From positions 124,001 to 188,000 of the forward strand of contig NJIE01000023.1 in NCBI GenBank assembly GCA_002213445.1: a stretch of 64,000 nucleotides of DNA, in the 5' to 3' direction. Within the stretch, counting starts at the first letter, position 1; every line of letters starts with the position of its first letter. Positions 1 through 64,000 of the stretch are shown here, piece after piece. Position numbers and translations under genes: made by a program. Source of the DNA: Xenophilus sp. AP218F (lineage in GTDB: Bacteria; Pseudomonadota; Gammaproteobacteria; Burkholderiales; Chromobacteriaceae). Under the pieces are notes generated by a model that was not told the DNA's origin, searched no databases, and was given only the letters and a program-made list of their open reading frames with translations.

Positions 1-87
1 CTCAGGGCGATGCGCATAGACGTGAACGGCAAGGCCGAATGGCTCCTGCCGCCACAACCGACCATACGGAACAAGAATGCACATTAA
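1..87 (+). CDS. Possible C-terminal end of an upstream gene (partial)
   Basis: Frame 1 is open from the window edge and ends with TAA at 85-87, overlapping the rsmB start by 11 bases. The 28 visible residues end in KAEWLLPPQPTIRNKNAH, which reads like an ordinary protein tail. No family can be assigned from so little. An overlapping stop would fit translational coupling to rsmB, but the fragment could also be a chance open frame. Confidence 0.35.
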   Translation, partial: LRAMRIDVNGKAEWLLPPQPTIRNKNAH

Positions 88-1339
88 CCACAATCAACTG
101 AAACACATCGAAACCGTCATCAGCCAGATGATCCGCTTTGACAGCCCGGCCGACGCCGTGCTGTCCGCCTATTTCCGCGAGCACGCCAAACTGGGCAGCA
201 GCGACCGCCACGTCATCGCCGAAACCGCTTTCGGCTGCCTGCGCCGCCTGATCCAGCTGCGCGCCGTCATCGCGCCGGAAAAAGCCACCCCGCGCCGACT
301 GGCGCTGGTGACCCTGCTCAAGCTGCACAAGCTCAACGTCAAGGAGCTGAGCGACGTGACCAGCGCCGGCGAGCGCGACTGGCTGGCCAGCGTCAAGGGC
401 AAGCAGGCGGACGGCCTGGAAGCGGCCGCCGAGCTGCCGCAATGGGTGATCGACCGCCTGGGCGTACCCAGCCCGGAAGAGGCCATCGCCCTGGGCCAGG
501 GCCTGATGAACATGGCGCCGCTGGATTTGCGCGTCAACACGCTGAAGATGAAGCGCGACGAGCTGATCGACCGCCTGCGCGCCGACGGCATCGAATGCGA
601 CGCCACCCCGTACTCGCCGATCGGCATCCGCCTGAAAGCCAAGCCGGCGCTGTCGCGCCACGAGCTGTTCAAGGCCGGCGCCTTCGAGGTGCAGGACGAA
701 GGCAGCCAGCTTCTGGGCCTGATCACCGGCGCGCGCCGCGGCGAAATGGTGGTGGACTTCTGCGCCGGCGCCGGCGGCAAAACGCTGCTCCTGGGCGCGC
801 AGATGTCGTCCAGCGGCCGCCTGTACGCGTTTGACGTCTCCGAGAAGCGCCTGGCCAACTTCAAACCGCGCCAGGCCCGCTCCGGCCTGTCCAACGTGCA
901 TCCGCAGCTGCTGGCGCACGAGAACGACGCCAAGGTGAAGCGCCTGGCCGGCAAGGCCGACCGCGTGCTGGTGGACGCGCCCTGCTCCGGCCTCGGCACC
1001 CTGCGCCGCAACCCGGACCTGAAATTCCGCCAGAGCCCGGAGAGCGTGGCCGAGCTGAACGCCAAGCAAGCGTCCATTCTCGCCTCCGCCGCGCGGCTGG
1101 TGAAGGCCGGCGGCCGTCTGGTATACGCCACCTGCAGCCTGCTGCCGCAGGAAAACCAGGCCATCGTCGAAGCCTTCCTCGCCGAACGCCCGGACTTCCA
1201 GCTGGTGAAAATGGACGATGTGCTGGCCGAACAGAAAATCCCGCTGCAAACCGGCGATTTCCTGCAGCTGAAACCTCATCAGCATAATACCGACGGCTTC
1301 TTCGCCGCGGTGCTGGAAAAGAAAAAAAGCGGCGAGTAA
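77..1339 (+). CDS. rsmB: RsmB/NOP-family rRNA (cytosine-C5) methyltransferase
   Basis: A 420-residue SAM-dependent RNA m5C methyltransferase. Residues up to about 140 form a helical region resembling the NusB-like domain of RsmB. The catalytic domain follows, with the SAM loop DFCAGAGGKT, the DAPCSGLGTLRRNPDLK motif and the catalytic YATCSL motif. The family methylates cytosine in 16S rRNA; position 967 is the known RsmB target, but the exact site here is inferred. Length is close to E. coli RsmB (429). The ATG at 77 follows a weak GGA. A strong terminator lies about 60 bases after the stop. Confidence 0.85.
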   Translation: MHINHNQLKHIETVISQMIRFDSPADAVLSAYFREHAKLGSSDRHVIAETAFGCLRRLIQLRAVIAPEKATPRRLALVTLLKLHKLNVKELSDVTSAGERDWLASVKGKQADGLEAAAELPQWVIDRLGVPSPEEAIALGQGLMNMAPLDLRVNTLKMKRDELIDRLRADGIECDATPYSPIGIRLKAKPALSRHELFKAGAFEVQDEGSQLLGLITGARRGEMVVDFCAGAGGKTLLLGAQMSSSGRLYAFDVSEKRLANFKPRQARSGLSNVHPQLLAHENDAKVKRLAGKADRVLVDAPCSGLGTLRRNPDLKFRQSPESVAELNAKQASILASAARLVKAGGRLVYATCSLLPQENQAIVEAFLAERPDFQLVKMDDVLAEQKIPLQTGDFLQLKPHQHNTDGFFAAVLEKKKSGE

Positions 1340-1400
1340 CCGTCACTTGGGGCGAACGCCGCGGCCCTAGCGCCAGCGGCGGCCATTCGTAGTAGAATCG

Positions 1401-1437
1401 AAGGATTAGGCAAATTAGCGTTGTCTAATCCTTTTTT
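1401..1437 (+). terminator. Rho-independent terminator after rsmB
   Basis: AAGGATTAG (1401-1409) pairs perfectly with CTAATCCTT (1425-1433) and is followed by a run of T to 1437. A TTG at 1421 that could extend the next reading frame lies inside this hairpin, which argues against that start. Confidence 0.85.
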
Positions 1438-1477
1438 CAATCGACAACCGGCCGCCCGGCCCCGGAGCCCTTCCCCG

Positions 1478-2824
1478 ATGCAGGATTTCCTCACCGTCCG
1501 CTACCGACGGCAACGCCTCAACCGCCAATTGCGTTATCTGTATCTGGCGGCCGTGCAATGGCGTCGCCAGGTGCCGGTGTGGATCGCCGCCATCCTGATC
1601 GGCGTGGTGGCCTACGTGTTCGCCCAGGGCAGCCACCTGTCGCACGACCTGTTCAACCGCGTCTACGCCGTCTCGCCCTACTGGAGCCTGCTGATCACGC
1701 CGGCCGGCCTCGCGCTGGCCATCTGGATCATGCACCGCTACTTTCCGCACTCGGCCGGCGGCGGCATTCCGCAATCCATCGCCGCGCTGGAGCCCGGCAT
1801 GGAAAAGCTGCGCGAAACCTGTTTCACGCTGCGCGCGGCCTTCGGCAAGGTGCTCCTGACCCTGATCGGCATCAGCTCCGGCGCGACCTTCGGCTACGAA
1901 GGCCCCATCGTCCAGGTGGGCGCGGCCATCAAGTATTCGCTCAACCGCCGCGCGGCCCAGCGCCATGAGGGCACCGCCCGCAGCTTCATCCTGGCCGGCG
2001 CCGCCGCCAGCGTGGCCGCCGCCTTCAACGCCCCCTTGGCCGGCATCGTGTTCGCCATCGAGGAGATGGGCCGCATCTTCGACATGCGCGCCAGCTCCAC
2101 CATCCTGCTGTCGGTGATCGTCGCCGGCCTCACCACCTTCGCCATCAGCGGCAATTACAGCTACTTCGGCATCGTGCAGGTGACGATGGACAACAGCCAG
2201 GCCTGGCTCGCCATCCCGGCGTGCGGGGTGCTGGGCGGCCTGCTCGGCGGTCTCGCCTGCCGCATCCTGCTCAGGCTGTCCGACCGCCTGCCCGGCCCCT
2301 TGCAAGGCTGGCGCGCCCGGCGGCCCATCCTGTTCGCCGCCGGCTGCGGCCTGGTTCTGGCCGTCATCGGCATCCTCAGCGACGGCAGCACCTTCGGCAC
2401 CGGCTACTTCCGCGCCCGCGACATCATCGAAGGCCACGGCGCCAGCCTGCACGACTACGGCGTGCTCAAGCTGATCACCATGTTCGTCAGCCACATCAGC
2501 GCCGTGCCGGGCGGCATGTTCGCGCCCTCGCTGGCAGTGGGCGCGGGCTTCGGCCTCAACATGTCGCAGCTGCTGCCCTTCCTGCCGCAGGCGATGATCG
2601 TGCTCCTGGGCATGGTGGGCTTTTTCGCCGGCATGACCCGCGCGCCGATGACCGGCTTCGTCATCGTGATGGAGATGACCGACTCTTCGGCCATGATCAT
2701 TCCGCTGATGGCCACCGCGCTGATCGCCTCCAATATTTCCAAGCTGGTCACCCGCCGCTCGCTGTACGAGGGCCAGGTGCGGCTCTTCATGCGCAACTGG
2801 CAGGCCCGCCACGGCGCAAATTGA
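1478..2824 (+). CDS. ClC-family chloride channel/transporter
   Basis: A 448-residue inner-membrane ClC protein with about ten hydrophobic helices. The family ion-path motifs are visible: SAGGGIPQ, GYEGP (carrying the gating/proton glutamate) and GMFAPSLAVGAGFG. Bacterial ClCs usually exchange Cl- for H+, for example in acid resistance. No CBS domain follows the membrane part. The ATG at 1478 is preferred because the upstream TTG sits in the rsmB terminator. The arginine-rich N-terminus (RYRRQRLNRQLRYL) is cytoplasmic, as in this family. Confidence 0.88.
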   Translation: MQDFLTVRYRRQRLNRQLRYLYLAAVQWRRQVPVWIAAILIGVVAYVFAQGSHLSHDLFNRVYAVSPYWSLLITPAGLALAIWIMHRYFPHSAGGGIPQSIAALEPGMEKLRETCFTLRAAFGKVLLTLIGISSGATFGYEGPIVQVGAAIKYSLNRRAAQRHEGTARSFILAGAAASVAAAFNAPLAGIVFAIEEMGRIFDMRASSTILLSVIVAGLTTFAISGNYSYFGIVQVTMDNSQAWLAIPACGVLGGLLGGLACRILLRLSDRLPGPLQGWRARRPILFAAGCGLVLAVIGILSDGSTFGTGYFRARDIIEGHGASLHDYGVLKLITMFVSHISAVPGGMFAPSLAVGAGFGLNMSQLLPFLPQAMIVLLGMVGFFAGMTRAPMTGFVIVMEMTDSSAMIIPLMATALIASNISKLVTRRSLYEGQVRLFMRNWQARHGAN

Positions 2825-2916
2825 CCGCGGCCGGCCGCATCCGTAAAATACCCTATAGAAAAACTCAGGTATTGAACGGGCCGGCCCCGCCGCCAGCCAT
2901 CGCAAGGATCGCATCC

Positions 2917-3228
2917 ATGACCATTCAGCAAGACATCCAGCAAACCGTCGCCGACAACCCGGTTGTGCTGTTCATGAAGGGCTCCGCCCAGTTCCCGCAG
3001 TGCGGCTTTTCCTCGCGCGCGGTGCAGATTCTCAAGGCCTGCGGCCTGGAGAGCTTCCTCACCGTGGACGTGCTGCGCGACGCCGACATCCGCCAGGGCA
3101 TCAAGGACTTCTCCAACTGGCCGACCATCCCGCAGCTCTACGTCAAGGGCGAATTCATCGGCGGTTCGGACATCATGTACGAGATGTACCAGAACGGCGA
3201 ACTGCAGGCGCTGCTGAAGGATCTGTGA
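2917..3228 (+). CDS. grxD: Monothiol glutaredoxin, Grx4/GrxD type
   Basis: A 103-residue CGFS glutaredoxin with the active-site Cys at residue 29, followed by the glutathione-binding WPTIPQLYVKGEFIGGSDI segment. Grx4 proteins bind glutathione-ligated [2Fe-2S] clusters and hand them to Fe-S targets, often with BolA. The length is typical. The start ATG follows an AAGGATCG ribosome site. The gene is monocistronic, with its own terminator. Confidence 0.95.
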   Translation: MTIQQDIQQTVADNPVVLFMKGSAQFPQCGFSSRAVQILKACGLESFLTVDVLRDADIRQGIKDFSNWPTIPQLYVKGEFIGGSDIMYEMYQNGELQALLKDL

Positions 3229-3251
3229 TCGCGCCTTCCGCCCGAAAAACG

Positions 3252-3272
3252 CCCGGCTCCGGCCGGGTTTTT
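3252..3272 (+). terminator. Terminator after grxD
   Basis: CCCGGC (3252-3257) and GCCGGG (3262-3267) form a GC-rich stem followed directly by five T. Confidence 0.8.
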
Positions 3273-3374
3273 CGCGCCCGCCGCCCCCATCCGGACAAAG
3301 ATTTGATCCTGTACAGGATTTCCCGGTGGATTTCCACTGGCAAAACGCGCTAGAATACGCACCCATACCGAAAC

Positions 3375-3393
3375 GGCAGCCCGCATGGCTGCC
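3375..3393 (+). promoter_or_regulatory. Hairpin in the upp leader
   Basis: GGCAGCC and GGCTGCC form a 7-bp perfect inverted repeat about 90 bases before the upp start, just downstream of a TAGAAT -10-like hexamer at 3351-3356. It would lie in the 5' untranslated RNA. No T-tract follows, so it is not a simple terminator. Any attenuation role is speculative. Confidence 0.35.
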
Positions 3394-3480
3394 GCTGTCA
3401 TATGTATTTCCCGAAGCTGTTTTCCGCTGGGCCCCGCGCCCCGTCGGCAAACAGCTTTTTGCCAAGGTATGGAGCCCAAA

Positions 3481-4113
3481 ATGCAGATCAATATCGTCAA
3501 CCATCCCCTGGTTCAGCACAAACTCGGCCTGTTGCGCGAAGCCGATACCAGCACCATGAAGTTCCGCCAGCTGACTCAAGAGCTGGCGCGCCTCCTGGCT
3601 TACGAAGCCACCCGCGATTTCGAGCTGGAAAGCGTCACCATCGACGGCTGGTGCGGCAAGATCGACGTCAAGCAGATCAAGGGCAAGAAAGTCACCGTGG
3701 TCCCCATCCTGCGCGCCGGCATCGGCATGCTGGACGGCGTGCTCGACCTGGTGCCCTCCGCCAAGATCAGCGTGGTGGGCCTCGCCCGCAACGAAGAAAC
3801 CCTGGAACCGGTTTCCTACTTCGAAAAATTCGTCGGCAACCTGGACGAGCGCATCGCCATCATCATCGACCCGATGCTGGCCACCGGCGGCTCGCTGGTC
3901 GCCACCATCGACCTGCTCAAGCGCAACGGCTGCAAGCAGATCAAGGCCGTGGTCATGGTCGCCGCGCCGGAAGGCGTGAAGATCGTCAACGACGCGCACC
4001 CGGACGTGCAGATCTACGCCGCCTCGCTCGACAGCCATCTGAACGAGCAAGGCTACATCATTCCGGGCCTCGGCGACGCCGGCGACAAGATTTTCGGCAC
4101 CAAGCACGCCTGA
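3481..4113 (+). CDS. upp: Uracil phosphoribosyltransferase
   Basis: A 210-residue enzyme converting uracil and PRPP to UMP (pyrimidine salvage, cytoplasm). The N-terminus [20 protein letters not shown] aligns by eye with the start of E. coli Upp, which fixes the ATG at 3481 over an upstream in-frame one. The PRPP loop [11 protein letters not shown] and the C-terminal uracil-binding region [13 protein letters not shown] are present. A uracil permease gene lies 1.3 kb downstream; two unrelated-looking genes and a terminator separate them, so co-transcription is unlikely. Confidence 0.97.
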
Positions 4114-4132
4114 TCCCGCATGAAACCCGCCA

Positions 4133-4168
4133 ACGCCGCCAATTGCCCCGCAATCGGCGGCGTTTTTG
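4133..4168 (+). terminator. Terminator after upp
   Basis: ACGCCGCC (4133-4140) pairs with GGCGGCGT (4157-4164), followed by a T run. The next gene starts only 17 bases later, so it probably has its own promoter or depends on read-through. Confidence 0.75.
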
Positions 4169-4185
4169 CAAACCCAGGAGCCGCC

Positions 4186-4677
4186 ATGCCGATACGCCGC
4201 GCCACGCAGGACGATCTGGACGCCGTCTGCGCCCTCGCCGCAGAAATCAACCGCCAGCACCATCAGGCGTTGCCGCAGGTGTTTTCCGCCGCCGGCGACG
4301 CCGAGCCCGAACGCGCTTTCTGGGCCGCCAGGCTGGCCGACAAGGACGGCGCGGTGCTGCTGGCGACAGACGGCATGCGCGCGCTGGGTTTCGCCGCAGT
4401 GCAGCTGCAGACGCCCAATCTGCCTTTCCTCGACCCGCGCCCGATAGGCAAGCTCAACACGCTGGCGGTGACGGCCGACAGCCAGGGACAAGGCGTGGGC
4501 AGCGCGCTGCTGGACGCGGCGGAGAGCTGGCTGCGCCAGAGCGGTGCGGCAGAAATGCGGCTGGAAGTGATGGCCTTCAACCAGCGCGCGCAAGACTTCT
4601 ACGCCCGGCGCGGGCTGACGCCGTTTTCCAGCATCATGGCCAAGCCTTTGGCCGCGCAGACCGGAGAAGCCTCATGA
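4186..4677 (+). CDS. GNAT-family N-acetyltransferase
   Basis: A 163-residue GNAT protein. Motif A is recognisable as NTLAVTADSQGQGVGSALLDAAESWL (split here by the acetyl-CoA loop QGQGVGSA), followed by EMRLEVMAFNQRAQDFYARRGL. The substrate is unknown. The ATG at 4186 has CAGGAG 5 bases upstream. An in-frame ATG at 4120 would run through the upp terminator and is rejected. The stop overlaps the next start (ATGA), so the two genes are probably translationally coupled. Confidence 0.85.
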   Translation: MPIRRATQDDLDAVCALAAEINRQHHQALPQVFSAAGDAEPERAFWAARLADKDGAVLLATDGMRALGFAAVQLQTPNLPFLDPRPIGKLNTLAVTADSQGQGVGSALLDAAESWLRQSGAAEMRLEVMAFNQRAQDFYARRGLTPFSSIMAKPLAAQTGEAS

Positions 4678-5315
4678 TCGAACGCTACGCGCAAATGGAC
4701 GCCGACTTCCTCGCCCGCTTTCCGGCCGGCTTCCAGGACCCGGCCTGGCTGGCGCTGGCGCGCAAGCACGCAAGCCACGCCCGCGCCGTGGCGCTGTGCC
4801 AGCGCGAGCTGACCCGCGACAAGCTGGACGCGGCGCTGGCGAGCGGCAAGCTGGCCGACACCGCCCAGGCCTGCCGCCAGATCATCTCGCTGGCCACCAC
4901 GGTCAGCACCTTCGAGAAGATCGCCTTCCGCAACTACCTGGACTTTCGCGATCTGAACCTGCCTTTCGTCGCAGCCTTGCGCGGCGCGCTGCACGACTTC
5001 GGCCCGGACAGTTTCGCCGCCTACGTCGATGCGCTGTCGCTGGCGCGCAACGATCTGAAAGCCAATGCGGCCAAATGGCCGATCGCCAGCTGCTTCCTGG
5101 CCTGCTTCGACCCGCAGCGCCACGTCTGCGTCAAGCCGACCACCATCAAGAAAGTGGCGGCGCGACTGGGCGTGGAGCTGCATTACCAATCCAGACCCGG
5201 CTACGCCTGCTATCGGGCGGTGCAGGACATGGTGCTGGATTTCCGCCGCCACAGCGGCGTGGCCGCCGACGTGGACAACACGCTGGCGCAAGCGGTGATG
5301 TATTGCACGGTATAA
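4674..5315 (+). CDS. Conserved protein of unknown function
   Basis: A 213-residue soluble protein, not recognised. It is rich in Ala and Leu, with no signal peptide or membrane helix. Cysteines occur in AQACRQI, ASCFLACFDPQRHVCVKPTT and YACYRAV, without a clear metal-site pattern. The phrase KPTTIKKVAARLGVELHY resembles a short winged segment. It overlaps the preceding acetyltransferase by four bases, so the two may act together. The downstream permease begins 63 bases after its stop. Confidence 0.6.
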   Translation: MIERYAQMDADFLARFPAGFQDPAWLALARKHASHARAVALCQRELTRDKLDAALASGKLADTAQACRQIISLATTVSTFEKIAFRNYLDFRDLNLPFVAALRGALHDFGPDSFAAYVDALSLARNDLKANAAKWPIASCFLACFDPQRHVCVKPTTIKKVAARLGVELHYQSRPGYACYRAVQDMVLDFRRHSGVAADVDNTLAQAVMYCTV

Positions 5316-5378
5316 GCCCGCTACGGGGAAATGAGGAGAACAAGCATTGAACAAGAGATCAACGACAAGGAAACAACC

Positions 5379-6623
5379 ATGATGCAACAACTGAAGCTGG
5401 CCGTGTCCGGCGCCCAGATCCTGTTCGTCGCCTTCGGCGCGCTGGTGCTGGTGCCGCTGCTCACCGGCCTGAATCCGGCGATGGCCCTGCTCGGCGCCGG
5501 CGTCGGCACCCTGCTGTTCCAGGCCTGCACCGGCCGCCAGGTGCCGATCTTCCTCGGCTCTTCTTTCGCCTTCATCGGCCCCATCATCTACTCCATGCAC
5601 ACCTGGGGGCCGGGCGCGACCATGTTCGGCCTGTTCGCCGCCGGCTTCATGTACTTCGTGTTCGCCGCCATCGTGCGCTGGCGCGGCATGGCGCTGGTCA
5701 ACAAGCTGCTGCCGCCGGTGGTGATCGGCCCGGTGATCATGATCATCGGCCTGTCGGTGGCCACCGCCGCGTCCGGCATGGCCATGGGCCAGGCCGGCGG
5801 CAAGCAGGTGCTGCCTTATGAAACCTCGCTGATCCTGGCCGCCATCTCGCTGGCCACCACCATCATCGTTTCCATCTACGCCCGCGGCATGTTCAAGCTG
5901 GTGCCGATTCTGGCCGGCGTCACCGTCGGCTACATCGCCGCCGCCTTCCTGGGCGCGGTGGACTTCGCCCGGCTTGCCGCCGCGCCGTGGTTCGCCATGC
6001 CCGCCTTCCACAGCCCGGAAGTCAACTGGGCGGCGGCCGCCTTCATGCTGCCGGTGGCCATCGCCCCGGCCATCGAGCACATCGGCGGCGTGATGGCCAT
6101 CGGCGGCGTCACCGGCAAGGATTACACCAAGACGCCGGGCCTGCACCGCACGCTGGCCGGCGACGGCCTGGGCGTGTGCGTGGCCGGCCTGATCGGCGGC
6201 CCGCCGGTGACGACCTACGCCGAAGTGACCGGCGCGGTGATGATCACCCGCAACTTCAACCCGACGACCATGACCTGGGCGGCCATCTTCGCCATCTGCA
6301 TGGCCTTCTTCGGCAAGTTCAACGCGCTGTTGCAATCCATCCCGATGCCGGTGATGGGCGGCATCATGGTGCTGCTGTTCGGCACCATCGCGTCTATCGG
6401 TCTGAAGACGCTGATCGAAGCCAAGGTGGACCTGATGGAGCCGCGCAATCTGGTGATCATTTCGGTGGTGCTGACCGCCGGCATCGGCGGCCTGACGCTG
6501 AAGCTGGGCGACTTCGCCCTGGCCGGCGTCGGCCTGTGCTCGGTGCTGGCCATCGCCCTCAACCTGATCCTGCCGCGCAACGCCGCCAGCCACGACGGCA
6601 TCGTGGAAGGGCAAGACCTGTAA
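5379..6623 (+). CDS. uraA: NCS2-family uracil/xanthine permease
   Basis: A 414-residue inner-membrane transporter with 12-14 hydrophobic segments. It opens LAVSGAQILFVAFGALVLVPLLTGLNP, the NCS2 N-terminal signature. The helix-8 glutamate region IAPAIEHIGGVMAIGG and the signature GGPPVTTYAEVTGAVMITRNFNP are present; the usual Asn of the TTYAEN motif is Val here. UraA-type proteins import uracil with H+. Nearby upp supports uracil, but xanthine specificity cannot be excluded. The ATG at 5379 with AAGG upstream is preferred to the in-frame ATG at 5331. Confidence 0.82.
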   Translation: MMQQLKLAVSGAQILFVAFGALVLVPLLTGLNPAMALLGAGVGTLLFQACTGRQVPIFLGSSFAFIGPIIYSMHTWGPGATMFGLFAAGFMYFVFAAIVRWRGMALVNKLLPPVVIGPVIMIIGLSVATAASGMAMGQAGGKQVLPYETSLILAAISLATTIIVSIYARGMFKLVPILAGVTVGYIAAAFLGAVDFARLAAAPWFAMPAFHSPEVNWAAAAFMLPVAIAPAIEHIGGVMAIGGVTGKDYTKTPGLHRTLAGDGLGVCVAGLIGGPPVTTYAEVTGAVMITRNFNPTTMTWAAIFAICMAFFGKFNALLQSIPMPVMGGIMVLLFGTIASIGLKTLIEAKVDLMEPRNLVIISVVLTAGIGGLTLKLGDFALAGVGLCSVLAIALNLILPRNAASHDGIVEGQDL

Positions 6624-6666
6624 GGCGCCCGCCCCCGGGCGCGGCTTGCCGCCGGCCCGGGGGCGT

Positions 6667-7566
6667 TCACAACGCCAGCGCGCCTTCCGCCGCGGCCCGT
6701 TCCAGCCGCTGCGTGAACCATTGCAAGGCCCGCCCGGGCTGCGCCTGCCGCCAGGCGAAACACATCGGCGGCTCGTTGTCGCTTTCCTCCTCGCGCTTGA
6801 CCACCAGCTCGCCGCTGTCCAAATGGGCCTGCACCATGCCGCGCGGCAGATGGCCGCTGCCCAGCCCGGCCAGAATCAGCTGCAGCTTGGCCTCGCTGCT
6901 ATGCACTGTCAGCACGTCCTGCCCTTCCAGCAAACCGCCGGTGCGCGCCGGCAAACGGCGCGAGGTGTCGCCCACCGCCACGCCGCGATGCTGGCGGATC
7001 ACGTGCGGCGGCAGCGGTTCCGCCTCCCGCGCCAGCGGGTGCTCGCGCGCCACCACCAGCACGAAGTCGTACGCGCCGATGTCGCGGATGAAGTAATCGC
7101 CGGGCGGCGGCTGGTTGGGCGCGCCGATGACCAGATCGGCCCTGTCGTCGTACAGCGCGTCCCAAATGCCGCCAAAACTCTCGTAGCTGAAGCTCAGTCG
7201 GGTGGCGGATCGCAGCTCGTCGAACTCGGCGATCAGGGGCAGCAGCCGCCTGAAGTCGATCAGATCGCCCACCACGATGCGCAGCCGCTCTTCCCAGCCC
7301 TGCGCCTGTTTGCTGACCCGCAGCTCCAGCTGGCGCGCCGCGTCCAGCAGATGCCGGCCGTCGCGCAGCAGCCTTTCGCCGGCCGGGGTCAGCCTGGCCC
7401 TGTGGCCGCTGCGGTCGTAAATCGCCACCCCCAGCCCCTGCTCCAGCTTCTGAATGGTGTAAGTCAGCGCCGAGGGCACTTTGTACAAAGCCTCCGCCGC
7501 CGCGGCGAAACTGCCTTGCCGGTCGATGGCGTCCAGCACCTGCAAGGCTTCCAACGTCAGCTTCAT
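6667..7566 (-). CDS. LysR-family transcriptional regulator
   Basis: A 299-residue LysR protein. The N-terminal winged helix is MKLTLEALQVLDAIDRQGSFAAAAEALYKVPSALTYTIQKLEQ (recognition helix within VPSALTYTIQKLE), followed by a periplasmic-binding-like effector domain. The start at 7566 has GGAG upstream; an in-frame ATG five codons earlier lacks a site. It is divergent from the small exported peptide gene at 7745, so that gene or the downstream region is its likeliest target. The ligand is unknown. Confidence 0.88.
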   Translation of the reverse strand: MKLTLEALQVLDAIDRQGSFAAAAEALYKVPSALTYTIQKLEQGLGVAIYDRSGHRARLTPAGERLLRDGRHLLDAARQLELRVSKQAQGWEERLRIVVGDLIDFRRLLPLIAEFDELRSATRLSFSYESFGGIWDALYDDRADLVIGAPNQPPPGDYFIRDIGAYDFVLVVAREHPLAREAEPLPPHVIRQHRGVAVGDTSRRLPARTGGLLEGQDVLTVHSSEAKLQLILAGLGSGHLPRGMVQAHLDSGELVVKREEESDNEPPMCFAWRQAQPGRALQWFTQRLERAAAEGALAL

Positions 7567-7581
7567 GCCCGCTCCATTCAA

Positions 7582-7596
7582 AATTTTTGAAAAATT
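7582..7596. promoter_or_regulatory. Palindrome upstream of the lysR gene
   Basis: AATTTTT-G-AAAAATT is a perfect 15-base palindrome lying 16 bases before the LysR start codon. It is a candidate autoregulatory site, inferred only from position and symmetry. Confidence 0.35.
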
Positions 7597-7692
7597 CTCT
7601 CAAATCTTTCCGATTTTATCGCCGAAGCGTCCGCAATAGAATCACTTCCATCGCAAGGCAGTCAGTTCACCCGAGCTGGTTATCAATAATTT

Positions 7693-7704
7693 TGATGTAC
7701 ATCA
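7693..7704. promoter_or_regulatory. Palindrome TGATGTACATCA upstream of the small peptide gene
   Basis: A perfect 12-base palindrome 41 bases upstream of the small exported peptide start, in the lysR divergent region. It is a possible operator; no regulator can be assigned from sequence. Confidence 0.35.
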
Positions 7705-7744
7705 TTCAGCAGCTGCCGGCAAACACAGCAAAAAGGAAACCACC

Positions 7745-7891
7745 ATGTTGAAGCAAACCACTCTTGCCACCCTGTCCCTGATCCTGCTGTCCGGCGCCGC
7801 CATGGCAGGCAGCACCGGCTACGACAAAATGCGCGACCAGGCTCAGCAGCAACAGCAGCAAGCCCCGGCCAGCACCCAAGCCGTGAAGTAA
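7745..7891 (+). CDS. Small exported Gln-rich peptide (48 residues)
   Basis: A 48-residue ORF with a clear Sec signal peptide (MLKQTTLATLSLILLSGAAMA) and a predicted cut before GSTGYDK. The mature part is about 27 residues and contains DQAQQQQQQ. AAAAGGAAAC gives a good ribosome site, and a 16-bp perfect hairpin terminator follows the stop, so this looks like a true expressed unit. No family recognised. It faces the LysR regulator. Confidence 0.65.
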   Translation: MLKQTTLATLSLILLSGAAMAGSTGYDKMRDQAQQQQQQAPASTQAVK

Positions 7892-7912
7892 ATCCCGGCT
7901 TCGTTGGCAAAC

Positions 7913-7947
7913 AAAACGGCGTCGCCCGCACCGGGCGACGCCGTTTT
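7913..7947. terminator. Bidirectional terminator with 16-bp perfect stem
   Basis: AAAACGGCGTCGCCCG (7913-7928) and its exact reverse complement (7932-7947) with a 3-base loop. A and T runs at both ends allow it to serve the small peptide gene on the plus strand and the acetyltransferase operon on the minus strand. Confidence 0.9.
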
Positions 7948-7962
7948 GGCGCGAGCGGCGAC

Positions 7963-8463
7963 TCAAGCCGCCAGCCGCGCCATCAAGCACACATCATGAT
8001 AAGCGCCGTCGCGCAAGGCATAGGCGCGCAATCTCGCCTCCTCGGCGAAGCCGAATTTGCGGTACAGGGCGATGGCGGCCGCGTTGTCGGCGAACACCGT
8101 CAACTCGATGCGCCGCAGGCCCAGCCAATCGTCGGCCAGCTCCATCAACACCGCCATCAGCGCGCTGCCGACGCCCCGGCTCCGGCAGCCCGCCCGCACC
8201 GTGATGCCCAGGCCCGCGGCGTGGCCCAGCCGCGCTTCGCCCAAACGCCACAATCCGCCGCGACCGATCAGCCGCCCGGCCTCATCCTCGCACACCAGCT
8301 GCCAGCGGCCTTCGGCCAGCAGCCGCGCCATATTGCTCTCCCAGTGACGCAGCGAGGGGCAAGGCAGTTGCAGGGTATTGGCGTAGGCCCCCGCCTCGGC
8401 CATGATCTCGCGCAAGGCCGCGGCGTCGCACGGCTCGGCGTGGCGTATCCTCGGCTGGCTCAT
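7963..8463 (-). CDS. GNAT acetyltransferase, YhhY-like (third of a tandem trio)
   Basis: A 166-residue acetyltransferase. It shares the trio's pattern: an N-terminal RHAEPCDAAALREIMAE motif, TLQLPCPSLRHWE, the acetyl-CoA loop GCRSRGVGSALMAVLMELADDWLGLRRIELTVFADNAAAIALYRKFGF and the end AYHDVCLMARL. This resembles E. coli YhhY/AaaT, which acetylates some amino acids. The start overlaps the stop of the previous gene by four bases (ATGA). The substrate is unknown. Confidence 0.85.
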   Translation of the reverse strand: MSQPRIRHAEPCDAAALREIMAEAGAYANTLQLPCPSLRHWESNMARLLAEGRWQLVCEDEAGRLIGRGGLWRLGEARLGHAAGLGITVRAGCRSRGVGSALMAVLMELADDWLGLRRIELTVFADNAAAIALYRKFGFAEEARLRAYALRDGAYHDVCLMARLAA

Positions 8464-8975
8464 GCCGACGCCCTCCAGCCGGGATGCAAGCGCGCCATCG
8501 CCAGCACGTCGTGGTAAGCGCCGCGACGCAGCGCATAGGCGCGCAGCCTGGCCTCTTCGACAAAACCGAAGCGCCGGTACAGCGCCTGTCCGGCCAGATT
8601 GTCGGGAAACACGGTCAGCTCGATGCGGCGCAGGCCCAGCCAGTTGTCAGCCAGGTCCGTCATCGCCGCCATCAGCGCGCCGCCGACGCCGCGCCCCTGC
8701 CAGTCGTGCCGCACGCCGATGCCCAACTCGGCCGAGGCGGCCAGCCGCGGGCGCGGCGACGGAATCAGCGCCAGCACGCCGACCGGCTCGCCGCCGGGCG
8801 CCAGCGCCACCAGCTGGACAAAATCCGGGCCATGCTTGGCGAAGCTGTCCTTGCGCTGCTGCAAGGACGGGCAAGGCAGGCCCAGCATATTGGCGAAGGC
8901 GCGCTCGTCGCTGACGATGCGGTGGATGGCCTCGGCGTCGGCCGGCTCGCTGTGGCGTACGGTATAAGCGCTCAT
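8460..8975 (-). CDS. GNAT acetyltransferase, YhhY-like (second of a tandem trio)
   Basis: A 171-residue paralogue of its two neighbours: TVRHSEPADAEAIHRIVSD, LGLPCPSLQQRKD, the acetyl-CoA loop WQGRGVGGALMAAMTDLADNWLGLRRIELTVFPDN and the end GAYHDVLAMARLHPG. The ATG at 8975 overlaps the preceding stop, and its own stop overlaps the next start, both as ATGA. This makes a fully coupled three-gene block. Upstream in-frame codons are read-through of the first gene's antisense frame and are rejected. Confidence 0.85.
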   Translation of the reverse strand: MSAYTVRHSEPADAEAIHRIVSDERAFANMLGLPCPSLQQRKDSFAKHGPDFVQLVALAPGGEPVGVLALIPSPRPRLAASAELGIGVRHDWQGRGVGGALMAAMTDLADNWLGLRRIELTVFPDNLAGQALYRRFGFVEEARLRAYALRRGAYHDVLAMARLHPGWRASA

Positions 8976-9496
8976 GGCTGCGCTCTCCCCGGCCAGTTCA
9001 GCCGCGACATCGCCAGCACGTCTTCCAGCTTGCCGGCGCGCAATTGCTCCTGCCGCATCCGGCCTTCGTGCTCGAAGCCGAATTTTTCGTACAGGGCGAT
9101 GGCGCGCTGGTTGTCGTGCACCACTTTCAGCTCGACGCGGATCAGGCCCAGCCAGTTGTCGGCCAGATCGACAATCGCCGCCATCAACGCGGAACCGACG
9201 CCCTTGCCCTGCCACGCCTCATCCACCACCAGAAACAGGCTGGCGGCGTGGCGGGTGCGCGGCCGGTCGTTGCCGACCAGCCCGCCCCAGCCGACTACCT
9301 CGCCAGCCGGCGCGCAGGCCACCAGGTTGTGCACGGTGGCGGGCTGCTCGCGCAATTGCTTCTCGGTGACGGATAGCGGCTGGTACGGCAGCTGCAGGGT
9401 GTCGGGGTAAACGCCCGGCGCGGTCTTGATGCGATGCAGGGCGGCGGCGTCGGAAGGTTCGGCGGCGCGAATCAGGTAGGAACGAGCCTGGGACAT
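8972..9496 (-). CDS. GNAT acetyltransferase, YhhY-like (first of a tandem trio)
   Basis: A 174-residue acetyltransferase opening the operon. Motifs are LIRAAEPSDAAALHRIK, the PDTLQLPYQPL segment, the acetyl-CoA loop WQGKGVGSALMAAIVDLADNWLGLIRVELKVVHDN and IALYEKFGFEHEGRM. The ATG at 9496 has GGAG upstream; an ATG at 9556 lacks one. Two abutting palindromes lie 70-110 bases upstream. Compared with its paralogues it keeps TLQLPYQ, close to the TLQVPHP of E. coli YhhY, and may be the least diverged copy. Confidence 0.85.
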   Translation of the reverse strand: MSQARSYLIRAAEPSDAAALHRIKTAPGVYPDTLQLPYQPLSVTEKQLREQPATVHNLVACAPAGEVVGWGGLVGNDRPRTRHAASLFLVVDEAWQGKGVGSALMAAIVDLADNWLGLIRVELKVVHDNQRAIALYEKFGFEHEGRMRQEQLRAGKLEDVLAMSRLNWPGRAQP

Positions 9497-9566
9497 GATG
9501 GTCTCCGGAGTTGGTGGGCGCGGGCGGGATCGCCGCGAGGCCCGGCAGATCATCATGCCAAACGGC

Positions 9567-9585
9567 TATATTGCATTGCAATATA
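9567..9585. promoter_or_regulatory. Palindrome 1 upstream of the acetyltransferase operon
   Basis: TATATTGC-att-GCAATATA: perfect 8-base arms with a 3-base centre. It lies 71 bases upstream of the first acetyltransferase start, includes a TATATT -10-like hexamer on the minus strand and directly abuts palindrome 2. Size and symmetry fit a dimeric repressor operator (MarR or TetR type), but no adjacent regulator gene is present. Confidence 0.55.
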
Positions 9586-9604
9586 TTTTTGGCGCGGCCA
9601 AAAA
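9586..9604. promoter_or_regulatory. Palindrome 2 upstream of the acetyltransferase operon
   Basis: TTTTTGGC-gcg-GCCAAAAA: perfect 8-base arms with a 3-base centre, immediately next to palindrome 1 with no gap. Because of its A/T tails it could also act as a small terminator, but no gene ends beside it on either strand. Confidence 0.5.
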
Positions 9605-9749
9605 AACCAGCAAAGCGCCTGGTGCAAGACGCGCCGACGCAGGCAAGCTTTGTTGGTTGCCGTTAACGCCATCGCTTCCAGACCGCCGCGATGATGCGCG
9701 GCGACGGCTTTGACGCTATGCTGTCCGCTTGAATCGACAGGAGCTGACG

Positions 9750-10301
9750 ATGCTGATGCAAAGACAACAGGCCGGCCTGCTGGTGGTGGATATCCAGGAA
9801 AAACTGCTGCCGGCGGTATTCGACGCCGAAGGCCTGCTCGCCCGCGCCGGCTGGCTGCTGGGCGTGGCCCGCGACCACGCGCTGCCGGTGGTGTTTTCCG
9901 AACAGTACCCGCGCGGCCTGGGCGCCACGCTGCCCGCGCTGCGCGAGGCCGCGCCGCAAGGCAGGGTGGTGGAAAAACTGCACTTCTCCTGCGTGGCCGG
10001 CCAGTGCCTACCCGCCGACTTCCTGGCGCTGCCGCAAATCATCGTTTGCGGCATGGAGACTCACGTCTGCGTGCTGCAGACGGTGCTGGACCTGCTGGCG
10101 CTGGGCAAACAGGTGTTCGTGGCGGCGGACGCCGTCTCCAGCCGCAAGCCGCTGGACATGGAGCTGGGCCTGGAGCGGATGCGCGCCGCCGGCGCCGTCA
10201 TCGTCAGCCGCGAGATGGTGCTGTTCGAACTGTTGGAACAATCCGGCAGCGAACACTTCAAGACGATGAGCAAACGCTATCTGGTGGGCGAGCAACCCTG
10301 A
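9750..10301 (+). CDS. Isochorismatase-family cysteine hydrolase (YcaC-like)
   Basis: A 183-residue cytoplasmic alpha/beta hydrolase of the isochorismatase superfamily. The catalytic Asp is residue 14 in LLVVDIQEKL, a cis-peptide region lies at PQIIVCGMETHVC, and the nucleophile is Cys107. YcaC-like members hydrolyse small amides or act on unknown substrates. No siderophore genes are adjacent, so true isochorismatase activity is unlikely. The ATG at 9750 follows CAGGAG. A large inverted repeat lies just after the stop. Confidence 0.83.
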   Translation: MLMQRQQAGLLVVDIQEKLLPAVFDAEGLLARAGWLLGVARDHALPVVFSEQYPRGLGATLPALREAAPQGRVVEKLHFSCVAGQCLPADFLALPQIIVCGMETHVCVLQTVLDLLALGKQVFVAADAVSSRKPLDMELGLERMRAAGAVIVSREMVLFELLEQSGSEHFKTMSKRYLVGEQP

Positions 10302-10315
10302 CGCGAGCATGAAGC

Positions 10316-10358
10316 GGGGCCGGCCGAAAGCGCGCTGCGCGCCCATTCGGCCGGCCCC
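10316..10358. terminator. Large inverted repeat after the hydrolase gene
   Basis: GGGGCCGGCCGAA (10316-10328) pairs perfectly with 10346-10358 over a 17-base loop that itself contains GCGCGCTGCGCGC-like self-pairing. No T-tract follows, so termination would be weak or factor-dependent. Confidence 0.5.
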
Positions 10359-10677
10359 GTCCAACGGCGGCTTGGCCGCTCTCTTTCCCCTTTGAGACTG
10401 GCGCGCACGGCCTGCCGGCCCATTCACCAGAACACCCTGTTCGTTTAGCAAACGGCGTGCCAGCCTCCGACGCCCTCCGCGCCAGCCATCGGCGCGCCGG
10501 CAGCCGCTCCATGCGCCAATACGGTGCACCAGCCGTTTTCACGCGCCATTTTGCAGCCTCCAGCGCCGCCTTCACACTTTTTGAACAAATCGGCACGCAA
10601 CGACACTGGAACTGTCACGATTCGCCCTTATCCTATGCAGGCAAACGCAAAGAAAACAGATAACAAGGAAAATGACA
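10359..10677. other. Intergenic region without a recognisable gene
   Basis: About 320 bases between the inverted repeat and the DUF2322-like gene. No convincing ORF, tRNA or repeat was seen. The last 100 bases are less GC-rich and end in AACAAGGAA, the ribosome site of the next gene. They presumably hold its promoter, though no clean -35/-10 pair stands out. Confidence 0.5.
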
Positions 10678-11010
10678 ATGACCCAGACTTTCAAGGACAT
10701 CCTCGACACCCTGCCCGCCGCCGACGACATCCGCGCCATCGTGCTGCTCAGCCCGGAAGGCGAAGCCTTGGCGCGCATGGAAAACCAGCCGGGCACCGCC
10801 GGATCGGTGCGCGTCTACCACGCGCTGGTCAAGCGCCACGGCCATATCGACCGCAAGGCCGCGCGCGAGGGATTGGCGCTCTACGCCGAACACACCGCCG
10901 ACGCCCGCCTCAATCCGGGCAAGCATCCCAATATCGACCGGCTGCTGGCCATCGCCGAACAGAACGCCCCCGGCCTGCGCGCGCGCGTGGTGCTGCGCGC
11001 CGAATCCTGA
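10678..11010 (+). CDS. Small conserved protein, probable DUF2322 family
   Basis: A 110-residue soluble protein. The phrases ILLSPEGEALARMENQPGTAGSVRVYHAL (here IVLLSPEGEA), EGLALYAEHTADARLNPGKHPNIDRLL are recalled as typical of DUF2322, a betaproteobacterial family of unknown function. This assignment is from memory of the family. The ATG at 10678 has AAGGA 8 bases upstream; the ATG at 10672 is too close to the same site. It is convergent with rplI and shares a bidirectional terminator. Confidence 0.65.
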   Translation: MTQTFKDILDTLPAADDIRAIVLLSPEGEALARMENQPGTAGSVRVYHALVKRHGHIDRKAAREGLALYAEHTADARLNPGKHPNIDRLLAIAEQNAPGLRARVVLRAES

Positions 11011-11031
11011 GCCCGGCCCAACGCCAGACGT

Positions 11032-11060
11032 AAAAAAACCCGCTCGAGAGCGGGTTTTTT
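11032..11060. terminator. Bidirectional terminator between DUF2322-like gene and rplI
   Basis: A run of seven A, then CCCGCTC-ga-GAGCGGG (11039-11054), then six T. It is symmetrical and suits both converging transcripts. Confidence 0.9.
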
Positions 11061-11085
11061 CTGAAGCGGGCTTCCTGAAACAGGA

Positions 11086-11535
11086 TCAAGCCTCGCCGAC
11101 TACAACAACCTTGATCGGGGAAACCACGTCGTGGTGCAGGGCGATCTCGATGTCGTACTCGCCGATGGCCTTGAACGGGCCGTTCGGCAGACGAACTTCG
11201 TGACGCTTCACTTCCACGCCGAAAGCGGTAACCGCTTCAGCGACGTCGACGTTGGTCACCGAACCGAACAGACGACCGTCAACGCCGGCCTTCTGAGCGA
11301 TGGTGATGACAGCTTCAACCAGCTTCTCGGCGCGAACCTTGGCGTCGGCCAGGATAGCGGCTTGCTTGGCTTCCAGTTCGGCGCGACGAGCTTCGAACTC
11401 TTTCAGATTGGCTTCGGTAGCGCGCTTGGCCTTGCCTTGCGGGATCAGGAAGTTGCGGGCGAAGCCGTTCTTCACGTTTACCACATCACCCAGTTGACCC
11501 AGGTTGGCAACTTTTTCGAGCAGAATGATTTGCAT
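11086..11535 (-). CDS. rplI: 50S ribosomal protein L9
   Basis: 149 residues, the same length as E. coli L9. It begins [36 protein letters not shown], the strongly conserved L9 N-terminal domain that binds 23S rRNA, followed by the long connecting helix and the C-terminal domain. It is last in the rpsF-priB-rpsR-rplI operon. Confidence 0.99.
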
Positions 11536-11556
11536 CTTTTAAGTTCCTTTCCCGGT

Positions 11557-11784
11557 TTAGTGCTGATCGGTGTACGGCAGGAAAGCCAGGAAGCGAGCAC
11601 GCTTGATAGCGGTGGTCAGCTGACGCTGGTAGCGAGCCTTGGTACCGGTGATGCGAGCCGGGATGATTTTGCCGTTTTCGGCGATGAAGTCTTTCAGGAG
11701 ATCAACGGATTTGTAGTCGATTTCCTTGATGCCTTCTGCCGTGAAGCGGCAGAACTTCTTGCGCTTGAAGAGTTGACGAGCCAT
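11557..11784 (-). CDS. rpsR: 30S ribosomal protein S18
   Basis: 75 residues with the S18 hallmark [42 protein letters not shown] (split by the family's conserved turns). It binds S6 in the 30S platform. It lies 21 bases before rplI and 5 bases after priB in the operon. Confidence 0.99.
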
Positions 11785-11789
11785 TTTGA

Positions 11790-12089
11790 CTAACCTTTTA
11801 CAAATTCAACAAATTCTATATTCAGCACCAACCGCGGATTTCTCAGACCACGCTGCGACAGGAAGCCGGTGACATTGACCGTTTTCCCCGCCAGCTTGCC
11901 GGAAAGTTTCCGGCCGTCTTCGCCGATCAGAATGGCCTGGATTTCACAAGCCACATCACGTTCGAAGCCGGAGGCTGTTTGCCGGGACTGATGCCTGAGC
12001 CACATTTCCACAACCGGCAAGCCGGCAGGCGTGTATCTCAGCGCTTCTTCCCGTTCGACCGTGGCGGTTAATGCTAGACGGTTCTGCAA
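11790..12089 (-). CDS. priB: Primosomal replication protein N (PriB)
   Basis: 99 residues with an OB-fold. It begins [26 protein letters not shown], with [22 protein letters not shown] at the end. PriB derives from SSB and helps PriA load the replisome at stalled forks. Position between rpsF and rpsR is classic for beta- and gammaproteobacteria and confirms the call. Confidence 0.95.
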
Positions 12090-12107
12090 GTCCGAAACGC
12101 CTGCCGA

Positions 12108-12482
12108 TTAGGCAGAAACTTCGGCCTCGGCTGCCGGCTGGGCGTCCAGCAGGTTTTTAGCCTTTTCGTCCTTCATCATCGGGGACGCTTCGCTGATCGC
12201 GCGGTCCATCTTGATGGTGAGGTGACGCAGAACGGCGTCGTTGAACTTGAAGGCGTGCTCGATCTCGGCCAGGGTTTCCGACTGGCACTCAACGTTCATC
12301 AGAACGTAGTGAGCTTTGTGCAGCTTCTGGATCGGGTAAGCCAGTTGACGACGGCCCCAGTCTTCCAGACGATGGATCTTGCCTTCAGCGGCCAGAACCA
12401 TACCCTTGTAGCGTTCGATCATGGCCGGGACCTGTTCGGACTGGTCCGGGTGCACGATGAACACGATTTCGTAATGGCGCAT
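12108..12482 (-). CDS. rpsF: 30S ribosomal protein S6
   Basis: 124 residues opening [25 protein letters not shown], diagnostic for S6. The C-terminus has an acidic tail ([13 protein letters not shown]). It is the first gene of the operon, with AAGGAG 6 bases upstream and a sigma-70 promoter at 12552-12580. Confidence 0.99.
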
Positions 12483-12551
12483 GTGAACTCCTTTTGGCTA
12501 TTCGTAGCCTTCCGCCATGCGATTGCGAAAGGCAAGGTAGTAAACCGCAGC

Positions 12552-12580
12552 ATTCTACGCACATTGCCGCGGCTAGGCAA
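12552..12580 (-). promoter_or_regulatory. Sigma-70 promoter of the rpsF operon
   Basis: On the minus strand TTGCCT (12580-12575) is separated by exactly 17 bases from TAGAAT (12557-12552). The predicted start lies about 60 bases before rpsF. Confidence 0.7.
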
Positions 12581-12638
12581 ACTTTAAACCATTGTTTTGG
12601 CGGACCCGGGCGCGTCCTGGCCTTTGAACGAGGCGGAT

Positions 12639-12950
12639 TTACAACTTCTTGCTGCGCTTGATGTCGGTGACCACGCCATTTTGCAGAGTCACGGTCGTGG
12701 TGTACGGCACGTCGCCGCCGGCCTGCCAGGTCAGGGTGCGCACGGTATTGACCGTGACCGCGCCATTGCCGTTCGCGCTGCGCGTCTGCGCGCCGTCGCT
12801 GCTGAAATCCGGCGCGCCGGCCTTGGCCAGCACCTCGGTCTCCTGCATGCCCTTGTGCAGGCGAATGAACACTTCGAACGGAACGGGGGCGGCCTGCGCC
12901 GCGCCGGCCAGCAAACAGGCGGCCGCCAGCCAGGGTTGCATCTTTCTCAT
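12639..12950 (-). CDS. Small exported protein, BamE/DUF2845-like fold
   Basis: 103 residues. A signal peptide (MRKMQPWLAAACLLAGAAQA) is followed by an 83-residue domain with LHKGMQETEVLAKAGAPDF, a tryptophan strand and TTVTLQNGVVTDIKRSKKL, the pattern of small periplasmic BamE/DUF2845-type proteins. There is no lipobox Cys. It starts three bases after the csoR stop, so it is co-transcribed with the copper sensor and may have a periplasmic copper-stress role. That role is inferred only from context. Confidence 0.7.
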   Translation of the reverse strand: MRKMQPWLAAACLLAGAAQAAPVPFEVFIRLHKGMQETEVLAKAGAPDFSSDGAQTRSANGNGAVTVNTVRTLTWQAGGDVPYTTTVTLQNGVVTDIKRSKKL

Positions 12951-12953
12951 CTT

Positions 12954-13271
12954 TCAACGCACCTTTTTCACGATATCGATCAGTTCGGCCACCATGCCGG
13001 TGGCGTCTCCCTGCTGCAGGGCATGGCCGACGCAGCCTTTCATGTGGTTTTCCAGCAATTGCATCGCCACCGCGTCCAGAGCCGACTTCGCCGCCGCCAC
13101 CTGGGTCAGCACGTCAACGCAATAGCGGTCGGACTCGATCATGCCGCTGATGCCGCGGACCTGGCCTTCAATGCGCGCCAGACGCTTGACAAGCGCGGCC
13201 TTGCCCGGCTGCACCACCGTTTTTTCGCTGGCGGCGTGGCAGCATTCGGCGGAGGCTGGAATCTCGCTCAT
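12954..13271 (-). CDS. csoR: Copper-sensing repressor, CsoR family
   Basis: 105 residues, all-helical CsoR/FrmR repressor. The Cu(I) ligand set is intact: Cys51 (SDRYCVDVL), His76 and Cys80 (ENHMKGC), with the same 25- and 4-residue spacing as M. tuberculosis CsoR C36/H61/C65. An unusual N-terminal extension carries Cys10-Cys11-His12, a possible extra metal site. ATACCC-N5-GGGTAT operators precede the oxidase gene 1.6 kb away and copA 20 kb away. The gene lies 95 bases after the oxidase stop, probably in one operon. Confidence 0.9.
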   Translation of the reverse strand: MSEIPASAECCHAASEKTVVQPGKAALVKRLARIEGQVRGISGMIESDRYCVDVLTQVAAAKSALDAVAMQLLENHMKGCVGHALQQGDATGMVAELIDIVKKVR

Positions 13272-13366
13272 GGCATTCCTTATCGAAACAATGGGGCGGG
13301 CCGGCCATTGTCGCGCATTTGCGCGGCTTTACCAATCGCCTCCCGCCCGAGAATCCGGCAACCGCG

Positions 13367-14860
13367 TCAGGCCCTGACGTCCAGCATGCCCATCATGCCG
13401 GCGTCTTCATGCTCCAGAATGTGGCAGTGGAACATGCGCAAGCCGGGCAGATCCTGACGGAAGCGCAGCTTGACCTTGCCGCCGGGCGGCACGTTGACCA
13501 CATCGCGCCAGGCAAGATACGGCTCCGCGCGCCAGACGCCGCCGTCAAGGCGCGATACCACCTGGAACTGGGTGCCGTGGATATGGAAGGGGTGGTCCAT
13601 ATCGGCCTGGTTGTCGATCTCCCACTCCTCCACCTCGCCCGCCTTGCCGACAAAGTCGACGCGCTCCATATCGAAGGTCTTGCCGTTGATCAGGAACATC
13701 GCCGTCGGATTGGCCATGTCTTCGCTGAACGCCACCCGCCGCGAAACCGCGGCCGCCGGCAAGGGAGCGATGTCGCGCAGCGTCTCCGGCAAAGGGGCGG
13801 CAGACGTCGCCGCACCGCGCGCCACCTCCATCAGATCGATGGCTTCAGTCTGCTCCGGCCCCATCATCTTGCCGCGGGCGTAAGGCAGGGCCAGCAGCCG
13901 GGAGGGCTGGCCGGCGCGGAAGCGGCCGGTCACCACCAGTTCGGCGCGCTCGCCCGGCGCCAGCAGCAGCTCGCGCACCGGCCGCGGCGCGGCCAGCAAG
14001 CCGCCGTCGCTGCCCACCAGCAGCGCGTCGTGCGCCGGCAGGGCCAGCTTCAACACTCGCGCGCTGGTGACGTTCCAGATCCGCCAGCGCTGACGCTCGC
14101 CCTCGCCCAATACCAGCCGCGGCCGCCAGGCGCGGTTGACCAGAACGAACTGCCCTTCTCGGCCATCCATGCGGTCGGCGTCGTCGTTGGCCGCCACCCG
14201 GCCCTGCGCGTCGAGCTTGAGATCGGACAGCGCCAGCCATTGCTCGGGCAGATGAGAAAGCGGGTCTTGCCGGCTTTTCACCACGAACATCCCGGCCAGC
14301 CCCATATACACCTGTTCGGCGGTATGGCCGTGCGGATGCGGGTGATACCAGTAACTCCCGGCAGAGCCGGCCGGCAGGACAAAACGGTATTCGCGCTCCT
14401 CGCCCGGCCGCACCGGGTTGTGCGGGTTGCCGTCCTGGTCGGCGGGAATGGGCAAACCGTGCCAGTGCACGGTGGTGGCTTGCGGCAAACGGTTGATGAA
14501 GCGGATGCGCACTTCTTCGCCCTCGAAAACCTCGATCGCCGGGCCGGGCAGCTGGCCGTTGTAGGCCCAGAACGCCGTCGCCGGCTTGCCGGGGAGCAGC
14601 GGCAGGCGCGCCTCGCCGGCAATCAGCTCGCCGTCAAAACCGCCGGAGCGGGCCTGATTGGCCAGCCGCGGCAAACCCGGCAACGGCAAGCCTGCGGGCA
14701 GGCCGAAATCGGCGGCGGCTGGCAGCCCCTCCCTCGCCGCAGCGCTTCCCATGGCCGCATGCCCCATCGCCGCATGGCCGGCATCGGCCCGGGCGGGACG
14801 CGTCAACAAGGGGCCGAGGGCCAGGGCGGCCCCCAAACTGAGAAAACGACGACGTTGCAT
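13367..14860 (-). CDS. Periplasmic multicopper oxidase (CueO/CopA-like, Tat-exported)
   Basis: 497 residues. A twin-arginine signal (MQRRRFLSLGAALALGPL) is followed by a Met/His-rich linker (HAAMGHAAMG) and three cupredoxin domains. The four copper motifs are present: HWHGLPIP, WYHPHPHG, HPFHIHGTQFQV and HCHILEHEDAGMMG. The family oxidises Cu(I) to less toxic Cu(II) in the periplasm. The ATG at 14860 follows GGGAG; an earlier in-frame ATG lies by the operator. A CsoR-type operator sits 25-41 bases upstream. The gene is about 95 bases upstream of csoR. Confidence 0.93.
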   Translation of the reverse strand: MQRRRFLSLGAALALGPLLTRPARADAGHAAMGHAAMGSAAAREGLPAAADFGLPAGLPLPGLPRLANQARSGGFDGELIAGEARLPLLPGKPATAFWAYNGQLPGPAIEVFEGEEVRIRFINRLPQATTVHWHGLPIPADQDGNPHNPVRPGEEREYRFVLPAGSAGSYWYHPHPHGHTAEQVYMGLAGMFVVKSRQDPLSHLPEQWLALSDLKLDAQGRVAANDDADRMDGREGQFVLVNRAWRPRLVLGEGERQRWRIWNVTSARVLKLALPAHDALLVGSDGGLLAAPRPVRELLLAPGERAELVVTGRFRAGQPSRLLALPYARGKMMGPEQTEAIDLMEVARGAATSAAPLPETLRDIAPLPAAAVSRRVAFSEDMANPTAMFLINGKTFDMERVDFVGKAGEVEEWEIDNQADMDHPFHIHGTQFQVVSRLDGGVWRAEPYLAWRDVVNVPPGGKVKLRFRQDLPGLRMFHCHILEHEDAGMMGMLDVRA

Positions 14861-14884
14861 GGCAAGCTCCCGGTTGATTTGAAG

Positions 14885-14901
14885 ATACCCCAATAGGGTA
14901 T
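14885..14901. promoter_or_regulatory. CsoR-type operator of the oxidase-csoR operon
   Basis: ATACCC-caata-GGGTAT is a perfect 6-base inverted repeat with a 5-base centre. It matches the TACCC/GGGTA core of known CsoR operators (e.g. B. subtilis copZA). On the minus strand its last half-site overlaps TATCTT, a possible -10. The copA promoter has the same arrangement. Confidence 0.8.
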
Positions 14902-14958
14902 ATGAAATCTAGAGCGTCGCGCGGCCGCGCAGGTTCCCCGTCCGCCAGCCGCGGGCAT

Positions 14959-14990
14959 AAAAAAAACCACCGCAGCGCGCTGCGGTGGTT
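14959..14990 (-). terminator. Terminator of glyA
   Basis: A 26-base perfect palindrome (14965-14990, arms AACCACCGCAGCG and complement) with a run of A on its left. On the minus strand this is a hairpin followed by a U-tract. Confidence 0.9.
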
Positions 14991-15011
14991 TGGGAGAGGC
15001 GCCGGGACGGC

Positions 15012-16259
15012 TTACTTGGCGTAAACCGGGAAGCGGCGGCACAGGGCGGCCACTTGCTCGGCCACGCGCGCCAGCACGGCTTCGTCCTCCGGATTTTCCA
15101 GCACGTCGGCGACCAGATTGGCGACCTGGCGGGCTTCCTCTTCCTTGAAGCCGCGAGTGGTGATGGCCGGCGAGCCGATGCGGATGCCGGAAGTCACGAA
15201 CGGGCTTTCCGGGTCGTTCGGAATCGAGTTCTTGTTGACGGTGATGCAGGCCTTGCCCAGCGCCGCGTCGGCGGCCTTGCCGGTAAGGCCCTTGGCGCGC
15301 AGGTCAACCAGGAACACGTGGCTTTCGGTGCGGCCGGATACGATGCGCAGGCCGCGCTCGATCAGCGTGCGCGCCATCGCGTCGGCGTTCTTCAGCACCT
15401 GTTGCTGGTATGCCTTGAATTCCGGCTGCAGCGCTTCCTTGAAAGCCACGGCCTTGGCGGCGATCACATGCTCCAGCGGGCCGCCTTGCAGCGTCGGGAA
15501 CACGTTGCTGTTGATGCTCTTTTCGAACTCGGCGCGAGCCAGGATGATGCCGCCGCGCGGGCCGCGCAGGGTCTTGTGCGTGGTGGAGGTCACGAAGTCG
15601 GCGTGCGGCACCGGGTTCGGGTACACCCCGGCGGCGATCAGGCCGGCGTAGTGCGCCATGTCCACCATGAAGTAAGCGCCGCATTTCTTGGCGATCTGGC
15701 CCATGCGCTCGAAATCGAAGCGCAGCGAGAAAGCCGACGCGCCGCCGATGATCAGCTTGGGCTTGGTTTCCATCGCTACGCGCTCCATGTCGTCGTAGTC
15801 GATTTCCTCGTTCTCGTTCAGGCCGTAGGCGACGATGTTGAACATCTTGCCGGACAGGTTGGCCGGGGAGCCGTGGGTCAGGTGGCCGCCGTGGCCCAGG
15901 TTCATGCCCATGACGGTGTCGCCCGGCTTCAGGATCGAGAAGTACACCGCCTGGTTGGCTTGCGAGCCGGAGTGCGGCTGCACGTTGGCGTATTCCGCGC
16001 CGAACAGCTCTTTGACGCGATCGATGGCCAGCTGCTCGACGATGTCGACGTGCTCGCAACCGCCGTAGAAACGCTTGCCGGGGTAACCTTCGGCGTACTT
16101 GTTGGTCAACTGGGAGCCCTGGGCTTCCATGACGGCCGGGCTGGTATAGTTTTCCGAGGCGATCAGTTCAATGTGATCTTCCTGGCGCTGGCACTCGGCC
16201 GCAATCGCAGCGGCGAGTTCGGGGTCGAATTTGGCAATCGTCTGGTCGGCGGCGAACAT
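15012..16259 (-). CDS. glyA: Serine hydroxymethyltransferase
   Basis: 415 residues. A PLP enzyme interconverting serine and glycine with tetrahydrofolate, the main source of one-carbon units. It begins [19 protein letters not shown], and the PLP lysine lies in [35 protein letters not shown] and [14 protein letters not shown] are typical. A TAGAAT -10-like element lies about 35 bases upstream. It is monocistronic with a strong terminator. Confidence 0.98.
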
Positions 16260-16401
16260 CTCTGGACATCCATCAAGGGGTTAACGATCAGGCCATTCTA
16301 CACGAAATGCCGAAAGAAGCATTTTGACGTCAAACGGCCTGCGCGGCAGGCACTTTCTGCCCGAAAGCGCCCCTGAAGAGCGGGGCGTTCGCATCCATCG
16401 G

Positions 16402-17475
16402 CTACAAGTCGTCGGCGGTGAAAAACAGCGGCGCGCCGTCGCGGCTGTCCGGGTGCAGCTCGGGCAGGACATGCACGTCGCGCACATGGCACTCGGCCAT
16501 CAGCTGGCGGAAGTTGCTTTCGATCAGCGCCGCGTTGTCCAGCGACGCCAGCGGCCAGACAAAGGCCTCCCAGCCGCTCGCGTCGCCCTTGGCCGACAAG
16601 GTGACGCGCAGCTCGCCGTTGTCGTGCGCAGACAGAATCGCCACCGGCTCCCGGTCGCGCTCGCGCAGGCGGCGGATCTGGCTGCTGGCGAATACCTGCA
16701 AGGCCACCTCGAAGCGGGCGAAATTGCCGGCCACCAGAGCCTGCATCGCCGGCAGCGGCGGACGGGCGATGGGGAACAGCGTCACGCCCTCGGTTTTCAG
16801 CTGCTCGCCCAGGAATTTCATCAGCGGCATGCCCCAACCGCCCACCGCGCCGCCCAGTTTCACCGGCAGCGGCTCGGCGGCGCGCTGGATGGCCACCCCC
16901 AGCAGGTAGCGCAGGAACACGCCTTCTTCCTTCACCGTCACCGGCGCAGGCTGGCTCGGCAAGGCCGCGCGCGCGCCATCCAGGTCGCGCGTCAACCGGA
17001 ACAGCTTGACCGCGTCCAGGGCCACCACGCTGTCCGGGTGCAGCAAAACGCCGCCCAACGCGGCGTCGCCCGCCAACACGCCGTGCTCGCGCAACAGCGC
17101 GTTCAGCCCGGCCGCGTCGGCGATCTCGCCGGGCAAGGCGGCCTGGCTCTTGCTGCCCGCCACCAGCACCAGGGGCATGGCGAAGACGACGGCGCGCGCG
17201 CCGTCGGTTTCTTCCACCGCCGCGCGCAAGGCGTCCCAGACGATCTGATAGCAGGCCTGCGACGGCACCATGGCCAGCGCCACCGAGATCGACAGCAGCT
17301 CGCCGCGCTCCAGCATCTCGCGCATGGCGTCGCGGGTGGCGACGAACCACAGCTCGCGGTCGGCATCGGTCGCCGCGTTCAGCGCGGACTGGGCCTGGTG
17401 GATCAGGCGGTTGGTCAGGGCGACCTGCGGATGGTATTGGCGCGGATCGGGAAGCGTGTGACGGGCGGCGTCCAT
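16402..17475 (-). CDS. Conserved protein of unknown function (357 residues)
   Basis: A 357-residue soluble protein, not recognised. It has no signal peptide or membrane segment. It begins MDAARHTLPDPRQYHPQVALTNRLIHQAQSALNAATDADRELWF (helical), and the middle contains GGAVGGWGMPLMKFLGEQLKTEGVTLFPIARPPLPAMQAL. The end is acidic. GC content and codon use match the neighbours, so it is probably a native, conserved gene. It shares no operon, since glyA lies 142 bases downstream and has its own leader. Confidence 0.6.
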   Translation of the reverse strand: MDAARHTLPDPRQYHPQVALTNRLIHQAQSALNAATDADRELWFVATRDAMREMLERGELLSISVALAMVPSQACYQIVWDALRAAVEETDGARAVVFAMPLVLVAGSKSQAALPGEIADAAGLNALLREHGVLAGDAALGGVLLHPDSVVALDAVKLFRLTRDLDGARAALPSQPAPVTVKEEGVFLRYLLGVAIQRAAEPLPVKLGGAVGGWGMPLMKFLGEQLKTEGVTLFPIARPPLPAMQALVAGNFARFEVALQVFASSQIRRLRERDREPVAILSAHDNGELRVTLSAKGDASGWEAFVWPLASLDNAALIESNFRQLMAECHVRDVHVLPELHPDSRDGAPLFFTADDL

Positions 17476-17649
17476 GAGGAAATCCTGCTGTAACTCAAAA
17501 CGGGTATTGTGGCACAGACGCCGTCCTTTTGGCGCGTTGCCGCGGGCGCGGACAAGCGGCGATGATGGCGGCGCGCCCCGGTGGTGAGAAGTTTTGTATC
17601 GATCAGCGACAAAAAATTACATTTCTTGTCATTTTCGGAAACGCACATG

Positions 17650-17678
17650 TTGACACTCGATAGCGCAATCTGGATAAT
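17650..17678 (+). promoter_or_regulatory. Near-consensus sigma-70 promoter in a gene desert
   Basis: TTGACA (17650-17655), a 17-base spacer, then GATAAT (17673-17678). Eleven of twelve consensus bases match. No start codon with a ribosome site follows within the next 95 bases, where a strong terminator appears. Confidence 0.8.
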
Positions 17679-17684
17679 CCGTTC

Positions 17685-17776
17685 TCGTTGAGATGCAGCA
17701 ATTGCTTCTTGATAGTTTCTCCTCTATTTCTCCTTTGTAGACTTGGCGCGGACCTCACGGTACCGCGCATTTTTTT
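17685..17776 (+). ncRNA. Candidate small regulatory RNA with anti-Shine-Dalgarno motifs
   Basis: Transcription from the promoter at 17650-17678 would start near 17685 and stop at the T-tract ending at 17776, giving about 92 nucleotides. The middle is pyrimidine-rich and unstructured, with two CTCCT-type motifs (around 17719 and 17729) complementary to ribosome-binding sites. A short AGCAATTGCT palindrome precedes it. No ORF fits. This is the layout of Hfq-dependent trans-acting sRNAs. Its exact ends and targets are inferred. Confidence 0.6.
17746..17776 (+). terminator. Terminator of the candidate small RNA
   Basis: GCGCGGACC (17746-17754), loop tcac, then GGT-a-CCGCGC (17759-17768), nine base pairs with one bulged A, followed by A and seven T. 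Confidence 0.8.
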
Positions 17777-18477
17777 GCCCTTCTTCCCTGCGGCGCTTCC
17801 CGCAAAAATCTTTTAATATCATCGTAATATCAAGAAATCAGGCACGCACCCGACATCCGGCAGGCGTGACGGCGCGCCGACAGGCAAGCACGGCGCGCGA
17901 GCGCGCCGAGCCATGCGGACAGGCGTTTTCAGACAGCAGGAATCTTTTCGTTTTCGAAACAAAACGAAACAATCAAGGCATGAACTGTTCGAAATTCAAA
18001 CAAACGAACAATACAAATCAGGAAAAAAGCAGACATAAGCGCCGCCTGAAAGCGGCCATGCGCGGCGTTTTGCAAGAAAAATTCTTACGCGACGGGCTCA
18101 GGCTTTGCATACTAGCGATTGCCGCGCCGGCGGAATATGACAAATGTCAACTCAGACACAATGGCGTCATCAAATAGTTACATTGCTTTACAAATAGGGG
18201 CTTTATTAAATAGTTCAAGCCCGCTCGCCATTTGCCGTCGCTGAAATCTGACCGTCCCGCCCCCCGCAAATTCCCTGCCGCCCCCAATCCAGCGCTACCG
18301 CGCCCAAACCCGTCTCGCCGCCTGCCGGCAGACATCTCATATTGTTCAATAAATCAGACACGCCTCGATTTCTTCGCCGCCTCGCCCTCTGAAAAAGCTA
18401 GCTTTACAAGGCGTTTACAGGAACTCTTCGCGATCTTGTGCAATCAGAACATCGTCTTCGTTAATTTTTCTAAACAT
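17777..18477. other. Gene-free region upstream of mdtJI
   Basis: About 700 bases, lower in GC than the rest of the window, especially 17810-17840 and 17940-18020. An open frame from 17743 to 18177 has atypical composition, starts inside the sRNA terminator and has no ribosome site, so it is not called. TGACAaaTGTCA (near 18137) is a palindrome. TTTACA at 18187 is a possible -35. The region probably carries the mdtJI control elements. Confidence 0.5.
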
Positions 18478-18846
18478 ATGATTGCAAAACTATTCTCTCC
18501 CACTGGCATGGCGTGGCTGACGCTGATGGCGGCCATCCTCAGCGAAATCATCGGCACCACCTTCATGGCCGAGGCGGCGCGCGGCGGCGGCTATCTGGGC
18601 TACATCGTGATGGCGCTGGCGCTCGCCCTGTCTTATTACCTGCTGTCCCTCTCGCTCAAGGCGATATCGGTCGGCGTCGCCTACGCCGTCTGGGAAGGCT
18701 TGGGGCTGGTGGGGCTGACCCTGGTCGGCGTCCACCTGTTTGGCGAAACGCTGGTGGCCCAGGAGCTGATCGGACTGGCGCTGGCCCTGATCGGCCTCGC
18801 CTGCGTGACTCTGGGCGAGCAAGATGACGGGGAGGCAGCGGCATGA
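18478..18846 (+). CDS. mdtJ: Small multidrug resistance pump subunit, MdtJ-like (spermidine export)
   Basis: 122 residues with four membrane helices. The SMR active Glu lies in helix 1 (MAAILSEIIGTTFMAEAA), and the conserved SVGVAYAVWEGLGLVGLTLVGV resembles GVAYALWEGIGI of E. coli MdtJ. MdtJ pairs with MdtI as a heterodimer exporting spermidine. The ATG at 18478 is followed by MIAKLFSPTG; no strong ribosome site is seen. It overlaps mdtI by four bases, which fits paired SMR genes. Confidence 0.82.
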   Translation: MIAKLFSPTGMAWLTLMAAILSEIIGTTFMAEAARGGGYLGYIVMALALALSYYLLSLSLKAISVGVAYAVWEGLGLVGLTLVGVHLFGETLVAQELIGLALALIGLACVTLGEQDDGEAAA

Positions 18847-19163
18847 AGATTGTCTACCTGTGCCTGGTCGCGGCGTCGGCGCTGATCGACGTCTGCGCCA
18901 ACATGATGCTGGAAAAATCGGACGGCTTTCGCCGCAAGCTGTGGGGCGCCGGCGCCATTTTGCTGCTGTGGCTGGCTTTTGCGCTGCTGGGCCAGGCCGT
19001 GAAAGGCATCGATCTGGCGATCGCCTACGCGCTGTGGGGTTCGATCGGCATCCTCGGCACCGCCATCGGCGGCCAGCTGCTGTACCGGCAAAAGCTCAAG
19101 CCCATCGGCTGGGCCGGCATCGGCATCGTCGCGGCGGCGGTGGTCACCTTGTCCACCGTATAA
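18843..19163 (+). CDS. mdtI: Small multidrug resistance pump subunit, MdtI-like (spermidine export)
   Basis: 106 residues and four helices. KSDGFRRKLWGAGAILLLWLAFALLGQAVKGIDLAIAYALWG closely follows E. coli MdtI (FSDGFRRK...SQAVKGIDLSVAYALWG). Helix 1 has Asp in the usual Glu region (ASALIDVCANMML), an apparent substitution, so the partner MdtJ may supply the key acid. The start overlaps mdtJ (ATGA). A terminator follows about 75 bases downstream. Confidence 0.82.
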   Translation: MKIVYLCLVAASALIDVCANMMLEKSDGFRRKLWGAGAILLLWLAFALLGQAVKGIDLAIAYALWGSIGILGTAIGGQLLYRQKLKPIGWAGIGIVAAAVVTLSTV

Positions 19164-19235
19164 ACAGCCAGGCCCGAAAATTCCACCGTCCCGACCGGGA
19201 CCACGGCGAAATTTTCAGGCCCGCCTGAAAACCGG

Positions 19236-19263
19236 AAGGGGAGGCGTTCGGCCTCCCCTTTTT
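19236..19263 (+). terminator. Terminator after mdtJI
   Basis: AAGGGGAGGC (19236-19245) and GCCTCCCCTT (19251-19260) form a perfect stem ending in five T. Confidence 0.88.
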
Positions 19264-19318
19264 CCATCCCGCCGCGCATGGCGCGTCGCCTCTGCCAGGG
19301 ACGACGCCCTGGCCCGGA

Positions 19319-21175
19319 TTATCGGCGTTCCACTTGCGACACGTCGCGCACCGCGCCGGTATCGGCGCTGGTGGTCATCGCCGCGTAGGCGCGCAGCGCC
19401 GGGCTGACTGCCCGGTCGCGGCCCCGCGGCCGCCAGGCGTCGCAGCCCCTGGCTTCCATCGCGGCGCGACGTTGCGCCAAGGTCTCGTCCGATACGGCCA
19501 GGTGGATGCGACGGTTCGGAATGTCGATTTCCACCGTGTCGCCCTCCTCCGCCAAACCGATCGCGCCGCCCTCGGCCGCTTCCGGCGACACATGGCCGAT
19601 GGACAGGCCCGAGGTGCCGCCGGAAAAGCGGCCGTCGGTGAGCAAGGCGCAGGCCTTGCCCAGGCCCTTGGACTTGAGATAACTGGTGGGGTACAGCATT
19701 TCCTGCATGCCCGGCCCGCCCTTGGGGCCTTCGTAGCGGATGATGACGATGTCGCCGGCTACGATGCGGTCGGCGAGGATGGCGTCCACCGCCGCGTCCT
19801 GGCTCTCGAAAATGCGGGCGCGGCCGGTAAACTTGAGGATGGATTCATCCACCCCCGCCGTTTTGACGATGCAGCCGCGCTCGGCGATATTGCCGTACAG
19901 CACCGCCAGGCCGCCGTCCTGCGAATAGGCGTGGGCCTTGTCGCGGATGCAGCCCTCGGCGCGGTCATTATCCAGCGCCGGGTAGCGCATGCTCTGGCTG
20001 AAGGCGATGGTGGTGGCCACCCCGCCCGGCGCGGCGCGGTAGAAGCGGTGCGGCTCGCTACCCTCGTCGTGGCACATCACGTCCCACTGCTCGATGGCCG
20101 CGCCTAGGCTGGGGCTGTGCACGGTGGGCACGTCGCGGCGGATCAGGCCGGCGCGGTCCAGTTCGGCCAGGATGCCGATCACGCCGCCGGCGCGGTGCAC
20201 GTCTTCCATATGGTACTTCTGCGTCGCCGGCGCCACCTTGGACAAACAGGGCACGCCGCGGCTGATGCGGTCGATGTCGGCCATCTTGAAATCCACCCCG
20301 GCCTCGCTGGCCGCGGCCAGCAGGTGCAGCACGGTGTTGGTGGAGCCGCCCATCGCCACGTCCAGGCTCATCGCGTTCTCGAACGCCTCCCTGGTGGCGA
20401 TGCTGCGCGGCAGCACGCTGGCGTCGTCCTGTTCGTAATAGCGTTTGGCGATATCGACGATCAAGCGGCCGGCCCGCAGGAACAGCTCCTTGCGGTCGGC
20501 GTGGGTGGCCACCAGGCTGCCGTTGCCGGGCAAGCTGAGGCCCAGCGCCTCGGTCAGGCAGTTCATCGAGTTGGCGGTGAACATGCCGGAACAGGAACCG
20601 CAGGTCGGGCAGGCGGAGCGCTCCACGCGCTCCACGTCCTCGTTGGACACCGCGCTGTTGGCGGCCTCCACCATGGCGTCCACCAGGTCCAGCTTGCGCA
20701 CTTCATCGCCCCACTGCACCTTGCCGGCCTCCATCGGCCCGCCGGAGACGAAGATCACCGGGATGTTGAGCCGCAGCGCGGCCATCAGCATGCCGGGGGT
20801 GATCTTGTCGCAGTTGGAGATGCACACCAGCGCGTCGGCGCAGTGGGCGTTGACCATGTACTCCACGCTGTCGGCGATCAGGTCGCGGGAAGGCAGGCTG
20901 TAGAGCATGCCGCCGTGACCCATGGCGATGCCGTCGTCGATGGCGATGGTGTTGAATTCCTTGGCCACGCCGCCGGCTTTTTCAATTTCGCGCGCCACCA
21001 GCTGGCCCATATTGTGCAGATGCACGTGGCCGGGCACGAACTGGGTGAAGGAGTTGGCGATGGCGATGATGGGCTTGCCGAAGTCGGCGTCGGTCATGCC
21101 GGTGGCGCGCCACAGGGCGCGGGCACCCGCCATGTTGCGGCCGGCGGTGGAGGTGCGGGAACGATATTGGGGCAT
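19319..21175 (-). CDS. ilvD: Dihydroxy-acid dehydratase
   Basis: 618 residues (E. coli IlvD 616). An Fe-S enzyme of isoleucine, valine and pantothenate synthesis. It begins [27 protein letters not shown]. Cluster-binding and active-site segments are [28 protein letters not shown] and, near the end, [24 protein letters not shown]. The open frame continues far upstream on the antisense of lgt, but conserved sequence starts at 21175. It is divergent from lgt. Confidence 0.97.
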
Positions 21176-21373
21176 GCGAATTCCTTGAAATTGAACGGAT
21201 ACCAGTGGCCAGTGTTCGCAAGCCCGGGCCGGATAGGCCGGGCCGGCTGTTCCGCGGGTGCCGGGCAGAACAGCGCCGGGCCGGCGGGCGGCGGGTGTGC
21301 CGCGCGACGGCGAGGAACGCTTTCCGTATAATTCGATCCATTCTCTTTTACCGCAAACGCACATCACTGACAA

Positions 21374-22225
21374 ATGCTTACCCACCCACAGTTCGACCCC
21401 GTCGCCATCCAGCTGGGCCCGCTGGCCGTTCACTGGTACGGCCTGATGTATCTGCTGGGCTTCGCCCTGTTCCTGATGCTGGGCAACTATCGCATCCGCC
21501 AGGGCCAGACCTTCCTGACCTCCAAACAGCTGGACGACATGCTGACCTACGGCGCGCTGGGCGTGGTGCTGGGCGGACGGCTGGGCGAAGTGCTGTTCTA
21601 CCAGCCGGGCTATTACTTCAGCCACCCGCTGGAGATCTTCATGGTGTGGAAAGGCGGCATGTCCTTCCACGGCGGCTTCCTCGGCGTGCTGATCGCCATG
21701 GCGCTGTACGCCAGAAAACTGGGCCGCGGCTTCTGGGAGCTGACCGACTTCATCGCGCCGCTGGTGCCGCTGGGCCTGGCCGCCGGCCGCTTCGGCAACT
21801 TCATCAACGGCGAGCTGTGGGGCCGCGCGGCCAGCCCCGATCTGCCGTGGGCGATGCTGTTCCCGCAAGCGCGGATGGCCGACCTGATGGAAGCGCAAAA
21901 TTCTTCCGACCTGATGCACGCCCTGCTGCAATACGGCGGCCTGCCGCGCCACCCCTCGCAGCTGTACGAGTTCGCGCTGGAAGGCATCGTGCTGTTCGGC
22001 CTGTTGTGGTGGTACAGCGCCAGGCGGCGCGCCACCGGCCAGGTGTCGGCGGTATTCCTGATCGGCTACGGCCTCGCCCGCTTCTGCAGCGAATTCTTCC
22101 GCACCCCGGACGCCGGCATCTTCGGCCAGTCCGACGTGATCAGCATGGGCCAGTGGCTGAGCCTGCCGATGATCATCGTCGGCGCGGGGCTGTTCGTGTT
22201 TTTCGGCAAGCGCCGGCCTGCCTGA
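21374..22225 (+). CDS. lgt: Prolipoprotein diacylglyceryl transferase
   Basis: 283 residues and seven membrane helices. It transfers diacylglycerol to the lipobox Cys of prolipoproteins in the inner membrane. It opens with [24 protein letters not shown]. The Lgt signature is clear: [14 protein letters not shown], then [28 protein letters not shown] and the closing [14 protein letters not shown] are also typical. A terminator follows closely. Confidence 0.97.
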
Positions 22226-22240
22226 TTCCGCAGCCTTCCC

Positions 22241-22264
22241 AAGCCGGCTATGCCGGCTTTTTTT
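22241..22264 (+). terminator. Terminator after lgt
   Basis: AAGCCGGC-tat-GCCGGCTT followed by a T-run to 22264. Confidence 0.88.
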
Positions 22265-22416
22265 GCGCCGCCAATCGACGATTAACAACAAAAGAAATAA
22301 AGAAGTAATTTTTAATAATTTTACGATCTTTGCAGAAGCGCTTAGCATGCAAACCATTCGATGCCAAACGTATTGCAGCCTGGCATCGCCCATGTCACGG
22401 ACTCAAAGGTTTCGCC

Positions 22417-23220
22417 ATGCAAAAAGCCCTCGCTCTCGCCATTACCCTGGCCCTGACTTCCACCGCCGCCCTGGCCGATCGGCTGGACGACATCAAGAAA
22501 GCCGGCGTGCTGCGCGTCGCCGCCTTCGACAGCAACCCGCCGTTCGGCTTCCTCGACGCCAAAACCCGCCAGATTTCCGGCCTGGACGTGGACGTGGCCC
22601 AGCACATCGCCAAGAAGCTGGGCGTGAAGCTGCAGCTGATCCCGACCAACCCGGCCAACCGCGTGCCGCTGTTGGTGTCCGGCAAGGCCGATATCGTGGC
22701 CGCCAACTTCACGGTCACCGACGAGCGCAAGAAGCAGGTGGACTTCAGCCTGCCTTACTTCGCCTCCGGCCAGCAGTTCATCGCCCGCAAGGGCTCGCTG
22801 CAGAAGCCGGAGCAGCTGGCCGGCCTGCGCGTGGGCGTGGACAAGGGCACCACCCAGGAAGTGACGCTGCGCGAGAAGTACCCGAAGACCACCGTGGTGG
22901 CCTACGACGACACCCCGCTGGCCTTCACCGCGCTGCGCAACGGCAACGTGCAGGCGATCAGCCAGGACGGCTCCAAGCTGGCCGCGCTCCTCGCCAACGC
23001 GCCGGACAAGGCCAAGTTCGAGCTGGCCCCCTTCACGCTGACCCGCGAATACCAGGCCATCGGCCTGCCCAAGGGCGAAGCGCGTCTGGCCAAGACGGTG
23101 AACGAAACCCTGCAGCAGCTGGAAAAGAGCGGCGAAGCGGCCAAGATCTACGACCGCTGGTTCGGCCCCAAGACCAAGGCGCCGCTGCCGCGCGACTTCA
23201 AGATCGGCGACGCGAGCTGA
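22417..23220 (+). CDS. Periplasmic amino-acid-binding protein of an ABC transporter
   Basis: 267 residues, SBP family 3. A signal peptide (MQKALALAITLALTSTAALA) is followed by DRLDDIKKAGVLRVAAFDSNPPFGFLDA and FTVTDERKKQVDFSLPYF, the amino-acid-binding signatures. The Asp/Arg pattern suggests a polar or acidic amino acid, but the ligand is not certain. The ATG at 22417 immediately precedes the signal peptide. It heads an operon with two permeases, with a hairpin after its stop. Confidence 0.87.
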   Translation: MQKALALAITLALTSTAALADRLDDIKKAGVLRVAAFDSNPPFGFLDAKTRQISGLDVDVAQHIAKKLGVKLQLIPTNPANRVPLLVSGKADIVAANFTVTDERKKQVDFSLPYFASGQQFIARKGSLQKPEQLAGLRVGVDKGTTQEVTLREKYPKTTVVAYDDTPLAFTALRNGNVQAISQDGSKLAALLANAPDKAKFELAPFTLTREYQAIGLPKGEARLAKTVNETLQQLEKSGEAAKIYDRWFGPKTKAPLPRDFKIGDAS

Positions 23221-23242
23221 GCCTTCGCTTCCCTCTCTCCGC

Positions 23243-23268
23243 AACCGCCGGCGCCTGCCGGCGGTTTT
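23243..23268 (+). terminator. Intra-operon hairpin after the binding-protein gene
   Basis: AACCGCCGGC-gcct-GCCGGCGGTT with a short T-run. The permease genes begin 30 bases later. Such hairpins usually let the binding protein be made in excess of the permeases, by partial termination or 3' mRNA protection. Confidence 0.7.
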
Positions 23269-23297
23269 GCCGTTTCACGCAGTAGAAAGAACACCGC

Positions 23298-24038
23298 ATG
23301 ACTCCCCCTTCCTGGCTTGGCCACAGCTGGCTGGAGCCGCACTATCTGGGCTGGCTGCTCAAGGGCGCGCTGCTCACCGCCTGGCTGGCGCTGCTGGTGA
23401 TATTCGCCGCCAGCCTGCTCGGCATCCTGCTCACCGCCTGGCAGGACAGCCGCTGGCGGCCACTGGCCTGGGCCGGCCGGCTCTTCGTCAGCCTGCATCG
23501 CAACACGCCCCTGATGGTGCAGCTGCTGCTGTGGTACTTCGGCGTGGCCGGCTTGCTGCCGGACGAGCTGAAATTCTGGCTCAACACGCCGCGCGCGCTG
23601 GCGCTGCCGCTGGGCCTCTCGCTGCCGTGGCCGTCGTTTGAATTCCTGGCCGCCTTCACCGCGCTGACGCTGTACAGCGCCAGCTTCATCTGCGGCGAAT
23701 TGCAGGCCGGCCTCAACGCGGTGCCGGCCGGACAGCGGCTGGCCGCCCGCGCGCTGGGCATGTCCGCCTGGCAGACGCTGGTTCTGGTGGTGCTGCCGCA
23801 GGCCTGGCAGTACGCGCGCCGGCCGCTGCTTGGCCAGTACACCGCCGTCGTCAAGAACACCTCGCTGACCATGGCCATCGGCCTGGCCGAGCTGTCCTAC
23901 GCCTCGCGTCAGGTGGAAACCGAAACGCTGCTCGCCTTCCAGGCCTTCGCCGTCGCCACTCTGCTGTATCTGGCGCTGGTGCTGGCCACCCAATGGCTGG
24001 GCCACCGGCCCGACCCGATCTGGAGGGCGCTGCGATGA
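23298..24038 (+). CDS. Amino-acid ABC transporter permease (first)
   Basis: 246 residues with about five membrane helices of the HisM/GltJ family. The coupling loop is present as AGQRLAARALGMSAWQTLVLVVLPQAWQYARRPL (the EAA motif), which docks to the ATPase. VSLHRNTPLMVQLLLWYF is the family's RGTPLLVQ region. The stop overlaps the next start by four bases, as expected for a permease pair. Confidence 0.88.
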   Translation: MTPPSWLGHSWLEPHYLGWLLKGALLTAWLALLVIFAASLLGILLTAWQDSRWRPLAWAGRLFVSLHRNTPLMVQLLLWYFGVAGLLPDELKFWLNTPRALALPLGLSLPWPSFEFLAAFTALTLYSASFICGELQAGLNAVPAGQRLAARALGMSAWQTLVLVVLPQAWQYARRPLLGQYTAVVKNTSLTMAIGLAELSYASRQVETETLLAFQAFAVATLLYLALVLATQWLGHRPDPIWRALR

Positions 24039-24718
24039 TGCCGCCGGTGATACGCGACAATCTGGATTATCTGCTGTGGGGCAACCTGGCCCAGGGCGAG
24101 CCCGGCGGCTTGCTGCTGACCGCGCTGCTGAGCCTAGCGGCCGCCGTCGCCGCCAGCCTGCTCGGCCTCGCGCTCGGCGTCGCCCTGCGCATGGGGCCGC
24201 CCCGGCTGCAGGCGGCGCTCGCCGGCGTCACCGCCCTGCTGCGCGCCATTCCGGTGCTGATGCTGATCTTCTGGTGCTACTTCCTGCTGCCCTTGCTGTT
24301 CGGCGTCGATATTCCGGGCATCGCCACCGTGATTCTGGCGCTGGCGCTGATTCACGCCGCCTATCTGGGCCAGACGGTGCTGTCCGGGCTGGACGCGGTC
24401 GGCCGCGGCCAGTGGCAGGCGGGGCTGGCGCTGGGCTTCAGCCGCTGGCAGACGCTGCGCGCGCTGATCCTGCCGCAGGCCTTGCGCATCATGCTGCCAT
24501 CCTTCGTCAATCAGTGGATCTCGCTGCTGAAGGACAGCTCGCTGGCCTACATCGTCGGCGTGGCGGAATTCACCTTCGTCGCCACCCAGGTCAACAACCG
24601 CGAGCAGGTCTATCCGCTGGAAGTCTTCGCCGCCATCGCCGTCGGCTACCTCCTGCTGTGCGGCGCGCTGCAACTGGCCGGCCACCTCGCCGGCCGGCGC
24701 TGGCGGCCGCTGACGTGA
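24035..24718 (+). CDS. Amino-acid ABC transporter permease (second)
   Basis: 227 residues, HisM/GltK family. TALLRAIPVLMLIFWCYFLLPLL and the coupling loop GQWQAGLALGFSRWQTLRALILPQALRIMLPSF are present, followed by WISLLKDSSLAYIVGVAEF. It begins with ATG ATG at 24035/24038, the first overlapping the previous stop. No ATP-binding gene follows. The operon ends at a large hairpin and the convergent peptidase gene. Confidence 0.88.
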   Translation: MMPPVIRDNLDYLLWGNLAQGEPGGLLLTALLSLAAAVAASLLGLALGVALRMGPPRLQAALAGVTALLRAIPVLMLIFWCYFLLPLLFGVDIPGIATVILALALIHAAYLGQTVLSGLDAVGRGQWQAGLALGFSRWQTLRALILPQALRIMLPSFVNQWISLLKDSSLAYIVGVAEFTFVATQVNNREQVYPLEVFAAIAVGYLLLCGALQLAGHLAGRRWRPLT

Positions 24719-24720
24719 AC

Positions 24721-24752
24721 GCGGCCGGCCCGCCTCGCGGCGGGCCGGCCGC
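24721..24752. terminator. Perfect 14-bp hairpin between convergent genes
   Basis: GCGGCCGGCCCGCC (24721-24734), loop tcgc, exact complement (24739-24752). There is no T-tract on either side, but it lies between the ends of the permease and peptidase genes and probably blocks both transcripts. Confidence 0.65.
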
Positions 24753-24767
24753 GCAGCCAGGCCTGGC

Positions 24768-26633
24768 TCAGTCCAGATGCTTCTTGAAGAACTTCTCCAT
24801 CGCGCCGTAGGCTTCGAAGCGGTTTTCCTCGTTGTGGAAGCCGTGGCCTTCGTTGTCCTTGACGATGTATTCCACCTCCACCCCGCGCTTCTTCAGCGCG
24901 TCGACGATCTGATTGGATTCGTTGATGTTGACGCGCGGGTCCTTGGCGCCTTGCAGCACCAATAGCGGGGTCTGGATGCGGTCGACATGGAACACCGGCG
25001 AACGCTCGCGCAGCAATGCCTTGTCCTTCTCCGGATGGCCCACCATCTCGTACATGGAGTCGAGGAAAGGCTTCCAGTACGGCGGGATGGTGGTCATGAA
25101 GGTGAACAGATTGGACACCCCCACGTAGTCCACCGCGCAGCGGTACAGCTCCGGGGTCTTGGTGATGCCGGCGAGCGTGGCGTAGCCGCCGTAGCTGCCG
25201 CCGTAAATGCACACCCGCTTGGGATCGGCTACGCCGGCTTGCTCCAGCCACTTGACGCCGTCGGTGACGTCGTCCTGCATCTTGCCGCCCCACTCCTTGA
25301 ACGATGCTTCCCAGAACTGGCGGCCGTAGCCGGTGGAGCCGCGGAAGTTCATCTGCAGCACCGCCCAGCCGCGGCTGGCGAAGAACTGCGCCTCCGGATT
25401 GAAGCCCCAGCTGTCGCGCGCCCACGGCCCGCCGTGCGGGTTGACGATCACCGGCAGGCCCTTGGCGCTCTCCTTGCCCTTGGGCAAAGTCAGGTAGCCG
25501 TTGATGGTCAGGCCGTCGCGGCTTTGGTACTGGATGGGCTGCATGCTGGCCATCTGGTCCTCTTTCAGCCACGGCGTGATTTCGGCAAGCAAAGTCAGCT
25601 TGTCGCCGGCGCGGTCGTAGAGGTAGCGCTTGCCCTGGGTCTTGTCGCTCCACACCGCCACCACGAAGCGGTTTTCGGCGCGATTGGACGACTGGATATC
25701 TACCTGATAGCCGGGGAAATGGGCTTCCAGCTTGGCCAGCAAGGCCTTGCTGTCGGCGTCGAAGCACTCGCGGCCGGGCTTGTCGGTTTCAAAGGCGGCG
25801 CAGGTAATCACCTTGCGCTTGCGCGAATAGCTCAGGCCGTCCACGTCCACATCCTGGCGGGCGTAGACTTCGCGGACTTCCTTGCCGGTTTTCGGGTCGT
25901 ACTCGACGATGGCGCTCTTGTCGCGGCCCAGATTGCTGCTGGCGTAGAAACGCTGGTTGTCGAAGGTGAAGAACAGCGGCGCGAAGCTCTCGCGGAAGGT
26001 GGTGGTGAGCAGCTTGCGGAACTTTTCGCCGGGCTTGTCGCGGTACAGCACGGTGTTGTTGACGCCGTCGGTTTCGATGGCGATGCGGATATTGCCCTTG
26101 TGGTCGGTCTGCCAGCTGGACACCTTGCCCGGGTTTTCCGCCTCCAGCTTGAGCTGGCCGGTTTTCAGGTTGAGGCGGTAGACGTCGAAGACTTCGCGGT
26201 TGCGCTTGTTGAGCCCCACCAGCAGCTCGTCGTCGCGGTCGATCAGGCTGTCGACGATCTCGGCGCGCACGCCGGGGAAAGGCGTCAGGTCGCGGGTCTT
26301 GCCGCTTTTCAAATCCACGCTGTAGAGGTGGAAGTTCTCGTCGCCGCCGTTGTCCTTGGCGTACACCAGCCGGTCATTGCCCTTCCAGAAGTAGCCGGAC
26401 AGATCGCGATCCTTGATGGCGGTGACGCGCTGGTCGGGCTTGCCCGGCCGGCGCACCACGATATTGCGGCGCGACTCCCACGGCGACAGGAAGGCCACGC
26501 TCTTGCCGTCCGGCGACACGGTGAAATTGCTTTGTTGCGGGTTGCGGAAGAAGTCGCGCAGCGGAATCTCGTCGGCGAAAGCCGAGCCGGCCAGCAGCGA
26601 AGCCGCCAGCAAGGTAAGGGTATGGACTTTCAA
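24768..26633 (-). CDS. Secreted S9-family prolyl oligopeptidase/acylaminoacyl peptidase
   Basis: 621 residues. A signal peptide (MKVHTLTLLAASLLAGSAFA) and a beta-propeller region (residues about 25-370) come before the alpha/beta hydrolase domain. The nucleophile is Ser480 in GGSYGGYATL; the acid is in LQGAKDPRVN and the His in NEGHGFHNEENR. It is probably a periplasmic enzyme that trims peptides. Divergent from it lies an M14 carboxypeptidase, and together they suggest extracytoplasmic peptide breakdown next to an amino-acid uptake system. Confidence 0.9.
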   Translation of the reverse strand: MKVHTLTLLAASLLAGSAFADEIPLRDFFRNPQQSNFTVSPDGKSVAFLSPWESRRNIVVRRPGKPDQRVTAIKDRDLSGYFWKGNDRLVYAKDNGGDENFHLYSVDLKSGKTRDLTPFPGVRAEIVDSLIDRDDELLVGLNKRNREVFDVYRLNLKTGQLKLEAENPGKVSSWQTDHKGNIRIAIETDGVNNTVLYRDKPGEKFRKLLTTTFRESFAPLFFTFDNQRFYASSNLGRDKSAIVEYDPKTGKEVREVYARQDVDVDGLSYSRKRKVITCAAFETDKPGRECFDADSKALLAKLEAHFPGYQVDIQSSNRAENRFVVAVWSDKTQGKRYLYDRAGDKLTLLAEITPWLKEDQMASMQPIQYQSRDGLTINGYLTLPKGKESAKGLPVIVNPHGGPWARDSWGFNPEAQFFASRGWAVLQMNFRGSTGYGRQFWEASFKEWGGKMQDDVTDGVKWLEQAGVADPKRVCIYGGSYGGYATLAGITKTPELYRCAVDYVGVSNLFTFMTTIPPYWKPFLDSMYEMVGHPEKDKALLRERSPVFHVDRIQTPLLVLQGAKDPRVNINESNQIVDALKKRGVEVEYIVKDNEGHGFHNEENRFEAYGAMEKFFKKHLD

Positions 26634-26914
26634 CGCTGTTTCCTCGGAAAAATGCTATGAACCACCTGGCGGGAACCGCCCGGACCTGGCCATGCCCGCG
26701 GGCACGGCGAGACTTCGATGTTAATGCGATAAGATTCCGCGCCGCAAACATGCCATGCAATTTTCAGCAAATTGCAGCATCGTGCCATCAACTTTCAGCA
26801 ATGCGGCATATCCTGCGGCAGACTTGACTCCCATCAATCAGAATGAATAAGCGTATTCGGTTTTGGCGCAAGCTGGCGTAGCCTGTGGCGGCTCAACACA
26901 CACAGGAGCCTGAA
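26634..26914. other. Divergent promoter region of the two peptidase genes
   Basis: 281 bases with two direct copies of TTTCAGCAA (around 26762 and 26794), each followed by GC.GCA-like sequence. They lie between the divergent starts and could be activator sites. No gene is seen. Confidence 0.35.
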
Positions 26915-28810
26915 ATGAGTCGCACCGCTTCGCGCTTGACCTTGATTTCCGCCCTGCTGGCCAGCCTGCCGGCCTTCGCCACCCCCGCCGCGCCCGACTA
27001 CGTCGACGCCGACCAGTTCCTCAACGCCGCCAAACAGCGGGTATTGCCGCCGGACATCCCGTGGAACGGCAAGAGCCAGCAGTTCGCCGTGGCCAAGGAC
27101 GACCCGTGGGCCACGCCGTTCGAAGCCTCCGGCTTCACCCACACCCCGCCGTACAACGAAACCCTGGCCTATCTGGAACGGCTGGCCGCCGCCAGGCCCG
27201 AGCTGATCAAGCTGGTGGCGCTTGAGGAAAAAACCGACGAAGGCCGCCCGTTCATGATGGCGGTGGTCTCCACCAGCGGCGACAAGTCCGCAGCCGGCCT
27301 CAAGGCCTCCGGCAAGCCCACCATTTACGTCGAAGCCGGCATCCACCCCGGCGAAGCCAACGGCAAGGACGCCGGGCTGATGATGCTGCGCGACATGACG
27401 GTGCGCGGCAGCGAGCGCGCGCTGTTGGACAAGGTGAACATCCTGTTCGTGCCCACCGTCAACATCGACGGCGACATGCGCTACGGCAAATACGGCCGCA
27501 TCAACCAGAACGGCCCGGCCGAAACCGGCTGGCGCGTCAACGGCCGCAACCTCAACCTGAACCGCGACTTCGCCAAGCTGGACAGCCCGGAAATCCGCAA
27601 CGTGGCGCGCGCGCTGGGCGAATACGCGCCCGACTTCTTCATCGACACCCACAGCACCGACGGCGTCAACTACCAGTACGACGTCACCTACTGCAACAAC
27701 GGCCTGGGCTGGTCGCCCGAATCCAGCCGCTGGATGGACAAGGTGATGACGCCCTACGTCTACAAGGAGCTGCGCGCCTACGGCCACGAGCCCAACGTCT
27801 GCATCTCGATGAACGACAACGAGGACATCGGCAAGGGCTATTACCCCTACTACAGCGACCTCGCCCGCTTCTCCAACCAGTACGCCGACGTGCGCGGCAT
27901 CCCCGGCATCCTGGTGGAACTGCACGCGCTCAAGCCCTACAAGCAACAGGTGCTGGGCAACTACGTGCTGTACAAGTCCATCTTCGAGAGCGTGGCCGCC
28001 AATCAGGACAGCCTGCGCGCCGCCATCGCCAGGGACCGCGCCGCGCGGCCCAAGGAGGTGACGCTCACCTGGAAGGAAGCCGACGGCAAGCCGCAGCTGG
28101 TGGATTTCAAGGGCGTGAAGTTCGAGAAGGTGCAATCGCCCATCACCGGCGACAAGATCGTGCGCTGGAGCAACCAGCCGCAAACCTACCGCATCCCGAT
28201 CACCCCGCTGACCGTGCCCGACCTGGTGGTAACGCGGCCCAAGGCCTACGTGGTGCCGGCGCAGTGGCGCGACGTGATCGACAGGCTGAAGGTGCACGGC
28301 ATCGCCATGACCACGCTGGACAAACCGGCCACGCTGGACGTGACGGTATACCGGCTGGACGACATCAAGCTGGGCACGCCGTTCGAACCCGACCGCGAAT
28401 CGGCCGACAAGATCCCGGGCTACGAAGGCCGGCTGCTGATCAGCGGCAAGCCGCTGGCGCAGGCGCGCAAGGTGACCTACCCGGCAGGCTCGGTGGTGAT
28501 CGACCCCGACCAGCAACTGGGCACGCTGGCCATGGTGCTGCTGGAACCGGACAGCCCGGACTCCTTCCTGCGCTGGGGCTTCTTCAACGCCAACCTCACC
28601 TCGGCCGAAGCGCCGGAAGCCTACGTGATGGAACCGATGGCGCGGCGCATGCTGGCCGAAAGCCCGGCGCTGCGCAAGGCGTTCGCCGCCAAGCTCAAGG
28701 CCGATCCCAAGTTCGCCAAGGACCGCAACGCGCGCCTGAACTGGTTCTATGAGCAAACGCCGTTCGCCGACAGCAACCGCTTCCTCTACCCGGTGGGCAT
28801 CGTGCGCTGA
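26915..28810 (+). CDS. Secreted M14-family zinc carboxypeptidase
   Basis: 631 residues. The signal peptide is MSRTASRLTLISALLASLPAFA. Zinc ligands are visible in EAGIHPGEANGKD (H..E) and DTHSTDGVNYQYD (His). Substrate Arg/Asn lie in GRNLNLNRDF, and the catalytic Glu in PGILVELHALKPY. The N-terminal catalytic domain spans about residues 60-370; the C-terminal 250 residues are a family-specific beta domain. The ATG at 26915 has CAGGAG upstream. An earlier ATG at 26885 lacks a site. Confidence 0.9.
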   Translation: MSRTASRLTLISALLASLPAFATPAAPDYVDADQFLNAAKQRVLPPDIPWNGKSQQFAVAKDDPWATPFEASGFTHTPPYNETLAYLERLAAARPELIKLVALEEKTDEGRPFMMAVVSTSGDKSAAGLKASGKPTIYVEAGIHPGEANGKDAGLMMLRDMTVRGSERALLDKVNILFVPTVNIDGDMRYGKYGRINQNGPAETGWRVNGRNLNLNRDFAKLDSPEIRNVARALGEYAPDFFIDTHSTDGVNYQYDVTYCNNGLGWSPESSRWMDKVMTPYVYKELRAYGHEPNVCISMNDNEDIGKGYYPYYSDLARFSNQYADVRGIPGILVELHALKPYKQQVLGNYVLYKSIFESVAANQDSLRAAIARDRAARPKEVTLTWKEADGKPQLVDFKGVKFEKVQSPITGDKIVRWSNQPQTYRIPITPLTVPDLVVTRPKAYVVPAQWRDVIDRLKVHGIAMTTLDKPATLDVTVYRLDDIKLGTPFEPDRESADKIPGYEGRLLISGKPLAQARKVTYPAGSVVIDPDQQLGTLAMVLLEPDSPDSFLRWGFFNANLTSAEAPEAYVMEPMARRMLAESPALRKAFAAKLKADPKFAKDRNARLNWFYEQTPFADSNRFLYPVGIVR

Positions 28811-28891
28811 CGGCGAACCGGCGGCGGCCGGCCCGGTCTACAATGCATTCAGGCTCTCGGCTCGCGGCTGTTCCGCGCCAGGGGAGAATGC

Positions 28892-29656
28892 ATGCATATC
28901 AAGATACTGGGCGCGGCCGCCTGCGCCGGCCACCCGGGCCAGACCACCTGCTTTCTGGCCGGCGACGACACGCTGATGGATTGCGGCACCGGCTGCTGCA
29001 ATCTGTCCGAGCGCGCCATGCTGGCGGTGCGCCGGGTATTGCTCACCCACAGCCATATCGACCACTGCGGCTTCCTGCCTCTGCTGGCCGATGTGCACGC
29101 CAGCCACGGCGGTCCGGGGCTGGACGTTTACGCCCTGCCCGAAACACTGGACGCCCTGCGCCGGCATCTGTTCAACAACGTGATGTGGCCCGATTACACC
29201 CGCCAGCCGCAAGAGCGGCCCTGGGTGCGGCTGATTCCGGTGGCGGTGGGCGACGGCGTGGAGCTGGACGAAGGCCGCGCCGTGGCGCTGCCCGCCGCCC
29301 ATAGCGTGCCCGGCATCGGCTGGCTGATACACGGCGCATGGCGCACGCTGGCCTTCAGCGGCGACAGCGGCCTGTGCCTGCCGTTCTGGCGGCAGCTGGC
29401 CGACACCCCCTCCCTCACCGACGTGATCTGCGAAGTGACCTACAGCGACGAACGCGCCGGCGACGCCGCCGCCCAGGGCCATCTGTCGCCGGCCCAGCTG
29501 CTGCCGCGCCTGGCCGAGCTGCCCGCCTCGGTGCGGCTGTGGATATCGCATACCGACCCGATCTGCCGCGAAGCGCTCTGGCAGCAGCTGCAGCTGGGCG
29601 CGCCCGCCGGCATGCTGATCAGCCCGCTCAAGGAAGGCACGCTGATCGAACTGTAA
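28892..29656 (+). CDS. Metallo-beta-lactamase-fold hydrolase
   Basis: 254 residues with the dinuclear zinc motif LLTHSHIDHCGFLPLL (HxHxDH), further ligands in PAAHSVPGIGW and FSGDSG, and VRLWISHTDP near the end. This architecture resembles RNase Z-like and cAMP phosphodiesterase-like MBL proteins, so a nucleotide or phosphodiester substrate is possible. CGTGCCNLSERA near the N-terminus is Cys-rich. It lies 15 bases before the DUF190 gene, probably an operon. Confidence 0.8.
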   Translation: MHIKILGAAACAGHPGQTTCFLAGDDTLMDCGTGCCNLSERAMLAVRRVLLTHSHIDHCGFLPLLADVHASHGGPGLDVYALPETLDALRRHLFNNVMWPDYTRQPQERPWVRLIPVAVGDGVELDEGRAVALPAAHSVPGIGWLIHGAWRTLAFSGDSGLCLPFWRQLADTPSLTDVICEVTYSDERAGDAAAQGHLSPAQLLPRLAELPASVRLWISHTDPICREALWQQLQLGAPAGMLISPLKEGTLIEL

Positions 29657-29671
29657 CGGAAGGAGAACATC

Positions 29672-29989
29672 ATGCAAGGCTGCCAGTTGTCGTTCTTCAC
29701 CCAGCAGGACCATCGCCACGAAGGCCTGCCGCTTGGCGAATGGATCTTGCAGGCGGCGCGCCGCCAGGGCGTGGCCGGCGCCACGCTGTTCGCCGCCAGC
29801 GAAGGCTTCGGCGGCCACCGCCGCATCCATGCCGGCCACGCCTTCGACCTGGCCGACCAGCCGGTGGAAGTGACGATGGCGGTCAGCGTCCAGGACGCCG
29901 AAGCGCTGCTGCAAACCCTGCGCGACGCCGGGGTCAAGGTGTTTTACGTCAAGACCCCGATCGAATACGGCATGCTGGGCGAGAGCTAG
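29672..29989 (+). CDS. DUF190 family protein
   Basis: 105 residues with the DUF190 pattern: QLSFFTQQDHRHEGLPLGEWILQAARRQGVAGATLFAASEGFGG, then VTMAVSVQDAEALLQTLRDAGVKVFYVKTPIEYG. The fold is ferredoxin-like (PII-related) and the function unknown. GGAAGGAG precedes the ATG. It is probably co-transcribed with the MBL-fold gene. Confidence 0.85.
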   Translation: MQGCQLSFFTQQDHRHEGLPLGEWILQAARRQGVAGATLFAASEGFGGHRRIHAGHAFDLADQPVEVTMAVSVQDAEALLQTLRDAGVKVFYVKTPIEYGMLGES

Positions 29990-30014
29990 AGCGCGCCCCG
30001 CCCGCGCCGCGCGC

Positions 30015-31055
30015 TCAGGCGTTGACTACGGTGAAATCCGGCAGCGGCGGCGTGTCCAGCACGCCGCTCTTGACCGTGGCGAAATCGATCCGCGACAGAT
30101 CCAGCGCCCGATAGTGCATGCTCGCGTCGGTGCGGAAGGCAAGCAGCTTGCGCGTCGGGCTCTTCAGCGCGGCGTACTGGGTGTAGTCCTGATAGCCGTG
30201 CTCCCCGCGCACCGTGCCGCGCGGGATATCCACGCTATTGAGCAGATGGGTGGCGAGCTGGCGCGCCTCGTCCCAATCGGCGGGCACATTGGAAAACTGC
30301 TTGAGATAGGCGATGCGGACAAAACGCGCCGGCGGCGTCGCGTTGCCGGGCAAACCGGCCAGACCGCCGCCATGCCCCGGCTCCTGGGCATGATGGCTGC
30401 CCAGCATCCCCGGCTGCGGATCATCCGGCGTCAGATTCAGATAATTGCCGAGATTGGTGCGATGCCAGGGGAAAGACGGCCCGTTGGTGCACACGCCCAC
30501 CGTGTTGGCATGCACCACCTTGGCCCCGTCGACAAACTCCACCACCACCGACTCGCCCCTGGCGTCCACGATCGCAGCGTGGAACGGCATCAGGCTGGCC
30601 AGCGTTTCCGGCAGCCAGAAATTCACCTGTTTCAGGCGCTCGCGCAATTCCGCCACGCTGCCGCAGTGCGCCAGCGCCCAGTTGCAGAACAAAGGCGCCA
30701 GCACGGTGGCGTCCTTGCCGCGCCAGGGCTCGTACCTGGCGTCCGGAAACCACAGCAGGCTGACGCTCAAGCCCGCTTCGTTGATGCCGTCGGTCAGAAT
30801 GCGGTCCGTCAGCGGCGCCAATTGCGGGGCAAACGGCAGCACGTTTTTGGTGGCGATGCCGGCATAACCGTAATCGCCGGCCAGCGGGGCCGCCTCCGCC
30901 ATCGCGGCGAAGGCCTCGTCCGGCCAGCGCGGCTGAAACAGCGGCTCGCCGCGGCGATGCAGATAAAACGCCGGCTCCAGCTTCTGCCCGTACTCCATGG
31001 ACCGGCCCACCGTCAGGCTGCCGTCCCTGGCGCTCAAATGAAAATGCGTGCACAT
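30015..31055 (-). CDS. Linear amide C-N hydrolase (choloylglycine hydrolase family)
   Basis: 346 residues, an Ntn hydrolase. The nucleophile is Cys2 (MCTHFHL), exposed after Met removal, followed by GRSMEYG; this fixes the start at 31055 (GGGAG upstream) rather than the longer frame. DRILTDGINEAGLSVSLLWFP and NYLNLTPDDPQPG match choloylglycine/penicillin-V acylase relatives. No signal peptide is seen, since Cys2 must be N-terminal. Possible substrates include N-acyl amides such as acyl-homoserine lactones or bile-salt-like compounds. The substrate is not determined. Confidence 0.85.
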   Translation of the reverse strand: MCTHFHLSARDGSLTVGRSMEYGQKLEPAFYLHRRGEPLFQPRWPDEAFAAMAEAAPLAGDYGYAGIATKNVLPFAPQLAPLTDRILTDGINEAGLSVSLLWFPDARYEPWRGKDATVLAPLFCNWALAHCGSVAELRERLKQVNFWLPETLASLMPFHAAIVDARGESVVVEFVDGAKVVHANTVGVCTNGPSFPWHRTNLGNYLNLTPDDPQPGMLGSHHAQEPGHGGGLAGLPGNATPPARFVRIAYLKQFSNVPADWDEARQLATHLLNSVDIPRGTVRGEHGYQDYTQYAALKSPTRKLLAFRTDASMHYRALDLSRIDFATVKSGVLDTPPLPDFTVVNA

Positions 31056-31170
31056 GGTTTTCTCCCTGCCGCCCCGCCGCCGATCGCGGCACGATGCCCG
31101 ATCCAGACGGCGGAAAGCGCCCAAGCAAATCGCAGCTTCATGCCATGCGCAACTGCACTTTCCGACAGGC

Positions 31171-31380
31171 TCAGAATTCCACGTCGAAACCGGCGTCGGC
31201 CACCGCGGCGGCCAACTCTTCCGGCGAGACCACCGCGGCGTCGTACACCACCCGCGCCTGTTTGGCTTCCAGGCTGACCTCGGCCTCGCTGACGCCGGCC
31301 ATTTCGTTCAATACGCCGGTCACGCTCTTGGCGCAGCCGCCGCAGGTCATGCCATCCACGTTCATGATCAATTCAGACAT
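31171..31380 (-). CDS. copZ: Copper chaperone CopZ (heavy-metal-associated domain)
   Basis: 69 residues, a single HMA domain. The Cu(I) site is GMTCGGC with Cys13 and Cys16. The rest (VTGVLNEMAGVSEAEVSLEAKQARVVYD) has the usual betaalphabetabetaalphabeta pattern. It delivers Cu(I) to CopA. The gene lies 21 bases after copA on the same strand, so it belongs to the CsoR-controlled operon. Confidence 0.95.
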   Translation of the reverse strand: MSELIMNVDGMTCGGCAKSVTGVLNEMAGVSEAEVSLEAKQARVVYDAAVVSPEELAAAVADAGFDVEF

Positions 31381-31401
31381 CGCTCTCTCCAGTTGTGAAA
31401 T

Positions 31402-33744
31402 TCATTTCCAGCGCCGCAGCAGCAGGGAGTTGCTGACTACGGACACCGAACTTGCCGCCATCGCCGCGCCAGCAATCACCGGATTGAGCAGGCCGACCGC
31501 CGCCAGCGGGATGCCGAGCAGGTTGTAGATGAAGGCAAAGGCGAGATTCTGGCGGATTTTCGCCAGCGTGGCACGCGACAGCCGCATCGCGTCGACCACG
31601 TGGCGCAAGTCGCCGCGCATCAGCGTGATGTCCGCCGTTTCGATGGCCACGTCCGAGCCTGCGCCCATCGCCAGGCTGACGTCGGCGGCGGCTAGCGCCG
31701 GGGCGTCGTTGACGCCGTCGCCCAGCATCGCCACCACATGCCCCTGCGCCTGCCAGCGCGCCACTTCGGCGGCCTTGTCCTGCGGCTTGACCTCGGCGCG
31801 GAAGGTTGCGATGCCCGCCTGCCCGGCGATGGCTTGCGCCGTGGCCGGATTGTCGCCGGTCAGCATCACCAATTCGACGCCCAACTGCCGCAAGGCCGCC
31901 ACCGCCTGCGCCGAGCTGGCGCGGATCTGGTCGGCCAGGGCCAGCAGGCCCGCCAGTTCGCCGTCCAGACTGACCGCCACCACGGTGTGGCCGGCGCGTT
32001 GCAACGCCTCCGCCTGCCGCCGCGCGTCTTCGCCTATCCAGGCCGGCACGCCGACGCGCGCCAGGCCGCGGCCGGCCACCTCGGCCGTCACCCCGCGGCC
32101 GACTTCGGCGGCGAACGCGCTGACCGGCAACAGGGGCAGCCCGCGCTCGCGAGCGGCCTCCAGCACGGCGCGCGCCAGCGGGTGTTCCGACCCGGCCTCG
32201 ACGCTGGCGGCCAGCTGCAGCAGCCCATCCTCGTCGCCGTTCATGGCTTGCAAAGCCGCTACTTTGGGCCGGCCTTCGGTCAGCGTGCCGGTTTTGTCCA
32301 CCAGCAGCACGTCCACCTTGCTCGTCAGCTCCAGCGCGCCGGCGTTGCGGAACAGGATGCCGCGGCGCGCGCCGTTGCCGACGCCGACCATTACCGCCGT
32401 CGGCGTGGCCAGCCCCAGCGCGCACGGGCAGGCGATCACCAGCACCGCCACCGCGTGGATCAGCGCCGTCGCCCAGTCGCCGAGCCACAGGCCGCCGCCG
32501 ATCAGGGTCAGCAGGCTGATGGCGGCCACCACCGGCACGAACACGCCGGAGATGCGGTCGGCCAGTTGCTGGATCGGCGCCTTGGAGCCTTGCGCCTGCG
32601 CCACCAGCCGCACGATCTCGGCCAGCTGCGTGGCCGCGCCGACGCCGGTGGCGCGTATTTTCAGCATGCCGTCCTGGTTGCGGGTGGCCGCGTACACCGT
32701 GTCGCCGACGCCCTTGTTGACCGGCAGGCTCTCGCCGGTGAGCATGCTCTCGTCCAGCGCCGCCGCGCCCTCCACCACCACGCCGTCCACCGCCAGGCTT
32801 TCGCCGTGGCGCGCCACCACGATGTCGCCGGGAGCGAGGCTGTCCACCGCCACCTCGACCAGCGCGCCGCCGCGCTCGACGCGGGCGGTCTTGGGCGCGA
32901 GACGGATCAACTGGGCGATCGCCGCCGAGGTCTTGCCCTTGGCGCGGGCCTCCAGCAGCTTGCCCAGCAACACCAGCGTGATCACCGCCGCGCTGGCTTC
33001 GAAATACACGTGCTGGCCGGGGATGTCCCACACCGTCACCGCCGTCGACAACAGCCAGGCCATGCTGGTGCCCAGCGCCACCAGCACGTCCATATTGGCC
33101 CCGCCGCCGCGCAGGGCCCGCCACGCGCCGCGATAAAAACGCCAACCGGCGACGAACTGCACCGGGGTGGCCAGCAGCAATTGCCAGCCGCGCGGCAACC
33201 AGCCGTGATGGCCGAATAGCATGGCCGCCATCTCCAGCAGGAAGGGCGCGGTCAAGACGGCGGAAAACGCGAACCAGAAGAGTTCGCGGCGATATTGCGC
33301 CGCCTGGCGCGCCGTCGGGTCGGCCTCCTCCTGCGTAGCCTGGGCGGAAAAACCGGCGCGCGCCGCCGCCGCGAAGATGCTGCCGCGATCGATCAGGCCC
33401 GGAATCCACGCCACCCGCGCCGACTCGGCGGCGAAATTCACCGTGGCCGCGACGCCGGGCAAGCGGTTGAGCGTCTTCTCCAGCCGGGTTGCGCACGCGG
33501 CGCAGCTCATGCCGCCTATCGAAACGTCCAGCGTCTGGCGCGGCACGGAAAAACCGGTTTTGGCCACCGCGGCCAGCACGGCGTCCAGGCTGGCGTCGTC
33601 GGCCAGCGCGACCCGCGCCGACTCGCCGGCGAAGCTGACTTCCGCCTTGACGCCCGTCAGCTTGTTCAGCTGTTTTTCGATGCGGGCGGCGCAGGCGGCG
33701 CAGCTCATGCCGGCGATCGGCAGTTGAATGATGGTGTCCGGCAT
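31402..33744 (-). CDS. copA: Copper-exporting P1B-type ATPase
   Basis: 780 residues in the inner membrane. Two N-terminal metal-binding domains each carry GMSCAAC. The membrane Cu site is Cys439-Pro-Cys441 (ACPCALGLATPT). The phosphorylated residue is Asp483 (DKTGT), with TGDNPATA and GDGVNDAPAL later. It pumps Cu(I) to the periplasm, where the multicopper oxidase acts. The ATG at 33744 has AAGGAGGG upstream. The longer frame to 33792 would cover the operator and promoter, so it is rejected. Confidence 0.97.
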   Translation of the reverse strand: MPDTIIQLPIAGMSCAACAARIEKQLNKLTGVKAEVSFAGESARVALADDASLDAVLAAVAKTGFSVPRQTLDVSIGGMSCAACATRLEKTLNRLPGVAATVNFAAESARVAWIPGLIDRGSIFAAAARAGFSAQATQEEADPTARQAAQYRRELFWFAFSAVLTAPFLLEMAAMLFGHHGWLPRGWQLLLATPVQFVAGWRFYRGAWRALRGGGANMDVLVALGTSMAWLLSTAVTVWDIPGQHVYFEASAAVITLVLLGKLLEARAKGKTSAAIAQLIRLAPKTARVERGGALVEVAVDSLAPGDIVVARHGESLAVDGVVVEGAAALDESMLTGESLPVNKGVGDTVYAATRNQDGMLKIRATGVGAATQLAEIVRLVAQAQGSKAPIQQLADRISGVFVPVVAAISLLTLIGGGLWLGDWATALIHAVAVLVIACPCALGLATPTAVMVGVGNGARRGILFRNAGALELTSKVDVLLVDKTGTLTEGRPKVAALQAMNGDEDGLLQLAASVEAGSEHPLARAVLEAARERGLPLLPVSAFAAEVGRGVTAEVAGRGLARVGVPAWIGEDARRQAEALQRAGHTVVAVSLDGELAGLLALADQIRASSAQAVAALRQLGVELVMLTGDNPATAQAIAGQAGIATFRAEVKPQDKAAEVARWQAQGHVVAMLGDGVNDAPALAAADVSLAMGAGSDVAIETADITLMRGDLRHVVDAMRLSRATLAKIRQNLAFAFIYNLLGIPLAAVGLLNPVIAGAAMAASSVSVVSNSLLLRRWK

Positions 33745-33763
33745 AGACCCTCCTTGCGCTTTC

Positions 33764-33792
33764 TTTATACCCCTACAGGGTATATAGCGCAA
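33764..33792 (-). promoter_or_regulatory. copA promoter with CsoR operator in its spacer
   Basis: On the minus strand TTGCGC (33792-33787), a 17-base spacer and TATAAA (33769-33764). The operator ATACCC-ctaca-GGGTAT occupies 33767-33783, filling the spacer and overlapping the -10. Its design matches the operator before the multicopper oxidase gene, which supports one regulator for both. Confidence 0.82.
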
Positions 33793-33895
33793 GCCGGGGC
33801 GAAGCCCGCCGCGCGGCCGAACACCCGGCCGACCCTTTACCCGCCACCCTTGGCCGTGTTAACAAGACGGATTACCGGCAAGAACGAGGTAGTCC

Positions 33896-34528
33896 ATGCC
33901 CCTCAAGCGTTACGGCGCCGATTGCGCCTTGATCGTGGTGGATGTGCAAAACAGCTTTTGCCCCGGCGGCGCGCTGGCCGTGCCCGGCGGCGATGAAGTC
34001 GTGCCGCTGATCAACCATCTGTCTTTGTTGTTCGAAAACGTGATCCTGACCCAGGATTGGCACCCGGCCGGCCACGTCTCTTTCGCCAGCAGCCATCCCG
34101 GCGCGGCGCCGTTCAGCCAGATCGAGCTGGATTACGGCAAGCAGACGCTGTGGCCGGAGCACTGCGTGGCCGACAGCGACGGCGCGGCGTTCCACCCGGC
34201 GCTGGAAACCGGCCATGCGCGGCTGATTGTGCGCAAGGGCTGCAATCCGGCCATCGACAGCTATTCGGCCTTCGTCGAGGCCGACCGCCGCACCGCCACC
34301 GGCCTTGCCGGCTATCTGGCCGCGCGCGGCATCCGCAAGGTGTGGATCGCCGGCCTCGCCACCGACTTCTGCGTGGCCTGGAGCGCCATCGACGCCTGCG
34401 CCGCGGGCCTGGAAACCTCGGTGATCGAGGACGCCTGTCGCGCCATCGACATCGACGGCTCGCTGGCGCAAGCCTGGTTCGACATGCGCCAGGCCGGCGT
34501 CAGGCGGCTGCGCTCGGACGAGGTGTGA
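33896..34528 (+). CDS. pncA: Nicotinamidase
   Basis: 210 residues, isochorismatase fold. The catalytic triad is Asp16 (IVVDVQNSFCPGGALAV), a Lys in VRKGCNPAIDSYSAF and Cys159 (GLATDFCVAWSAID). DWHPAGHVSF holds the metal-site His. It converts nicotinamide to nicotinate for NAD salvage. The ATG follows GAGGT. It is divergent from copA; the shared 150-base region carries the copper promoter on the other strand. Confidence 0.94.
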   Translation: MPLKRYGADCALIVVDVQNSFCPGGALAVPGGDEVVPLINHLSLLFENVILTQDWHPAGHVSFASSHPGAAPFSQIELDYGKQTLWPEHCVADSDGAAFHPALETGHARLIVRKGCNPAIDSYSAFVEADRRTATGLAGYLAARGIRKVWIAGLATDFCVAWSAIDACAAGLETSVIEDACRAIDIDGSLAQAWFDMRQAGVRRLRSDEV

Positions 34529-34544
34529 GCGCGCCGTTCCGCGC

Positions 34545-34886
34545 TCAGGCAGGGTTGGCCGACAGCATCACCAGCCAGCGGGTTTGCATCTCCTCCGCCA
34601 GATAGTGTTCGCGTTCGGCCAGGAACTGCGCGATGTAAGGCTGCTCCAGGTGCCGCAACAAGTGCTCGCGGCTGGACCACGCCTCGTAGAAGTGAAACAG
34701 CGCAGGATCGGCCCGGTCCTGATGCACGTGGTATTGCAGGCAGCCGGCTTCTTCGCGGGTAGGCGCGACCAGCGACAGCAGCCGCCGCGCCAGCGCCTCG
34801 ACCTGTTCCGGCCTGGCCCTCGCCTGGCCGATCAGGGCATAAGGAGTGGTTTCTCCGGCATTCGCTTCGGGCAACGCAAAACTCAT
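34545..34886 (-). CDS. Antibiotic-biosynthesis-monooxygenase-domain protein (quinol monooxygenase type)
   Basis: 113 residues, dimeric ferredoxin-like ABM fold. YALIGQARARPEQVEALARRLLSLVAPTREEAGCLQYHVHQDRADPALFHFYEAW is the ABM pattern seen in YgiN-type quinol monooxygenases. The ATG at 34886 has GGAG upstream. It is divergent from an ArsR-type repressor gene with paired inverted elements between them, suggesting induction by an electrophile or quinone. That stimulus is inferred. Confidence 0.82.
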   Translation of the reverse strand: MSFALPEANAGETTPYALIGQARARPEQVEALARRLLSLVAPTREEAGCLQYHVHQDRADPALFHFYEAWSSREHLLRHLEQPYIAQFLAEREHYLAEEMQTRWLVMLSANPA

Positions 34887-34896
34887 GGCGACTCCA

Positions 34897-34920
34897 TGGT
34901 AAGATAAATATCGAACCTTG
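34897..34920 (+). promoter_or_regulatory. Inverted 24-bp element, left copy (ArsR divergon)
   Basis: Begins TGGTAAG and ends ATCGAACCTTG. The right copy at 34940-34963, read in reverse, is TGGTAAG...ATCGTACCTTG; 18 of 24 bases agree. The copy starts 11 bases before the monooxygenase gene start and would block its transcription when bound. Confidence 0.6.
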
Positions 34921-34939
34921 ATGATAGCGCATCTCGCCA

Positions 34940-34963
34940 CAAGGTACGATTGAAACCTTACCA
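34940..34963 (-). promoter_or_regulatory. Inverted 24-bp element, right copy (ArsR divergon)
   Basis: Reverse-complement partner of 34897-34920, separated by 19 bases and ending 21 bases before the regulator gene start. Two facing copies suggest two bound dimers of the divergently encoded regulator, controlling both genes. Confidence 0.6.
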
Positions 34964-34984
34964 GCAATACGCAAAGAGCCGCTC

Positions 34985-35302
34985 ATGCCCGATCAGGAAG
35001 GACACCCGGAAGTCTGGGAAATGAAGCTGGGCGCCGTGCTCTCGGCGCTAGCCGACCCCTTGCGGCGCCAGGTCGTCGCCGAGCTTGTCCAGGCCCCCGC
35101 CGACACGGAAAGAACCTGCGCTTCGTTCGGCTTCCAGGTCAGCAAGGCCACCCTGACGCATCATTTCCGCATCCTGCGCGAGGCGGGTCTGATCCGTCAG
35201 ACGTGGCGCGGCAACAGCCGGGCCGCCGCGCTCAGGCGCGAAGACGTCGAGCAGCGCTTTCCCGGTCTGCTGGCTCTGCTGGCGCGCCCCGACAGCGAGT
35301 AA
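34985..35302 (+). CDS. ArsR-family winged-helix transcriptional regulator
   Basis: 105 residues. LGAVLSALADPLRRQVVAELVQ and the recognition region FQVSKATLTHHFRILREAGLIRQTWRGNSRAAALR form an ArsR-type winged helix. A single Cys (TERTCASF) and no metal-ligand set suggest a redox or small-molecule sensor rather than a metal sensor. Divergent from the ABM-domain gene, its likely target. Confidence 0.85.
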   Translation: MPDQEGHPEVWEMKLGAVLSALADPLRRQVVAELVQAPADTERTCASFGFQVSKATLTHHFRILREAGLIRQTWRGNSRAAALRREDVEQRFPGLLALLARPDSE

Positions 35303-35317
35303 ATCCGGCCAGGCGGC

Positions 35318-36385
35318 TTAAATCCAGCGCCGCTTCCAGAACAGCCAGCCCATCCCCAGCGTCAGCGCGGCCATGCCGGCGAGCACCGCGTGGTAGCCAT
35401 AATGCCATTTCAGCTCCGGCATGTTCTCGAAGTTCATGCCGTAAATCCCGGCGATCAGCGTCAGGGGCATGAAGATCATGGTCAGCACCGTCAACTTGCG
35501 CATTTGCAGGTTGAGGCGATGCGACTGGGTGGACAGATACAAATCCAGCATGTCGCCCACCATCTCGCGGCTCATTTCCAGCGACTCCAGCACGTGCACG
35601 GTGTGGTCGTAGGCGTCGCGCAGGTAGATCAGCGTTTCCGGCGAGAAAAAGTCGCGCTCGCTGCGGTTGAGAGACAGCAGCATCTCGCGCAGCGGCAGCA
35701 GGGCGCGGCGCAGCTTGAGGCAGTCGCGCTTCAGGCGCTGGATCTGGCGCAGCACCGAGTTGTCACCGCCCTGCAGCAAGCGGCCGTCGACGGTTTCCAC
35801 CTTTTCATTGAACTGGGTCAGCACTGCCAGATAGTCGTCGACGACCGCGTCCAGCAGGGAATACGCCAGATAGTCGCCTCCCTTGCCGCGAATCAGCCCG
35901 CGCTTGTGGCGCAAGCGCTCGCGGATGGCTTCGAACACCCCGGTGGGCCGCTCCTGGAAGGACAGCACGAAGCGGTTGGCCAGCACCAGATAAACCTGGT
36001 CCGACTGCAGCCGGCCGCCCTGCGGCGGGTAGTCGAACACCCGGCTGGCGATGAACAGGTAGTCGCCGTAATCCTCCACCTTGGGACGCTGGCGGGCGTT
36101 GAGGATGTCCTCCATCACCAGCGGGTGCAGGCCGAAGCGCTCGCCGATCAGTTTCATCGCCGCGGCGTCGTGCAGCCCGTAGACGTTGAGCCACAGCACG
36201 CCGTCGCCGGGCTGATGGGCCATGGCCTGCTCCAGGTCGACGAAAACGGTTTCTTCGAGATGCTCGGCATCATATTCGAACAGCGTGACGCTGACTTCGC
36301 GCTGCTTGGCTTCGCCGATGGGAATCAGCGCGCCCGGCGCTTCGCCGAGCGTGGGAACTTTGCGTTTCAACTTTTGATGGCGCAT
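35318..36385 (-). CDS. corA: CorA-family magnesium/cobalt transporter
   Basis: 355 residues. A large cytoplasmic N-terminal domain is followed by two C-terminal membrane helices with the YGMNFENMPEL loop (GMN signature), which forms the selectivity filter of the pentameric channel. The C-terminus ends in basic FWKRRWI. It is convergent with the ArsR gene (15-base gap). Confidence 0.95.
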   Translation of the reverse strand: MRHQKLKRKVPTLGEAPGALIPIGEAKQREVSVTLFEYDAEHLEETVFVDLEQAMAHQPGDGVLWLNVYGLHDAAAMKLIGERFGLHPLVMEDILNARQRPKVEDYGDYLFIASRVFDYPPQGGRLQSDQVYLVLANRFVLSFQERPTGVFEAIRERLRHKRGLIRGKGGDYLAYSLLDAVVDDYLAVLTQFNEKVETVDGRLLQGGDNSVLRQIQRLKRDCLKLRRALLPLREMLLSLNRSERDFFSPETLIYLRDAYDHTVHVLESLEMSREMVGDMLDLYLSTQSHRLNLQMRKLTVLTMIFMPLTLIAGIYGMNFENMPELKWHYGYHAVLAGMAALTLGMGWLFWKRRWI

Positions 36386-36476
36386 GCCTCAGCTTTCAGG
36401 TGCGCGCGCCGCCCGGCAACGACGCGGCCCGGAGCAAGCCGGGCCGCGCGCATCGACCAACCGCCGGGAGAGGCGC

Positions 36477-37970
36477 TTATTCCAGAACGATATCCAGTTT
36501 GAAGCCGACGTTGCGCCATTGGTTCACTTCCTGGCGGAAGCTGCTGGCGGTCAGCGGGTTGTCCTTCAGCCACTGCTTGCTCAGTTTCAGTTCGAAGCCG
36601 TTGGGATTCTGCTTCAGGTCCAGCCGTTCCGGCAGCTCCAGCGGCTGGCGACGGCGGTGCAGCAGCACCGCCATGCGCAGCGCCACCACCGCCTGCCACA
36701 TGGCGGCGCTGTCGACATGCTGCACCATCTTGCCCATATCGCCGCGATGCCCGAGCACGATCACCGCCAGCGACGCCTGCTCGCGCTTGGAGAAGCCCGG
36801 CATGTCGGCGTTTTGCAGAATGTAGGTGGAATGCTTGTGGTAGGCGGTATGCGAGATGGTGAGGCCGATTTCGTGCAGCTTGGCCGCCCAGCCCAGGCGC
36901 TTGAGCATGTCCTGGTCCACATCCTCGCCCGCCACCATCCGGTACAGCCGCTCGGCCAGCAGGTTGACCCGCTCGGCCTGGCCGGGATCCACGTGGTAGC
37001 GGCGCTTGAACAGCCCCACTGTGCTGTCGCGCATGTCCTTTTCACGCTGGCGGCCCAGCAGATCGTAAAGCACGCCGTCGCGCAACGCGCCTTCGGCCAC
37101 GATCATCTTGTCCACTTCCAGCTCTTCGAACACGGCGATCATGATGGCCAGCCCGCCGGCCAACACCGGCGCGCGGTCGGACTTGAGGCCGTTGATCTTG
37201 ATCGCGTCGACGCTGCCCTGGGAGATCAGCTCGGCGCGCAGCTTTTCCATCCCGTCCAGGGTGATGTCGGCGCGGCTCCAGTCGTTGATTTCCAGCACGT
37301 CGCGCAGCGAGCGGGCGGTGCCGGAGGTGCCCACCGCCAGTTGCCACTCGCTGGGACGGTATTCGTGGCGGATGCGCTGGATTTCGTTGCGCGCCGCCAG
37401 CGTGGCGTCGCGGAAATTGCCGCGGCTGAGCTTGCCGTCCGGGAAGAAGCGCAAGGTGTAGCTGACGCAGCCCAAGGGCAGGCTTTCGGTGACCAGGGCC
37501 TTGTAATGGCTGCCGATGATGAACTCGGTGGAGCCGCCGCCGATGTCCACCACCATGCGGCGCTCGCGGGTGTCGGGCAGCGAGTGGGCGGCGCCGAGAT
37601 AGATCAGGCGGGCCTCCTCGCGGCCGGCGATGATCTCGATGGGGAAGCCAAGCCTGGCCTCGGCCTCGGCGATGAAGGCGGCGGCGTTCTTGGCCACGCG
37701 CAGGGTATTGGTGCCGACCACCCGCACCTGGGCGGGCACGAAGCCGCGCAGGCGTTCGCCAAAGCGCGCCATGCAGGCCAGCGCCTTGGCCTGGGTGTCC
37801 TCGTCCAGATATTTGTCGGAGGTGAGGCCGGCGCCCAGACGGACGGTCTCCTTCATCACGTCCAGCGTGTAGAGCTGATCATCCACCACGCGCGACACCT
37901 GCAGCCGGAAGCTGTTGGAGCCGAGATCGATGGTGGCCAGTACGGTGTGGGGGGGAGTGGTTTGTGTCAA
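36477..37970 (-). CDS. ppx: Exopolyphosphatase / guanosine pentaphosphatase (Ppx/GppA)
   Basis: About 497 residues with an ASKHA fold. ATIDLGSNSFRLQVSRV and VVDIGGGSTEFIIG are the phosphate-binding loops, and the C-terminal HD-like helical domain contains LHEIGLTISHTAYHKHSTYI. It hydrolyses polyphosphate or pppGpp. The start is uncertain: TTG at 37970 has AGAAGG 10 bases upstream, while GTG at 37979 lies too close to it. The ATG at 38063 is inside the phoU terminator. It lies 141 bases downstream of phoU on the same strand. Confidence 0.9.
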   Translation of the reverse strand: MTQTTPPHTVLATIDLGSNSFRLQVSRVVDDQLYTLDVMKETVRLGAGLTSDKYLDEDTQAKALACMARFGERLRGFVPAQVRVVGTNTLRVAKNAAAFIAEAEARLGFPIEIIAGREEARLIYLGAAHSLPDTRERRMVVDIGGGSTEFIIGSHYKALVTESLPLGCVSYTLRFFPDGKLSRGNFRDATLAARNEIQRIRHEYRPSEWQLAVGTSGTARSLRDVLEINDWSRADITLDGMEKLRAELISQGSVDAIKINGLKSDRAPVLAGGLAIMIAVFEELEVDKMIVAEGALRDGVLYDLLGRQREKDMRDSTVGLFKRRYHVDPGQAERVNLLAERLYRMVAGEDVDQDMLKRLGWAAKLHEIGLTISHTAYHKHSTYILQNADMPGFSKREQASLAVIVLGHRGDMGKMVQHVDSAAMWQAVVALRMAVLLHRRRQPLELPERLDLKQNPNGFELKLSKQWLKDNPLTASSFRQEVNQWRNVGFKLDIVLE

Positions 37971-38050
37971 AAAAGACACCCCTTCTCTTTTGCGGTTGAT
38001 GCGCCGGCCCTGCGTGCCTGCAGGAAACCGGCTGGCGGGTTTCGGACGTA

Positions 38051-38085
38051 AAAATGGCGGCAACGCCGAATGTTACCGCCATTTT
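38051..38085. terminator. Terminator between phoU and ppx
   Basis: AAAATGGCGG (38051-38060) and CCGCCATTTT (38076-38085) form a perfect 10-bp stem with inner CAAC/GTTa pairing. T-runs on both strands make it usable after phoU, separating it from ppx. Confidence 0.75.
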
Positions 38086-38111
38086 AGACGCAGCGTCACG
38101 CCGCCGCAGGC

Positions 38112-38816
38112 TCAACGCCCCAGCGATTCGCGCTTCTTGTCTTCCAGCGTGGTGTGGCGGATGTCCTTGCCCTTGACCAGATAGACCACGTATTCGGAGA
38201 TGTTCTTGGCGTGATCGCCGATGCGCTCGATGGCCTTGGAAATGAACAGCGTGTCGATGGACATGCTGATGGTGCGCGGGTCTTCCATCATGAAGGTGAT
38301 CAGCTGGCGCAGCTCGGCGGCGAAATCGTCGTCCAGCCGCTGGTCCTCCTCCGCCAGCTCCAGCGCGGCGGTGGTGTCCAGCCGGGCGAAGGCGTCCAGC
38401 GAGCGGCGCAGCATGGCCAGCGCCACTTGCGACATTTTTTCGATCTCCCGAAAGCGCGGCATCTGGTAGCGCTCGGACTCGTAAATGGTCTTGCCCATGC
38501 GCGCGATCTTCTGCGCCTCGTCGCCGATGCGCTCCAGATCGGTAATGATCTTGATCACGGTGAAGACGATGCGCAAATCGCTGGCCGCCGGCTGGCGCAG
38601 GGCGATGATGTGCAGGCAATCGTCGTCGATGGCCACTTCCATGGCGTTGACCAGCGCGTCCTCGGCGATCACCTTCTCCATGCGGGCGATGTCGCCGGTC
38701 AGCAACGCATCCACCGCCGACAGGATCTGCTGTTCGACCAGCCCCCCCATCTGCAGCACCCGGGTGCGTATCGTTTCCAGTTCCATGTCGAATTGCTTGG
38801 AGATGTGTTCTGCCAT
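38112..38816 (-). CDS. phoU: Phosphate regulon accessory protein PhoU
   Basis: 234 residues of two three-helix PhoU repeats. HISKQFDMELETIRTRVLQMGGLVEQQ opens the protein, and the metal-binding (E/D)xxxD patterns occur as DLERIGDEAQKIAR and AIERIGDHAKNISEYV. PhoU restrains PhoR signalling and the Pst system. No pst genes are nearby; adjacency to ppx links phosphate sensing with polyphosphate use. The ATG at 38816 follows AGAGG; the longer frame is unsupported. Confidence 0.94.
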   Translation of the reverse strand: MAEHISKQFDMELETIRTRVLQMGGLVEQQILSAVDALLTGDIARMEKVIAEDALVNAMEVAIDDDCLHIIALRQPAASDLRIVFTVIKIITDLERIGDEAQKIARMGKTIYESERYQMPRFREIEKMSQVALAMLRRSLDAFARLDTTAALELAEEDQRLDDDFAAELRQLITFMMEDPRTISMSIDTLFISKAIERIGDHAKNISEYVVYLVKGKDIRHTTLEDKKRESLGR

Positions 38817-38915
38817 GTCTGCCTCTGCTCTGAGCGCCTGCAAAATTATTGGAGAAAGATTGGAGGATGATAAGTCAAACAGATGACGGCGAGATGACAC
38901 ATCATCAGTCCGCGC

Positions 38916-38940
38916 AAAAACGGGCCGCAGCCGCGGCCCG
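38916..38940 (-). terminator. Terminator of rpiA
   Basis: CGGGCCGC-agcc-GCGGCCCG (38921-38940) with five A on the left, i.e. a U-tract on the minus strand. Confidence 0.8.
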
Positions 38941-38966
38941 CGTTCGGCATCGCCGGCCGGGAAGGA

Positions 38967-39626
38967 TCAGCGGATCACTTCCACGCCGCTTTGCTTGCCC
39001 AGCAGCAGCACGTCGGCGCGGCGGCGGGCGAACAGGCCGCAGGTGACCACGCCGGCGATGTTGTTGATGATCTCTTCCAGCTCCACCGGCTTCATGATCT
39101 TGAGGCCGTGCACGTCGACGATGACGTTGCCGTTGTCGGTGGTCACGCCCTGGCGCAGCTCCGGATGGCCGCCCAGCTTGACCAGTTCGCGCGCCACGTA
39201 GCTGCGCGCCATCGGGATGACTTCGATCGGCAGCGGAAAAGCGCCCAGCATGGTGACGTATTTGTTTTCGTCGGCGATGCAGATGAACTCGTCGGCCGCG
39301 CCGGCCACGATCTTCTCGCGCGTCAGCGCCGCGCCGCCGCCCTTGATCATGTGCAGGTAGTGGTTGATTTCGTCGGCGCCGTCGATGTACACCGCCAGCT
39401 TTTCCACCTCGTTCAGGTCGTACACCGGAATGTGATGCGCCTTCAGACGAGCGGTGGACGCCTCCGAACTGGAGACGGCGCCCTTGATGCGGCCCTTGAT
39501 CGTCGCCAATTCCTCGATGAACAGATTGACGGTGCTGCCGGTGCCCACGCCGATGACGGCGTCTTCCGGTACGAATTCCAGGGCCTTCTTGGCCACGGCG
39601 AGCTTGAGCTGGTCTTGGGTCAACAT
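38967..39626 (-). CDS. rpiA: Ribose-5-phosphate isomerase A
   Basis: 219 residues (E. coli RpiA 219). It interconverts ribose-5-phosphate and ribulose-5-phosphate. It begins [34 protein letters not shown] and [18 protein letters not shown] bind the phosphate; [25 protein letters not shown] carries the catalytic Asp and Lys. The ATG at 39626 has GGAGG upstream. Confidence 0.97.
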
Positions 39627-39810
39627 GGTACGCCTCCTCGGTAGATGGTAGCGGGCCCGCCGCGGCGACGGCCCTGTCAGCCAGCCCGGCCCGATGCCGC
39701 CTGTGGCGCGGCGCGGGCCGGAATCGGCCATTGTCAGCTTACGACTGGATTATCCCACATCCCCGCCGCCGCGACATAAACATGCCGCGCGGAGATGACC
39801 ATCATCATAT

Positions 39811-40296
39811 TCATGCCGTGATGGCCGGCTGCAGCAAACACACCGCCTGCGCTTCTATCGCCTCGCAGCGGCCCAGATAACCCAGCTTCTCGTTGGTCTT
39901 GCCCTTGACGTTGACCGCGCCGACGTCCAGCCCCAGATCGGCGGCGATGTTGGCGCGCATCGCGTCGATGTGCGGCGCGAGCTTGGGCTGCTGGGCGATC
40001 AGCGTGCTGTCCACGTTCACCGGCTCCCAGCCGGCGGCGCGCACCCGCGCCAGCGCTTCGCGCAGCAGCGCGCGGCTGTCCGCGCCCTTGAACTCGGCCG
40101 CGGTGTCCGGAAAGTGGCGGCCGATATCGCCCAGCGCCGCCGCGCCCAGCAGCGCGTCGGTGATGGCGTGCAACAGCGCGTCGGCGTCGGAATGGCCCAA
40201 CAGGCCCTTGTCGTGCGGGATGTCCACCCCGCCCAGAATCAACGGGCGGCCAGCCACCAGCTGATGTACGTCGTAACCTTGTCCGATGCGGAACAT
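39811..40296 (-). CDS. ispF: 2-C-methyl-D-erythritol 2,4-cyclodiphosphate synthase
   Basis: 161 residues, fifth step of the MEP isoprenoid pathway. Zinc ligands lie in GQGYDVHQL and [28 protein letters not shown] and [16 protein letters not shown] are family segments. It follows ispD by 20 bases on the same strand, the usual pairing. Confidence 0.97.
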
Positions 40297-40316
40297 GTCT
40301 TTGTTTCCCGTTGTCT

Positions 40317-41003
40317 TCACTCGCCCTTGCGGGCGGTCAGTATCGCGCGCGCCAACGCCAGGTCGCGCGGGTAAGTCACCTTGAAGTTCTGCGCGTCGCC
40401 TTCCACCAGCAAGGGCTTGCTCCCCAGCCGCTCGACGGCGGACGACTCGTCCGTGATGTCGGCCGCGGCCACGCCGCGCAGCGCGCGGGACAGCAGGCCG
40501 GCGCGGAACATCTGCGGCGTTTGCGCCAGCCACAGGCCGCCGCGCGGCACGGTGGCGCCGACCTGGCCTTGGCTGTCGGCGCGCTTGACGGTGTCCGGCA
40601 CCGGCAAGGCCAGCAGCCCGCCCACCGGATGGTTGTCCAGCGTGGCGATCAGCCGCTCCACGGCGGCCACCGACAGGCAGCAGCGCGCCGCGTCGTGCAC
40701 CAGCACCCAATCGTCGTCGGCCGGCGCCAGCGCTTCCAGCCCATGACAGACGCTTTCGGCGCGCGAAGCGCCGCCGACGCGGTACACCGCCAGCTTGGGC
40801 AGCTTCCAGTCGAAACCGTCGAACCATTCGTCCTGCGGCGAAATCACCACCGCCACTTCGTCGATGGCCGCCACGGCGGCCAGCGTCGCCAGCGTGTGCC
40901 ACATCAGCGGCTTGCCGTTCAGTTGCAGGTACTGCTTGGGGCTGGGCGCGCCGAAGCGGCTGCCGGAACCGGCCGCCGGCACCAGGGCGATGTAGCGTCC
41001 CAC
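40317..41003 (-). CDS. ispD: 2-C-methyl-D-erythritol 4-phosphate cytidylyltransferase
   Basis: 228 residues, third step of the MEP pathway. The CTP-binding loop is [33 protein letters not shown] and [11 protein letters not shown] follow. Its start lies two bases from the dnaQ stop, so dnaQ-ispD-ispF are probably one transcript. Confidence 0.97.
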
Positions 41004-41004
41004 C

Positions 41005-41724
41005 TCAGGACTCCGCCGCCGGCGGGGTTTCCAGCGCGCGCCAGACGCAGCTGCCCTTCACCGCCTTGTCCAGCGCGTCGAGGTAGGCCTGATGCTCGGC
41101 CAGTTCCTCGGCATTCGCCGCCAGCACCTTGAGCGGCTTGCGCTCGAAGTCCAGCGCGTGGCCGGCGTCGCCGGGCAGCTCGACGTCGATGTCCATCACC
41201 AGGCTTTCCTGGCCGCGCGTCATCCACAGATAGACTTCCGACAGCAGCTCGCAGTCCACCAGCGCGCCGTGCAGGGTGCGGTTGGAGCGGTCGATCTCGA
41301 AGCGGTCGCACAGCGCGTCCAGGCTGTTGCGCTTGCCGGGGAACATGTCGCGCGCTTCGCGCAGCGTGTCGATGACGTTGGCGCACAGCTTTTCCACCGG
41401 CTCGATGCCGACGCGGGCGAACTCGGCGTTGAGGAAGCCGACGTCAAACGGCGCGTTGTGGATGATCAGCTCGGCGTCGCGCAGAAAATCGGCGATTTCC
41501 TGCGCCACCTGGCGATAAGTCGGCTTGCCTTCGAGAAACTCCAGCGAAATGCCGTGCACGCGCTGCGCGTCGGGGTCGATGTCGCGTTCCGGGTGGATAT
41601 AGAGGTGCAGGTGCTTGCCGGTGAGCTTGCGCCCCACCATTTCCAGACCGGCGAATTCGATGATGCGGTGGCCCTGCGAGGGTTCGAGACCGGTGGTTTC
41701 GGTATCGAGAATGATCTGTCTCAT
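41005..41724 (-). CDS. dnaQ: DNA polymerase III epsilon subunit (3'-5' exonuclease)
   Basis: 239 residues. The exonuclease motifs are IILDTETTGLEP (ExoI), IIHNAPFDVGFLN (ExoII) and HGALVDCELLSEVYLWM (ExoIII with His/Asp). It proofreads for the replicase. The ATG at 41724 agrees with other DnaQ N-termini; the longer frame adds an Arg-rich non-conserved stretch. It lies 49 bases downstream of rnhA. Confidence 0.95.
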   Translation of the reverse strand: MRQIILDTETTGLEPSQGHRIIEFAGLEMVGRKLTGKHLHLYIHPERDIDPDAQRVHGISLEFLEGKPTYRQVAQEIADFLRDAELIIHNAPFDVGFLNAEFARVGIEPVEKLCANVIDTLREARDMFPGKRNSLDALCDRFEIDRSNRTLHGALVDCELLSEVYLWMTRGQESLVMDIDVELPGDAGHALDFERKPLKVLAANAEELAEHQAYLDALDKAVKGSCVWRALETPPAAES

Positions 41725-41773
41725 GCTGCTTCCCGCTCGCCGCGCCGCGATCGGACGCGGCGGCAACTGGTGT

Positions 41774-42217
41774 TCACGCCGACTCCACGCCGCGATTGGC
41801 GAGCTGGTCGGCTCTTTCGTTGAACTCATGTCCGGCGTGGCCCTTCACCCAGCGCCACTCGACGTGCAGATGGCGGTTGCGCTCGGCGTCCAGTTGCTGC
41901 CACAGGTCGGCGTTCTTGACCGGCTCCTTGGCCGCGGTTTTCCAGCCGCGCGCCTTCCAGCCGTGTATCCACTCGGAAATGCCCTTCTGCACGTACTGCG
42001 AGTCGGTGTAGACCACCACCTGGCACGGACGGTTCAGCGCCGCCAGGCCCTTGATCACCGCCAACAGCTCCATGCGGTTGTTGGTGGTGCCGCGCTCGCC
42101 ACCGCACAATTCCTTTTCCTTGCCCTTGTAGCGGAGCAGCGCGCCCCAGCCGCCGGGCCCGGGGTTGCCCTTGCAAGCCCCGTCGGTATACATCTCAACC
42201 TTGTCTTCTGTCGTCAT
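41774..42217 (-). CDS. rnhA: Ribonuclease HI
   Basis: 147 residues. Catalytic acids lie in [29 protein letters not shown] and [15 protein letters not shown]; the final Asp region is [17 protein letters not shown]. The handle region [21 protein letters not shown] is present. It removes RNA from RNA-DNA hybrids. dnaQ and rnhA are also neighbours in E. coli, there divergent, here co-directional. Confidence 0.97.
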
Positions 42218-42226
42218 GCTGTCTCG

Positions 42227-42988
42227 TCAATCGCAGGACGCAGAGGCGTCCCGCTCGGTAATGTCGGGCTGGCGGTGCGTGTGCTGGCGCTCGTTGCCGG
42301 CCACCACGCCCAGCGCCGCCGGCGCTTTCTTCTGTTTCCACGCGGGGGTGATCAGCCGCATGCCGCGCTGGCGTTTCACCGCCTCGATGCCGTACACCCC
42401 GGCCGCCAGCGGCCACCAGCGCTCGCCGGCGCCTTCCATGAAGTCGAAGCGGCGCATCCAGTCGGCGCGCGACAAAGGCGGCGCGTAGCCCATGAAGCCG
42501 CCGCCGTCAGGCTCCAGCTCCAGCAGCGTCAGCCAGTCCTTGATGCGCACCATGGACAGAAACCCGCCGTTCCACGGCGCGTTCTCGCGCCCCTGGATCA
42601 AGCGGCGCACGCCCCACAGCGACACCGGATTGAAGCCGGTGAGAATCAGCCGGCCCTCCGGCATCAGCACCCGCTCCGCTTCGCGCAGTACCTGATGCGG
42701 CTGAGTGGTAAAATCCAGCACATGCGGCAACAGCAACAGGTCCAGGCTGCGGGTTTCGAACGGCAGAAAAGCCGGGTCGCAGACCACGTCCGCGCCCTCG
42801 CAGCATCCGGCCCGGCACTGCCAGGCGATGCGATTTTCACGCAGGAAATTCACTTCCGGCAAACCCAGCTGCACCGCATGAAAACCGAACACGTCCGCCA
42901 CCGCGCGGTCGAAATAAGCCTGTTCGCGCGCCAGCAGATAGCTGCCCAGCTCGGTGCCGGTCAACCAGCCGCCAAACGATTTTTTCAT
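42227..42988 (-). CDS. SAM-dependent class I methyltransferase
   Basis: 253 residues. It resembles the methyltransferase-domain proteins found next to gloB and rnhA in betaproteobacteria: LLLLPHVLDFTTQPHQVLREAERVLMPEGRLILTGFNPVSLWGVRRL is the motif III-IV region. The N-terminal SAM loop is degenerate (WQCRAGCCEGADVVCD). The substrate is unknown. The ATG at 42988 (MKKSFGG) is preferred, since the longer frame overlaps gloB. It is divergent from gloB with about 13 bases between starts. Confidence 0.78.
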   Translation of the reverse strand: MKKSFGGWLTGTELGSYLLAREQAYFDRAVADVFGFHAVQLGLPEVNFLRENRIAWQCRAGCCEGADVVCDPAFLPFETRSLDLLLLPHVLDFTTQPHQVLREAERVLMPEGRLILTGFNPVSLWGVRRLIQGRENAPWNGGFLSMVRIKDWLTLLELEPDGGGFMGYAPPLSRADWMRRFDFMEGAGERWWPLAAGVYGIEAVKRQRGMRLITPAWKQKKAPAALGVVAGNERQHTHRQPDITERDASASCD

Positions 42989-43001
42989 TGAGGAAGGCCT
43001 T

Positions 43002-43769
43002 ATGCCAGCCATGTTCACGGTCGCCCCGGTCGAGGCGTTCAACGATAATTATATCTGGCTTTTGCAACGGGACGGCGTCGCCGTTGCCGTGGACCCGGGC
43101 GAAGCCGCGCCGCTGCAGCGAGAACTCGTCGCGCGCGGGCTGCGGCTGGACGCGGTGCTGATCACCCACCACCACGCCGATCACTGCGGCGGCGTAGCCG
43201 AACTTGGCCGGCATTGGCCGGATCTGCGCGTTCACGGCCCGGCCGGCGTCGCCGGCGTCACTCATCCGGCGGCGGAAGGCGACGACATCGAGCTGTCCTT
43301 CGCCCGCGCGCGCGTCATCGCCGTGCCGGGGCACACGCTGGATCATCTGGCATACCAGATGGACGGCATGCTGTTTTGCGGCGATACCCTGTTCGCGGCT
43401 GGCTGCGGCAGGGTATTCGAAGGCACGCCGGCGCAAATGCTGGCCTCTTTGAAAAAACTGGCGCGATTGCCGCCGGAAACCAAAATTTTCCCGGCTCACG
43501 AATATACGCTGTCCAATTTGCGCTTCGCTCTCGCCGCCGACCCGGCCAATCCCTTGCTAGCCATGCGCCAAAGCCGCGACCAATCCTTGCGCGAGCGGAA
43601 CCTGCCCACCCTGCCGACCACCCTGCAACTGGAGCTGGCCAGCAATCCCTTTTTACGTTGCCTGACGCCGGACATCCTGCGCGCGCTCACCGCGCGCGAG
43701 GGACGCCCCATGACGGACGAAACCGATGCTTTCTCCTGTCTGCGCGCCTGGAAAAACGATTTTCGCTGA
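43002..43769 (+). CDS. gloB: Hydroxyacylglutathione hydrolase (glyoxalase II)
   Basis: 255 residues. AFNDNYIWLL opens the fold, LITHHHADHCGG is the zinc motif and GCGRVFEGTPAQMLASL and PAHEYTLSNLRFA are glyoxalase-II specific. It hydrolyses S-lactoylglutathione, completing methylglyoxal detoxification. The ATG at 43002 has AGGAAGG upstream. The gene starts almost back to back with the divergent methyltransferase. Confidence 0.95.
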   Translation: MPAMFTVAPVEAFNDNYIWLLQRDGVAVAVDPGEAAPLQRELVARGLRLDAVLITHHHADHCGGVAELGRHWPDLRVHGPAGVAGVTHPAAEGDDIELSFARARVIAVPGHTLDHLAYQMDGMLFCGDTLFAAGCGRVFEGTPAQMLASLKKLARLPPETKIFPAHEYTLSNLRFALAADPANPLLAMRQSRDQSLRERNLPTLPTTLQLELASNPFLRCLTPDILRALTAREGRPMTDETDAFSCLRAWKNDFR

Positions 43770-43874
43770 TATTTGATTTCACTAAATTCCGGCCTAGAAT
43801 CAAATATCGTCTCGCGGCTGCTAGGATTTGCGGATATGGCAATCGAAGCACATGAAATTATTTGGTTTTTTGAA

Positions 43875-43903
43875 TTGACACCCCCAAAGGGCGTGTTTAG
43901 GAT
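43875..43903 (+). promoter_or_regulatory. Sigma-70 promoter of mltD
   Basis: TTGACA (43875-43880), a 17-base spacer and TAGGAT (43898-43903). The inferred start is about 24 bases before the mltD ATG. Confidence 0.7.
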
Positions 43904-43933
43904 CAGCCGAAATCAGAATTCCGGGCTCGCCAG

Positions 43934-45709
43934 ATGAAACGCTTCACTCCATTGGCACTTTCGTTGTCATTCGCATTCCTTTTCGCATCGCCGGCCAAGG
44001 CCGACTCCAACGCGTTCCGTCAGTCGATAGGCGTAGACGAGGCCCAGGCCGCCGGCCTCGACATGATGCTGCTCAACTCCAGCCTGCTGCGCAACGGCGA
44101 CGACGTCTGGAAACGCGCTCGCGAAGGATTCCAGCTGGAAGAAGTGAACGCCGACATCGTCCGCCGCCAGGAGCGCTTCTACGCCGCCAAGCCGGAATAT
44201 TTCCGCCGCACGCTGGACCGCAGCCGCAAGTATCTGTTCCACATCATGAACGAGGTGGAGCGCCGCGGGATGCCCACCGAAATCGCGCTCCTGCCGATGG
44301 TGGAAAGCGCCTTCGTCCCCACCGCCCGCTCCCGCGTCGGCGCGGCCGGCCTGTGGCAGTTCATGCCCGCCACCGGCCGCCACTACGGGCTGGAGCAAAC
44401 CTGGTGGTACGACGGCCGCCGCGACGTGACCGAAGCCACCCGCGCCGCGCTCGACTATCTGGAAAACCTGCACGAACAATTCGGCGACTGGCGGCTGGCG
44501 CTGGCCGCCTACAACTGGGGCGAAGGCAATCTGGCCCGCGCCATCGCCAAGGTCCAGGCCAGCGGTCAGGAAGCCACATACGAGAACATCCGTATGCCGA
44601 ACGAAACCCGCAACTACGTTCCCAAGCTCCTCGCCGTCCGCAACATTCTGCAACAGCCGGACAAATTCGGCGTCCGCCTGGACAAATTCCCCAACCGTCC
44701 CTACTTCGTCGCCGTATCCACCGGCAAGCACATGAACATCGACATCGCCGCCAAGCTGGCCGGCACGTCGGTTGCGGAATTCAAGGAACTCAACCCGGCC
44801 TTCAACCTGCCGGTGTACGCACACAAGGCCGGCCGCCAGATGCTGGTGCCGGCCGCCAAGGCCGACAAGTTCGTCGCCAACCTGGAAAAATGGGACAAGC
44901 CGCTGCTCACCTGGGAAGTGTATATCCCCCAAGGCGACGAGAGCGTCGCCCAGATTGCCAGCAGCCACAACATGAGCGCCAGCCAGCTGCTGGCCGCCAA
45001 CAATATCGGCGGCGGCACCTTGCGCGCCGGCCAGCCGGTGCTGGTGGCGATGAGCAAGAACCAGCGCGATATCGCGCCGCTGGACAGCACCGACACTGCG
45101 CTGCCCGAAACCGGCGCGCCGGCCGCCACCCTGATCGCCAGCGCCGGCCAACCGCCGGCGCCGGCCCCCGTCGCGCAGGCAGGCGCCGCCGCTCCCGCGC
45201 CGCAACCGGCGGCAAGCGAACCGGCGCTCCTGACCGCCAGCGCCGCGCCCGCCGTCAGCGCGAGTGCAGCCGTTCCGGTCGGCGCCGACAACGCCCAGCC
45301 GCCCGCCTCGCTCGCCGCCGATCTCAGCCGCTACACCATCGTCAGCGGCGACACGCTGTACAGCATTGCGCGCCGCTACAATCTGAGCGTGGATGATCTG
45401 AAAAACCTGAACCAGCTCGGCTCCAACACCGTGCAGGTGGGCCAGCAGCTGCTGGTGAAGGGCTCGCCGACGCTGCTCGCCGAAAACCGCGCCAGCGCGC
45501 CGGCCGCCGCCGACGAAGCGCTGGTTCAGGTCAGCCGCGTCAGCCCCCCCAGCCGCCAGGCCACCGAATACGTGGTCAAGCGTGGCGATACCCTTTACAG
45601 CATCGCCCGCCGTTTCGGCGTGGATCACAGCGATATCCAGCGCTGGAACGACGCCCGCCGCCTAGCGCGCCTGCAGCCTGGCCAGCGCGTGATCGTGCAG
45701 AAGCTGTAA
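43934..45709 (+). CDS. mltD: Membrane-bound lytic murein transglycosylase D with LysM domains
   Basis: 591 residues. A signal peptide (MKRFTPLALSLSFAFLFASPAKA) without lipobox Cys comes first. The catalytic SLT domain (about residues 100-230) has the Glu in LLPMVESAFVPTARS, GAAGLWQFMPATGRHYGL and LAAYNWGEGN. A degenerate LysM lies at about 330-375, then two clear LysM repeats (YTIVSGDTLYSIARRYNLS, YVVKRGDTLYSIARRFGVD) separated by Ala/Pro-rich linkers. It cleaves peptidoglycan glycans. The last eight codons belong to a 139-bp tandem triplication. Confidence 0.93.
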   Translation: MKRFTPLALSLSFAFLFASPAKADSNAFRQSIGVDEAQAAGLDMMLLNSSLLRNGDDVWKRAREGFQLEEVNADIVRRQERFYAAKPEYFRRTLDRSRKYLFHIMNEVERRGMPTEIALLPMVESAFVPTARSRVGAAGLWQFMPATGRHYGLEQTWWYDGRRDVTEATRAALDYLENLHEQFGDWRLALAAYNWGEGNLARAIAKVQASGQEATYENIRMPNETRNYVPKLLAVRNILQQPDKFGVRLDKFPNRPYFVAVSTGKHMNIDIAAKLAGTSVAEFKELNPAFNLPVYAHKAGRQMLVPAAKADKFVANLEKWDKPLLTWEVYIPQGDESVAQIASSHNMSASQLLAANNIGGGTLRAGQPVLVAMSKNQRDIAPLDSTDTALPETGAPAATLIASAGQPPAPAPVAQAGAAAPAPQPAASEPALLTASAAPAVSASAAVPVGADNAQPPASLAADLSRYTIVSGDTLYSIARRYNLSVDDLKNLNQLGSNTVQVGQQLLVKGSPTLLAENRASAPAAADEALVQVSRVSPPSRQATEYVVKRGDTLYSIARRFGVDHSDIQRWNDARRLARLQPGQRVIVQKL

Positions 45710-45726
45710 ACCGGACGGCCCTCGCG

Positions 45727-45756
45727 AAAAAGCCCGGCGCGCGCCGGGCTTTTTTT
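45727..45756. terminator. Convergent terminator, copy 1
   Basis: AAAAAGCCCGGCGC followed directly by its exact complement, with T and A tails on both strands. It terminates mltD. Confidence 0.9.
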
Positions 45757-45865
45757 GTTTTCCCCTCTCTCAACGCTGTCGGCCCCGCGGCGCGCCCAGC
45801 CGGCTCATGCGCCGCGCCGGGCTGCGCGTGATCGTGCAGAAGCTGTAAACCGGACGGCCCTCGCG

Positions 45866-45895
45866 AAAAAGCCCGGCGCGCGCCGGGCTTTTTTT
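45866..45895. terminator. Convergent terminator, copy 2
   Basis: Same 28-base palindrome as copy 1, displaced by 139 bases. Confidence 0.9.
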
Positions 45896-46004
45896 GTTTT
45901 CCCCTCTCTCAACGCTGTCGGCCCCGCGGCGCGCCCAGCCGGCTCATGCGCCGCGCCGGGCTGCGCGTGATCGTGCAGAAGCTGTAAACCGGACGGCCCT
46001 CGCG

Positions 46005-46034
46005 AAAAAGCCCGGCGCGCGCCGGGCTTTTTTT
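46005..46034. terminator. Convergent terminator, copy 3
   Basis: Third copy, 14 bases beyond the intact FUSC gene stop; it terminates that gene first. Confidence 0.9.
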
Positions 46035-46047
46035 GTTTTCCTCTCTC

Positions 46048-47127
46048 TCAACGCTGTCGGCCCCGCGGCGTGCCTAGCCGGCTCATGCGCCGCGCCAGGC
46101 TGCGCGTGGGCGGCGGCACCGCGATCAGCTGCGGCAGCATGTGCTTGAGACTGTGGCGCAGGGCTTCCACCGTCAGCGTCAGCTCGGCCGCCAGCCAGTG
46201 GCAATGCGAGGGGCGCTGCATCTGCGCCGGATTGTCGGCGTCGATCAGCGGCCCCACCAGCAATTGCGGCTGATTGAAGCGCAAGGCATGCGCCCCGCGC
46301 AGCAGGGTACGCACGATGGCGCGGCGCGGCGAATGGTTTTCCTCCAGCGCCGGGGTGGAGCCCGACACCTCGCTCATCCGGTCCAGCAAGGTCCACATCG
46401 CGCGTTGGCAACGCTGCACCTGGTCCAGTTCCCTGGGCTTGAGGCCAGACTCCTGCGCCACCGCCGAGAGCAGGCCGCGCATCCGCACCAGCCGGCTATT
46501 GAACTGTTCCAGCGCCGCCGCCTCGTCCACCGGCAAGCGGCGGGCGATGCGGTTGTAGAGCAAGGCCGCCTCGCGCAGATTGTCGGCCAGCAGGAAGCGC
46601 CAACTGTCGATGGCGCGCAGGGGCAGGGTGGCGGCGGTGGCCATGCCGATCAGCGAGCCGATCAACACATTGCAGCTGCGCCACAGCGCTTCGTCTATCG
46701 GCGAATCGCCAAGGCCGGCCACGATCACCAGCGTGATGCCGGTCAGCAGGGCGAGATAGCCGCCCTTGCCCTGAGCGTGCCAGCTGCTGGCTGCCACCAC
46801 CAGCAACATCCAGCCCCAGCACAGATAGGGCGAAACCCGGTACAACATGATCGCCGACAGGCCCGCCGCCGCGCCCAGCAGCGAGCCGCCCATCCGCTCC
46901 AGCGCCTTGCGCCGCACGCCGCCCCAGTGCGGCACCCCGCCCAGCACGATCAGGATCGTCACCAGCATCCAGCCGCCGTGAGGGATGCCGGTGAGCAGGG
47001 TCAAGCCCATGCCGAACAGAAAAGCCAGCGTGGCTCGCAGCATATGCGCCTGGCGCGCGTAGCGATTGAGGTAATACGGCACCACCAGCACGCGCCAGGA
47101 AGATTGCCAGTTCTTGCTTGTCGCCAC
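46048..47127 (-). CDS. FUSC-family inner membrane protein
   Basis: 359 residues. Six hydrophobic segments fill the first 170 residues (ATLAFLFGMGLTLLTGIPHGGWMLVTILIVLGG and so on), followed by a long helical cytoplasmic domain. This is the fusaric-acid-resistance/YccS-like architecture, here a single half-length module. Such proteins are linked to efflux of aromatic acids, but the substrate is unproven. It starts four bases after the dtd stop, likely one operon. Its 3' end lies in the 139-bp repeat. Confidence 0.82.
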   Translation of the reverse strand: MATSKNWQSSWRVLVVPYYLNRYARQAHMLRATLAFLFGMGLTLLTGIPHGGWMLVTILIVLGGVPHWGGVRRKALERMGGSLLGAAAGLSAIMLYRVSPYLCWGWMLLVVAASSWHAQGKGGYLALLTGITLVIVAGLGDSPIDEALWRSCNVLIGSLIGMATAATLPLRAIDSWRFLLADNLREAALLYNRIARRLPVDEAAALEQFNSRLVRMRGLLSAVAQESGLKPRELDQVQRCQRAMWTLLDRMSEVSGSTPALEENHSPRRAIVRTLLRGAHALRFNQPQLLVGPLIDADNPAQMQRPSHCHWLAAELTLTVEALRHSLKHMLPQLIAVPPPTRSLARRMSRLGTPRGRQR

Positions 47128-47130
47128 GCC

Positions 47131-47583
47131 TTACTCCGGATCCTTGCTGTCCAGCCAGATGGTCACCGGGCCGTCGTTGACCAGGCTCACCTGCATGTCC
47201 GCGCCGAATACGCCGGTGGGCACCGGTTTGCCCAGGACGGCGGACAGCTCGGCGACGAAACGGTCGAACATCGGCGCGGAAATCTCGCCGCGCGCGGCGC
47301 GGCTATAGGACGGCCGGTTGCCTTTCCTGACGCTGGCGAACAAGGTGAACTGGCTGACCGCCAGCGCCTCGCCGCCGATATCCAGCAGCGAACGGTTCAT
47401 CACCCCGTTTTCATCGTTGAACACCCGCAGCTGGACAAGCTTGCGCGTGAGCCAGCCGATATCCTCGGCGCCGTCCGCCTCCTCCACCCCCACCAGCAGC
47501 AGCAAGCCCGGCCCGATGCGCCCGGTTGTCTCCCCCGCCACCGCCACCGCCGCCTGACTGACCCGCTGAACCAAAACCCGCAT
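47131..47583 (-). CDS. dtd: D-aminoacyl-tRNA deacylase
   Basis: 150 residues. [33 protein letters not shown] opens the family; the [21 protein letters not shown] and [12 protein letters not shown] motifs form the active site. It removes D-amino acids (and Gly from tRNA-Ala) to protect translation. It is upstream of the FUSC gene. Confidence 0.96.
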
Positions 47584-47705
47584 CGAATTCTCCTGCCTTC
47601 CAGTATGCAAACAAGGCTCCATTCTAGCGGCGTGGCGTCCGGGATAACACCGCGGCGGCGCGCGCGGCTACAATGGCGCATCCATTTCTGACAGGAAACC
47701 GCTCG

Positions 47706-48479
47706 ATGTTGATGGTCATCTCGCCGGCCAAGACGCTGGACTACGATACACCGCCCGCCACCCAGACCTACACCCAGCCCGATCTTCTGACGCACAGCGC
47801 CGAACTGATCGAGACGCTGCGCGAGAAAAGCCCGCAAGACATCGCCCAGCTGATGAGCGTCAGCGACAAGATCGCCCAGCTCAACGTCGGCCGCTACGCC
47901 GACTGGCAACCGCCGTTCACGCCGGCCAACGCCAAGCAGGCGGCGCTGGCCTTCATGGGCGACGTGTACGAAGGCCTCGACGCCGCCAGCCTGCCGCCGG
48001 CGCAGCTGGATTACCTGCAGCAGCGGCTGCGCATCCTCTCCGGCCTCTACGGCGTCTTGCGGCCGCTGGACCTGATGCAGGCCTATCGCCTGGAGATGGG
48101 CACCCGCCTGGCCAACCCGCGCGGCAAGAATCTGTACGAATTCTGGGGCGAGATCGTCACCGCCAAGCTCAACGAGCAGCTGGAGGCGCTGGGCCAGCGC
48201 ACGCTGGTCAACTTGGCCTCTGACGAATACTTCAAGGCGGTCAAACCCAAGGCCTTGAACGCCGCCATCGTCACGCCGGTGTTCCAGGACAAGAAAAACG
48301 GCCAGTACAAGATCATCAGCTTTTACGCCAAGCGCGCCCGCGGCCTGATGGCGCGCTGGGCCGCCGAACGCGGCGTCGTCGATCCGGCGGCGTTGCGCGG
48401 CTTCGACAGCGAGGGCTACGCCTTCGACCCCGCCGCCTCCGGCGAGCTCAACTGGGTTTTCCGTCGCGAACATCACTGA
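47706..48479 (+). CDS. yaaA: Peroxide-stress protein YaaA (DUF328/UPF0246)
   Basis: 257 residues. [18 protein letters not shown] and [25 protein letters not shown] with [11 protein letters not shown] are the conserved UPF0246 blocks. In E. coli YaaA limits free iron and oxidative damage under H2O2 stress and binds DNA. It is divergent from dtd. No OxyR site was identified by eye. Confidence 0.95.
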
Positions 48480-48866
48480 CACCCCAGCCGGCGCGCCTTC
48501 CCCCGGCGCGCCCGTTTCCCCTTCTTCCTCGCCAGATTCCACGACGGACTGCATCCTGCGCGCAACAGTTCTCACCCAAACGATCATGCAAAATCCGCAT
48601 GCCTCGCCGCCTTCAGCGGCTGGTCGATCCCGGCAAAGCCGTCTCTAGCCCGCCTCTAGCTCTGTCAAAGCCTCATATTAAACATTTGATTATCAATAAT
48701 TAAACTATTTTCAATGTTGAATTTAACAAACCCGGCAACTACACTCCGACTCACAAAAAACATTACAGATTCTTGCCTTCAGCTTAAACAAGGCAAAGTC
48801 AAAATAGCGACAAGCGGGCCGGCAAACTGCTCGAAACGGGCGAAATCCATTCTGTAGAGGCTCGAT
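48480..48866. other. Intergenic region with an AT-rich core before the mini-pilin gene
   Basis: About 390 bases. The segment 48670-48730 is strongly AT-rich (runs such as ATTATCAATAATTAAAC), unlike the surrounding DNA, and includes TTCAA-tg-TTGAA. This composition is typical of H-NS/MvaT-bound promoters of surface genes. No gene is seen. Confidence 0.45.
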
Positions 48867-49160
48867 ATGAACAAGATCATCATCACCTTGGCTGCGCTGG
48901 CGGCTATGCAATCCGGCTTGGTCCTGGCAGCCCAGGGCGGCGTCATCGGCTTCTCCGGCTCCATCGTCAAAGAGCCGTGCGCGCAGGAAACCAGCGCCCT
49001 GGCCCGCTACGCTTCGCATCCGCAACTGTATCAGGCCGCGCGCAAGGTCTCGTCCGGCCCCACTTGCTCCGGTCTGGACAACACCCAGTCCGTGACGATC
49101 AGCCGCGTGAAGACCAGCCAGTCCGCCGAAGGCCAGATCGTTACCGTCGTCTACAACTGA
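48867..49160 (+). CDS. Small exported pilin-like protein (mini-pilin)
   Basis: 97 residues. A signal peptide (MNKIIITLAALAAMQSGLVLA) is followed by a mature part of about 75 residues. AAQGGVIGFSGSIVKEPC resembles the first strands of type-1 pilins (G-I-F-G-I-x-x-x-C). A second Cys (GPTC) could form the pilin disulfide, and VTVVYN resembles the last strand. The length is half that of normal pilins, so domains are missing. It is convergent with the usher-pilus operon. It could be a minor subunit, terminator or regulator of the pilus. Confidence 0.65.
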   Translation: MNKIIITLAALAAMQSGLVLAAQGGVIGFSGSIVKEPCAQETSALARYASHPQLYQAARKVSSGPTCSGLDNTQSVTISRVKTSQSAEGQIVTVVYN

Positions 49161-49177
49161 GCGCCGCAAGAACTCGA

Positions 49178-49216
49178 AAACGCCGCCGCCGCGGATGCTC
49201 CGCGGCGGCGGCGTTT
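49178..49216. terminator. Hairpin between mini-pilin and adhesin genes
   Basis: AACGCCGCCGCCGCGGA pairs with TCCGCGGCGGCGGCGTT over a 3-base loop, a 17-bp stem ending in T. It serves both converging genes. Confidence 0.85.
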
Positions 49217-49236
49217 GCTTTGCCCGCAAGATCGGA

Positions 49237-50208
49237 TCACTGGTAAAGCATATTGAGCGTCACCACCGATCGCAGCGTGCCAGGCGTCACCGCCGTCGTG
49301 CGCATGTATTCGACGAACACAGGCAATTGCGCCGTTTGCGACTGGATATCCACCACCCGGGTGTTGTTGGTGCTGTTCGCTCCTATATTCCGCCCGTCGC
49401 CCAGCGTCCCCATGAAAACCGCCACGCCCTTGGCCGTGCCGCCCGTATTCGCAAACAGGATGGGGTTATTCGCGTCCGCCGAGCCGGAAAAACTGAAGGT
49501 GGCGGTATGCAGCCCGGTCGAGCAATTGCTGGCGGTAATCGTGAAGCTGACGCTGCCCGCCGCGCTGCCCACCGCCGGCAGGGCGCTGACGCCTATGGTC
49601 GGCAGGGTCACCACCCGGTTAACATCCGCCGCGCTCAGATTGCAGGTGCCGCCGGGCGTGAACGTCACCGAGCCGTTGATCAGCTGGTTGTAGTTGACCC
49701 CGGGATAACCATTCAAGCCCCCCACCCCGTCCAGTTGGAACACCGAATACTGGCTAACCGCGACGGTGCCGCTGGATGGCGCGCCCGAGGTCTTGAGCAG
49801 CACGATGGAGTATTGCAGCGTCGTGGAGATGGAGCCTGCGGCCGGCACATAAATGCCGGTATTGATCGCCCCGTTCGACTGCGTGTAAGTCTGTCCGTTG
49901 AAGATGATGCCGATCTGCAAGCCGGCAGCCAGCGCCGTTTTCTTGGGGTTGACCCAGAAGTACACGTTCTCGCCCAGGCTCTGCTGGCAGTAGACGCTGA
50001 TGGTCTGCAGAGGCGACTGCCAGATGACGGTGCCGCTTGGCGCGGCGGCGGAAACGTACAGGTTGCCGGGCAGGCTCAAGGTGGAGGTCACGCTGCCTGA
50101 CGAACTGGCGCCATTCCAGCACGCCAGGGCATGGCTGGTCGCCGGCAGGCACAGCAAGCACACGCACAGCCAGGCGCGCAGCGCGCGGATAATCGATTGG
50201 CTCATCAT
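49237..50208 (-). CDS. Chaperone-usher pilus tip adhesin / two-domain fimbrial protein
   Basis: 323 residues. The signal peptide includes WLCVCLLCLPATSHA. The N-terminal domain (about 35-180) has two Cys (ACWNG, VYCQQS) and is a presumed lectin-like domain. The C-terminal pilin domain (about 190-323) has CNLSAADVNRVVTLPTIGV, NCSTGLHTATF and ends with the TLNMLYQ donor-strand tail. It is the last gene of the operon, the usual place for an adhesin. The receptor is unknown. Confidence 0.85.
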   Translation of the reverse strand: MMSQSIIRALRAWLCVCLLCLPATSHALACWNGASSSGSVTSTLSLPGNLYVSAAAPSGTVIWQSPLQTISVYCQQSLGENVYFWVNPKKTALAAGLQIGIIFNGQTYTQSNGAINTGIYVPAAGSISTTLQYSIVLLKTSGAPSSGTVAVSQYSVFQLDGVGGLNGYPGVNYNQLINGSVTFTPGGTCNLSAADVNRVVTLPTIGVSALPAVGSAAGSVSFTITASNCSTGLHTATFSFSGSADANNPILFANTGGTAKGVAVFMGTLGDGRNIGANSTNNTRVVDIQSQTAQLPVFVEYMRTTAVTPGTLRSVVTLNMLYQ

Positions 50209-50247
50209 TCTTTCGCTTTCTGGCTTTCGCAGTCTGGTCGCTAGCCT

Positions 50248-52815
50248 TCACTCGGCATCGCATACGGCTTCGGTTATCGAATAACCCGCGCCATTCACTC
50301 GCGCCGAGGGCTGATAATGGAAGCGGCACTGTTGATCCGGCGCGCCGCCCCAGTCGGCCCGCAGCGTTTTCCCTTCCATGCCGCGCAGGAAGGCGCGGCT
50401 GCCCTGCCCCACCATCGCCAGCACGTCGCCCTTGTCGCTCAACACCGACGCCCCTACCGGCACGGCGCTGCCGTCGGCCCGCGTCAGCGTCACGATGACG
50501 GGTTTGCCCTGTTCGGTGGGGAACTTGAGCATCACGATGGCTCCGGCGCGCGGCGCGTCCTGCTGCGCGGTCTCCTGCAGCTCGACGTTCTCGCTCATCC
50601 CCTTCGGGTCCAGCGAGACTTCGTTCTGCCGGTACGGCATCAACGACGACACCACCGCGTAGCCGTCCTGATTGACGCGCACGCCGTTGGTGTTGTTGAC
50701 CGCAGCGCCCGCCGCGCCCGGCGCGTCGATGACGGCGAACGATTCGCCCACCGATTGCGCCGCGGTGACGCCGCCCGGATGGAACACCAGGGCGCCCATC
50801 ACCCCGGCATTGGCTTGCGAGGCATGGCCGACGCTGCTGCCGCCGACGCTGACCGTGGCCACCGAACTGGCGTACTGCACGCTGGCCCCGCCGCCGCCGC
50901 TATGGTTGCCGGAGGCGTCGCGGGCATCGCTGGCGTAGACGTTGTAGCTGAGGTTGTTCAGCTCGCCGCTGGTGCCGCTGACCGCCAGCTGGTTGCTGGC
51001 GCTGCGATCGCTGTTGCTGTTGACGCTGGCGGTCAACAGCGGCGCGTGCGCGGCGCGGCCCAGCGGCATCGACACGCTCAGCGTGTACTGGTTGACGTTG
51101 TTGCCCAGGGCATCGTGCAGCCGGCCGGCGGACAGGCTGAAATTGACCGACTTGAAGGTATTGTTGTACCCAAGCTGGTAGGTCACGTCGCGGCCGCTCT
51201 GGTTCCAGTAGTCCTGCGTCGAGCCGCTGATGTAAACATGCCCCCAGCCCGCCGGCAGCGGCTGGTCAGCGTTCAATTGAAACTGGTTGCGGGTGCGGTA
51301 CACCGCGCCGTTCTGGTTCAGCAGATTGACGTAGTCCTGGAACTGCAGATAACCGGTGGTGGAGTAGCGATACGCCGCTACCGTGAAGTTGGTGCCGGTG
51401 CTTGCCAGCAGCTTGCTGTAGGCCAGGCGATAGCTCTGGCCGCTCATGTTCTCGCCGCCCCCGGCATTGGAAAGGTTGCTGGCCCAGGACTGGGTGACGT
51501 CCAGCGCCAGCGCGCCGATGGCGGTATTGAGCCCTGCGCCGAAGATGCCGGCCTGGTAATGCTCGGCGGCGATGCCGCCGCCGTACAGCGTCAGGCTGCC
51601 ATTCACGCCGCGCTGGTAGGTGGCTTGCACGAAGTCCGGATGCCGGCTCAGCGTGCTATCGCGCCACTGCCCCGCCGTCACCGAATAGCGCCATTGATCC
51701 TGGCGCAGCAGCTGCGGCACCGCGGCGTAGGGCACGACGAAGGTGCGCACCCGGCCATCGGCCTCGGTCACCGTCACGTTCAGATCGCCGGCGAAGCCGG
51801 TGTTGTACAGGTCGTCGATGCTGAACTCGCCCGGCGGCACGGCGTTTTCATAGATCAGGTTGCCGTTCTGGCGGATCGATACCTTGGCGTTGGTCTCCGC
51901 CACGCCGCGCACCACCGGCGCGTAGCCTTGCATCGACTCCGGCTGCATGCGGTCGTCGGAATTGAGCTGCACCCCGCGGTAGGGCACGCTGTTGAACAAG
52001 TCCGACGGCGTGAAGTTGTCGCCGATGGTCAGCACCGAGCGCCAGTCGGTGATGTCGCGCTGCGCGTAGGCCGACGTCGCCTGGTAATGGCGCTGGCTGC
52101 CGTTGCCGCCGTCCTGCTGAGTGACGGCGCCGTTGTAGCGCAGCCTCCACATGCCGAGGTTGAGCCCGGCGTTGGCGCCCAGATAATACTGGGTGGACGC
52201 GCTATTGGACCCGGTGTCGTAGTGATAGACGTTGGCGTTGTAGTTGAGGAAGCCGGCGAAGGGCGCGCCGGCGTCCCAGTATTGGGGATCGACGTAGCCG
52301 CGAGCATGCGCGCGCAGGTATTTCTGCGGCACGCTGACGTCCAGGCGCAAATCGCCGCTATTGAAGCTGGAAAGGGCGCCGGGAACCAGCTGGGCAATGT
52401 CCCGACAAGGCTCGTCCTGCGGCGGCGCGGTCTCCGGCGTCTGCTCCAGACGCTTGAAATCCACGCCCATCTCCTCCAGCGCCTTGCGGCTGAAGCAGGC
52501 AAACACCCTGTGATCGTCTCGCTCTTTCATCAGCACGTCGCGACGGCCGATCCAGGCATCGTTGACGAACACGTCGGCGCGATAATTGCCGGGCAGCGCG
52601 CCCCCTGCCTGGTTGAAACGGCTCAGCCCCAAGGGCGGCGTGCCCGGCGCCCGGTTCAGGAACGCCGGATTGAACTGCACATCGTCCGGCGACGATGCCG
52701 GCGCCGCCGGCGCATCGGCCCAGGCCGAGGAGCCGCCGAACAGCCCGCACACCAGCGTGGCGAGAAGCGGCAGGCTCCCGCATCCAGCCTGCCATCGAGT
52801 CGGGGAAGGTTTCAT
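50248..52815 (-). CDS. Outer membrane usher protein
   Basis: 855 residues of FimD/PapC type. After the signal peptide an N-terminal chaperone-binding domain carries FNPAFLNRAPG and GNYRADVFVNDAWIGRRDV. CFSRKALEEMGVD has the usual Cys, paired with one in PCRDIAQL. The 24-strand beta barrel and plug follow, then C-terminal domains with RVNQDGYAVVSSLMPYRQNEVSLDPKGM. It secretes and assembles pilus subunits. The ATG at 52815 (MKPSPTRW) precedes the signal peptide. Confidence 0.95.
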   Translation of the reverse strand: MKPSPTRWQAGCGSLPLLATLVCGLFGGSSAWADAPAAPASSPDDVQFNPAFLNRAPGTPPLGLSRFNQAGGALPGNYRADVFVNDAWIGRRDVLMKERDDHRVFACFSRKALEEMGVDFKRLEQTPETAPPQDEPCRDIAQLVPGALSSFNSGDLRLDVSVPQKYLRAHARGYVDPQYWDAGAPFAGFLNYNANVYHYDTGSNSASTQYYLGANAGLNLGMWRLRYNGAVTQQDGGNGSQRHYQATSAYAQRDITDWRSVLTIGDNFTPSDLFNSVPYRGVQLNSDDRMQPESMQGYAPVVRGVAETNAKVSIRQNGNLIYENAVPPGEFSIDDLYNTGFAGDLNVTVTEADGRVRTFVVPYAAVPQLLRQDQWRYSVTAGQWRDSTLSRHPDFVQATYQRGVNGSLTLYGGGIAAEHYQAGIFGAGLNTAIGALALDVTQSWASNLSNAGGGENMSGQSYRLAYSKLLASTGTNFTVAAYRYSTTGYLQFQDYVNLLNQNGAVYRTRNQFQLNADQPLPAGWGHVYISGSTQDYWNQSGRDVTYQLGYNNTFKSVNFSLSAGRLHDALGNNVNQYTLSVSMPLGRAAHAPLLTASVNSNSDRSASNQLAVSGTSGELNNLSYNVYASDARDASGNHSGGGGASVQYASSVATVSVGGSSVGHASQANAGVMGALVFHPGGVTAAQSVGESFAVIDAPGAAGAAVNNTNGVRVNQDGYAVVSSLMPYRQNEVSLDPKGMSENVELQETAQQDAPRAGAIVMLKFPTEQGKPVIVTLTRADGSAVPVGASVLSDKGDVLAMVGQGSRAFLRGMEGKTLRADWGGAPDQQCRFHYQPSARVNGAGYSITEAVCDAE

Positions 52816-52870
52816 CGCGCATTCCGTTTTGCTGCGCAGGCGGCCAGACAACAGGCGGCCGCCCGAATGG

Positions 52871-53611
52871 TCAGGGAGCCAGGGCGGCGTCGTGCATCAC
52901 CGCCGCGCCAAAATCATTGATGCTCTCGTAGCTGAACTTCCACTTGCCCTCGGGCCTGGACTTCAAGTCCTTCAGGGCGAAATCCTTGCTGCCGCCGGGC
53001 GGCACCATGCCGCTGTCGGTCTCGTAGGACCGGGCGTTTGCCGTCAGCACCGCGCGATTCAGCGACACGTTGTAGGCCGCCGCGTTGGTGGCGCGCAGCA
53101 GATAGCCCTTGCCGTTCGGCTCGGCCAGCAGCGACCAGCTCAGCTTGTCGGCCGCGTCGTCGGCGCTGCCGGGCAGGCCCTTGGGGCGGTAGAACAGCTT
53201 GATCCGCGAACGGAAGGCGACCTGCATGAAATTGCGCTGCTCCTCGGCGCTCTTGGGCAAGGGCGGAATATCCAGCACGTTCAGCCAGAACACCGATTCG
53301 CGGTCTTGCGGCAAATCGGCGCCGGTAAAGGTGATGCGCAGGCTCTGCCCTCTGGCCGGATCAACCCGGAAAATCGGCGGCATGATCAGAAACGGCGCGT
53401 CCGCGGTATCCGGCGTCGATTTCTCGTTGCCGGCATCGGCCCATACCTCCACCAGCGACGGCGCCTTGCCGGGGTTGTTGATCTTGACGGTCACTTCCCG
53501 ATCGGCGGCGTTGTACACCACCCGGGTGCCGGAAATCACCACGCCGGCGTTGACGACCGTGCTGGTCAGGAGGGTAAGGGCGGCGACGCCGCGGACTAGG
53601 AATGCTGTCAT
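52871..53611 (-). CDS. Periplasmic pilus chaperone
   Basis: 246 residues of PapD/FimC type, two Ig-like domains. After the signal peptide, GVVISGTRVVYNAADREVTVKINNPGKAPSLVEVWAD carries the conserved Arg and hydrophobic G1 strand partner. PPIFRVDPARGQSLRITFTG and ESVFWLNVLDIPP are the PapD signatures, and IKLFYRP ends domain 1. It delivers folded subunits to the usher. Confidence 0.95.
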   Translation of the reverse strand: MTAFLVRGVAALTLLTSTVVNAGVVISGTRVVYNAADREVTVKINNPGKAPSLVEVWADAGNEKSTPDTADAPFLIMPPIFRVDPARGQSLRITFTGADLPQDRESVFWLNVLDIPPLPKSAEEQRNFMQVAFRSRIKLFYRPKGLPGSADDAADKLSWSLLAEPNGKGYLLRATNAAAYNVSLNRAVLTANARSYETDSGMVPPGGSKDFALKDLKSRPEGKWKFSYESINDFGAAVMHDAALAP

Positions 53612-53640
53612 GACTTCTGCCTGTTTTCTGACTTGAAACG

Positions 53641-53665
53641 GCCAGCTGCGCCGGGCGCGGCTGGC
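53641..53665 (-). promoter_or_regulatory. Intercistronic hairpin between pilin and chaperone genes
   Basis: GCCAGC-t-GCGC...GCGC-g-GCTGGC forms a stem just after the pilin stop. No U-tract follows. Such hairpins often protect pilin mRNA so that the major subunit outnumbers the assembly proteins. Confidence 0.55.
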
Positions 53666-53683
53666 AACGACGGCCAGCGTCGC

Positions 53684-54202
53684 TTACTGATAAGTCATCG
53701 AGTACTGCACGCTGGTATTCACCGCGCCGGCGCCGGCCGCGCCGCCGGTGGCGATGTACTGCGCGTAGTAGTTCAGCGTCGCCGCGCCGGAGCTGATCGG
53801 GGCCACCTGCGAGTTGGCGTTGTTGGTCAGATTGATCGCCTGCAGGGCGTTGTTGAGCAGCTGCACTTCCACGTTGGTGGCCGCGCCGGCGTTCTTCAGG
53901 TTGCCGGTGGCGGCGTCCACGGTCGGCCCGATTTCGAAGTGGGTCACTGCGTTTTTCAGCGTGGCGGGGCAATTGCTCAGATTGATGCTGAACGGGGTAG
54001 AGCCAGCGGTCTGACCAGCGGTGGCAAGCGAAGACACGCCGACGGTGGGCAGGGTGACGGTAAAGCTGGCCCCCCCGGTGCTGTTGATGGTGCAGGTGTT
54101 GGCGACGATGTTGCCATTGATGGTGATGGTGCCGTCGGCAGCCTGCGCGCCGGCCGCGTAAAGACCCAGGCCGACGGCCAGTACGGTAACAAGCTTCTTC
54201 AT
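53684..54202 (-). CDS. Major pilin of the chaperone-usher pilus
   Basis: 172 residues, type-1 pilin family. The signal peptide is MKKLVTVLAVGLGLYAAGAQA. DGTITINGNIVANTCTI and LSNCPATLKN provide the disulfide, PTVGVSSLATAGQTAGSTPF follows and the end VQYSMTYQ is the donor-strand tail. It is the first gene of the operon, with the strongest expected expression. Upstream DNA is AT-rich. Confidence 0.92.
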   Translation of the reverse strand: MKKLVTVLAVGLGLYAAGAQAADGTITINGNIVANTCTINSTGGASFTVTLPTVGVSSLATAGQTAGSTPFSINLSNCPATLKNAVTHFEIGPTVDAATGNLKNAGAATNVEVQLLNNALQAINLTNNANSQVAPISSGAATLNYYAQYIATGGAAGAGAVNTSVQYSMTYQ

Positions 54203-55149
54203 TTTTCATGCTCCATTGCGATTGCCGGGCGCTTGTAGCGTCCGAATGCGCGCCCTTCGACAGGGAAAGACGCTCCTGCGGCTTCGCCGCGCCAGCGCGG
54301 CAAAACCCGCTCTCAAGCTCTCCCGCCCAGGGCGGGAAAGCATCGGCTCCCTCAGATCTTCCGGCCTCTCTCCTCGATTAGAAACAGACCTTTTAATCAG
54401 ACTTCACAAAAACATCCAAATCCATGATCAGCAATATAAATAACAATATTCAAAAACACAAATCACTATTAGTTTAAAATACTTGCGAACGAGGGCCGCA
54501 ATCGCGCCCGGCCGCGCCAGACAAGACGCGCGTCACGCCAACCGCAACTCAGCATGCTGTGGCGTATTCGTCACATCGTACTCATGGGAACGATAAACCG
54601 CCTCGAAACGCGCCAAATCGCGGCAAAAAAGCGGCTGAGCGTCCACGCTGTTAAGCCTTTGTGATCAATCCCGTCCCGCCGGCGACGAACGGCTTTCCCC
54701 TCCGGACAACCGGCGCCATCTTCCCCAGGCTCCGGCTTCCCGGCTGACCCGCGGCGCCTCTGAAATCCAAAGAGATGCGGAAATGCCATCGATAACGCCA
54801 GAGGCATGCCAAGCACAGCCTCTCCCCCCGCGGTCTCACAGCGGCCCATGATCCGGCGCGGCAGGCCGGACCGATGCCGGCGACAACAGCCATGGCCGAC
54901 AGCCTCGGCCACGCTCGATGGAATGAAGAAAATCCACAGCCCTTCGCCATGCTCCCCGCCCGCCTCTCCCCCGGCCGCTGCGCGGCGCCTCGCCGAATTG
55001 TTCTACCTGGCCGACTGCCAATGCTTCGCATCGCGATTGAGTCGTCAATGTTTTGACAATTGGCATGACAAGGGAATTTCATGATTCTTAAACTGTGACG
55101 GCCAATTCGCCCATTCGGGACGAGTTCACAGGACGGAGAGCCTCCCAAC
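54203..55149. other. Long gene-free region between the pilus operon and the Aer-like receptor gene
   Basis: About 950 bases without a supported gene. The stretch 54380-54480 is markedly AT-rich (AATATAAATAACAATATTC), probably the pilus promoter with silencer or phase-control sites. No invertible repeats were seen by eye. The rest is of ordinary GC with several short overlapping ORFs of atypical residue composition, which are not called. The last 70 bases presumably hold the chemoreceptor promoter. Confidence 0.5.
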
Positions 55150-56733
55150 ATGAAGAAAAACCTGCCGGTTACCGGCGTCGAGCAGCCGTTCGAGCGCGGC
55201 ATGATCGTCTCGCGCACCGACCTCAAAGGTTGCATCACCCACGTCAACGACGCCTTCGTCGCCATCTCCGGCTTCAGCCGCGAGGAGTTGCTGGGCAAGA
55301 ACCACAACATCGTCCGCCATCCGGACATGCCGCCCATCCTGTTCGAAGATCTGTGGCAGACGATGAAGCGCGAGCGTCCCTGGCGCGGGCTGGTGAAGAA
55401 CCGCTGCAAGAACGGCGACCATTACTGGGTGGACGCGCTGGTGGTGCCGGTGCGTGAAAACGGCGTCGCCACCGGCTACATGTCGGTGCGCAGCCCGGCC
55501 AGCCGGGAGGCGGTGCGCCAGGCGGAACAGCGCTACCCGCAGCTGCTGCGGGGCGCGCGCTTCAAGCCGCCGCGCGGCAGCGGCGTGCGCGAAGGCCGGG
55601 TGCGGGCGCTGGCCGGCGCGGCGCTGATCGCCCTCTCCAGCGTCGAGGCGGTGGCCAACCAGAGCCCGGCCGGCCTGCTGTGCGGCGCGCTGGCGGCGGC
55701 CACCGTCGCCGGCTGGCTGGGCTTCGAGCGCTGGCGCGGCCGCCGCCAGGATGCGTTGCTGCAAGTCTGCGAGCGCATCGCCGAAGGCCATCTGGACAAC
55801 GAGCTATCCATCCGCGGCGCGGGCGAAGCCGGCCGGCTGGAGAGCACGCTGGCGCATATGCAGGTGCATCTCAAAGTCATCATCGACGAATTGCAGATGA
55901 CCTCGCGCCAGCTGGACCGCGACGCCGGCCACCTGCAGGGTTCGATCGCCGGCATCTACCAGCGCATGGCCGCCAGCGCCGACAATATGGAAAGAATGAG
56001 CGCCGCCATCCAGCAGCTATCGGCCTCCATCGAGCAGGTGGCGCAAAACGCCGGCAACACTTCGGCGATCAGCCAGGACGCCTCGCTCACCATCGAGGCC
56101 AGCAGCCAGGAAATGGAGCGCGCCCGCGCGCTGAGCCAGGCCGCCGGCCAGACTGTGGCCACGGCGCAGGACACCATCGCCTCGCTCTCCAGCGCCATCG
56201 CCAACGTCGGACTGGTGACGCAAACCATTCACGACATCGCCGAGCAAACCAATCTGCTGGCGCTCAACGCCGCCATCGAGGCCGCCCGCGCCGGCGAAAG
56301 CGGCCGCGGCTTCGCCGTGGTGGCCGACGAAGTGCGCAAGCTGGCCGAGCGCACCAGCGACAGCACCGACGAAATCAACGCGCTGGTGGCCAATATCGGC
56401 AAGGCCTCGCAGGAAACGGTCAACGCCATGAACCGCGTCAACAGCGAAACCCGCGCCGGCAGCGAGGTGCAGCAAAACGCCGCCGACAGCCTGGCCCGCA
56501 TCCGCGAATCCTCCGCCCAGGTCAGCCGGATGATGCGGGAAATCGCCGGCACCAACGCCGAGCAATCCGCCGCCGCCCAGCACCTGGCCGAGCGCATGGA
56601 GAACATCGCCGAGCAATTCGAAGAAACCCATCGCCACCTGGAAGACGCCAACGCCAGCGTGGCCGGCTTTGGCGGCAGCGCCCGCCGGCTGGCCGGCATG
56701 GCGGCGCATTTCAAGCTGGACGCCACCGCCTGA
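55150..56733 (+). CDS. Aer-like PAS-domain methyl-accepting chemotaxis protein
   Basis: 527 residues. The N-terminal PAS domain (about 10-125) contains [43 protein letters not shown] (split over the family's helices), very like E. coli Aer, which senses redox state through FAD. Hydrophobic segments lie at about 155-195. A HAMP-like linker follows, then the signalling domain with the hairpin tip [40 protein letters not shown]. There is no C-terminal CheR/B pentapeptide. A terminator follows. Confidence 0.9.
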
Positions 56734-56737
56734 CCCC

Positions 56738-56766
56738 GCGGCGCGCGTCCCGCGCGCCGCTGTTTT
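56738..56766 (+). terminator. Terminator after the Aer-like gene
   Basis: GCGGCGCGCG-tcc-CGCGCGCCGC, a perfect 10-bp stem, then TGTTTT. Confidence 0.75.
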
Positions 56767-56872
56767 CCCCGTTTTTCCGCCACCCCATCGGCATTTGCAA
56801 TCGCTGCTCGCATTGCGTTCGCGCTTCAACTAAAACCCTAGGTACATACACTTAAGTCCGGCGGGGGATATC

Positions 56873-58525
56873 GTGACCAATCTGCTTGCGCAATTCAGCA
56901 TCAAGGCCAAAATCCTGGGCCTGATTCTTCTTTCTGCCCTCGTGGCGCTGATCATCGGCCTCAACGGCATCTCCGGCAGCGGCAGCATGAACCAGTTGAC
57001 CCGCGACATGCACGACAACCAGCTGATGCCGGTGTACTGGGTGGCGGTGGCCAATCAGAATGCCATCTATGTCAGCCGTTCCGACTACCGCTTCATCGCC
57101 GAAACCGAAAAATCGCAAATGGACGCCGTTATGGTCAGCCGGCAGAAATTTCTCGCCGAAATGAACCGTCTGCTGGACCTGTACCGCAAGACCGATCTCA
57201 CGCCGCCGGAAGTGGACGCGCTCAAGCGCTTCGACGCCGCCTGGCCGGTGATGGAGGAGGCCTGCAAGCGCGTGCGCGACCTGAGCTACACCGACACCGG
57301 CAACGGCGAAAACAACAAGAAGGCGCTGGCGCTGATGGCCAAGGAATGCCGCCCCAAATTCCAGACGGTGGACGACATCATGAGCGAGATCGTCGAGATC
57401 AACGTCAAGCTGGCGCACCAGGCGTTGCAGGACTCCGAAAACAAATACGCCAGCCTGCGCAATACCGCCATCGCGGTGCTGGCGGTGGGCGTGGTGTTGC
57501 TGCTGATTCTCGGGCTGGCCATCCAGCAAGGCATCGTCGGCAGCCTGAAAAACGCCAGCCAAGCCCTGGCCCGCATCGGCCGCGGCGACTTGTCCGGCGA
57601 GATCCGTCCGGTGGGCAAGGACGAAGTGGCCGGCATGATGCAATCGCTGGCCGACACCCAGACGCAACTGCGCCAGACCGTCGGCGAAATCATCAAGGCC
57701 GCCGCCAACGTGGCCGCCACCTCCGAAGAGCTGGCAGCCTCCACCGAGCAGGTCAGCGCCAGCATCGGCCATCAGGTCAACGCCACCTCCAGCGCCGCCG
57801 CCTCCATCGAGGAGTTGACGGTGAGCATAGACCAGTGCTCCAGCAACGCCACCAAGGCCGATGGCCAGGCCAGCGAGGCCGGCCAGCAGGCCAAGGCCGG
57901 CAATCGCGAGGTGCAGGAATCCACCACCCAGGTGAAAAAGGTGAACGACAGCGTCACCCGCTCCGCCGACAATCTGGAAGCGCTGTCCGATCAAGCGCAG
58001 CAGATCAGCAGCATCGCCACCGTGATCAAGGATGTGGCCGACCAGACCAATCTGCTGGCGCTGAACGCGGCCATCGAAGCCGCCCGCGCCGGCGAACAGG
58101 GCCGCGGCTTCGCCGTGGTGGCGGACGAGGTGCGCAAGCTGGCCGAACGCACCACTGTTTCCGCCACGGAAATCACCCAGATGATAGGCAAGATCCAGGA
58201 CGGCGCGCACGAGGCGGTGGAAAGCATGCGCAGCAGCCGCCAGATCGTGGCAGAAGTGGTGGTGTCGGCGGAGAGCGCCTCGGCCACCATCAGCACCGTC
58301 GAGCAACGCGCGGACGAGGTGGTGGACGCCATCGGCGAAATCGCCTCGGCCATGCAGGAACAGCGCCAGGCCAGCACCGAGCTGGCCAGCCGGGTGGAAG
58401 TCATCGCCCAGATGACCAAGGAAAACGGCATCGCCGTGGACGTGTTCTCCCAGGCCACCCGCGAACTGGCGCTGGTGGCGGAAAAACTGCAGCAAACCAC
58501 CCAGGTGTTCAAACTGGAAGGCTGA
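56873..58525 (+). CDS. Methyl-accepting chemotaxis protein with four-helix-bundle sensor
   Basis: 550 residues. Membrane helix 1 is [21 protein letters not shown]; a periplasmic four-helix bundle of about 150 residues contains [37 protein letters not shown]. Membrane helix 2 is [22 protein letters not shown] and the signalling domain ([39 protein letters not shown]) follow. The start is GTG at 56873 with GGGGG upstream. The ligand is unknown. Adjacent to another chemoreceptor, but separated by a terminator. Confidence 0.9.
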
Positions 58526-58542
58526 AGCGGGCCGCGAACGAC

Positions 58543-58575
58543 AAAAAACCCGAAGCCGTTCGGCTTCGGGTTTTT
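58543..58575. terminator. Terminator after the chemoreceptor gene
   Basis: AAAAACCCGAAGCCG and its complement (to 58575) with a short loop and T-run. It directly precedes the left island attachment repeat. Confidence 0.9.
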
Positions 58576-58576
58576 G

Positions 58577-58623
58577 TTTGGTTGCGGGGGCAGGATTCGA
58601 ACCTACGACCTTCGGGTTATGAG
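58577..58623 (-). repeat. Left attachment repeat (3' part of tRNA-fMet)
   Basis: 47 bases identical to 62461-62507, covering the CCA end, T-arm, variable loop and anticodon arm of the initiator tRNA on the minus strand. After 58623 the match stops, so this is a tRNA fragment, not a gene. It marks one end of an integrated island. Confidence 0.92.
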
Positions 58624-58749
58624 TCCGGGAAACCATTGGATGAATCGGCGGGGTTAGACGTAGACAAACGAGACAACTTATTGTTTTAAAAGACAAAAGT
58701 TGAAATCATCTCGTTGACAGGCAGGTACCTGCATGGATGCAGTTCCAAG

Positions 58750-58774
58750 CAATCCGCTTACAAGCTGGTTACAC
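58750..58774 (+). repeat. Island-end 25-bp element, left copy
   Basis: AATCCGCTTACA-agct-GGTTACACG. The copy at 62382-62406 shares all 21 bases outside the 4-base centre. Inside each copy the motif G(C/G)TTACA is repeated. Position 127 bases inside the left attachment repeat suggests an integrase arm-binding site. Confidence 0.6.
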
Positions 58775-58803
58775 GCCATCTTTAGACCCCGAGATAACAA
58801 CAC

Positions 58804-58851
58804 ATGGCAAAGATTAACTTCACCTCTTCCCGTATTGACTCCTTCAAGTGC
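58804..58851 (+). pseudogene. 5' remnant of a tyrosine-type integrase gene
   Basis: The 16 codons MAKINFTSSRIDSFKC match the usual opening of integrases from tRNA-linked islands (MAKINxTxxRIxxFKC). The gene then loses similarity. It starts 180 bases inside the left attachment repeat and reads inward, the normal place for an integrase. In a second frame right after the break, IFDELWNAIN-stop and a 10-bp hairpin (58906-58929) look like the tail of another lost gene. The catalytic domain is absent. Confidence 0.6.
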
Positions 58852-58905
58852 CGCCGATCTTCGATGAGTTGTGGAACGCCATCAACTGAGTGCGTTCCCT
58901 TAACG

Positions 58906-58929
58906 CCAAGGAAGCTCCGGCTTCCTTGG
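58906..58929 (+). terminator. Hairpin between the integrase remnant and the thioesterase gene
   Basis: CCAAGGAAGC-tccg-GCTTCCTTGG, perfect 10-bp stem without T-run. It lies just after a short frame ending in a stop (58882), so it may be the terminator of a deleted gene, or part of the cassette's leader. Confidence 0.45.
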
Positions 58930-58953
58930 CTCCCTGAAAATACGGATTTCGCC

Positions 58954-59721
58954 ATGCATTGCACCCACTTCCCCAGCGCCCCCCGCAGCTTGAAACATCT
59001 CACGCCGAGACGCCAGGGCAGCCTGCGGCTGATTGCTTTTCCTCACGCCGGAGCCGGAGCCACTGCCTTTCAGGGTTGGGGCCCCGCGTTGCATCAAGAC
59101 ATCGAACTCTATGCCGTGCAATACCCCGGTCGAGAAGAGCGGGCGCACGAAGCGCCGCTCTGCCAACCCCAATCGCTCATCAATCAACTGATGCCGGCAC
59201 TGCAGCCACTGCAGGATAAGCCGCTGATCTTTTTCGGCCATAGCCTTGGCGGACGGGTTGCGCTGGCGTTAGCGATGGCGCTGCCTCAACCGCCGCTACA
59301 ATTGATCATTTCTGCCAGTTCATCGCCCTTTCTGGCGCGCCACAGTCGGTTGCTGAGAATGCCGCCTGCCGCTTTGTTGAATGCGCTATGTGCCGGCGAG
59401 GGCCTGGATGAGTGGCTCATCGGCGACAGCGCGCTGCTCGATTACTATCTGCCGCTGATTCGTGCCGATCTGATGCTGTCCAGCCAATTGCTTTTCCCTG
59501 CGCAACCGGGTTACCACGCCCCGCTGGCGATGTTTTATGGCGAAAACGACGAGTTGATCGATCGGCAGGATTTGCTCGACTGGCGCCGGATCGCGCAAGG
59601 CAATTTTCAGCAGCGCACTTTTGCCGGCGGACATATGTATATCACCACGCAGCGCGACGCCGTGATAGCCGGAATTTACCAGTTGCTGGCAGGCCACCTG
59701 AGTGAACCGGCCAGCCGGTAG
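58954..59721 (+). CDS. Type II thioesterase of NRPS/PKS type
   Basis: 255 residues, alpha/beta hydrolase. RLIAFPHAGAGATAFQGW is the type II thioesterase opening, the nucleophile Ser is in FFGHSLGGRVALAL and the catalytic His in FAGGHMYIT. Such enzymes free mis-primed carrier proteins of non-ribosomal or polyketide synthases. No synthase is in the window, so this copy is orphaned. An in-frame upstream extension to 58804 comes from the integrase remnant. It is convergent with the MFS gene (3 bases between stops). GC is lower than in flanking genes. Confidence 0.85.
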   Translation: MHCTHFPSAPRSLKHLTPRRQGSLRLIAFPHAGAGATAFQGWGPALHQDIELYAVQYPGREERAHEAPLCQPQSLINQLMPALQPLQDKPLIFFGHSLGGRVALALAMALPQPPLQLIISASSSPFLARHSRLLRMPPAALLNALCAGEGLDEWLIGDSALLDYYLPLIRADLMLSSQLLFPAQPGYHAPLAMFYGENDELIDRQDLLDWRRIAQGNFQQRTFAGGHMYITTQRDAVIAGIYQLLAGHLSEPASR

Positions 59722-59724
59722 CAC

Positions 59725-60888
59725 TCAGGCGTTTTCACTCTCAGGCAATGCCAAACGACGCTCCTTGTGTACCACCCGCCACGCCAACAGCAGCACGCAG
59801 AGGCTGCAGAGCGACAGCACGGCGCCCAGGTGCTGCGACAGCCCCGCCAGCACCAAGCCACCGCCGAGCATCAGGTAATACATCAGGCCAAGGATGGCGC
59901 CAGCGGTACCCATGCAGTCTTTATAATGGCGCAGCGCGCGCGCCAGAATATTGGGAATGGCGATACCGTACGCCATCACCACCAGCATCATCGGTAGAAC
60001 AAACCACAAGGTCCCTTCTAGCAGTAGTACCAGCAGGCCACCGGTCAGCGACAAGCCGCAGGCCAACATCAGCAACGCAGGGAACAGCCAGTGTTTGCCG
60101 ATCAAAAATTTGTTGATCGCCGCGCCGATACCGACCCCGGCCGCCAACACCAAACCGGTATAACCGAACCACTGCGCCGGCAGTGCCAACGCCGAGAGGT
60201 GGAATGGCGCCAGCTGGTAATAGCTGAACATGCAAATATTGAACAACGCCACCAACAGCGCACTGAACCAAATATCCCCGTCCTTGATCATCCGTCCCAG
60301 CGTGCCGAATAATGAATTCTTCACCACCTGTTGCGGACGCGTCTCCGGCAGTTGCCAACCGGCATAGCCCAGCAACAGCGCCGCCAACAGCGCCAAACCG
60401 CCAAACACCCCCTGATAGCCCCAATAATGAGTCAGCACTGTGCCGCTCAACACGCCAACCGCCGGGCTGATCGCCATGGCGATCCCCATTACCGAGAACA
60501 CCCGCGCCAACTCATAACCGTCGAAGCGATCGCGAATCGCCGTTTGAGTTCCTACCGAGCCGACCGCTGCGCCAAAGGCGGCCAGCACCCGCGCAACTAA
60601 CAGCATGCTGAAGCTGCAGCTGAACAGTGCGGCAATCGAAGCCAGCAGATAGAGCGCTAGCCCGGACAAGATGGTAGGACGGCGTCCGATGACGTCGCAC
60701 ATTCGTCCCCATACCACCACGCCCAGTGCAAACGCGAAAAAGTAACAAGAGAGCGTTTGCGCCGCCATTTCCGAGCTCACCCGAAAACCGTCCGCAATGT
60801 GTGTCAGCGCCGGGCTGTATATAGTCTCCACCACTTGGGGAAACATCATCATCGACGTTGCTAATGACAGAGTCAGTTTACGTTGCAT
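59725..60888 (-). CDS. MFS drug-resistance transporter, Bcr/CflA type
   Basis: 387 residues with 12 membrane helices. SLATSMMMFPQVVETIYSPALTHIADGFRVS and the loop VVWGRMCDVIGRRPTILSGL (motif A) are Bcr/CflA features; RVLAAFGAAVGSVGTQTAIRDRF follows (motif C region GIAMAISPAVGVLSGTVL). It probably exports a drug or small metabolite by H+ antiport. The ATG at 60888 is preferred to the upstream ATG. Divergent from the araC-type gene, which likely controls it. Confidence 0.87.
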   Translation of the reverse strand: MQRKLTLSLATSMMMFPQVVETIYSPALTHIADGFRVSSEMAAQTLSCYFFAFALGVVVWGRMCDVIGRRPTILSGLALYLLASIAALFSCSFSMLLVARVLAAFGAAVGSVGTQTAIRDRFDGYELARVFSVMGIAMAISPAVGVLSGTVLTHYWGYQGVFGGLALLAALLLGYAGWQLPETRPQQVVKNSLFGTLGRMIKDGDIWFSALLVALFNICMFSYYQLAPFHLSALALPAQWFGYTGLVLAAGVGIGAAINKFLIGKHWLFPALLMLACGLSLTGGLLVLLLEGTLWFVLPMMLVVMAYGIAIPNILARALRHYKDCMGTAGAILGLMYYLMLGGGLVLAGLSQHLGAVLSLCSLCVLLLAWRVVHKERRLALPESENA

Positions 60889-60988
60889 ATCAGATCCTGT
60901 AGCTAAAATTAAGCTGCACAAGGTAGCATCTTCTCCCTTGCGACGATTACAATATAAAAGACAATAAATTTACAAAATCGGACATGTG
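60889..60988. promoter_or_regulatory. AT-rich divergent promoter of the MFS and AraC-type genes
   Basis: 100 bases, notably AT-rich (ACAATATAAAAGACAATAAATTTACAAAAT), in contrast to the host. It separates two divergent starts and is the obvious place for the AraC-type protein to act. No clear direct repeats are seen. Confidence 0.5.
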
Positions 60989-61804
60989 ATGGCGTGGCTT
61001 CAGGCTCAGGACAGTTTTAATCCGGAGGCGCTCGACAATAGCGTTCTGGGGATTGCTGCAGAGTTGGCACAACACGACTCGGGATTACACTGGCATGACA
61101 TGGGCCAGTTACTGTTCTGCCAGCGAGGCAGCATGCGCATCACGCTCAATCAAAGCATTTGCATGCTGCCGCCAGCAAGGATTGCCTGGATCCCACCGCG
61201 TGTAGCACACCGCGTTCAGGTCAACGCAGTGGTCGGCTACCGTTCTCTCTATCTCGACGCCGATCGCTATCCCTGCTTGCCAGAGCAGCTTGCCGTACTG
61301 ACGGCCTCACCGCTGCTGCGCGCGGTGCTGGAACGTATCGCCATGGCTGAATTCGATACTGATTGGCGACATGGGCCTTACGCCAATATTCTGGCGGTCT
61401 TCCTGGACGAGATTGCTACTGCACCGCGTGAATTGACTTTGCTGCCGCTTCCCAGCGACCGGCGTCTGCGTCACTTGGCCGAATTGGACATGCTTCCCAC
61501 ACTGCACCAGTTGTCGCGCTATAGCGGCGCATCCGAGAAAACCATCAGCCGGATTTTCCGACGTGAAACCGGTCTCAGTTATCAGCAGTGGCGTCAGCAA
61601 TGGCGGCTGATCAAAGCTATAGAGATGCTGGCCGAGGGGCTGAGTCAATCCGAAGTCGCCTGCCGGCTGGCGTTCTCCAGCGACAGCGCCTTCGCCACTT
61701 TTTTCAAGAACATGGTGGGGTGCCCGCCCAGGGCGTATCTGGAAAAGCAGCGGAGAGATGCTGCCCGAGCTGGATCTGGGTCTGTGGCTGATCAAAGCGG
61801 ATGA
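60989..61804 (+). CDS. AraC-family transcriptional regulator with a fused foreign tail
   Basis: 271 residues. An N-terminal cupin-like sensor (HWHDMGQLLFCQRGSMRITLNQSICMLPPARIAWIPPRVAHRV, split by turns) resembles AraC/XylS regulators of MFS pumps. The C-terminal DNA-binding domain has LHQLSRYSGASEKTISRIFRRETGLSYQQWRQQWRL and VACRLAFSSDSAFATFFKNMVGCPPRAYL. The natural end is near YLEKQR (about 61750). The last 17 or so residues (DAARAGSGSVADQSG) come from out-of-frame reading of the GTPase remnant. ATG at 60989 follows a GTG one codon earlier. Confidence 0.86.
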   Translation: MAWLQAQDSFNPEALDNSVLGIAAELAQHDSGLHWHDMGQLLFCQRGSMRITLNQSICMLPPARIAWIPPRVAHRVQVNAVVGYRSLYLDADRYPCLPEQLAVLTASPLLRAVLERIAMAEFDTDWRHGPYANILAVFLDEIATAPRELTLLPLPSDRRLRHLAELDMLPTLHQLSRYSGASEKTISRIFRRETGLSYQQWRQQWRLIKAIEMLAEGLSQSEVACRLAFSSDSAFATFFKNMVGCPPRAYLEKQRRDAARAGSGSVADQSG

Positions 61805-62282
61805 TCGCGCGCTGAGCGTGGACGAGCAGTGCTATCAGCGCCTGATCCTGCCCTATCTGATCGAACACGATATTCCGCTGCTGTTCGTGGTGAATCAGGT
61901 AGACAAGATCGAGCCCTGCCGGGAATGGGACTTCAGCCGCAGCATGCCCGGTCCACAGCAGCTGACCAACATCAGTCGCAAGCAGTTCCAGGTCAGCCAG
62001 CTGTTCAACGTGCCATTGACCCAGATCTTCGTCACTTCTGCCGCGGAGGGCTACGGCCTGCAGATCCTGATCGAGCAAATCATCCATAGGCTGCCCAAAG
62101 AAAAAAAGTGGAGCGTCACGCGGGAAACCCGCGCCGAGTACGTGATGCCTTCCATGCAGCGGGAATCCATTGCGGGACTGTGGGACACGATCAAGACAGC
62201 CGCCAAGACGATCTTGCGCGAAACCTGGACCACGATCTCCAGCAGAGTGGAGAACTGGTTCAGCAAACTGTTCGGCTGGTAG
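61753..62282 (+). pseudogene. Truncated island-type GTPase (YkfA/YeeP-like), C-terminal part
   Basis: About 174 residues remain. LPELDLGLWLIKADDRALSVDEQCYQRLI and the G4 motif LFVVNQVDKIEPCREWDFS are typical of the GTPases carried on prophage-like islands (YkfA/YeeP), with a C-terminal helical part. G1 (GxxxxGKS) and G3 (DxxG) are missing because the cassette replaces the 5' end. Homology begins about 61753, where the AraC gene ends. An ATG at 61758 could still start a peptide, but GTP binding is lost. Confidence 0.75.
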
Positions 62283-62381
62283 TAGAGAACAACAGGTAGC
62301 TTGAGGAAGGGGATGCTTGGCATCGCATCCAGCAGGAACCGCCTTCTGACCGCGTTGATTCACAGCGACCGAGACAGATCG

Positions 62382-62406
62382 AATCCGCTTACACCGCGGT
62401 TACACG
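62382..62406 (+). repeat. Island-end 25-bp element, right copy
   Basis: AATCCGCTTACA-ccgc-GGTTACACG, 55 bases inside the right attachment repeat, same orientation as the left copy. See 58750-58774. Confidence 0.6.
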
Positions 62407-62419
62407 GTCCGGAAAAGCA

Positions 62420-62443
62420 AAAAGGCCAACTTCGAAAAGTTGG
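62420..62443 (-). terminator. Terminator of tRNA-fMet
   Basis: AGGCCAACTT-cgaa-AAGTTGGCCT with A-run on its left, giving a hairpin and U-tract downstream of the tRNA on the minus strand. It lies within the island, between the remnant GTPase and the tRNA. Confidence 0.8.
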
Positions 62444-62460
62444 CCTAAGTGCTTGCTTTA

Positions 62461-62539
<79 letters not shown>

Positions 62540-62920
62540 TCAGTGATCTGTCTGCTGTGTGTCGTGCAGAGGAGCGAACTATACCGCCATGCAGGGATAG
62601 CGTCAAGACCTTTTGCAAAGAAAACTGAAAAGCAGGCTGACGCCCAGTTCATACTCCTTAACATATGCCGGCCTTGCACACATAAGCCATCAATAAACCC
62701 GCGCTACATTAGCACTGTGGTCAACGCGGAAGCGAAAGCCGAAGCGTCTGGCGCGACAGGATGGTCTGCCAATCATCCCGCCTCGCCGGAATCGACCTTG
62801 TGCATTTTGACGGGTGTTGCCGCCTGCTAGCGACTGCCAGCGCGAACAGGCGCCAGGCGATACCTGTTCTCCTAAGTGTTCATCACGGAACTTCGGGCCG
62901 CCTTGCGCGGCCCATTTTTT
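62540..62920. other. Intergenic region downstream of the island, possible small RNA locus
   Basis: About 380 bases without a supported protein gene. It ends with an orphan plus-strand terminator (62894-62921). No tRNA or repeat is seen, nor a clean promoter. A short plus-strand RNA ending at the terminator is possible but unproven. Confidence 0.4.
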
Positions 62921-62921
62921 T
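62894..62921 (+). terminator. Orphan plus-strand terminator
   Basis: GGGCCGC-cttgc-GCGGCCC followed by A and eight T. No plus-strand gene lies upstream. The convergent gene on the minus strand ends at its right edge. Confidence 0.7.
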
Positions 62922-63538
62922 TATCCGGCCAGCGCCAGCGCCCGCCCCATGCGCTTGCGGCACAGCCAGGTCAGGCCGAACAGCGCCGCCATCATGCCAT
63001 AGCTGACCAACGGCGAGAGCAGCAAAAAGCGCTCAACCGGCAAGCGCCAGGCCATCGCCGCGCGCAGCGCGGTTTCCAGCACCAGCCCCGCCCCCCACAA
63101 CACCGTCAAGCGGCGCATGCCGGCGCGAAAAGGCGCTTGCTCCCACAGGCGCTCGCAACGCGCCGCGCCGCTCTCGCCTTCTCTTTGCATCGTGGCGCGC
63201 GCCAGATAAAACAGGATGGGGCGCGGAAACAGCAAGGACAACAAAAACGCCGCGCCCACCGCGCCGGAAAGCAGCGACTCGCGCATCAGCAGCATGCGGG
63301 CGTCGCCGCCCAGCAGCATGACCAGCAAGGACAAGGCGATGCCCAGCAGCACCAGCAGGCTGATGGCGTCCAACCGGCGAAAGCGCAGCAACTCCCAGGC
63401 GCTCCACAGCACCGGCGGCAAAGCCGAGAAGAGCAAGCCGGCCGTCTCGCCCCACTGAGGCGCGGCGTAGCGGTAGCACAACCAGGGCAGCAGGAAATTC
63501 ACCGCCACCTCAAGCAACAGCGACATTCTGCGAGACAT
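62921..63538 (-). CDS. Inner membrane protein, VC0807-like family
   Basis: 205 residues with about six membrane helices. SLLLEVAVNFLLPWLCYRYAAPQWGETAGLLFSALPPVLWSAWELLRFRRLDAISLL and LLMRESLLSGAVGAAFLLSLLFPRPILFYLAR (each split by loops) match what is recalled of the VC0807 family, of unknown function. The start at 63538 has GGAA upstream; the longer frame passes through a terminator and is rejected. Confidence 0.75.
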   Translation of the reverse strand: MSRRMSLLLEVAVNFLLPWLCYRYAAPQWGETAGLLFSALPPVLWSAWELLRFRRLDAISLLVLLGIALSLLVMLLGGDARMLLMRESLLSGAVGAAFLLSLLFPRPILFYLARATMQREGESGAARCERLWEQAPFRAGMRRLTVLWGAGLVLETALRAAMAWRLPVERFLLLSPLVSYGMMAALFGLTWLCRKRMGRALALAG

Positions 63539-63602
63539 GGACCATTCCATCGTGGACAAAAGATGAATCTGTGGAAAAAACGGCGCGGCGTCAACCGCAA
63601 CG

Positions 63603-63632
63603 ACAAAGCCCCGCGATGATCGCGGGGCTTTT
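63603..63632. terminator. Terminator between the last two minus-strand genes
   Basis: AAAGCCCCGCGA-tga-TCGCGGGGCTTT with T and A tails, a 12-bp stem. It ends the small gene at 63676. Confidence 0.88.
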
Positions 63633-63675
63633 GCGAAACATCCGGCGGCGTGAGATCGCCGGACGGGAATGAGGG

Positions 63676-63861
63676 TCAAGCGGCGGCCTGGATGAAGCCA
63701 TTGGCCGGATACATGGCGCTGGCCAGGCCAAGCGCGGATTTGAACGTCACTTCAAACATCTTGCCAACCTGTCGGATGCTAACCACTTCGTAATGGACAA
63801 CGCTGCCGCTGTCTTTATGCTCGAAAACCTTGTAGCCAGGTTTCAGTTGGGAGATTCTCAT
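63676..63861 (-). CDS. Small conserved protein of unknown function (61 residues)
   Basis: 61 residues: MRISQLKPGYKVFEHKDSG, then VVHYEVVSIRQVGKMFEVTFKSA. The alternating pattern suggests a small beta barrel (SH3-like), a form common in nucleic-acid-binding or toxin-accessory proteins, but no family is recognised. AAAGGAAATAAG gives a strong ribosome site and a terminator follows, so it looks expressed. Upstream DNA to the window end is AT-rich. Confidence 0.6.
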   Translation of the reverse strand: MRISQLKPGYKVFEHKDSGSVVHYEVVSIRQVGKMFEVTFKSALGLASAMYPANGFIQAAA

Positions 63862-64000
63862 ATCTTATTTCCTTTTTCTTTTTTTCAATTTCTAGGGGTG
63901 TGGCGTTGTTAGGTATTATCACATCAAGAAAAGTTCCACCAGCACAGTTTATTGCCATGCCAACGATAACTGTCCAAGATGACTGCCGCGTGACAGCGAA

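Follow-up and report, generated by a model that had tools for sequence, protein, structure and literature searches.

A Serratia-like gene block within a remnant tRNA-Met island of Xenophilus sp. AP218F

Background

The althiomycin cluster (alb1-6) of Serratia marcescens Db10 is described, in the main text of its report, as containing an AurF-like enzyme, a type II thioesterase and an MFS protein, along with two large synthetases of 2376 and 5347 aa (PMC3445576). In E. coli, the regulator NimR activates the MFS pump NimT, according to the portion of PMC7355843 that deals with this pair. A third precedent concerns the joining of foreign DNA: in HFIR, insertion is coupled with deletion, and the new junction was without homology in three of four clones, as given in the relevant passages of PMC3240628.

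The locus described here lies in the window, by which we mean the whole stretch of DNA that was analysed (64,000 nucleotides of contig NJIE01000023.1 of Xenophilus sp. AP218F). It carries a thioesterase, an MFS exporter and an AraC-family regulator that match a Serratia NRPS locus in order and orientation at 90.5-91.3% nucleotide identity, but the four other genes of the Serratia operon are absent except for the last 11 codons of a dioxygenase gene. This Serratia source locus shares the AurF-like enzyme, type II thioesterase and MFS protein with the althiomycin cluster and differs from it in the two large synthetases; the main text of the althiomycin paper nowhere uses the word tryptophan, whereas the source locus has a tryptophan dioxygenase (PMC3445576). 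Given this difference in gene content, the althiomycin cluster was rejected as the source. The window resembles NimR/NimT in having an AraC regulator divergent to an MFS pump, and its AraC protein shares 45% identity across 243 residues with a NimR-annotated record that is likewise divergent to an MFS gene. Like NimR-type regulators, it has an HTH, an AraC-type ligand-binding N-terminus and a divergent MFS gene. The window MFS protein, in contrast, is closest to Bcr/CflA models, a pump type other than that of NimT, which NimR-type regulators control in response to nitroimidazole.

Results and discussion

A single Serratia-like block occupies positions 58852-61743 (+ strand). Its nucleotide identity to three Serratia loci is 90.55, 90.62 and 91.32% over 2,890-2,891 nt; these loci are 95.26-98.30% identical to each other, and the block stands about 9% away from those sequenced copies. 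At the left breakpoint, recipient homology extends up to 58852 and donor homology begins at 58852. At the right breakpoint, donor homology extends up to 61743 and recipient homology resumes at 61754, with about 10 nt between the two; breakpoint resolution is likewise about 10 nt. The left edge retains the tail of a donor tryptophan 2,3-dioxygenase gene, consisting of the last 11 codons and stop (58852-58889, + strand), as determined by junction alignment with L018, L033 and L034; positions 9200-9937 of the Serratia locus L018 match PF03301 in a profile search. The gap between this tail and the thioesterase gene contains a hairpin (58905-58930, + strand; 11-bp stem, z = -3.76) that is near-identical in sequence in all three Serratia loci. 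The right edge falls within the last codons of the donor AraC gene. The original prediction had described a block of lower GC content, which is correct relative to the window (58.0% vs 64.7%) but is not block-specific, because the adjoining island remnants are lower still (44.6% and 56.6%). Taking origin, borders and the orphaned gene fragment jointly, sequence comparison indicates that the block is very probably a horizontally acquired, torn piece of a chromosome from what we take to be the Serratia marcescens group; the one named record is S. ureilytica.

The recipient is the remnant of a tRNA-targeted integrative island, with 55-nt direct repeats, 96% identical, at both borders, a feature that the original prediction had missed. 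An attL-like repeat matches the 3' half of tRNA-Met (58573-58627), and an attR-like repeat found by repeat search (62457-62511) covers the 3' half of the tRNA gene itself, an intact tRNA-Met (CAT) that was the island target (62463-62539, - strand; ARAGORN). The same tRNA adjoins the GTPase in L053-L056. Two 25-nt repeats, 84% alike (58751-58775 and, from the repeat search, 62382-62406), may be integrase arm sites. Of the island tyrosine integrase, a 5' stub of about 16 codons is left (58804-58852, + strand). The attL/stub region is 96% identical to that of a relative, G012, where it is followed by an uninterrupted 445-aa integrase (PF00589, PF13356). On the other side, the 3' part of the island GTPase persists (61754-62282, + strand), amounting to about 175 residues of a protein that has 297 aa in the relative G028. 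This remnant has 95% amino acid identity to G012, whose longer protein has PF01926, and 93% to G025 and G028. These longer, uninterrupted integrase and GTPase relatives were found in the same genus as the host. Breakpoints and relatives thereby agree with the predicted abrupt replacement of the 3' part of an integrase and the 5' part of a GTPase, and the block stands in place of everything from approximately integrase codon 16 to GTPase codon 123. In G028, 41.3 kb lie between the repeats. The corresponding site in G017 (L082) has a single repeat copy and no island, and is flanked by a homologue of the window's chemoreceptor gene (55150-56636) and by the window's right neighbour.

As the assembly is in draft form, with 42 contigs, a chimeric join or contamination was considered as the origin of the block. 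This is extremely unlikely: the contig is 206,539 bases long, the contamination estimate is 0.76%, an artefact would require two joins together with loss of the island interior, and the block differs from all three sequenced Serratia copies to the extent given above. Searches of the assembly with the remaining Serratia operon genes returned only four short patches (71-82%) on one contig, and searches with the next five Serratia genes returned only matches of 71-73% and one 32-nt patch of 91%. This absence of the rest of the Serratia locus also argues against contamination, and the breakpoints are unlikely to be an assembly join.

In Serratia, the operon order is AurF-like oxygenase, 1916-aa NRPS, cyclase, tryptophan dioxygenase and thioesterase, with the thioesterase last and the NRPS lacking a Pfam thioesterase domain; an example beside ushA-AraC-MFS is found on NZ_JABXOF010000008.1. 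Among seven syntenic Serratia genomes, the operon sits between the MFS gene and dacB in three, and MFS adjoins dacB directly in the other four. Three more genomes of the genus have AraC/MFS and none of the other locus genes within the 17-kb stretch examined. The MFS/AraC pair exceeded the search threshold in 18 of 30 Serratia-genus genomes, of which 10 at at least 80% identity were counted and 8 at 44-47% were set aside; the thioesterase was present in three of the 30. Hence 7 of the 10 counted carriers have the pair without the thioesterase, and records from Salinivibrio, Providencia and Klebsiella show the pair with no thioesterase among the neighbours annotated in an incomplete gene table. 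The thioesterase belongs to the NRPS operon and the efflux/AraC pair is separate; the block straddles the border between them, taking the operon end (thioesterase and dioxygenase tail) on one side and the neighbouring pair on the other. The predicted natural-product-cluster source is thus supported, as the three-gene order, when sought elsewhere, turned up in 3 of the 30 Serratia-genus genomes, at the terminus of an NRPS operon, and the dioxygenase tail has been kept in the window. The accompanying idea of a self-contained three-gene unit is not supported, given the carriers of the pair alone, and comparison with the Serratia locus led us to reject a dedicated cassette. The three genes are probably neighbours that travelled together by chance. 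Island blocks consisting of a thioesterase, a pump and a regulator therefore need not be functional cassettes.

A self-resistance or helper module, in which pump, regulator and thioesterase are jointly kept as protection from the Serratia NRPS product or a compound like it, would fit the three uninterrupted frames that adjoin the NRPS operon in three Serratia genomes and the retention of the MFS/AraC control region. We regard it as very unlikely, given the pair's occurrence apart from the thioesterase in Serratia and other genera, the fact that a thioesterase deprived of its synthetase is left with no cognate carrier protein to clear, and block edges that cut two genes as random capture would. 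Pump and regulator are also not co-inherited with the synthetase. A more specific version, in which the trio is a transferable unit for immunity to or expulsion of the tryptophan-dioxygenase NRPS product, retained for that reason and with the thioesterase fused to the integrase start, is hardly probable.

The thioesterase gene (58954-59721, + strand) is uninterrupted and encodes a stand-alone, type II-like protein of 255 aa with a PF00975 domain (E 7e-32, residues 25-240). GHSLGG and a C-terminal GGH are read directly from the translation, and amino acid identity to the three Serratia proteins is 93-94%. The NRPS/PKS partner gene expected for an NRPS editing thioesterase is present in the Serratia source and absent from the window. 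Searching this genome with the Serratia NRPS at E <= 1e-3 yielded 14 matches, the best at 31% identity; none lies within the window, in keeping with the prediction of no NRPS nearby, and the search of the assembly revealed no cognate NRPS. One ORF (58804-59721) joins the thioesterase in frame to the integrase start codon, so the protein could be made as a fusion. Having lost the operon start and the synthetase, the thioesterase is probably an orphan passenger, which would be silent or weakly transcribed and would have no present role. Adoption by a native NRPS of the host, with a gain in its output, is conceivable in that type II thioesterases can serve multiple synthetases and NRPS-like genes occur in the host genome, such as a 2912-aa open frame on C20. 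These genes are unlinked to the thioesterase, and in the 61-genome family all matches outside its own genome are at most 34% identical, which makes adoption highly improbable. In the class sample (369 genomes, E <= 1e-40), the thioesterase was found in its own genome only. Both the order sample and the class sample were even draws from larger groups, and among the matches shown no genome had more than 6-7 first-look candidates scored, so relatives could be missed; the order sample (1/394) failed to show two of the three Serratia carriers.

The MFS gene (59725-60921, - strand) is uninterrupted, with 398 aa from a TTG start (ATG at 60888) and a PF07690 match (E 6.4e-38). TIGR00710 (Bcr/CflA) is the best NCBIfam model among those shown, but at 180.2 bits against a cutoff of 200.9, so the protein is labelled Bcr/CflA-like and not filed as a member; with this qualification, the three predicted genes are present as intact ORFs. 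It has 95% amino acid identity to the MFS proteins of the three NRPS-bearing Serratia genomes. The AraC gene (60989-61804, + strand) retains a complete HTH (PF12833, profile positions 1-79 of 80) and PF02311; in the junction alignment, the last few donor residues are gone and about 20 residues of read-through into recipient DNA take their place. Within the divergent intergenic region, positions 60945-60984 are identical at 40 of 40 nt in the window and seven Serratia loci. The efflux pair, having kept this control region, probably still works: the AraC protein would sense a small molecule and switch on the divergent pump through the co-transferred region. For window versus close Serratia copies, dN/dS is 0.08-0.18; Serratia-to-Serratia values among the close genomes compared are similar (thioesterase 0.17-0.22, MFS 0.07-0.23, AraC 0.05-0.17), and the low ratios, which may have arisen before the transfer, are therefore no proof that the genes are in use now.

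Donor (L018) and recipient (L076, L055) sequences were compared at both joins. Local similarity was 9 at the left join (200 shuffles: median 8, maximum 14) and 12 at the right (200 shuffles: median 9, maximum 14). Neither junction is homologous above shuffles, which makes illegitimate joining most likely; double illegitimate recombination was reportedly treated by Hulter and Wackernagel in 2008. No transposase, terminal inverted repeats or target duplication were seen at the block edges (repeats of at least 16 nt searched, shorter ones by eye), and the block does not resemble a composite transposon or integron cassette there. HFIR likewise combines insertion with deletion, but as described in the passages cited it depends on an anchor of homologous sequence at one end, and none was seen at the block; its deletions average about 1 kb, whereas the island loss may be up to tens of kb (PMC3240628). 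We hypothesize that a Serratia fragment was joined into the tRNA-Met island by illegitimate recombination with loss of the island interior, and we lean towards a single step. Alternatively, the island could once have held a more extensive Serratia segment, perhaps the NRPS locus in its entirety, which deletions then trimmed on both sides to leave the block. Islands of this kind are mobile and carry cargo, and deletion ends need no homology, as is seen at the joins. The scarcity of other operon genes and of the next five Serratia genes in the assembly speaks against such trimming, as does the lack of a match to the block in the whole G028 island (L055, L058, L059) and in the examined parts of G012, G025 and G026, and we consider it rather doubtful. 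Trimming and direct joining have the donor origin in common, and it is the steps that set them apart. The searches gave no support for carriage on a known plasmid or phage: megablast gave no match for the Serratia locus against plasmids or for the block against phages and E. coli genomes, and a slower plasmid search gave only partial matches, the best being an MFS/AraC match at 65.5% that spanned 16% of the query.

As an instance of gene-fragment capture across distant bacteria, the island's uptake of a Serratia fragment is ordinary in kind, but it is an unusually clear one, and a clean example of multi-gene transfer in that donor-type and recipient-type sequences are both at hand and no homology is visible at the landing site. 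The Serratia source locus, with its AurF-like oxygenase, NRPS, cyclase and tryptophan dioxygenase, had no recognised description in the portions of the literature searched and may merit study in its own right. Silent divergence between the window and close Serratia copies is uneven across the three genes, with dS of 0.61-0.78 for AraC, 0.22-0.32 for MFS and 0.19-0.21 for the thioesterase, a pattern that could reflect a mosaic donor or a history of more than one event.

A Serratia chromosome fragment within a decayed island

The window carries a real and well-resolved fragment of Serratia chromosome (58852-61743), captured in a decayed island, an event ordinary in kind. As originally noted, three uninterrupted genes occupy 58.8-61.8 kb, flanked by the 5' stub of an integrase on one side and what is left of a GTPase's 3' part on the other. 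Their products match PF00975 (thioesterase, TE; E 7e-32), PF07690 (MFS) and PF12833 plus PF02311 (AraC); the best NCBIfam model for the MFS protein, Bcr/CflA, scores 180.2 bits, below the model cutoff of 200.9.

The block is 90.62, 91.32 and 90.55% identical to three Serratia loci, which share 95.26-98.30% identity among themselves. Scanning genome contigs with the TE returned a single relative, in Serratia ureilytica (L018), at 93% identity; the gene occurs in 3 of 30 Serratia-genus genomes, that of L018 included (E <= 1e-50). In all three it comes last in a run of five genes with one orientation (L018:1692-9937, and likewise in L033 and L034) that encode, in order, an AurF-like oxygenase (PF11583), a 1916-aa NRPS, a PF04199 cyclase, a tryptophan 2,3-dioxygenase (PF03301) and the TE. 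The NRPS has AMP-binding, condensation and carrier domains, and Pfam found no thioesterase domain in it (E <= 1e-5). The block's left edge retains the dioxygenase's final 11 codons and stop. The five-gene locus was not recognised in literature searches.

Judged from the assembly (3.98 Mb in 42 contigs; the window is C41:124001-188000), chimerism or contamination is a much less likely explanation than a real insertion. The search for the rest of the Serratia locus argues against contamination: the other four operon genes matched the host assembly only as four short patches (71-82%) on one contig, and for the next five Serratia genes there were matches of 71-73%, interpreted as native homologues, and a single 32-nt patch at 91%. 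The contamination estimate of 0.76% and the block's contig of 206,539 bases also argue against it. Among 369 genomes of the class sample, none besides the host's own contained the TE at E <= 1e-40; in the 61-genome family, 11 genomes had matches (E <= 1e-20), all but the host's own at no more than 34% identity.

Recipient island and joins

A 55-nt direct repeat (58573-58627 and 62457-62511, copies 96% identical), whose right copy covers the 3' half of a tRNA-Met gene that is itself intact (62463-62539), marks the borders of a tRNA-targeted island that now spans just 3.9 kb. Among relatives, G012 shares the attL-like sequence (96%), adjoined there by an uninterrupted integrase of 445 aa; G012 and G028 have GTPases longer than the window's remnant adjoining the same tRNA, and G025 has an open frame of 317 codons at the GTPase position. 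The repeats lie 41.3 kb apart in G028. G017 represents the site without the island: a single repeat copy is flanked by a homologue of the chemoreceptor gene at 55150-56636 and by the window's right neighbour, and only a 118-nt patch there matched the window's second chemoreceptor gene (56873-58525). From these four genomes we infer that the window's island lost everything from about integrase codon 16 to GTPase codon 123 as counted in G028 (codon 116 by the frame taken from G012), where the Serratia block now lies.

Several smaller features were also seen. Repeats of 25 nt (58751-58775 and 62382-62406, 84% alike) inside both island ends are possibly integrase arm sites. In G028, a frame that looks transposase-like by eye (L077:2680-3840) lies by the left repeat at the expected integrase start. 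A DUF932 island gene lies near the GTPase at L053:1994-2974, with a related frame in G028. In the window, a 172-aa ORF (53684-54202, minus strand) resembles a fimbrial-type subunit by eye.

At the left join, recipient match ends and donor match begins at 58852, with about 1 nt in common; at the right, donor match ends at 61743 and recipient sequence resumes at 61754, leaving about 10 nt matching neither. When 390-400 nt around the joins were compared between donor L018 and recipient stretches L076 and L055, local similarity was 9 on the left (200 shuffles: median 8, maximum 14) and 12 on the right (median 9, maximum 14). Because these values fall within the shuffles, no repeats of at least 16 nt were found at the block edges and no target duplication was seen there by eye, the joins fit illegitimate joining. 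HFIR, a form of illegitimate integration described in PMC3240628 as coupling insertion with deletion, needs a homologous anchor, but none was seen at the window joins. It is possible that a longer insert was trimmed later, in two steps.

Two neighbouring units and their present function

Seven Serratia genomes share the gene order ushA-AraC-MFS-dacB; three of them carry the five-gene operon in the MFS-dacB interval, and in the other four MFS adjoins dacB. In three more distant genomes of the genus with AraC/MFS, the other locus genes were absent from the 17-kb stretch compared. At >= 80% identity the MFS gene is present in 10 of 30 Serratia-genus genomes (leaving out 8 further genomes that pass the threshold at 44-47% identity), AraC adjoining in every case, versus only 3 of 30 for the TE. 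Records from Salinivibrio, Providencia and Klebsiella contain the pair too, and the gene table, itself incomplete, lists no thioesterase within 3-4 kb of it. Since MFS/AraC commonly occurs without the TE, these are two separate units, neighbours by chance, whose border the captured fragment straddles; the same occurrences speak against a dedicated three-gene cassette. The proposed link to a natural-product cluster holds for the source, a Serratia NRPS operon, and fails for a functional module.

In the spacer that separates MFS from AraC, 40 nt (60945-60984) are the same in the window as in seven Serratia loci, so the pair arrived with its own control region. It probably works as an inducible pump, by analogy with NimR and its pump (PMC7355843). 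Against the seven close Serratia copies, window dN/dS was 0.08-0.10 for AraC and 0.08-0.11 for MFS, apart from one MFS comparison at 0.18; for the TE it was 0.17-0.18 against three. Serratia-to-Serratia values are similar, so the ratios give no sign of relaxation in the window copies and do not prove that they are in use today. Silent divergence from Serratia is far higher in AraC (60989-61741; dS 0.61-0.78) than in MFS (0.22-0.32) or TE (0.19-0.21); a mosaic donor is the only explanation we offer, tentatively. In the tree the window sits on a long branch among the close Serratia copies, with weak support (68) for its precise position.

The TE stands in the window without its operon's start or its synthetase, and a stable hairpin lies immediately upstream. 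By chance or otherwise, the reading frame opened by the integrase start codon (58804) is also that of the TE, giving a 305-aa ORF (58804-59721).
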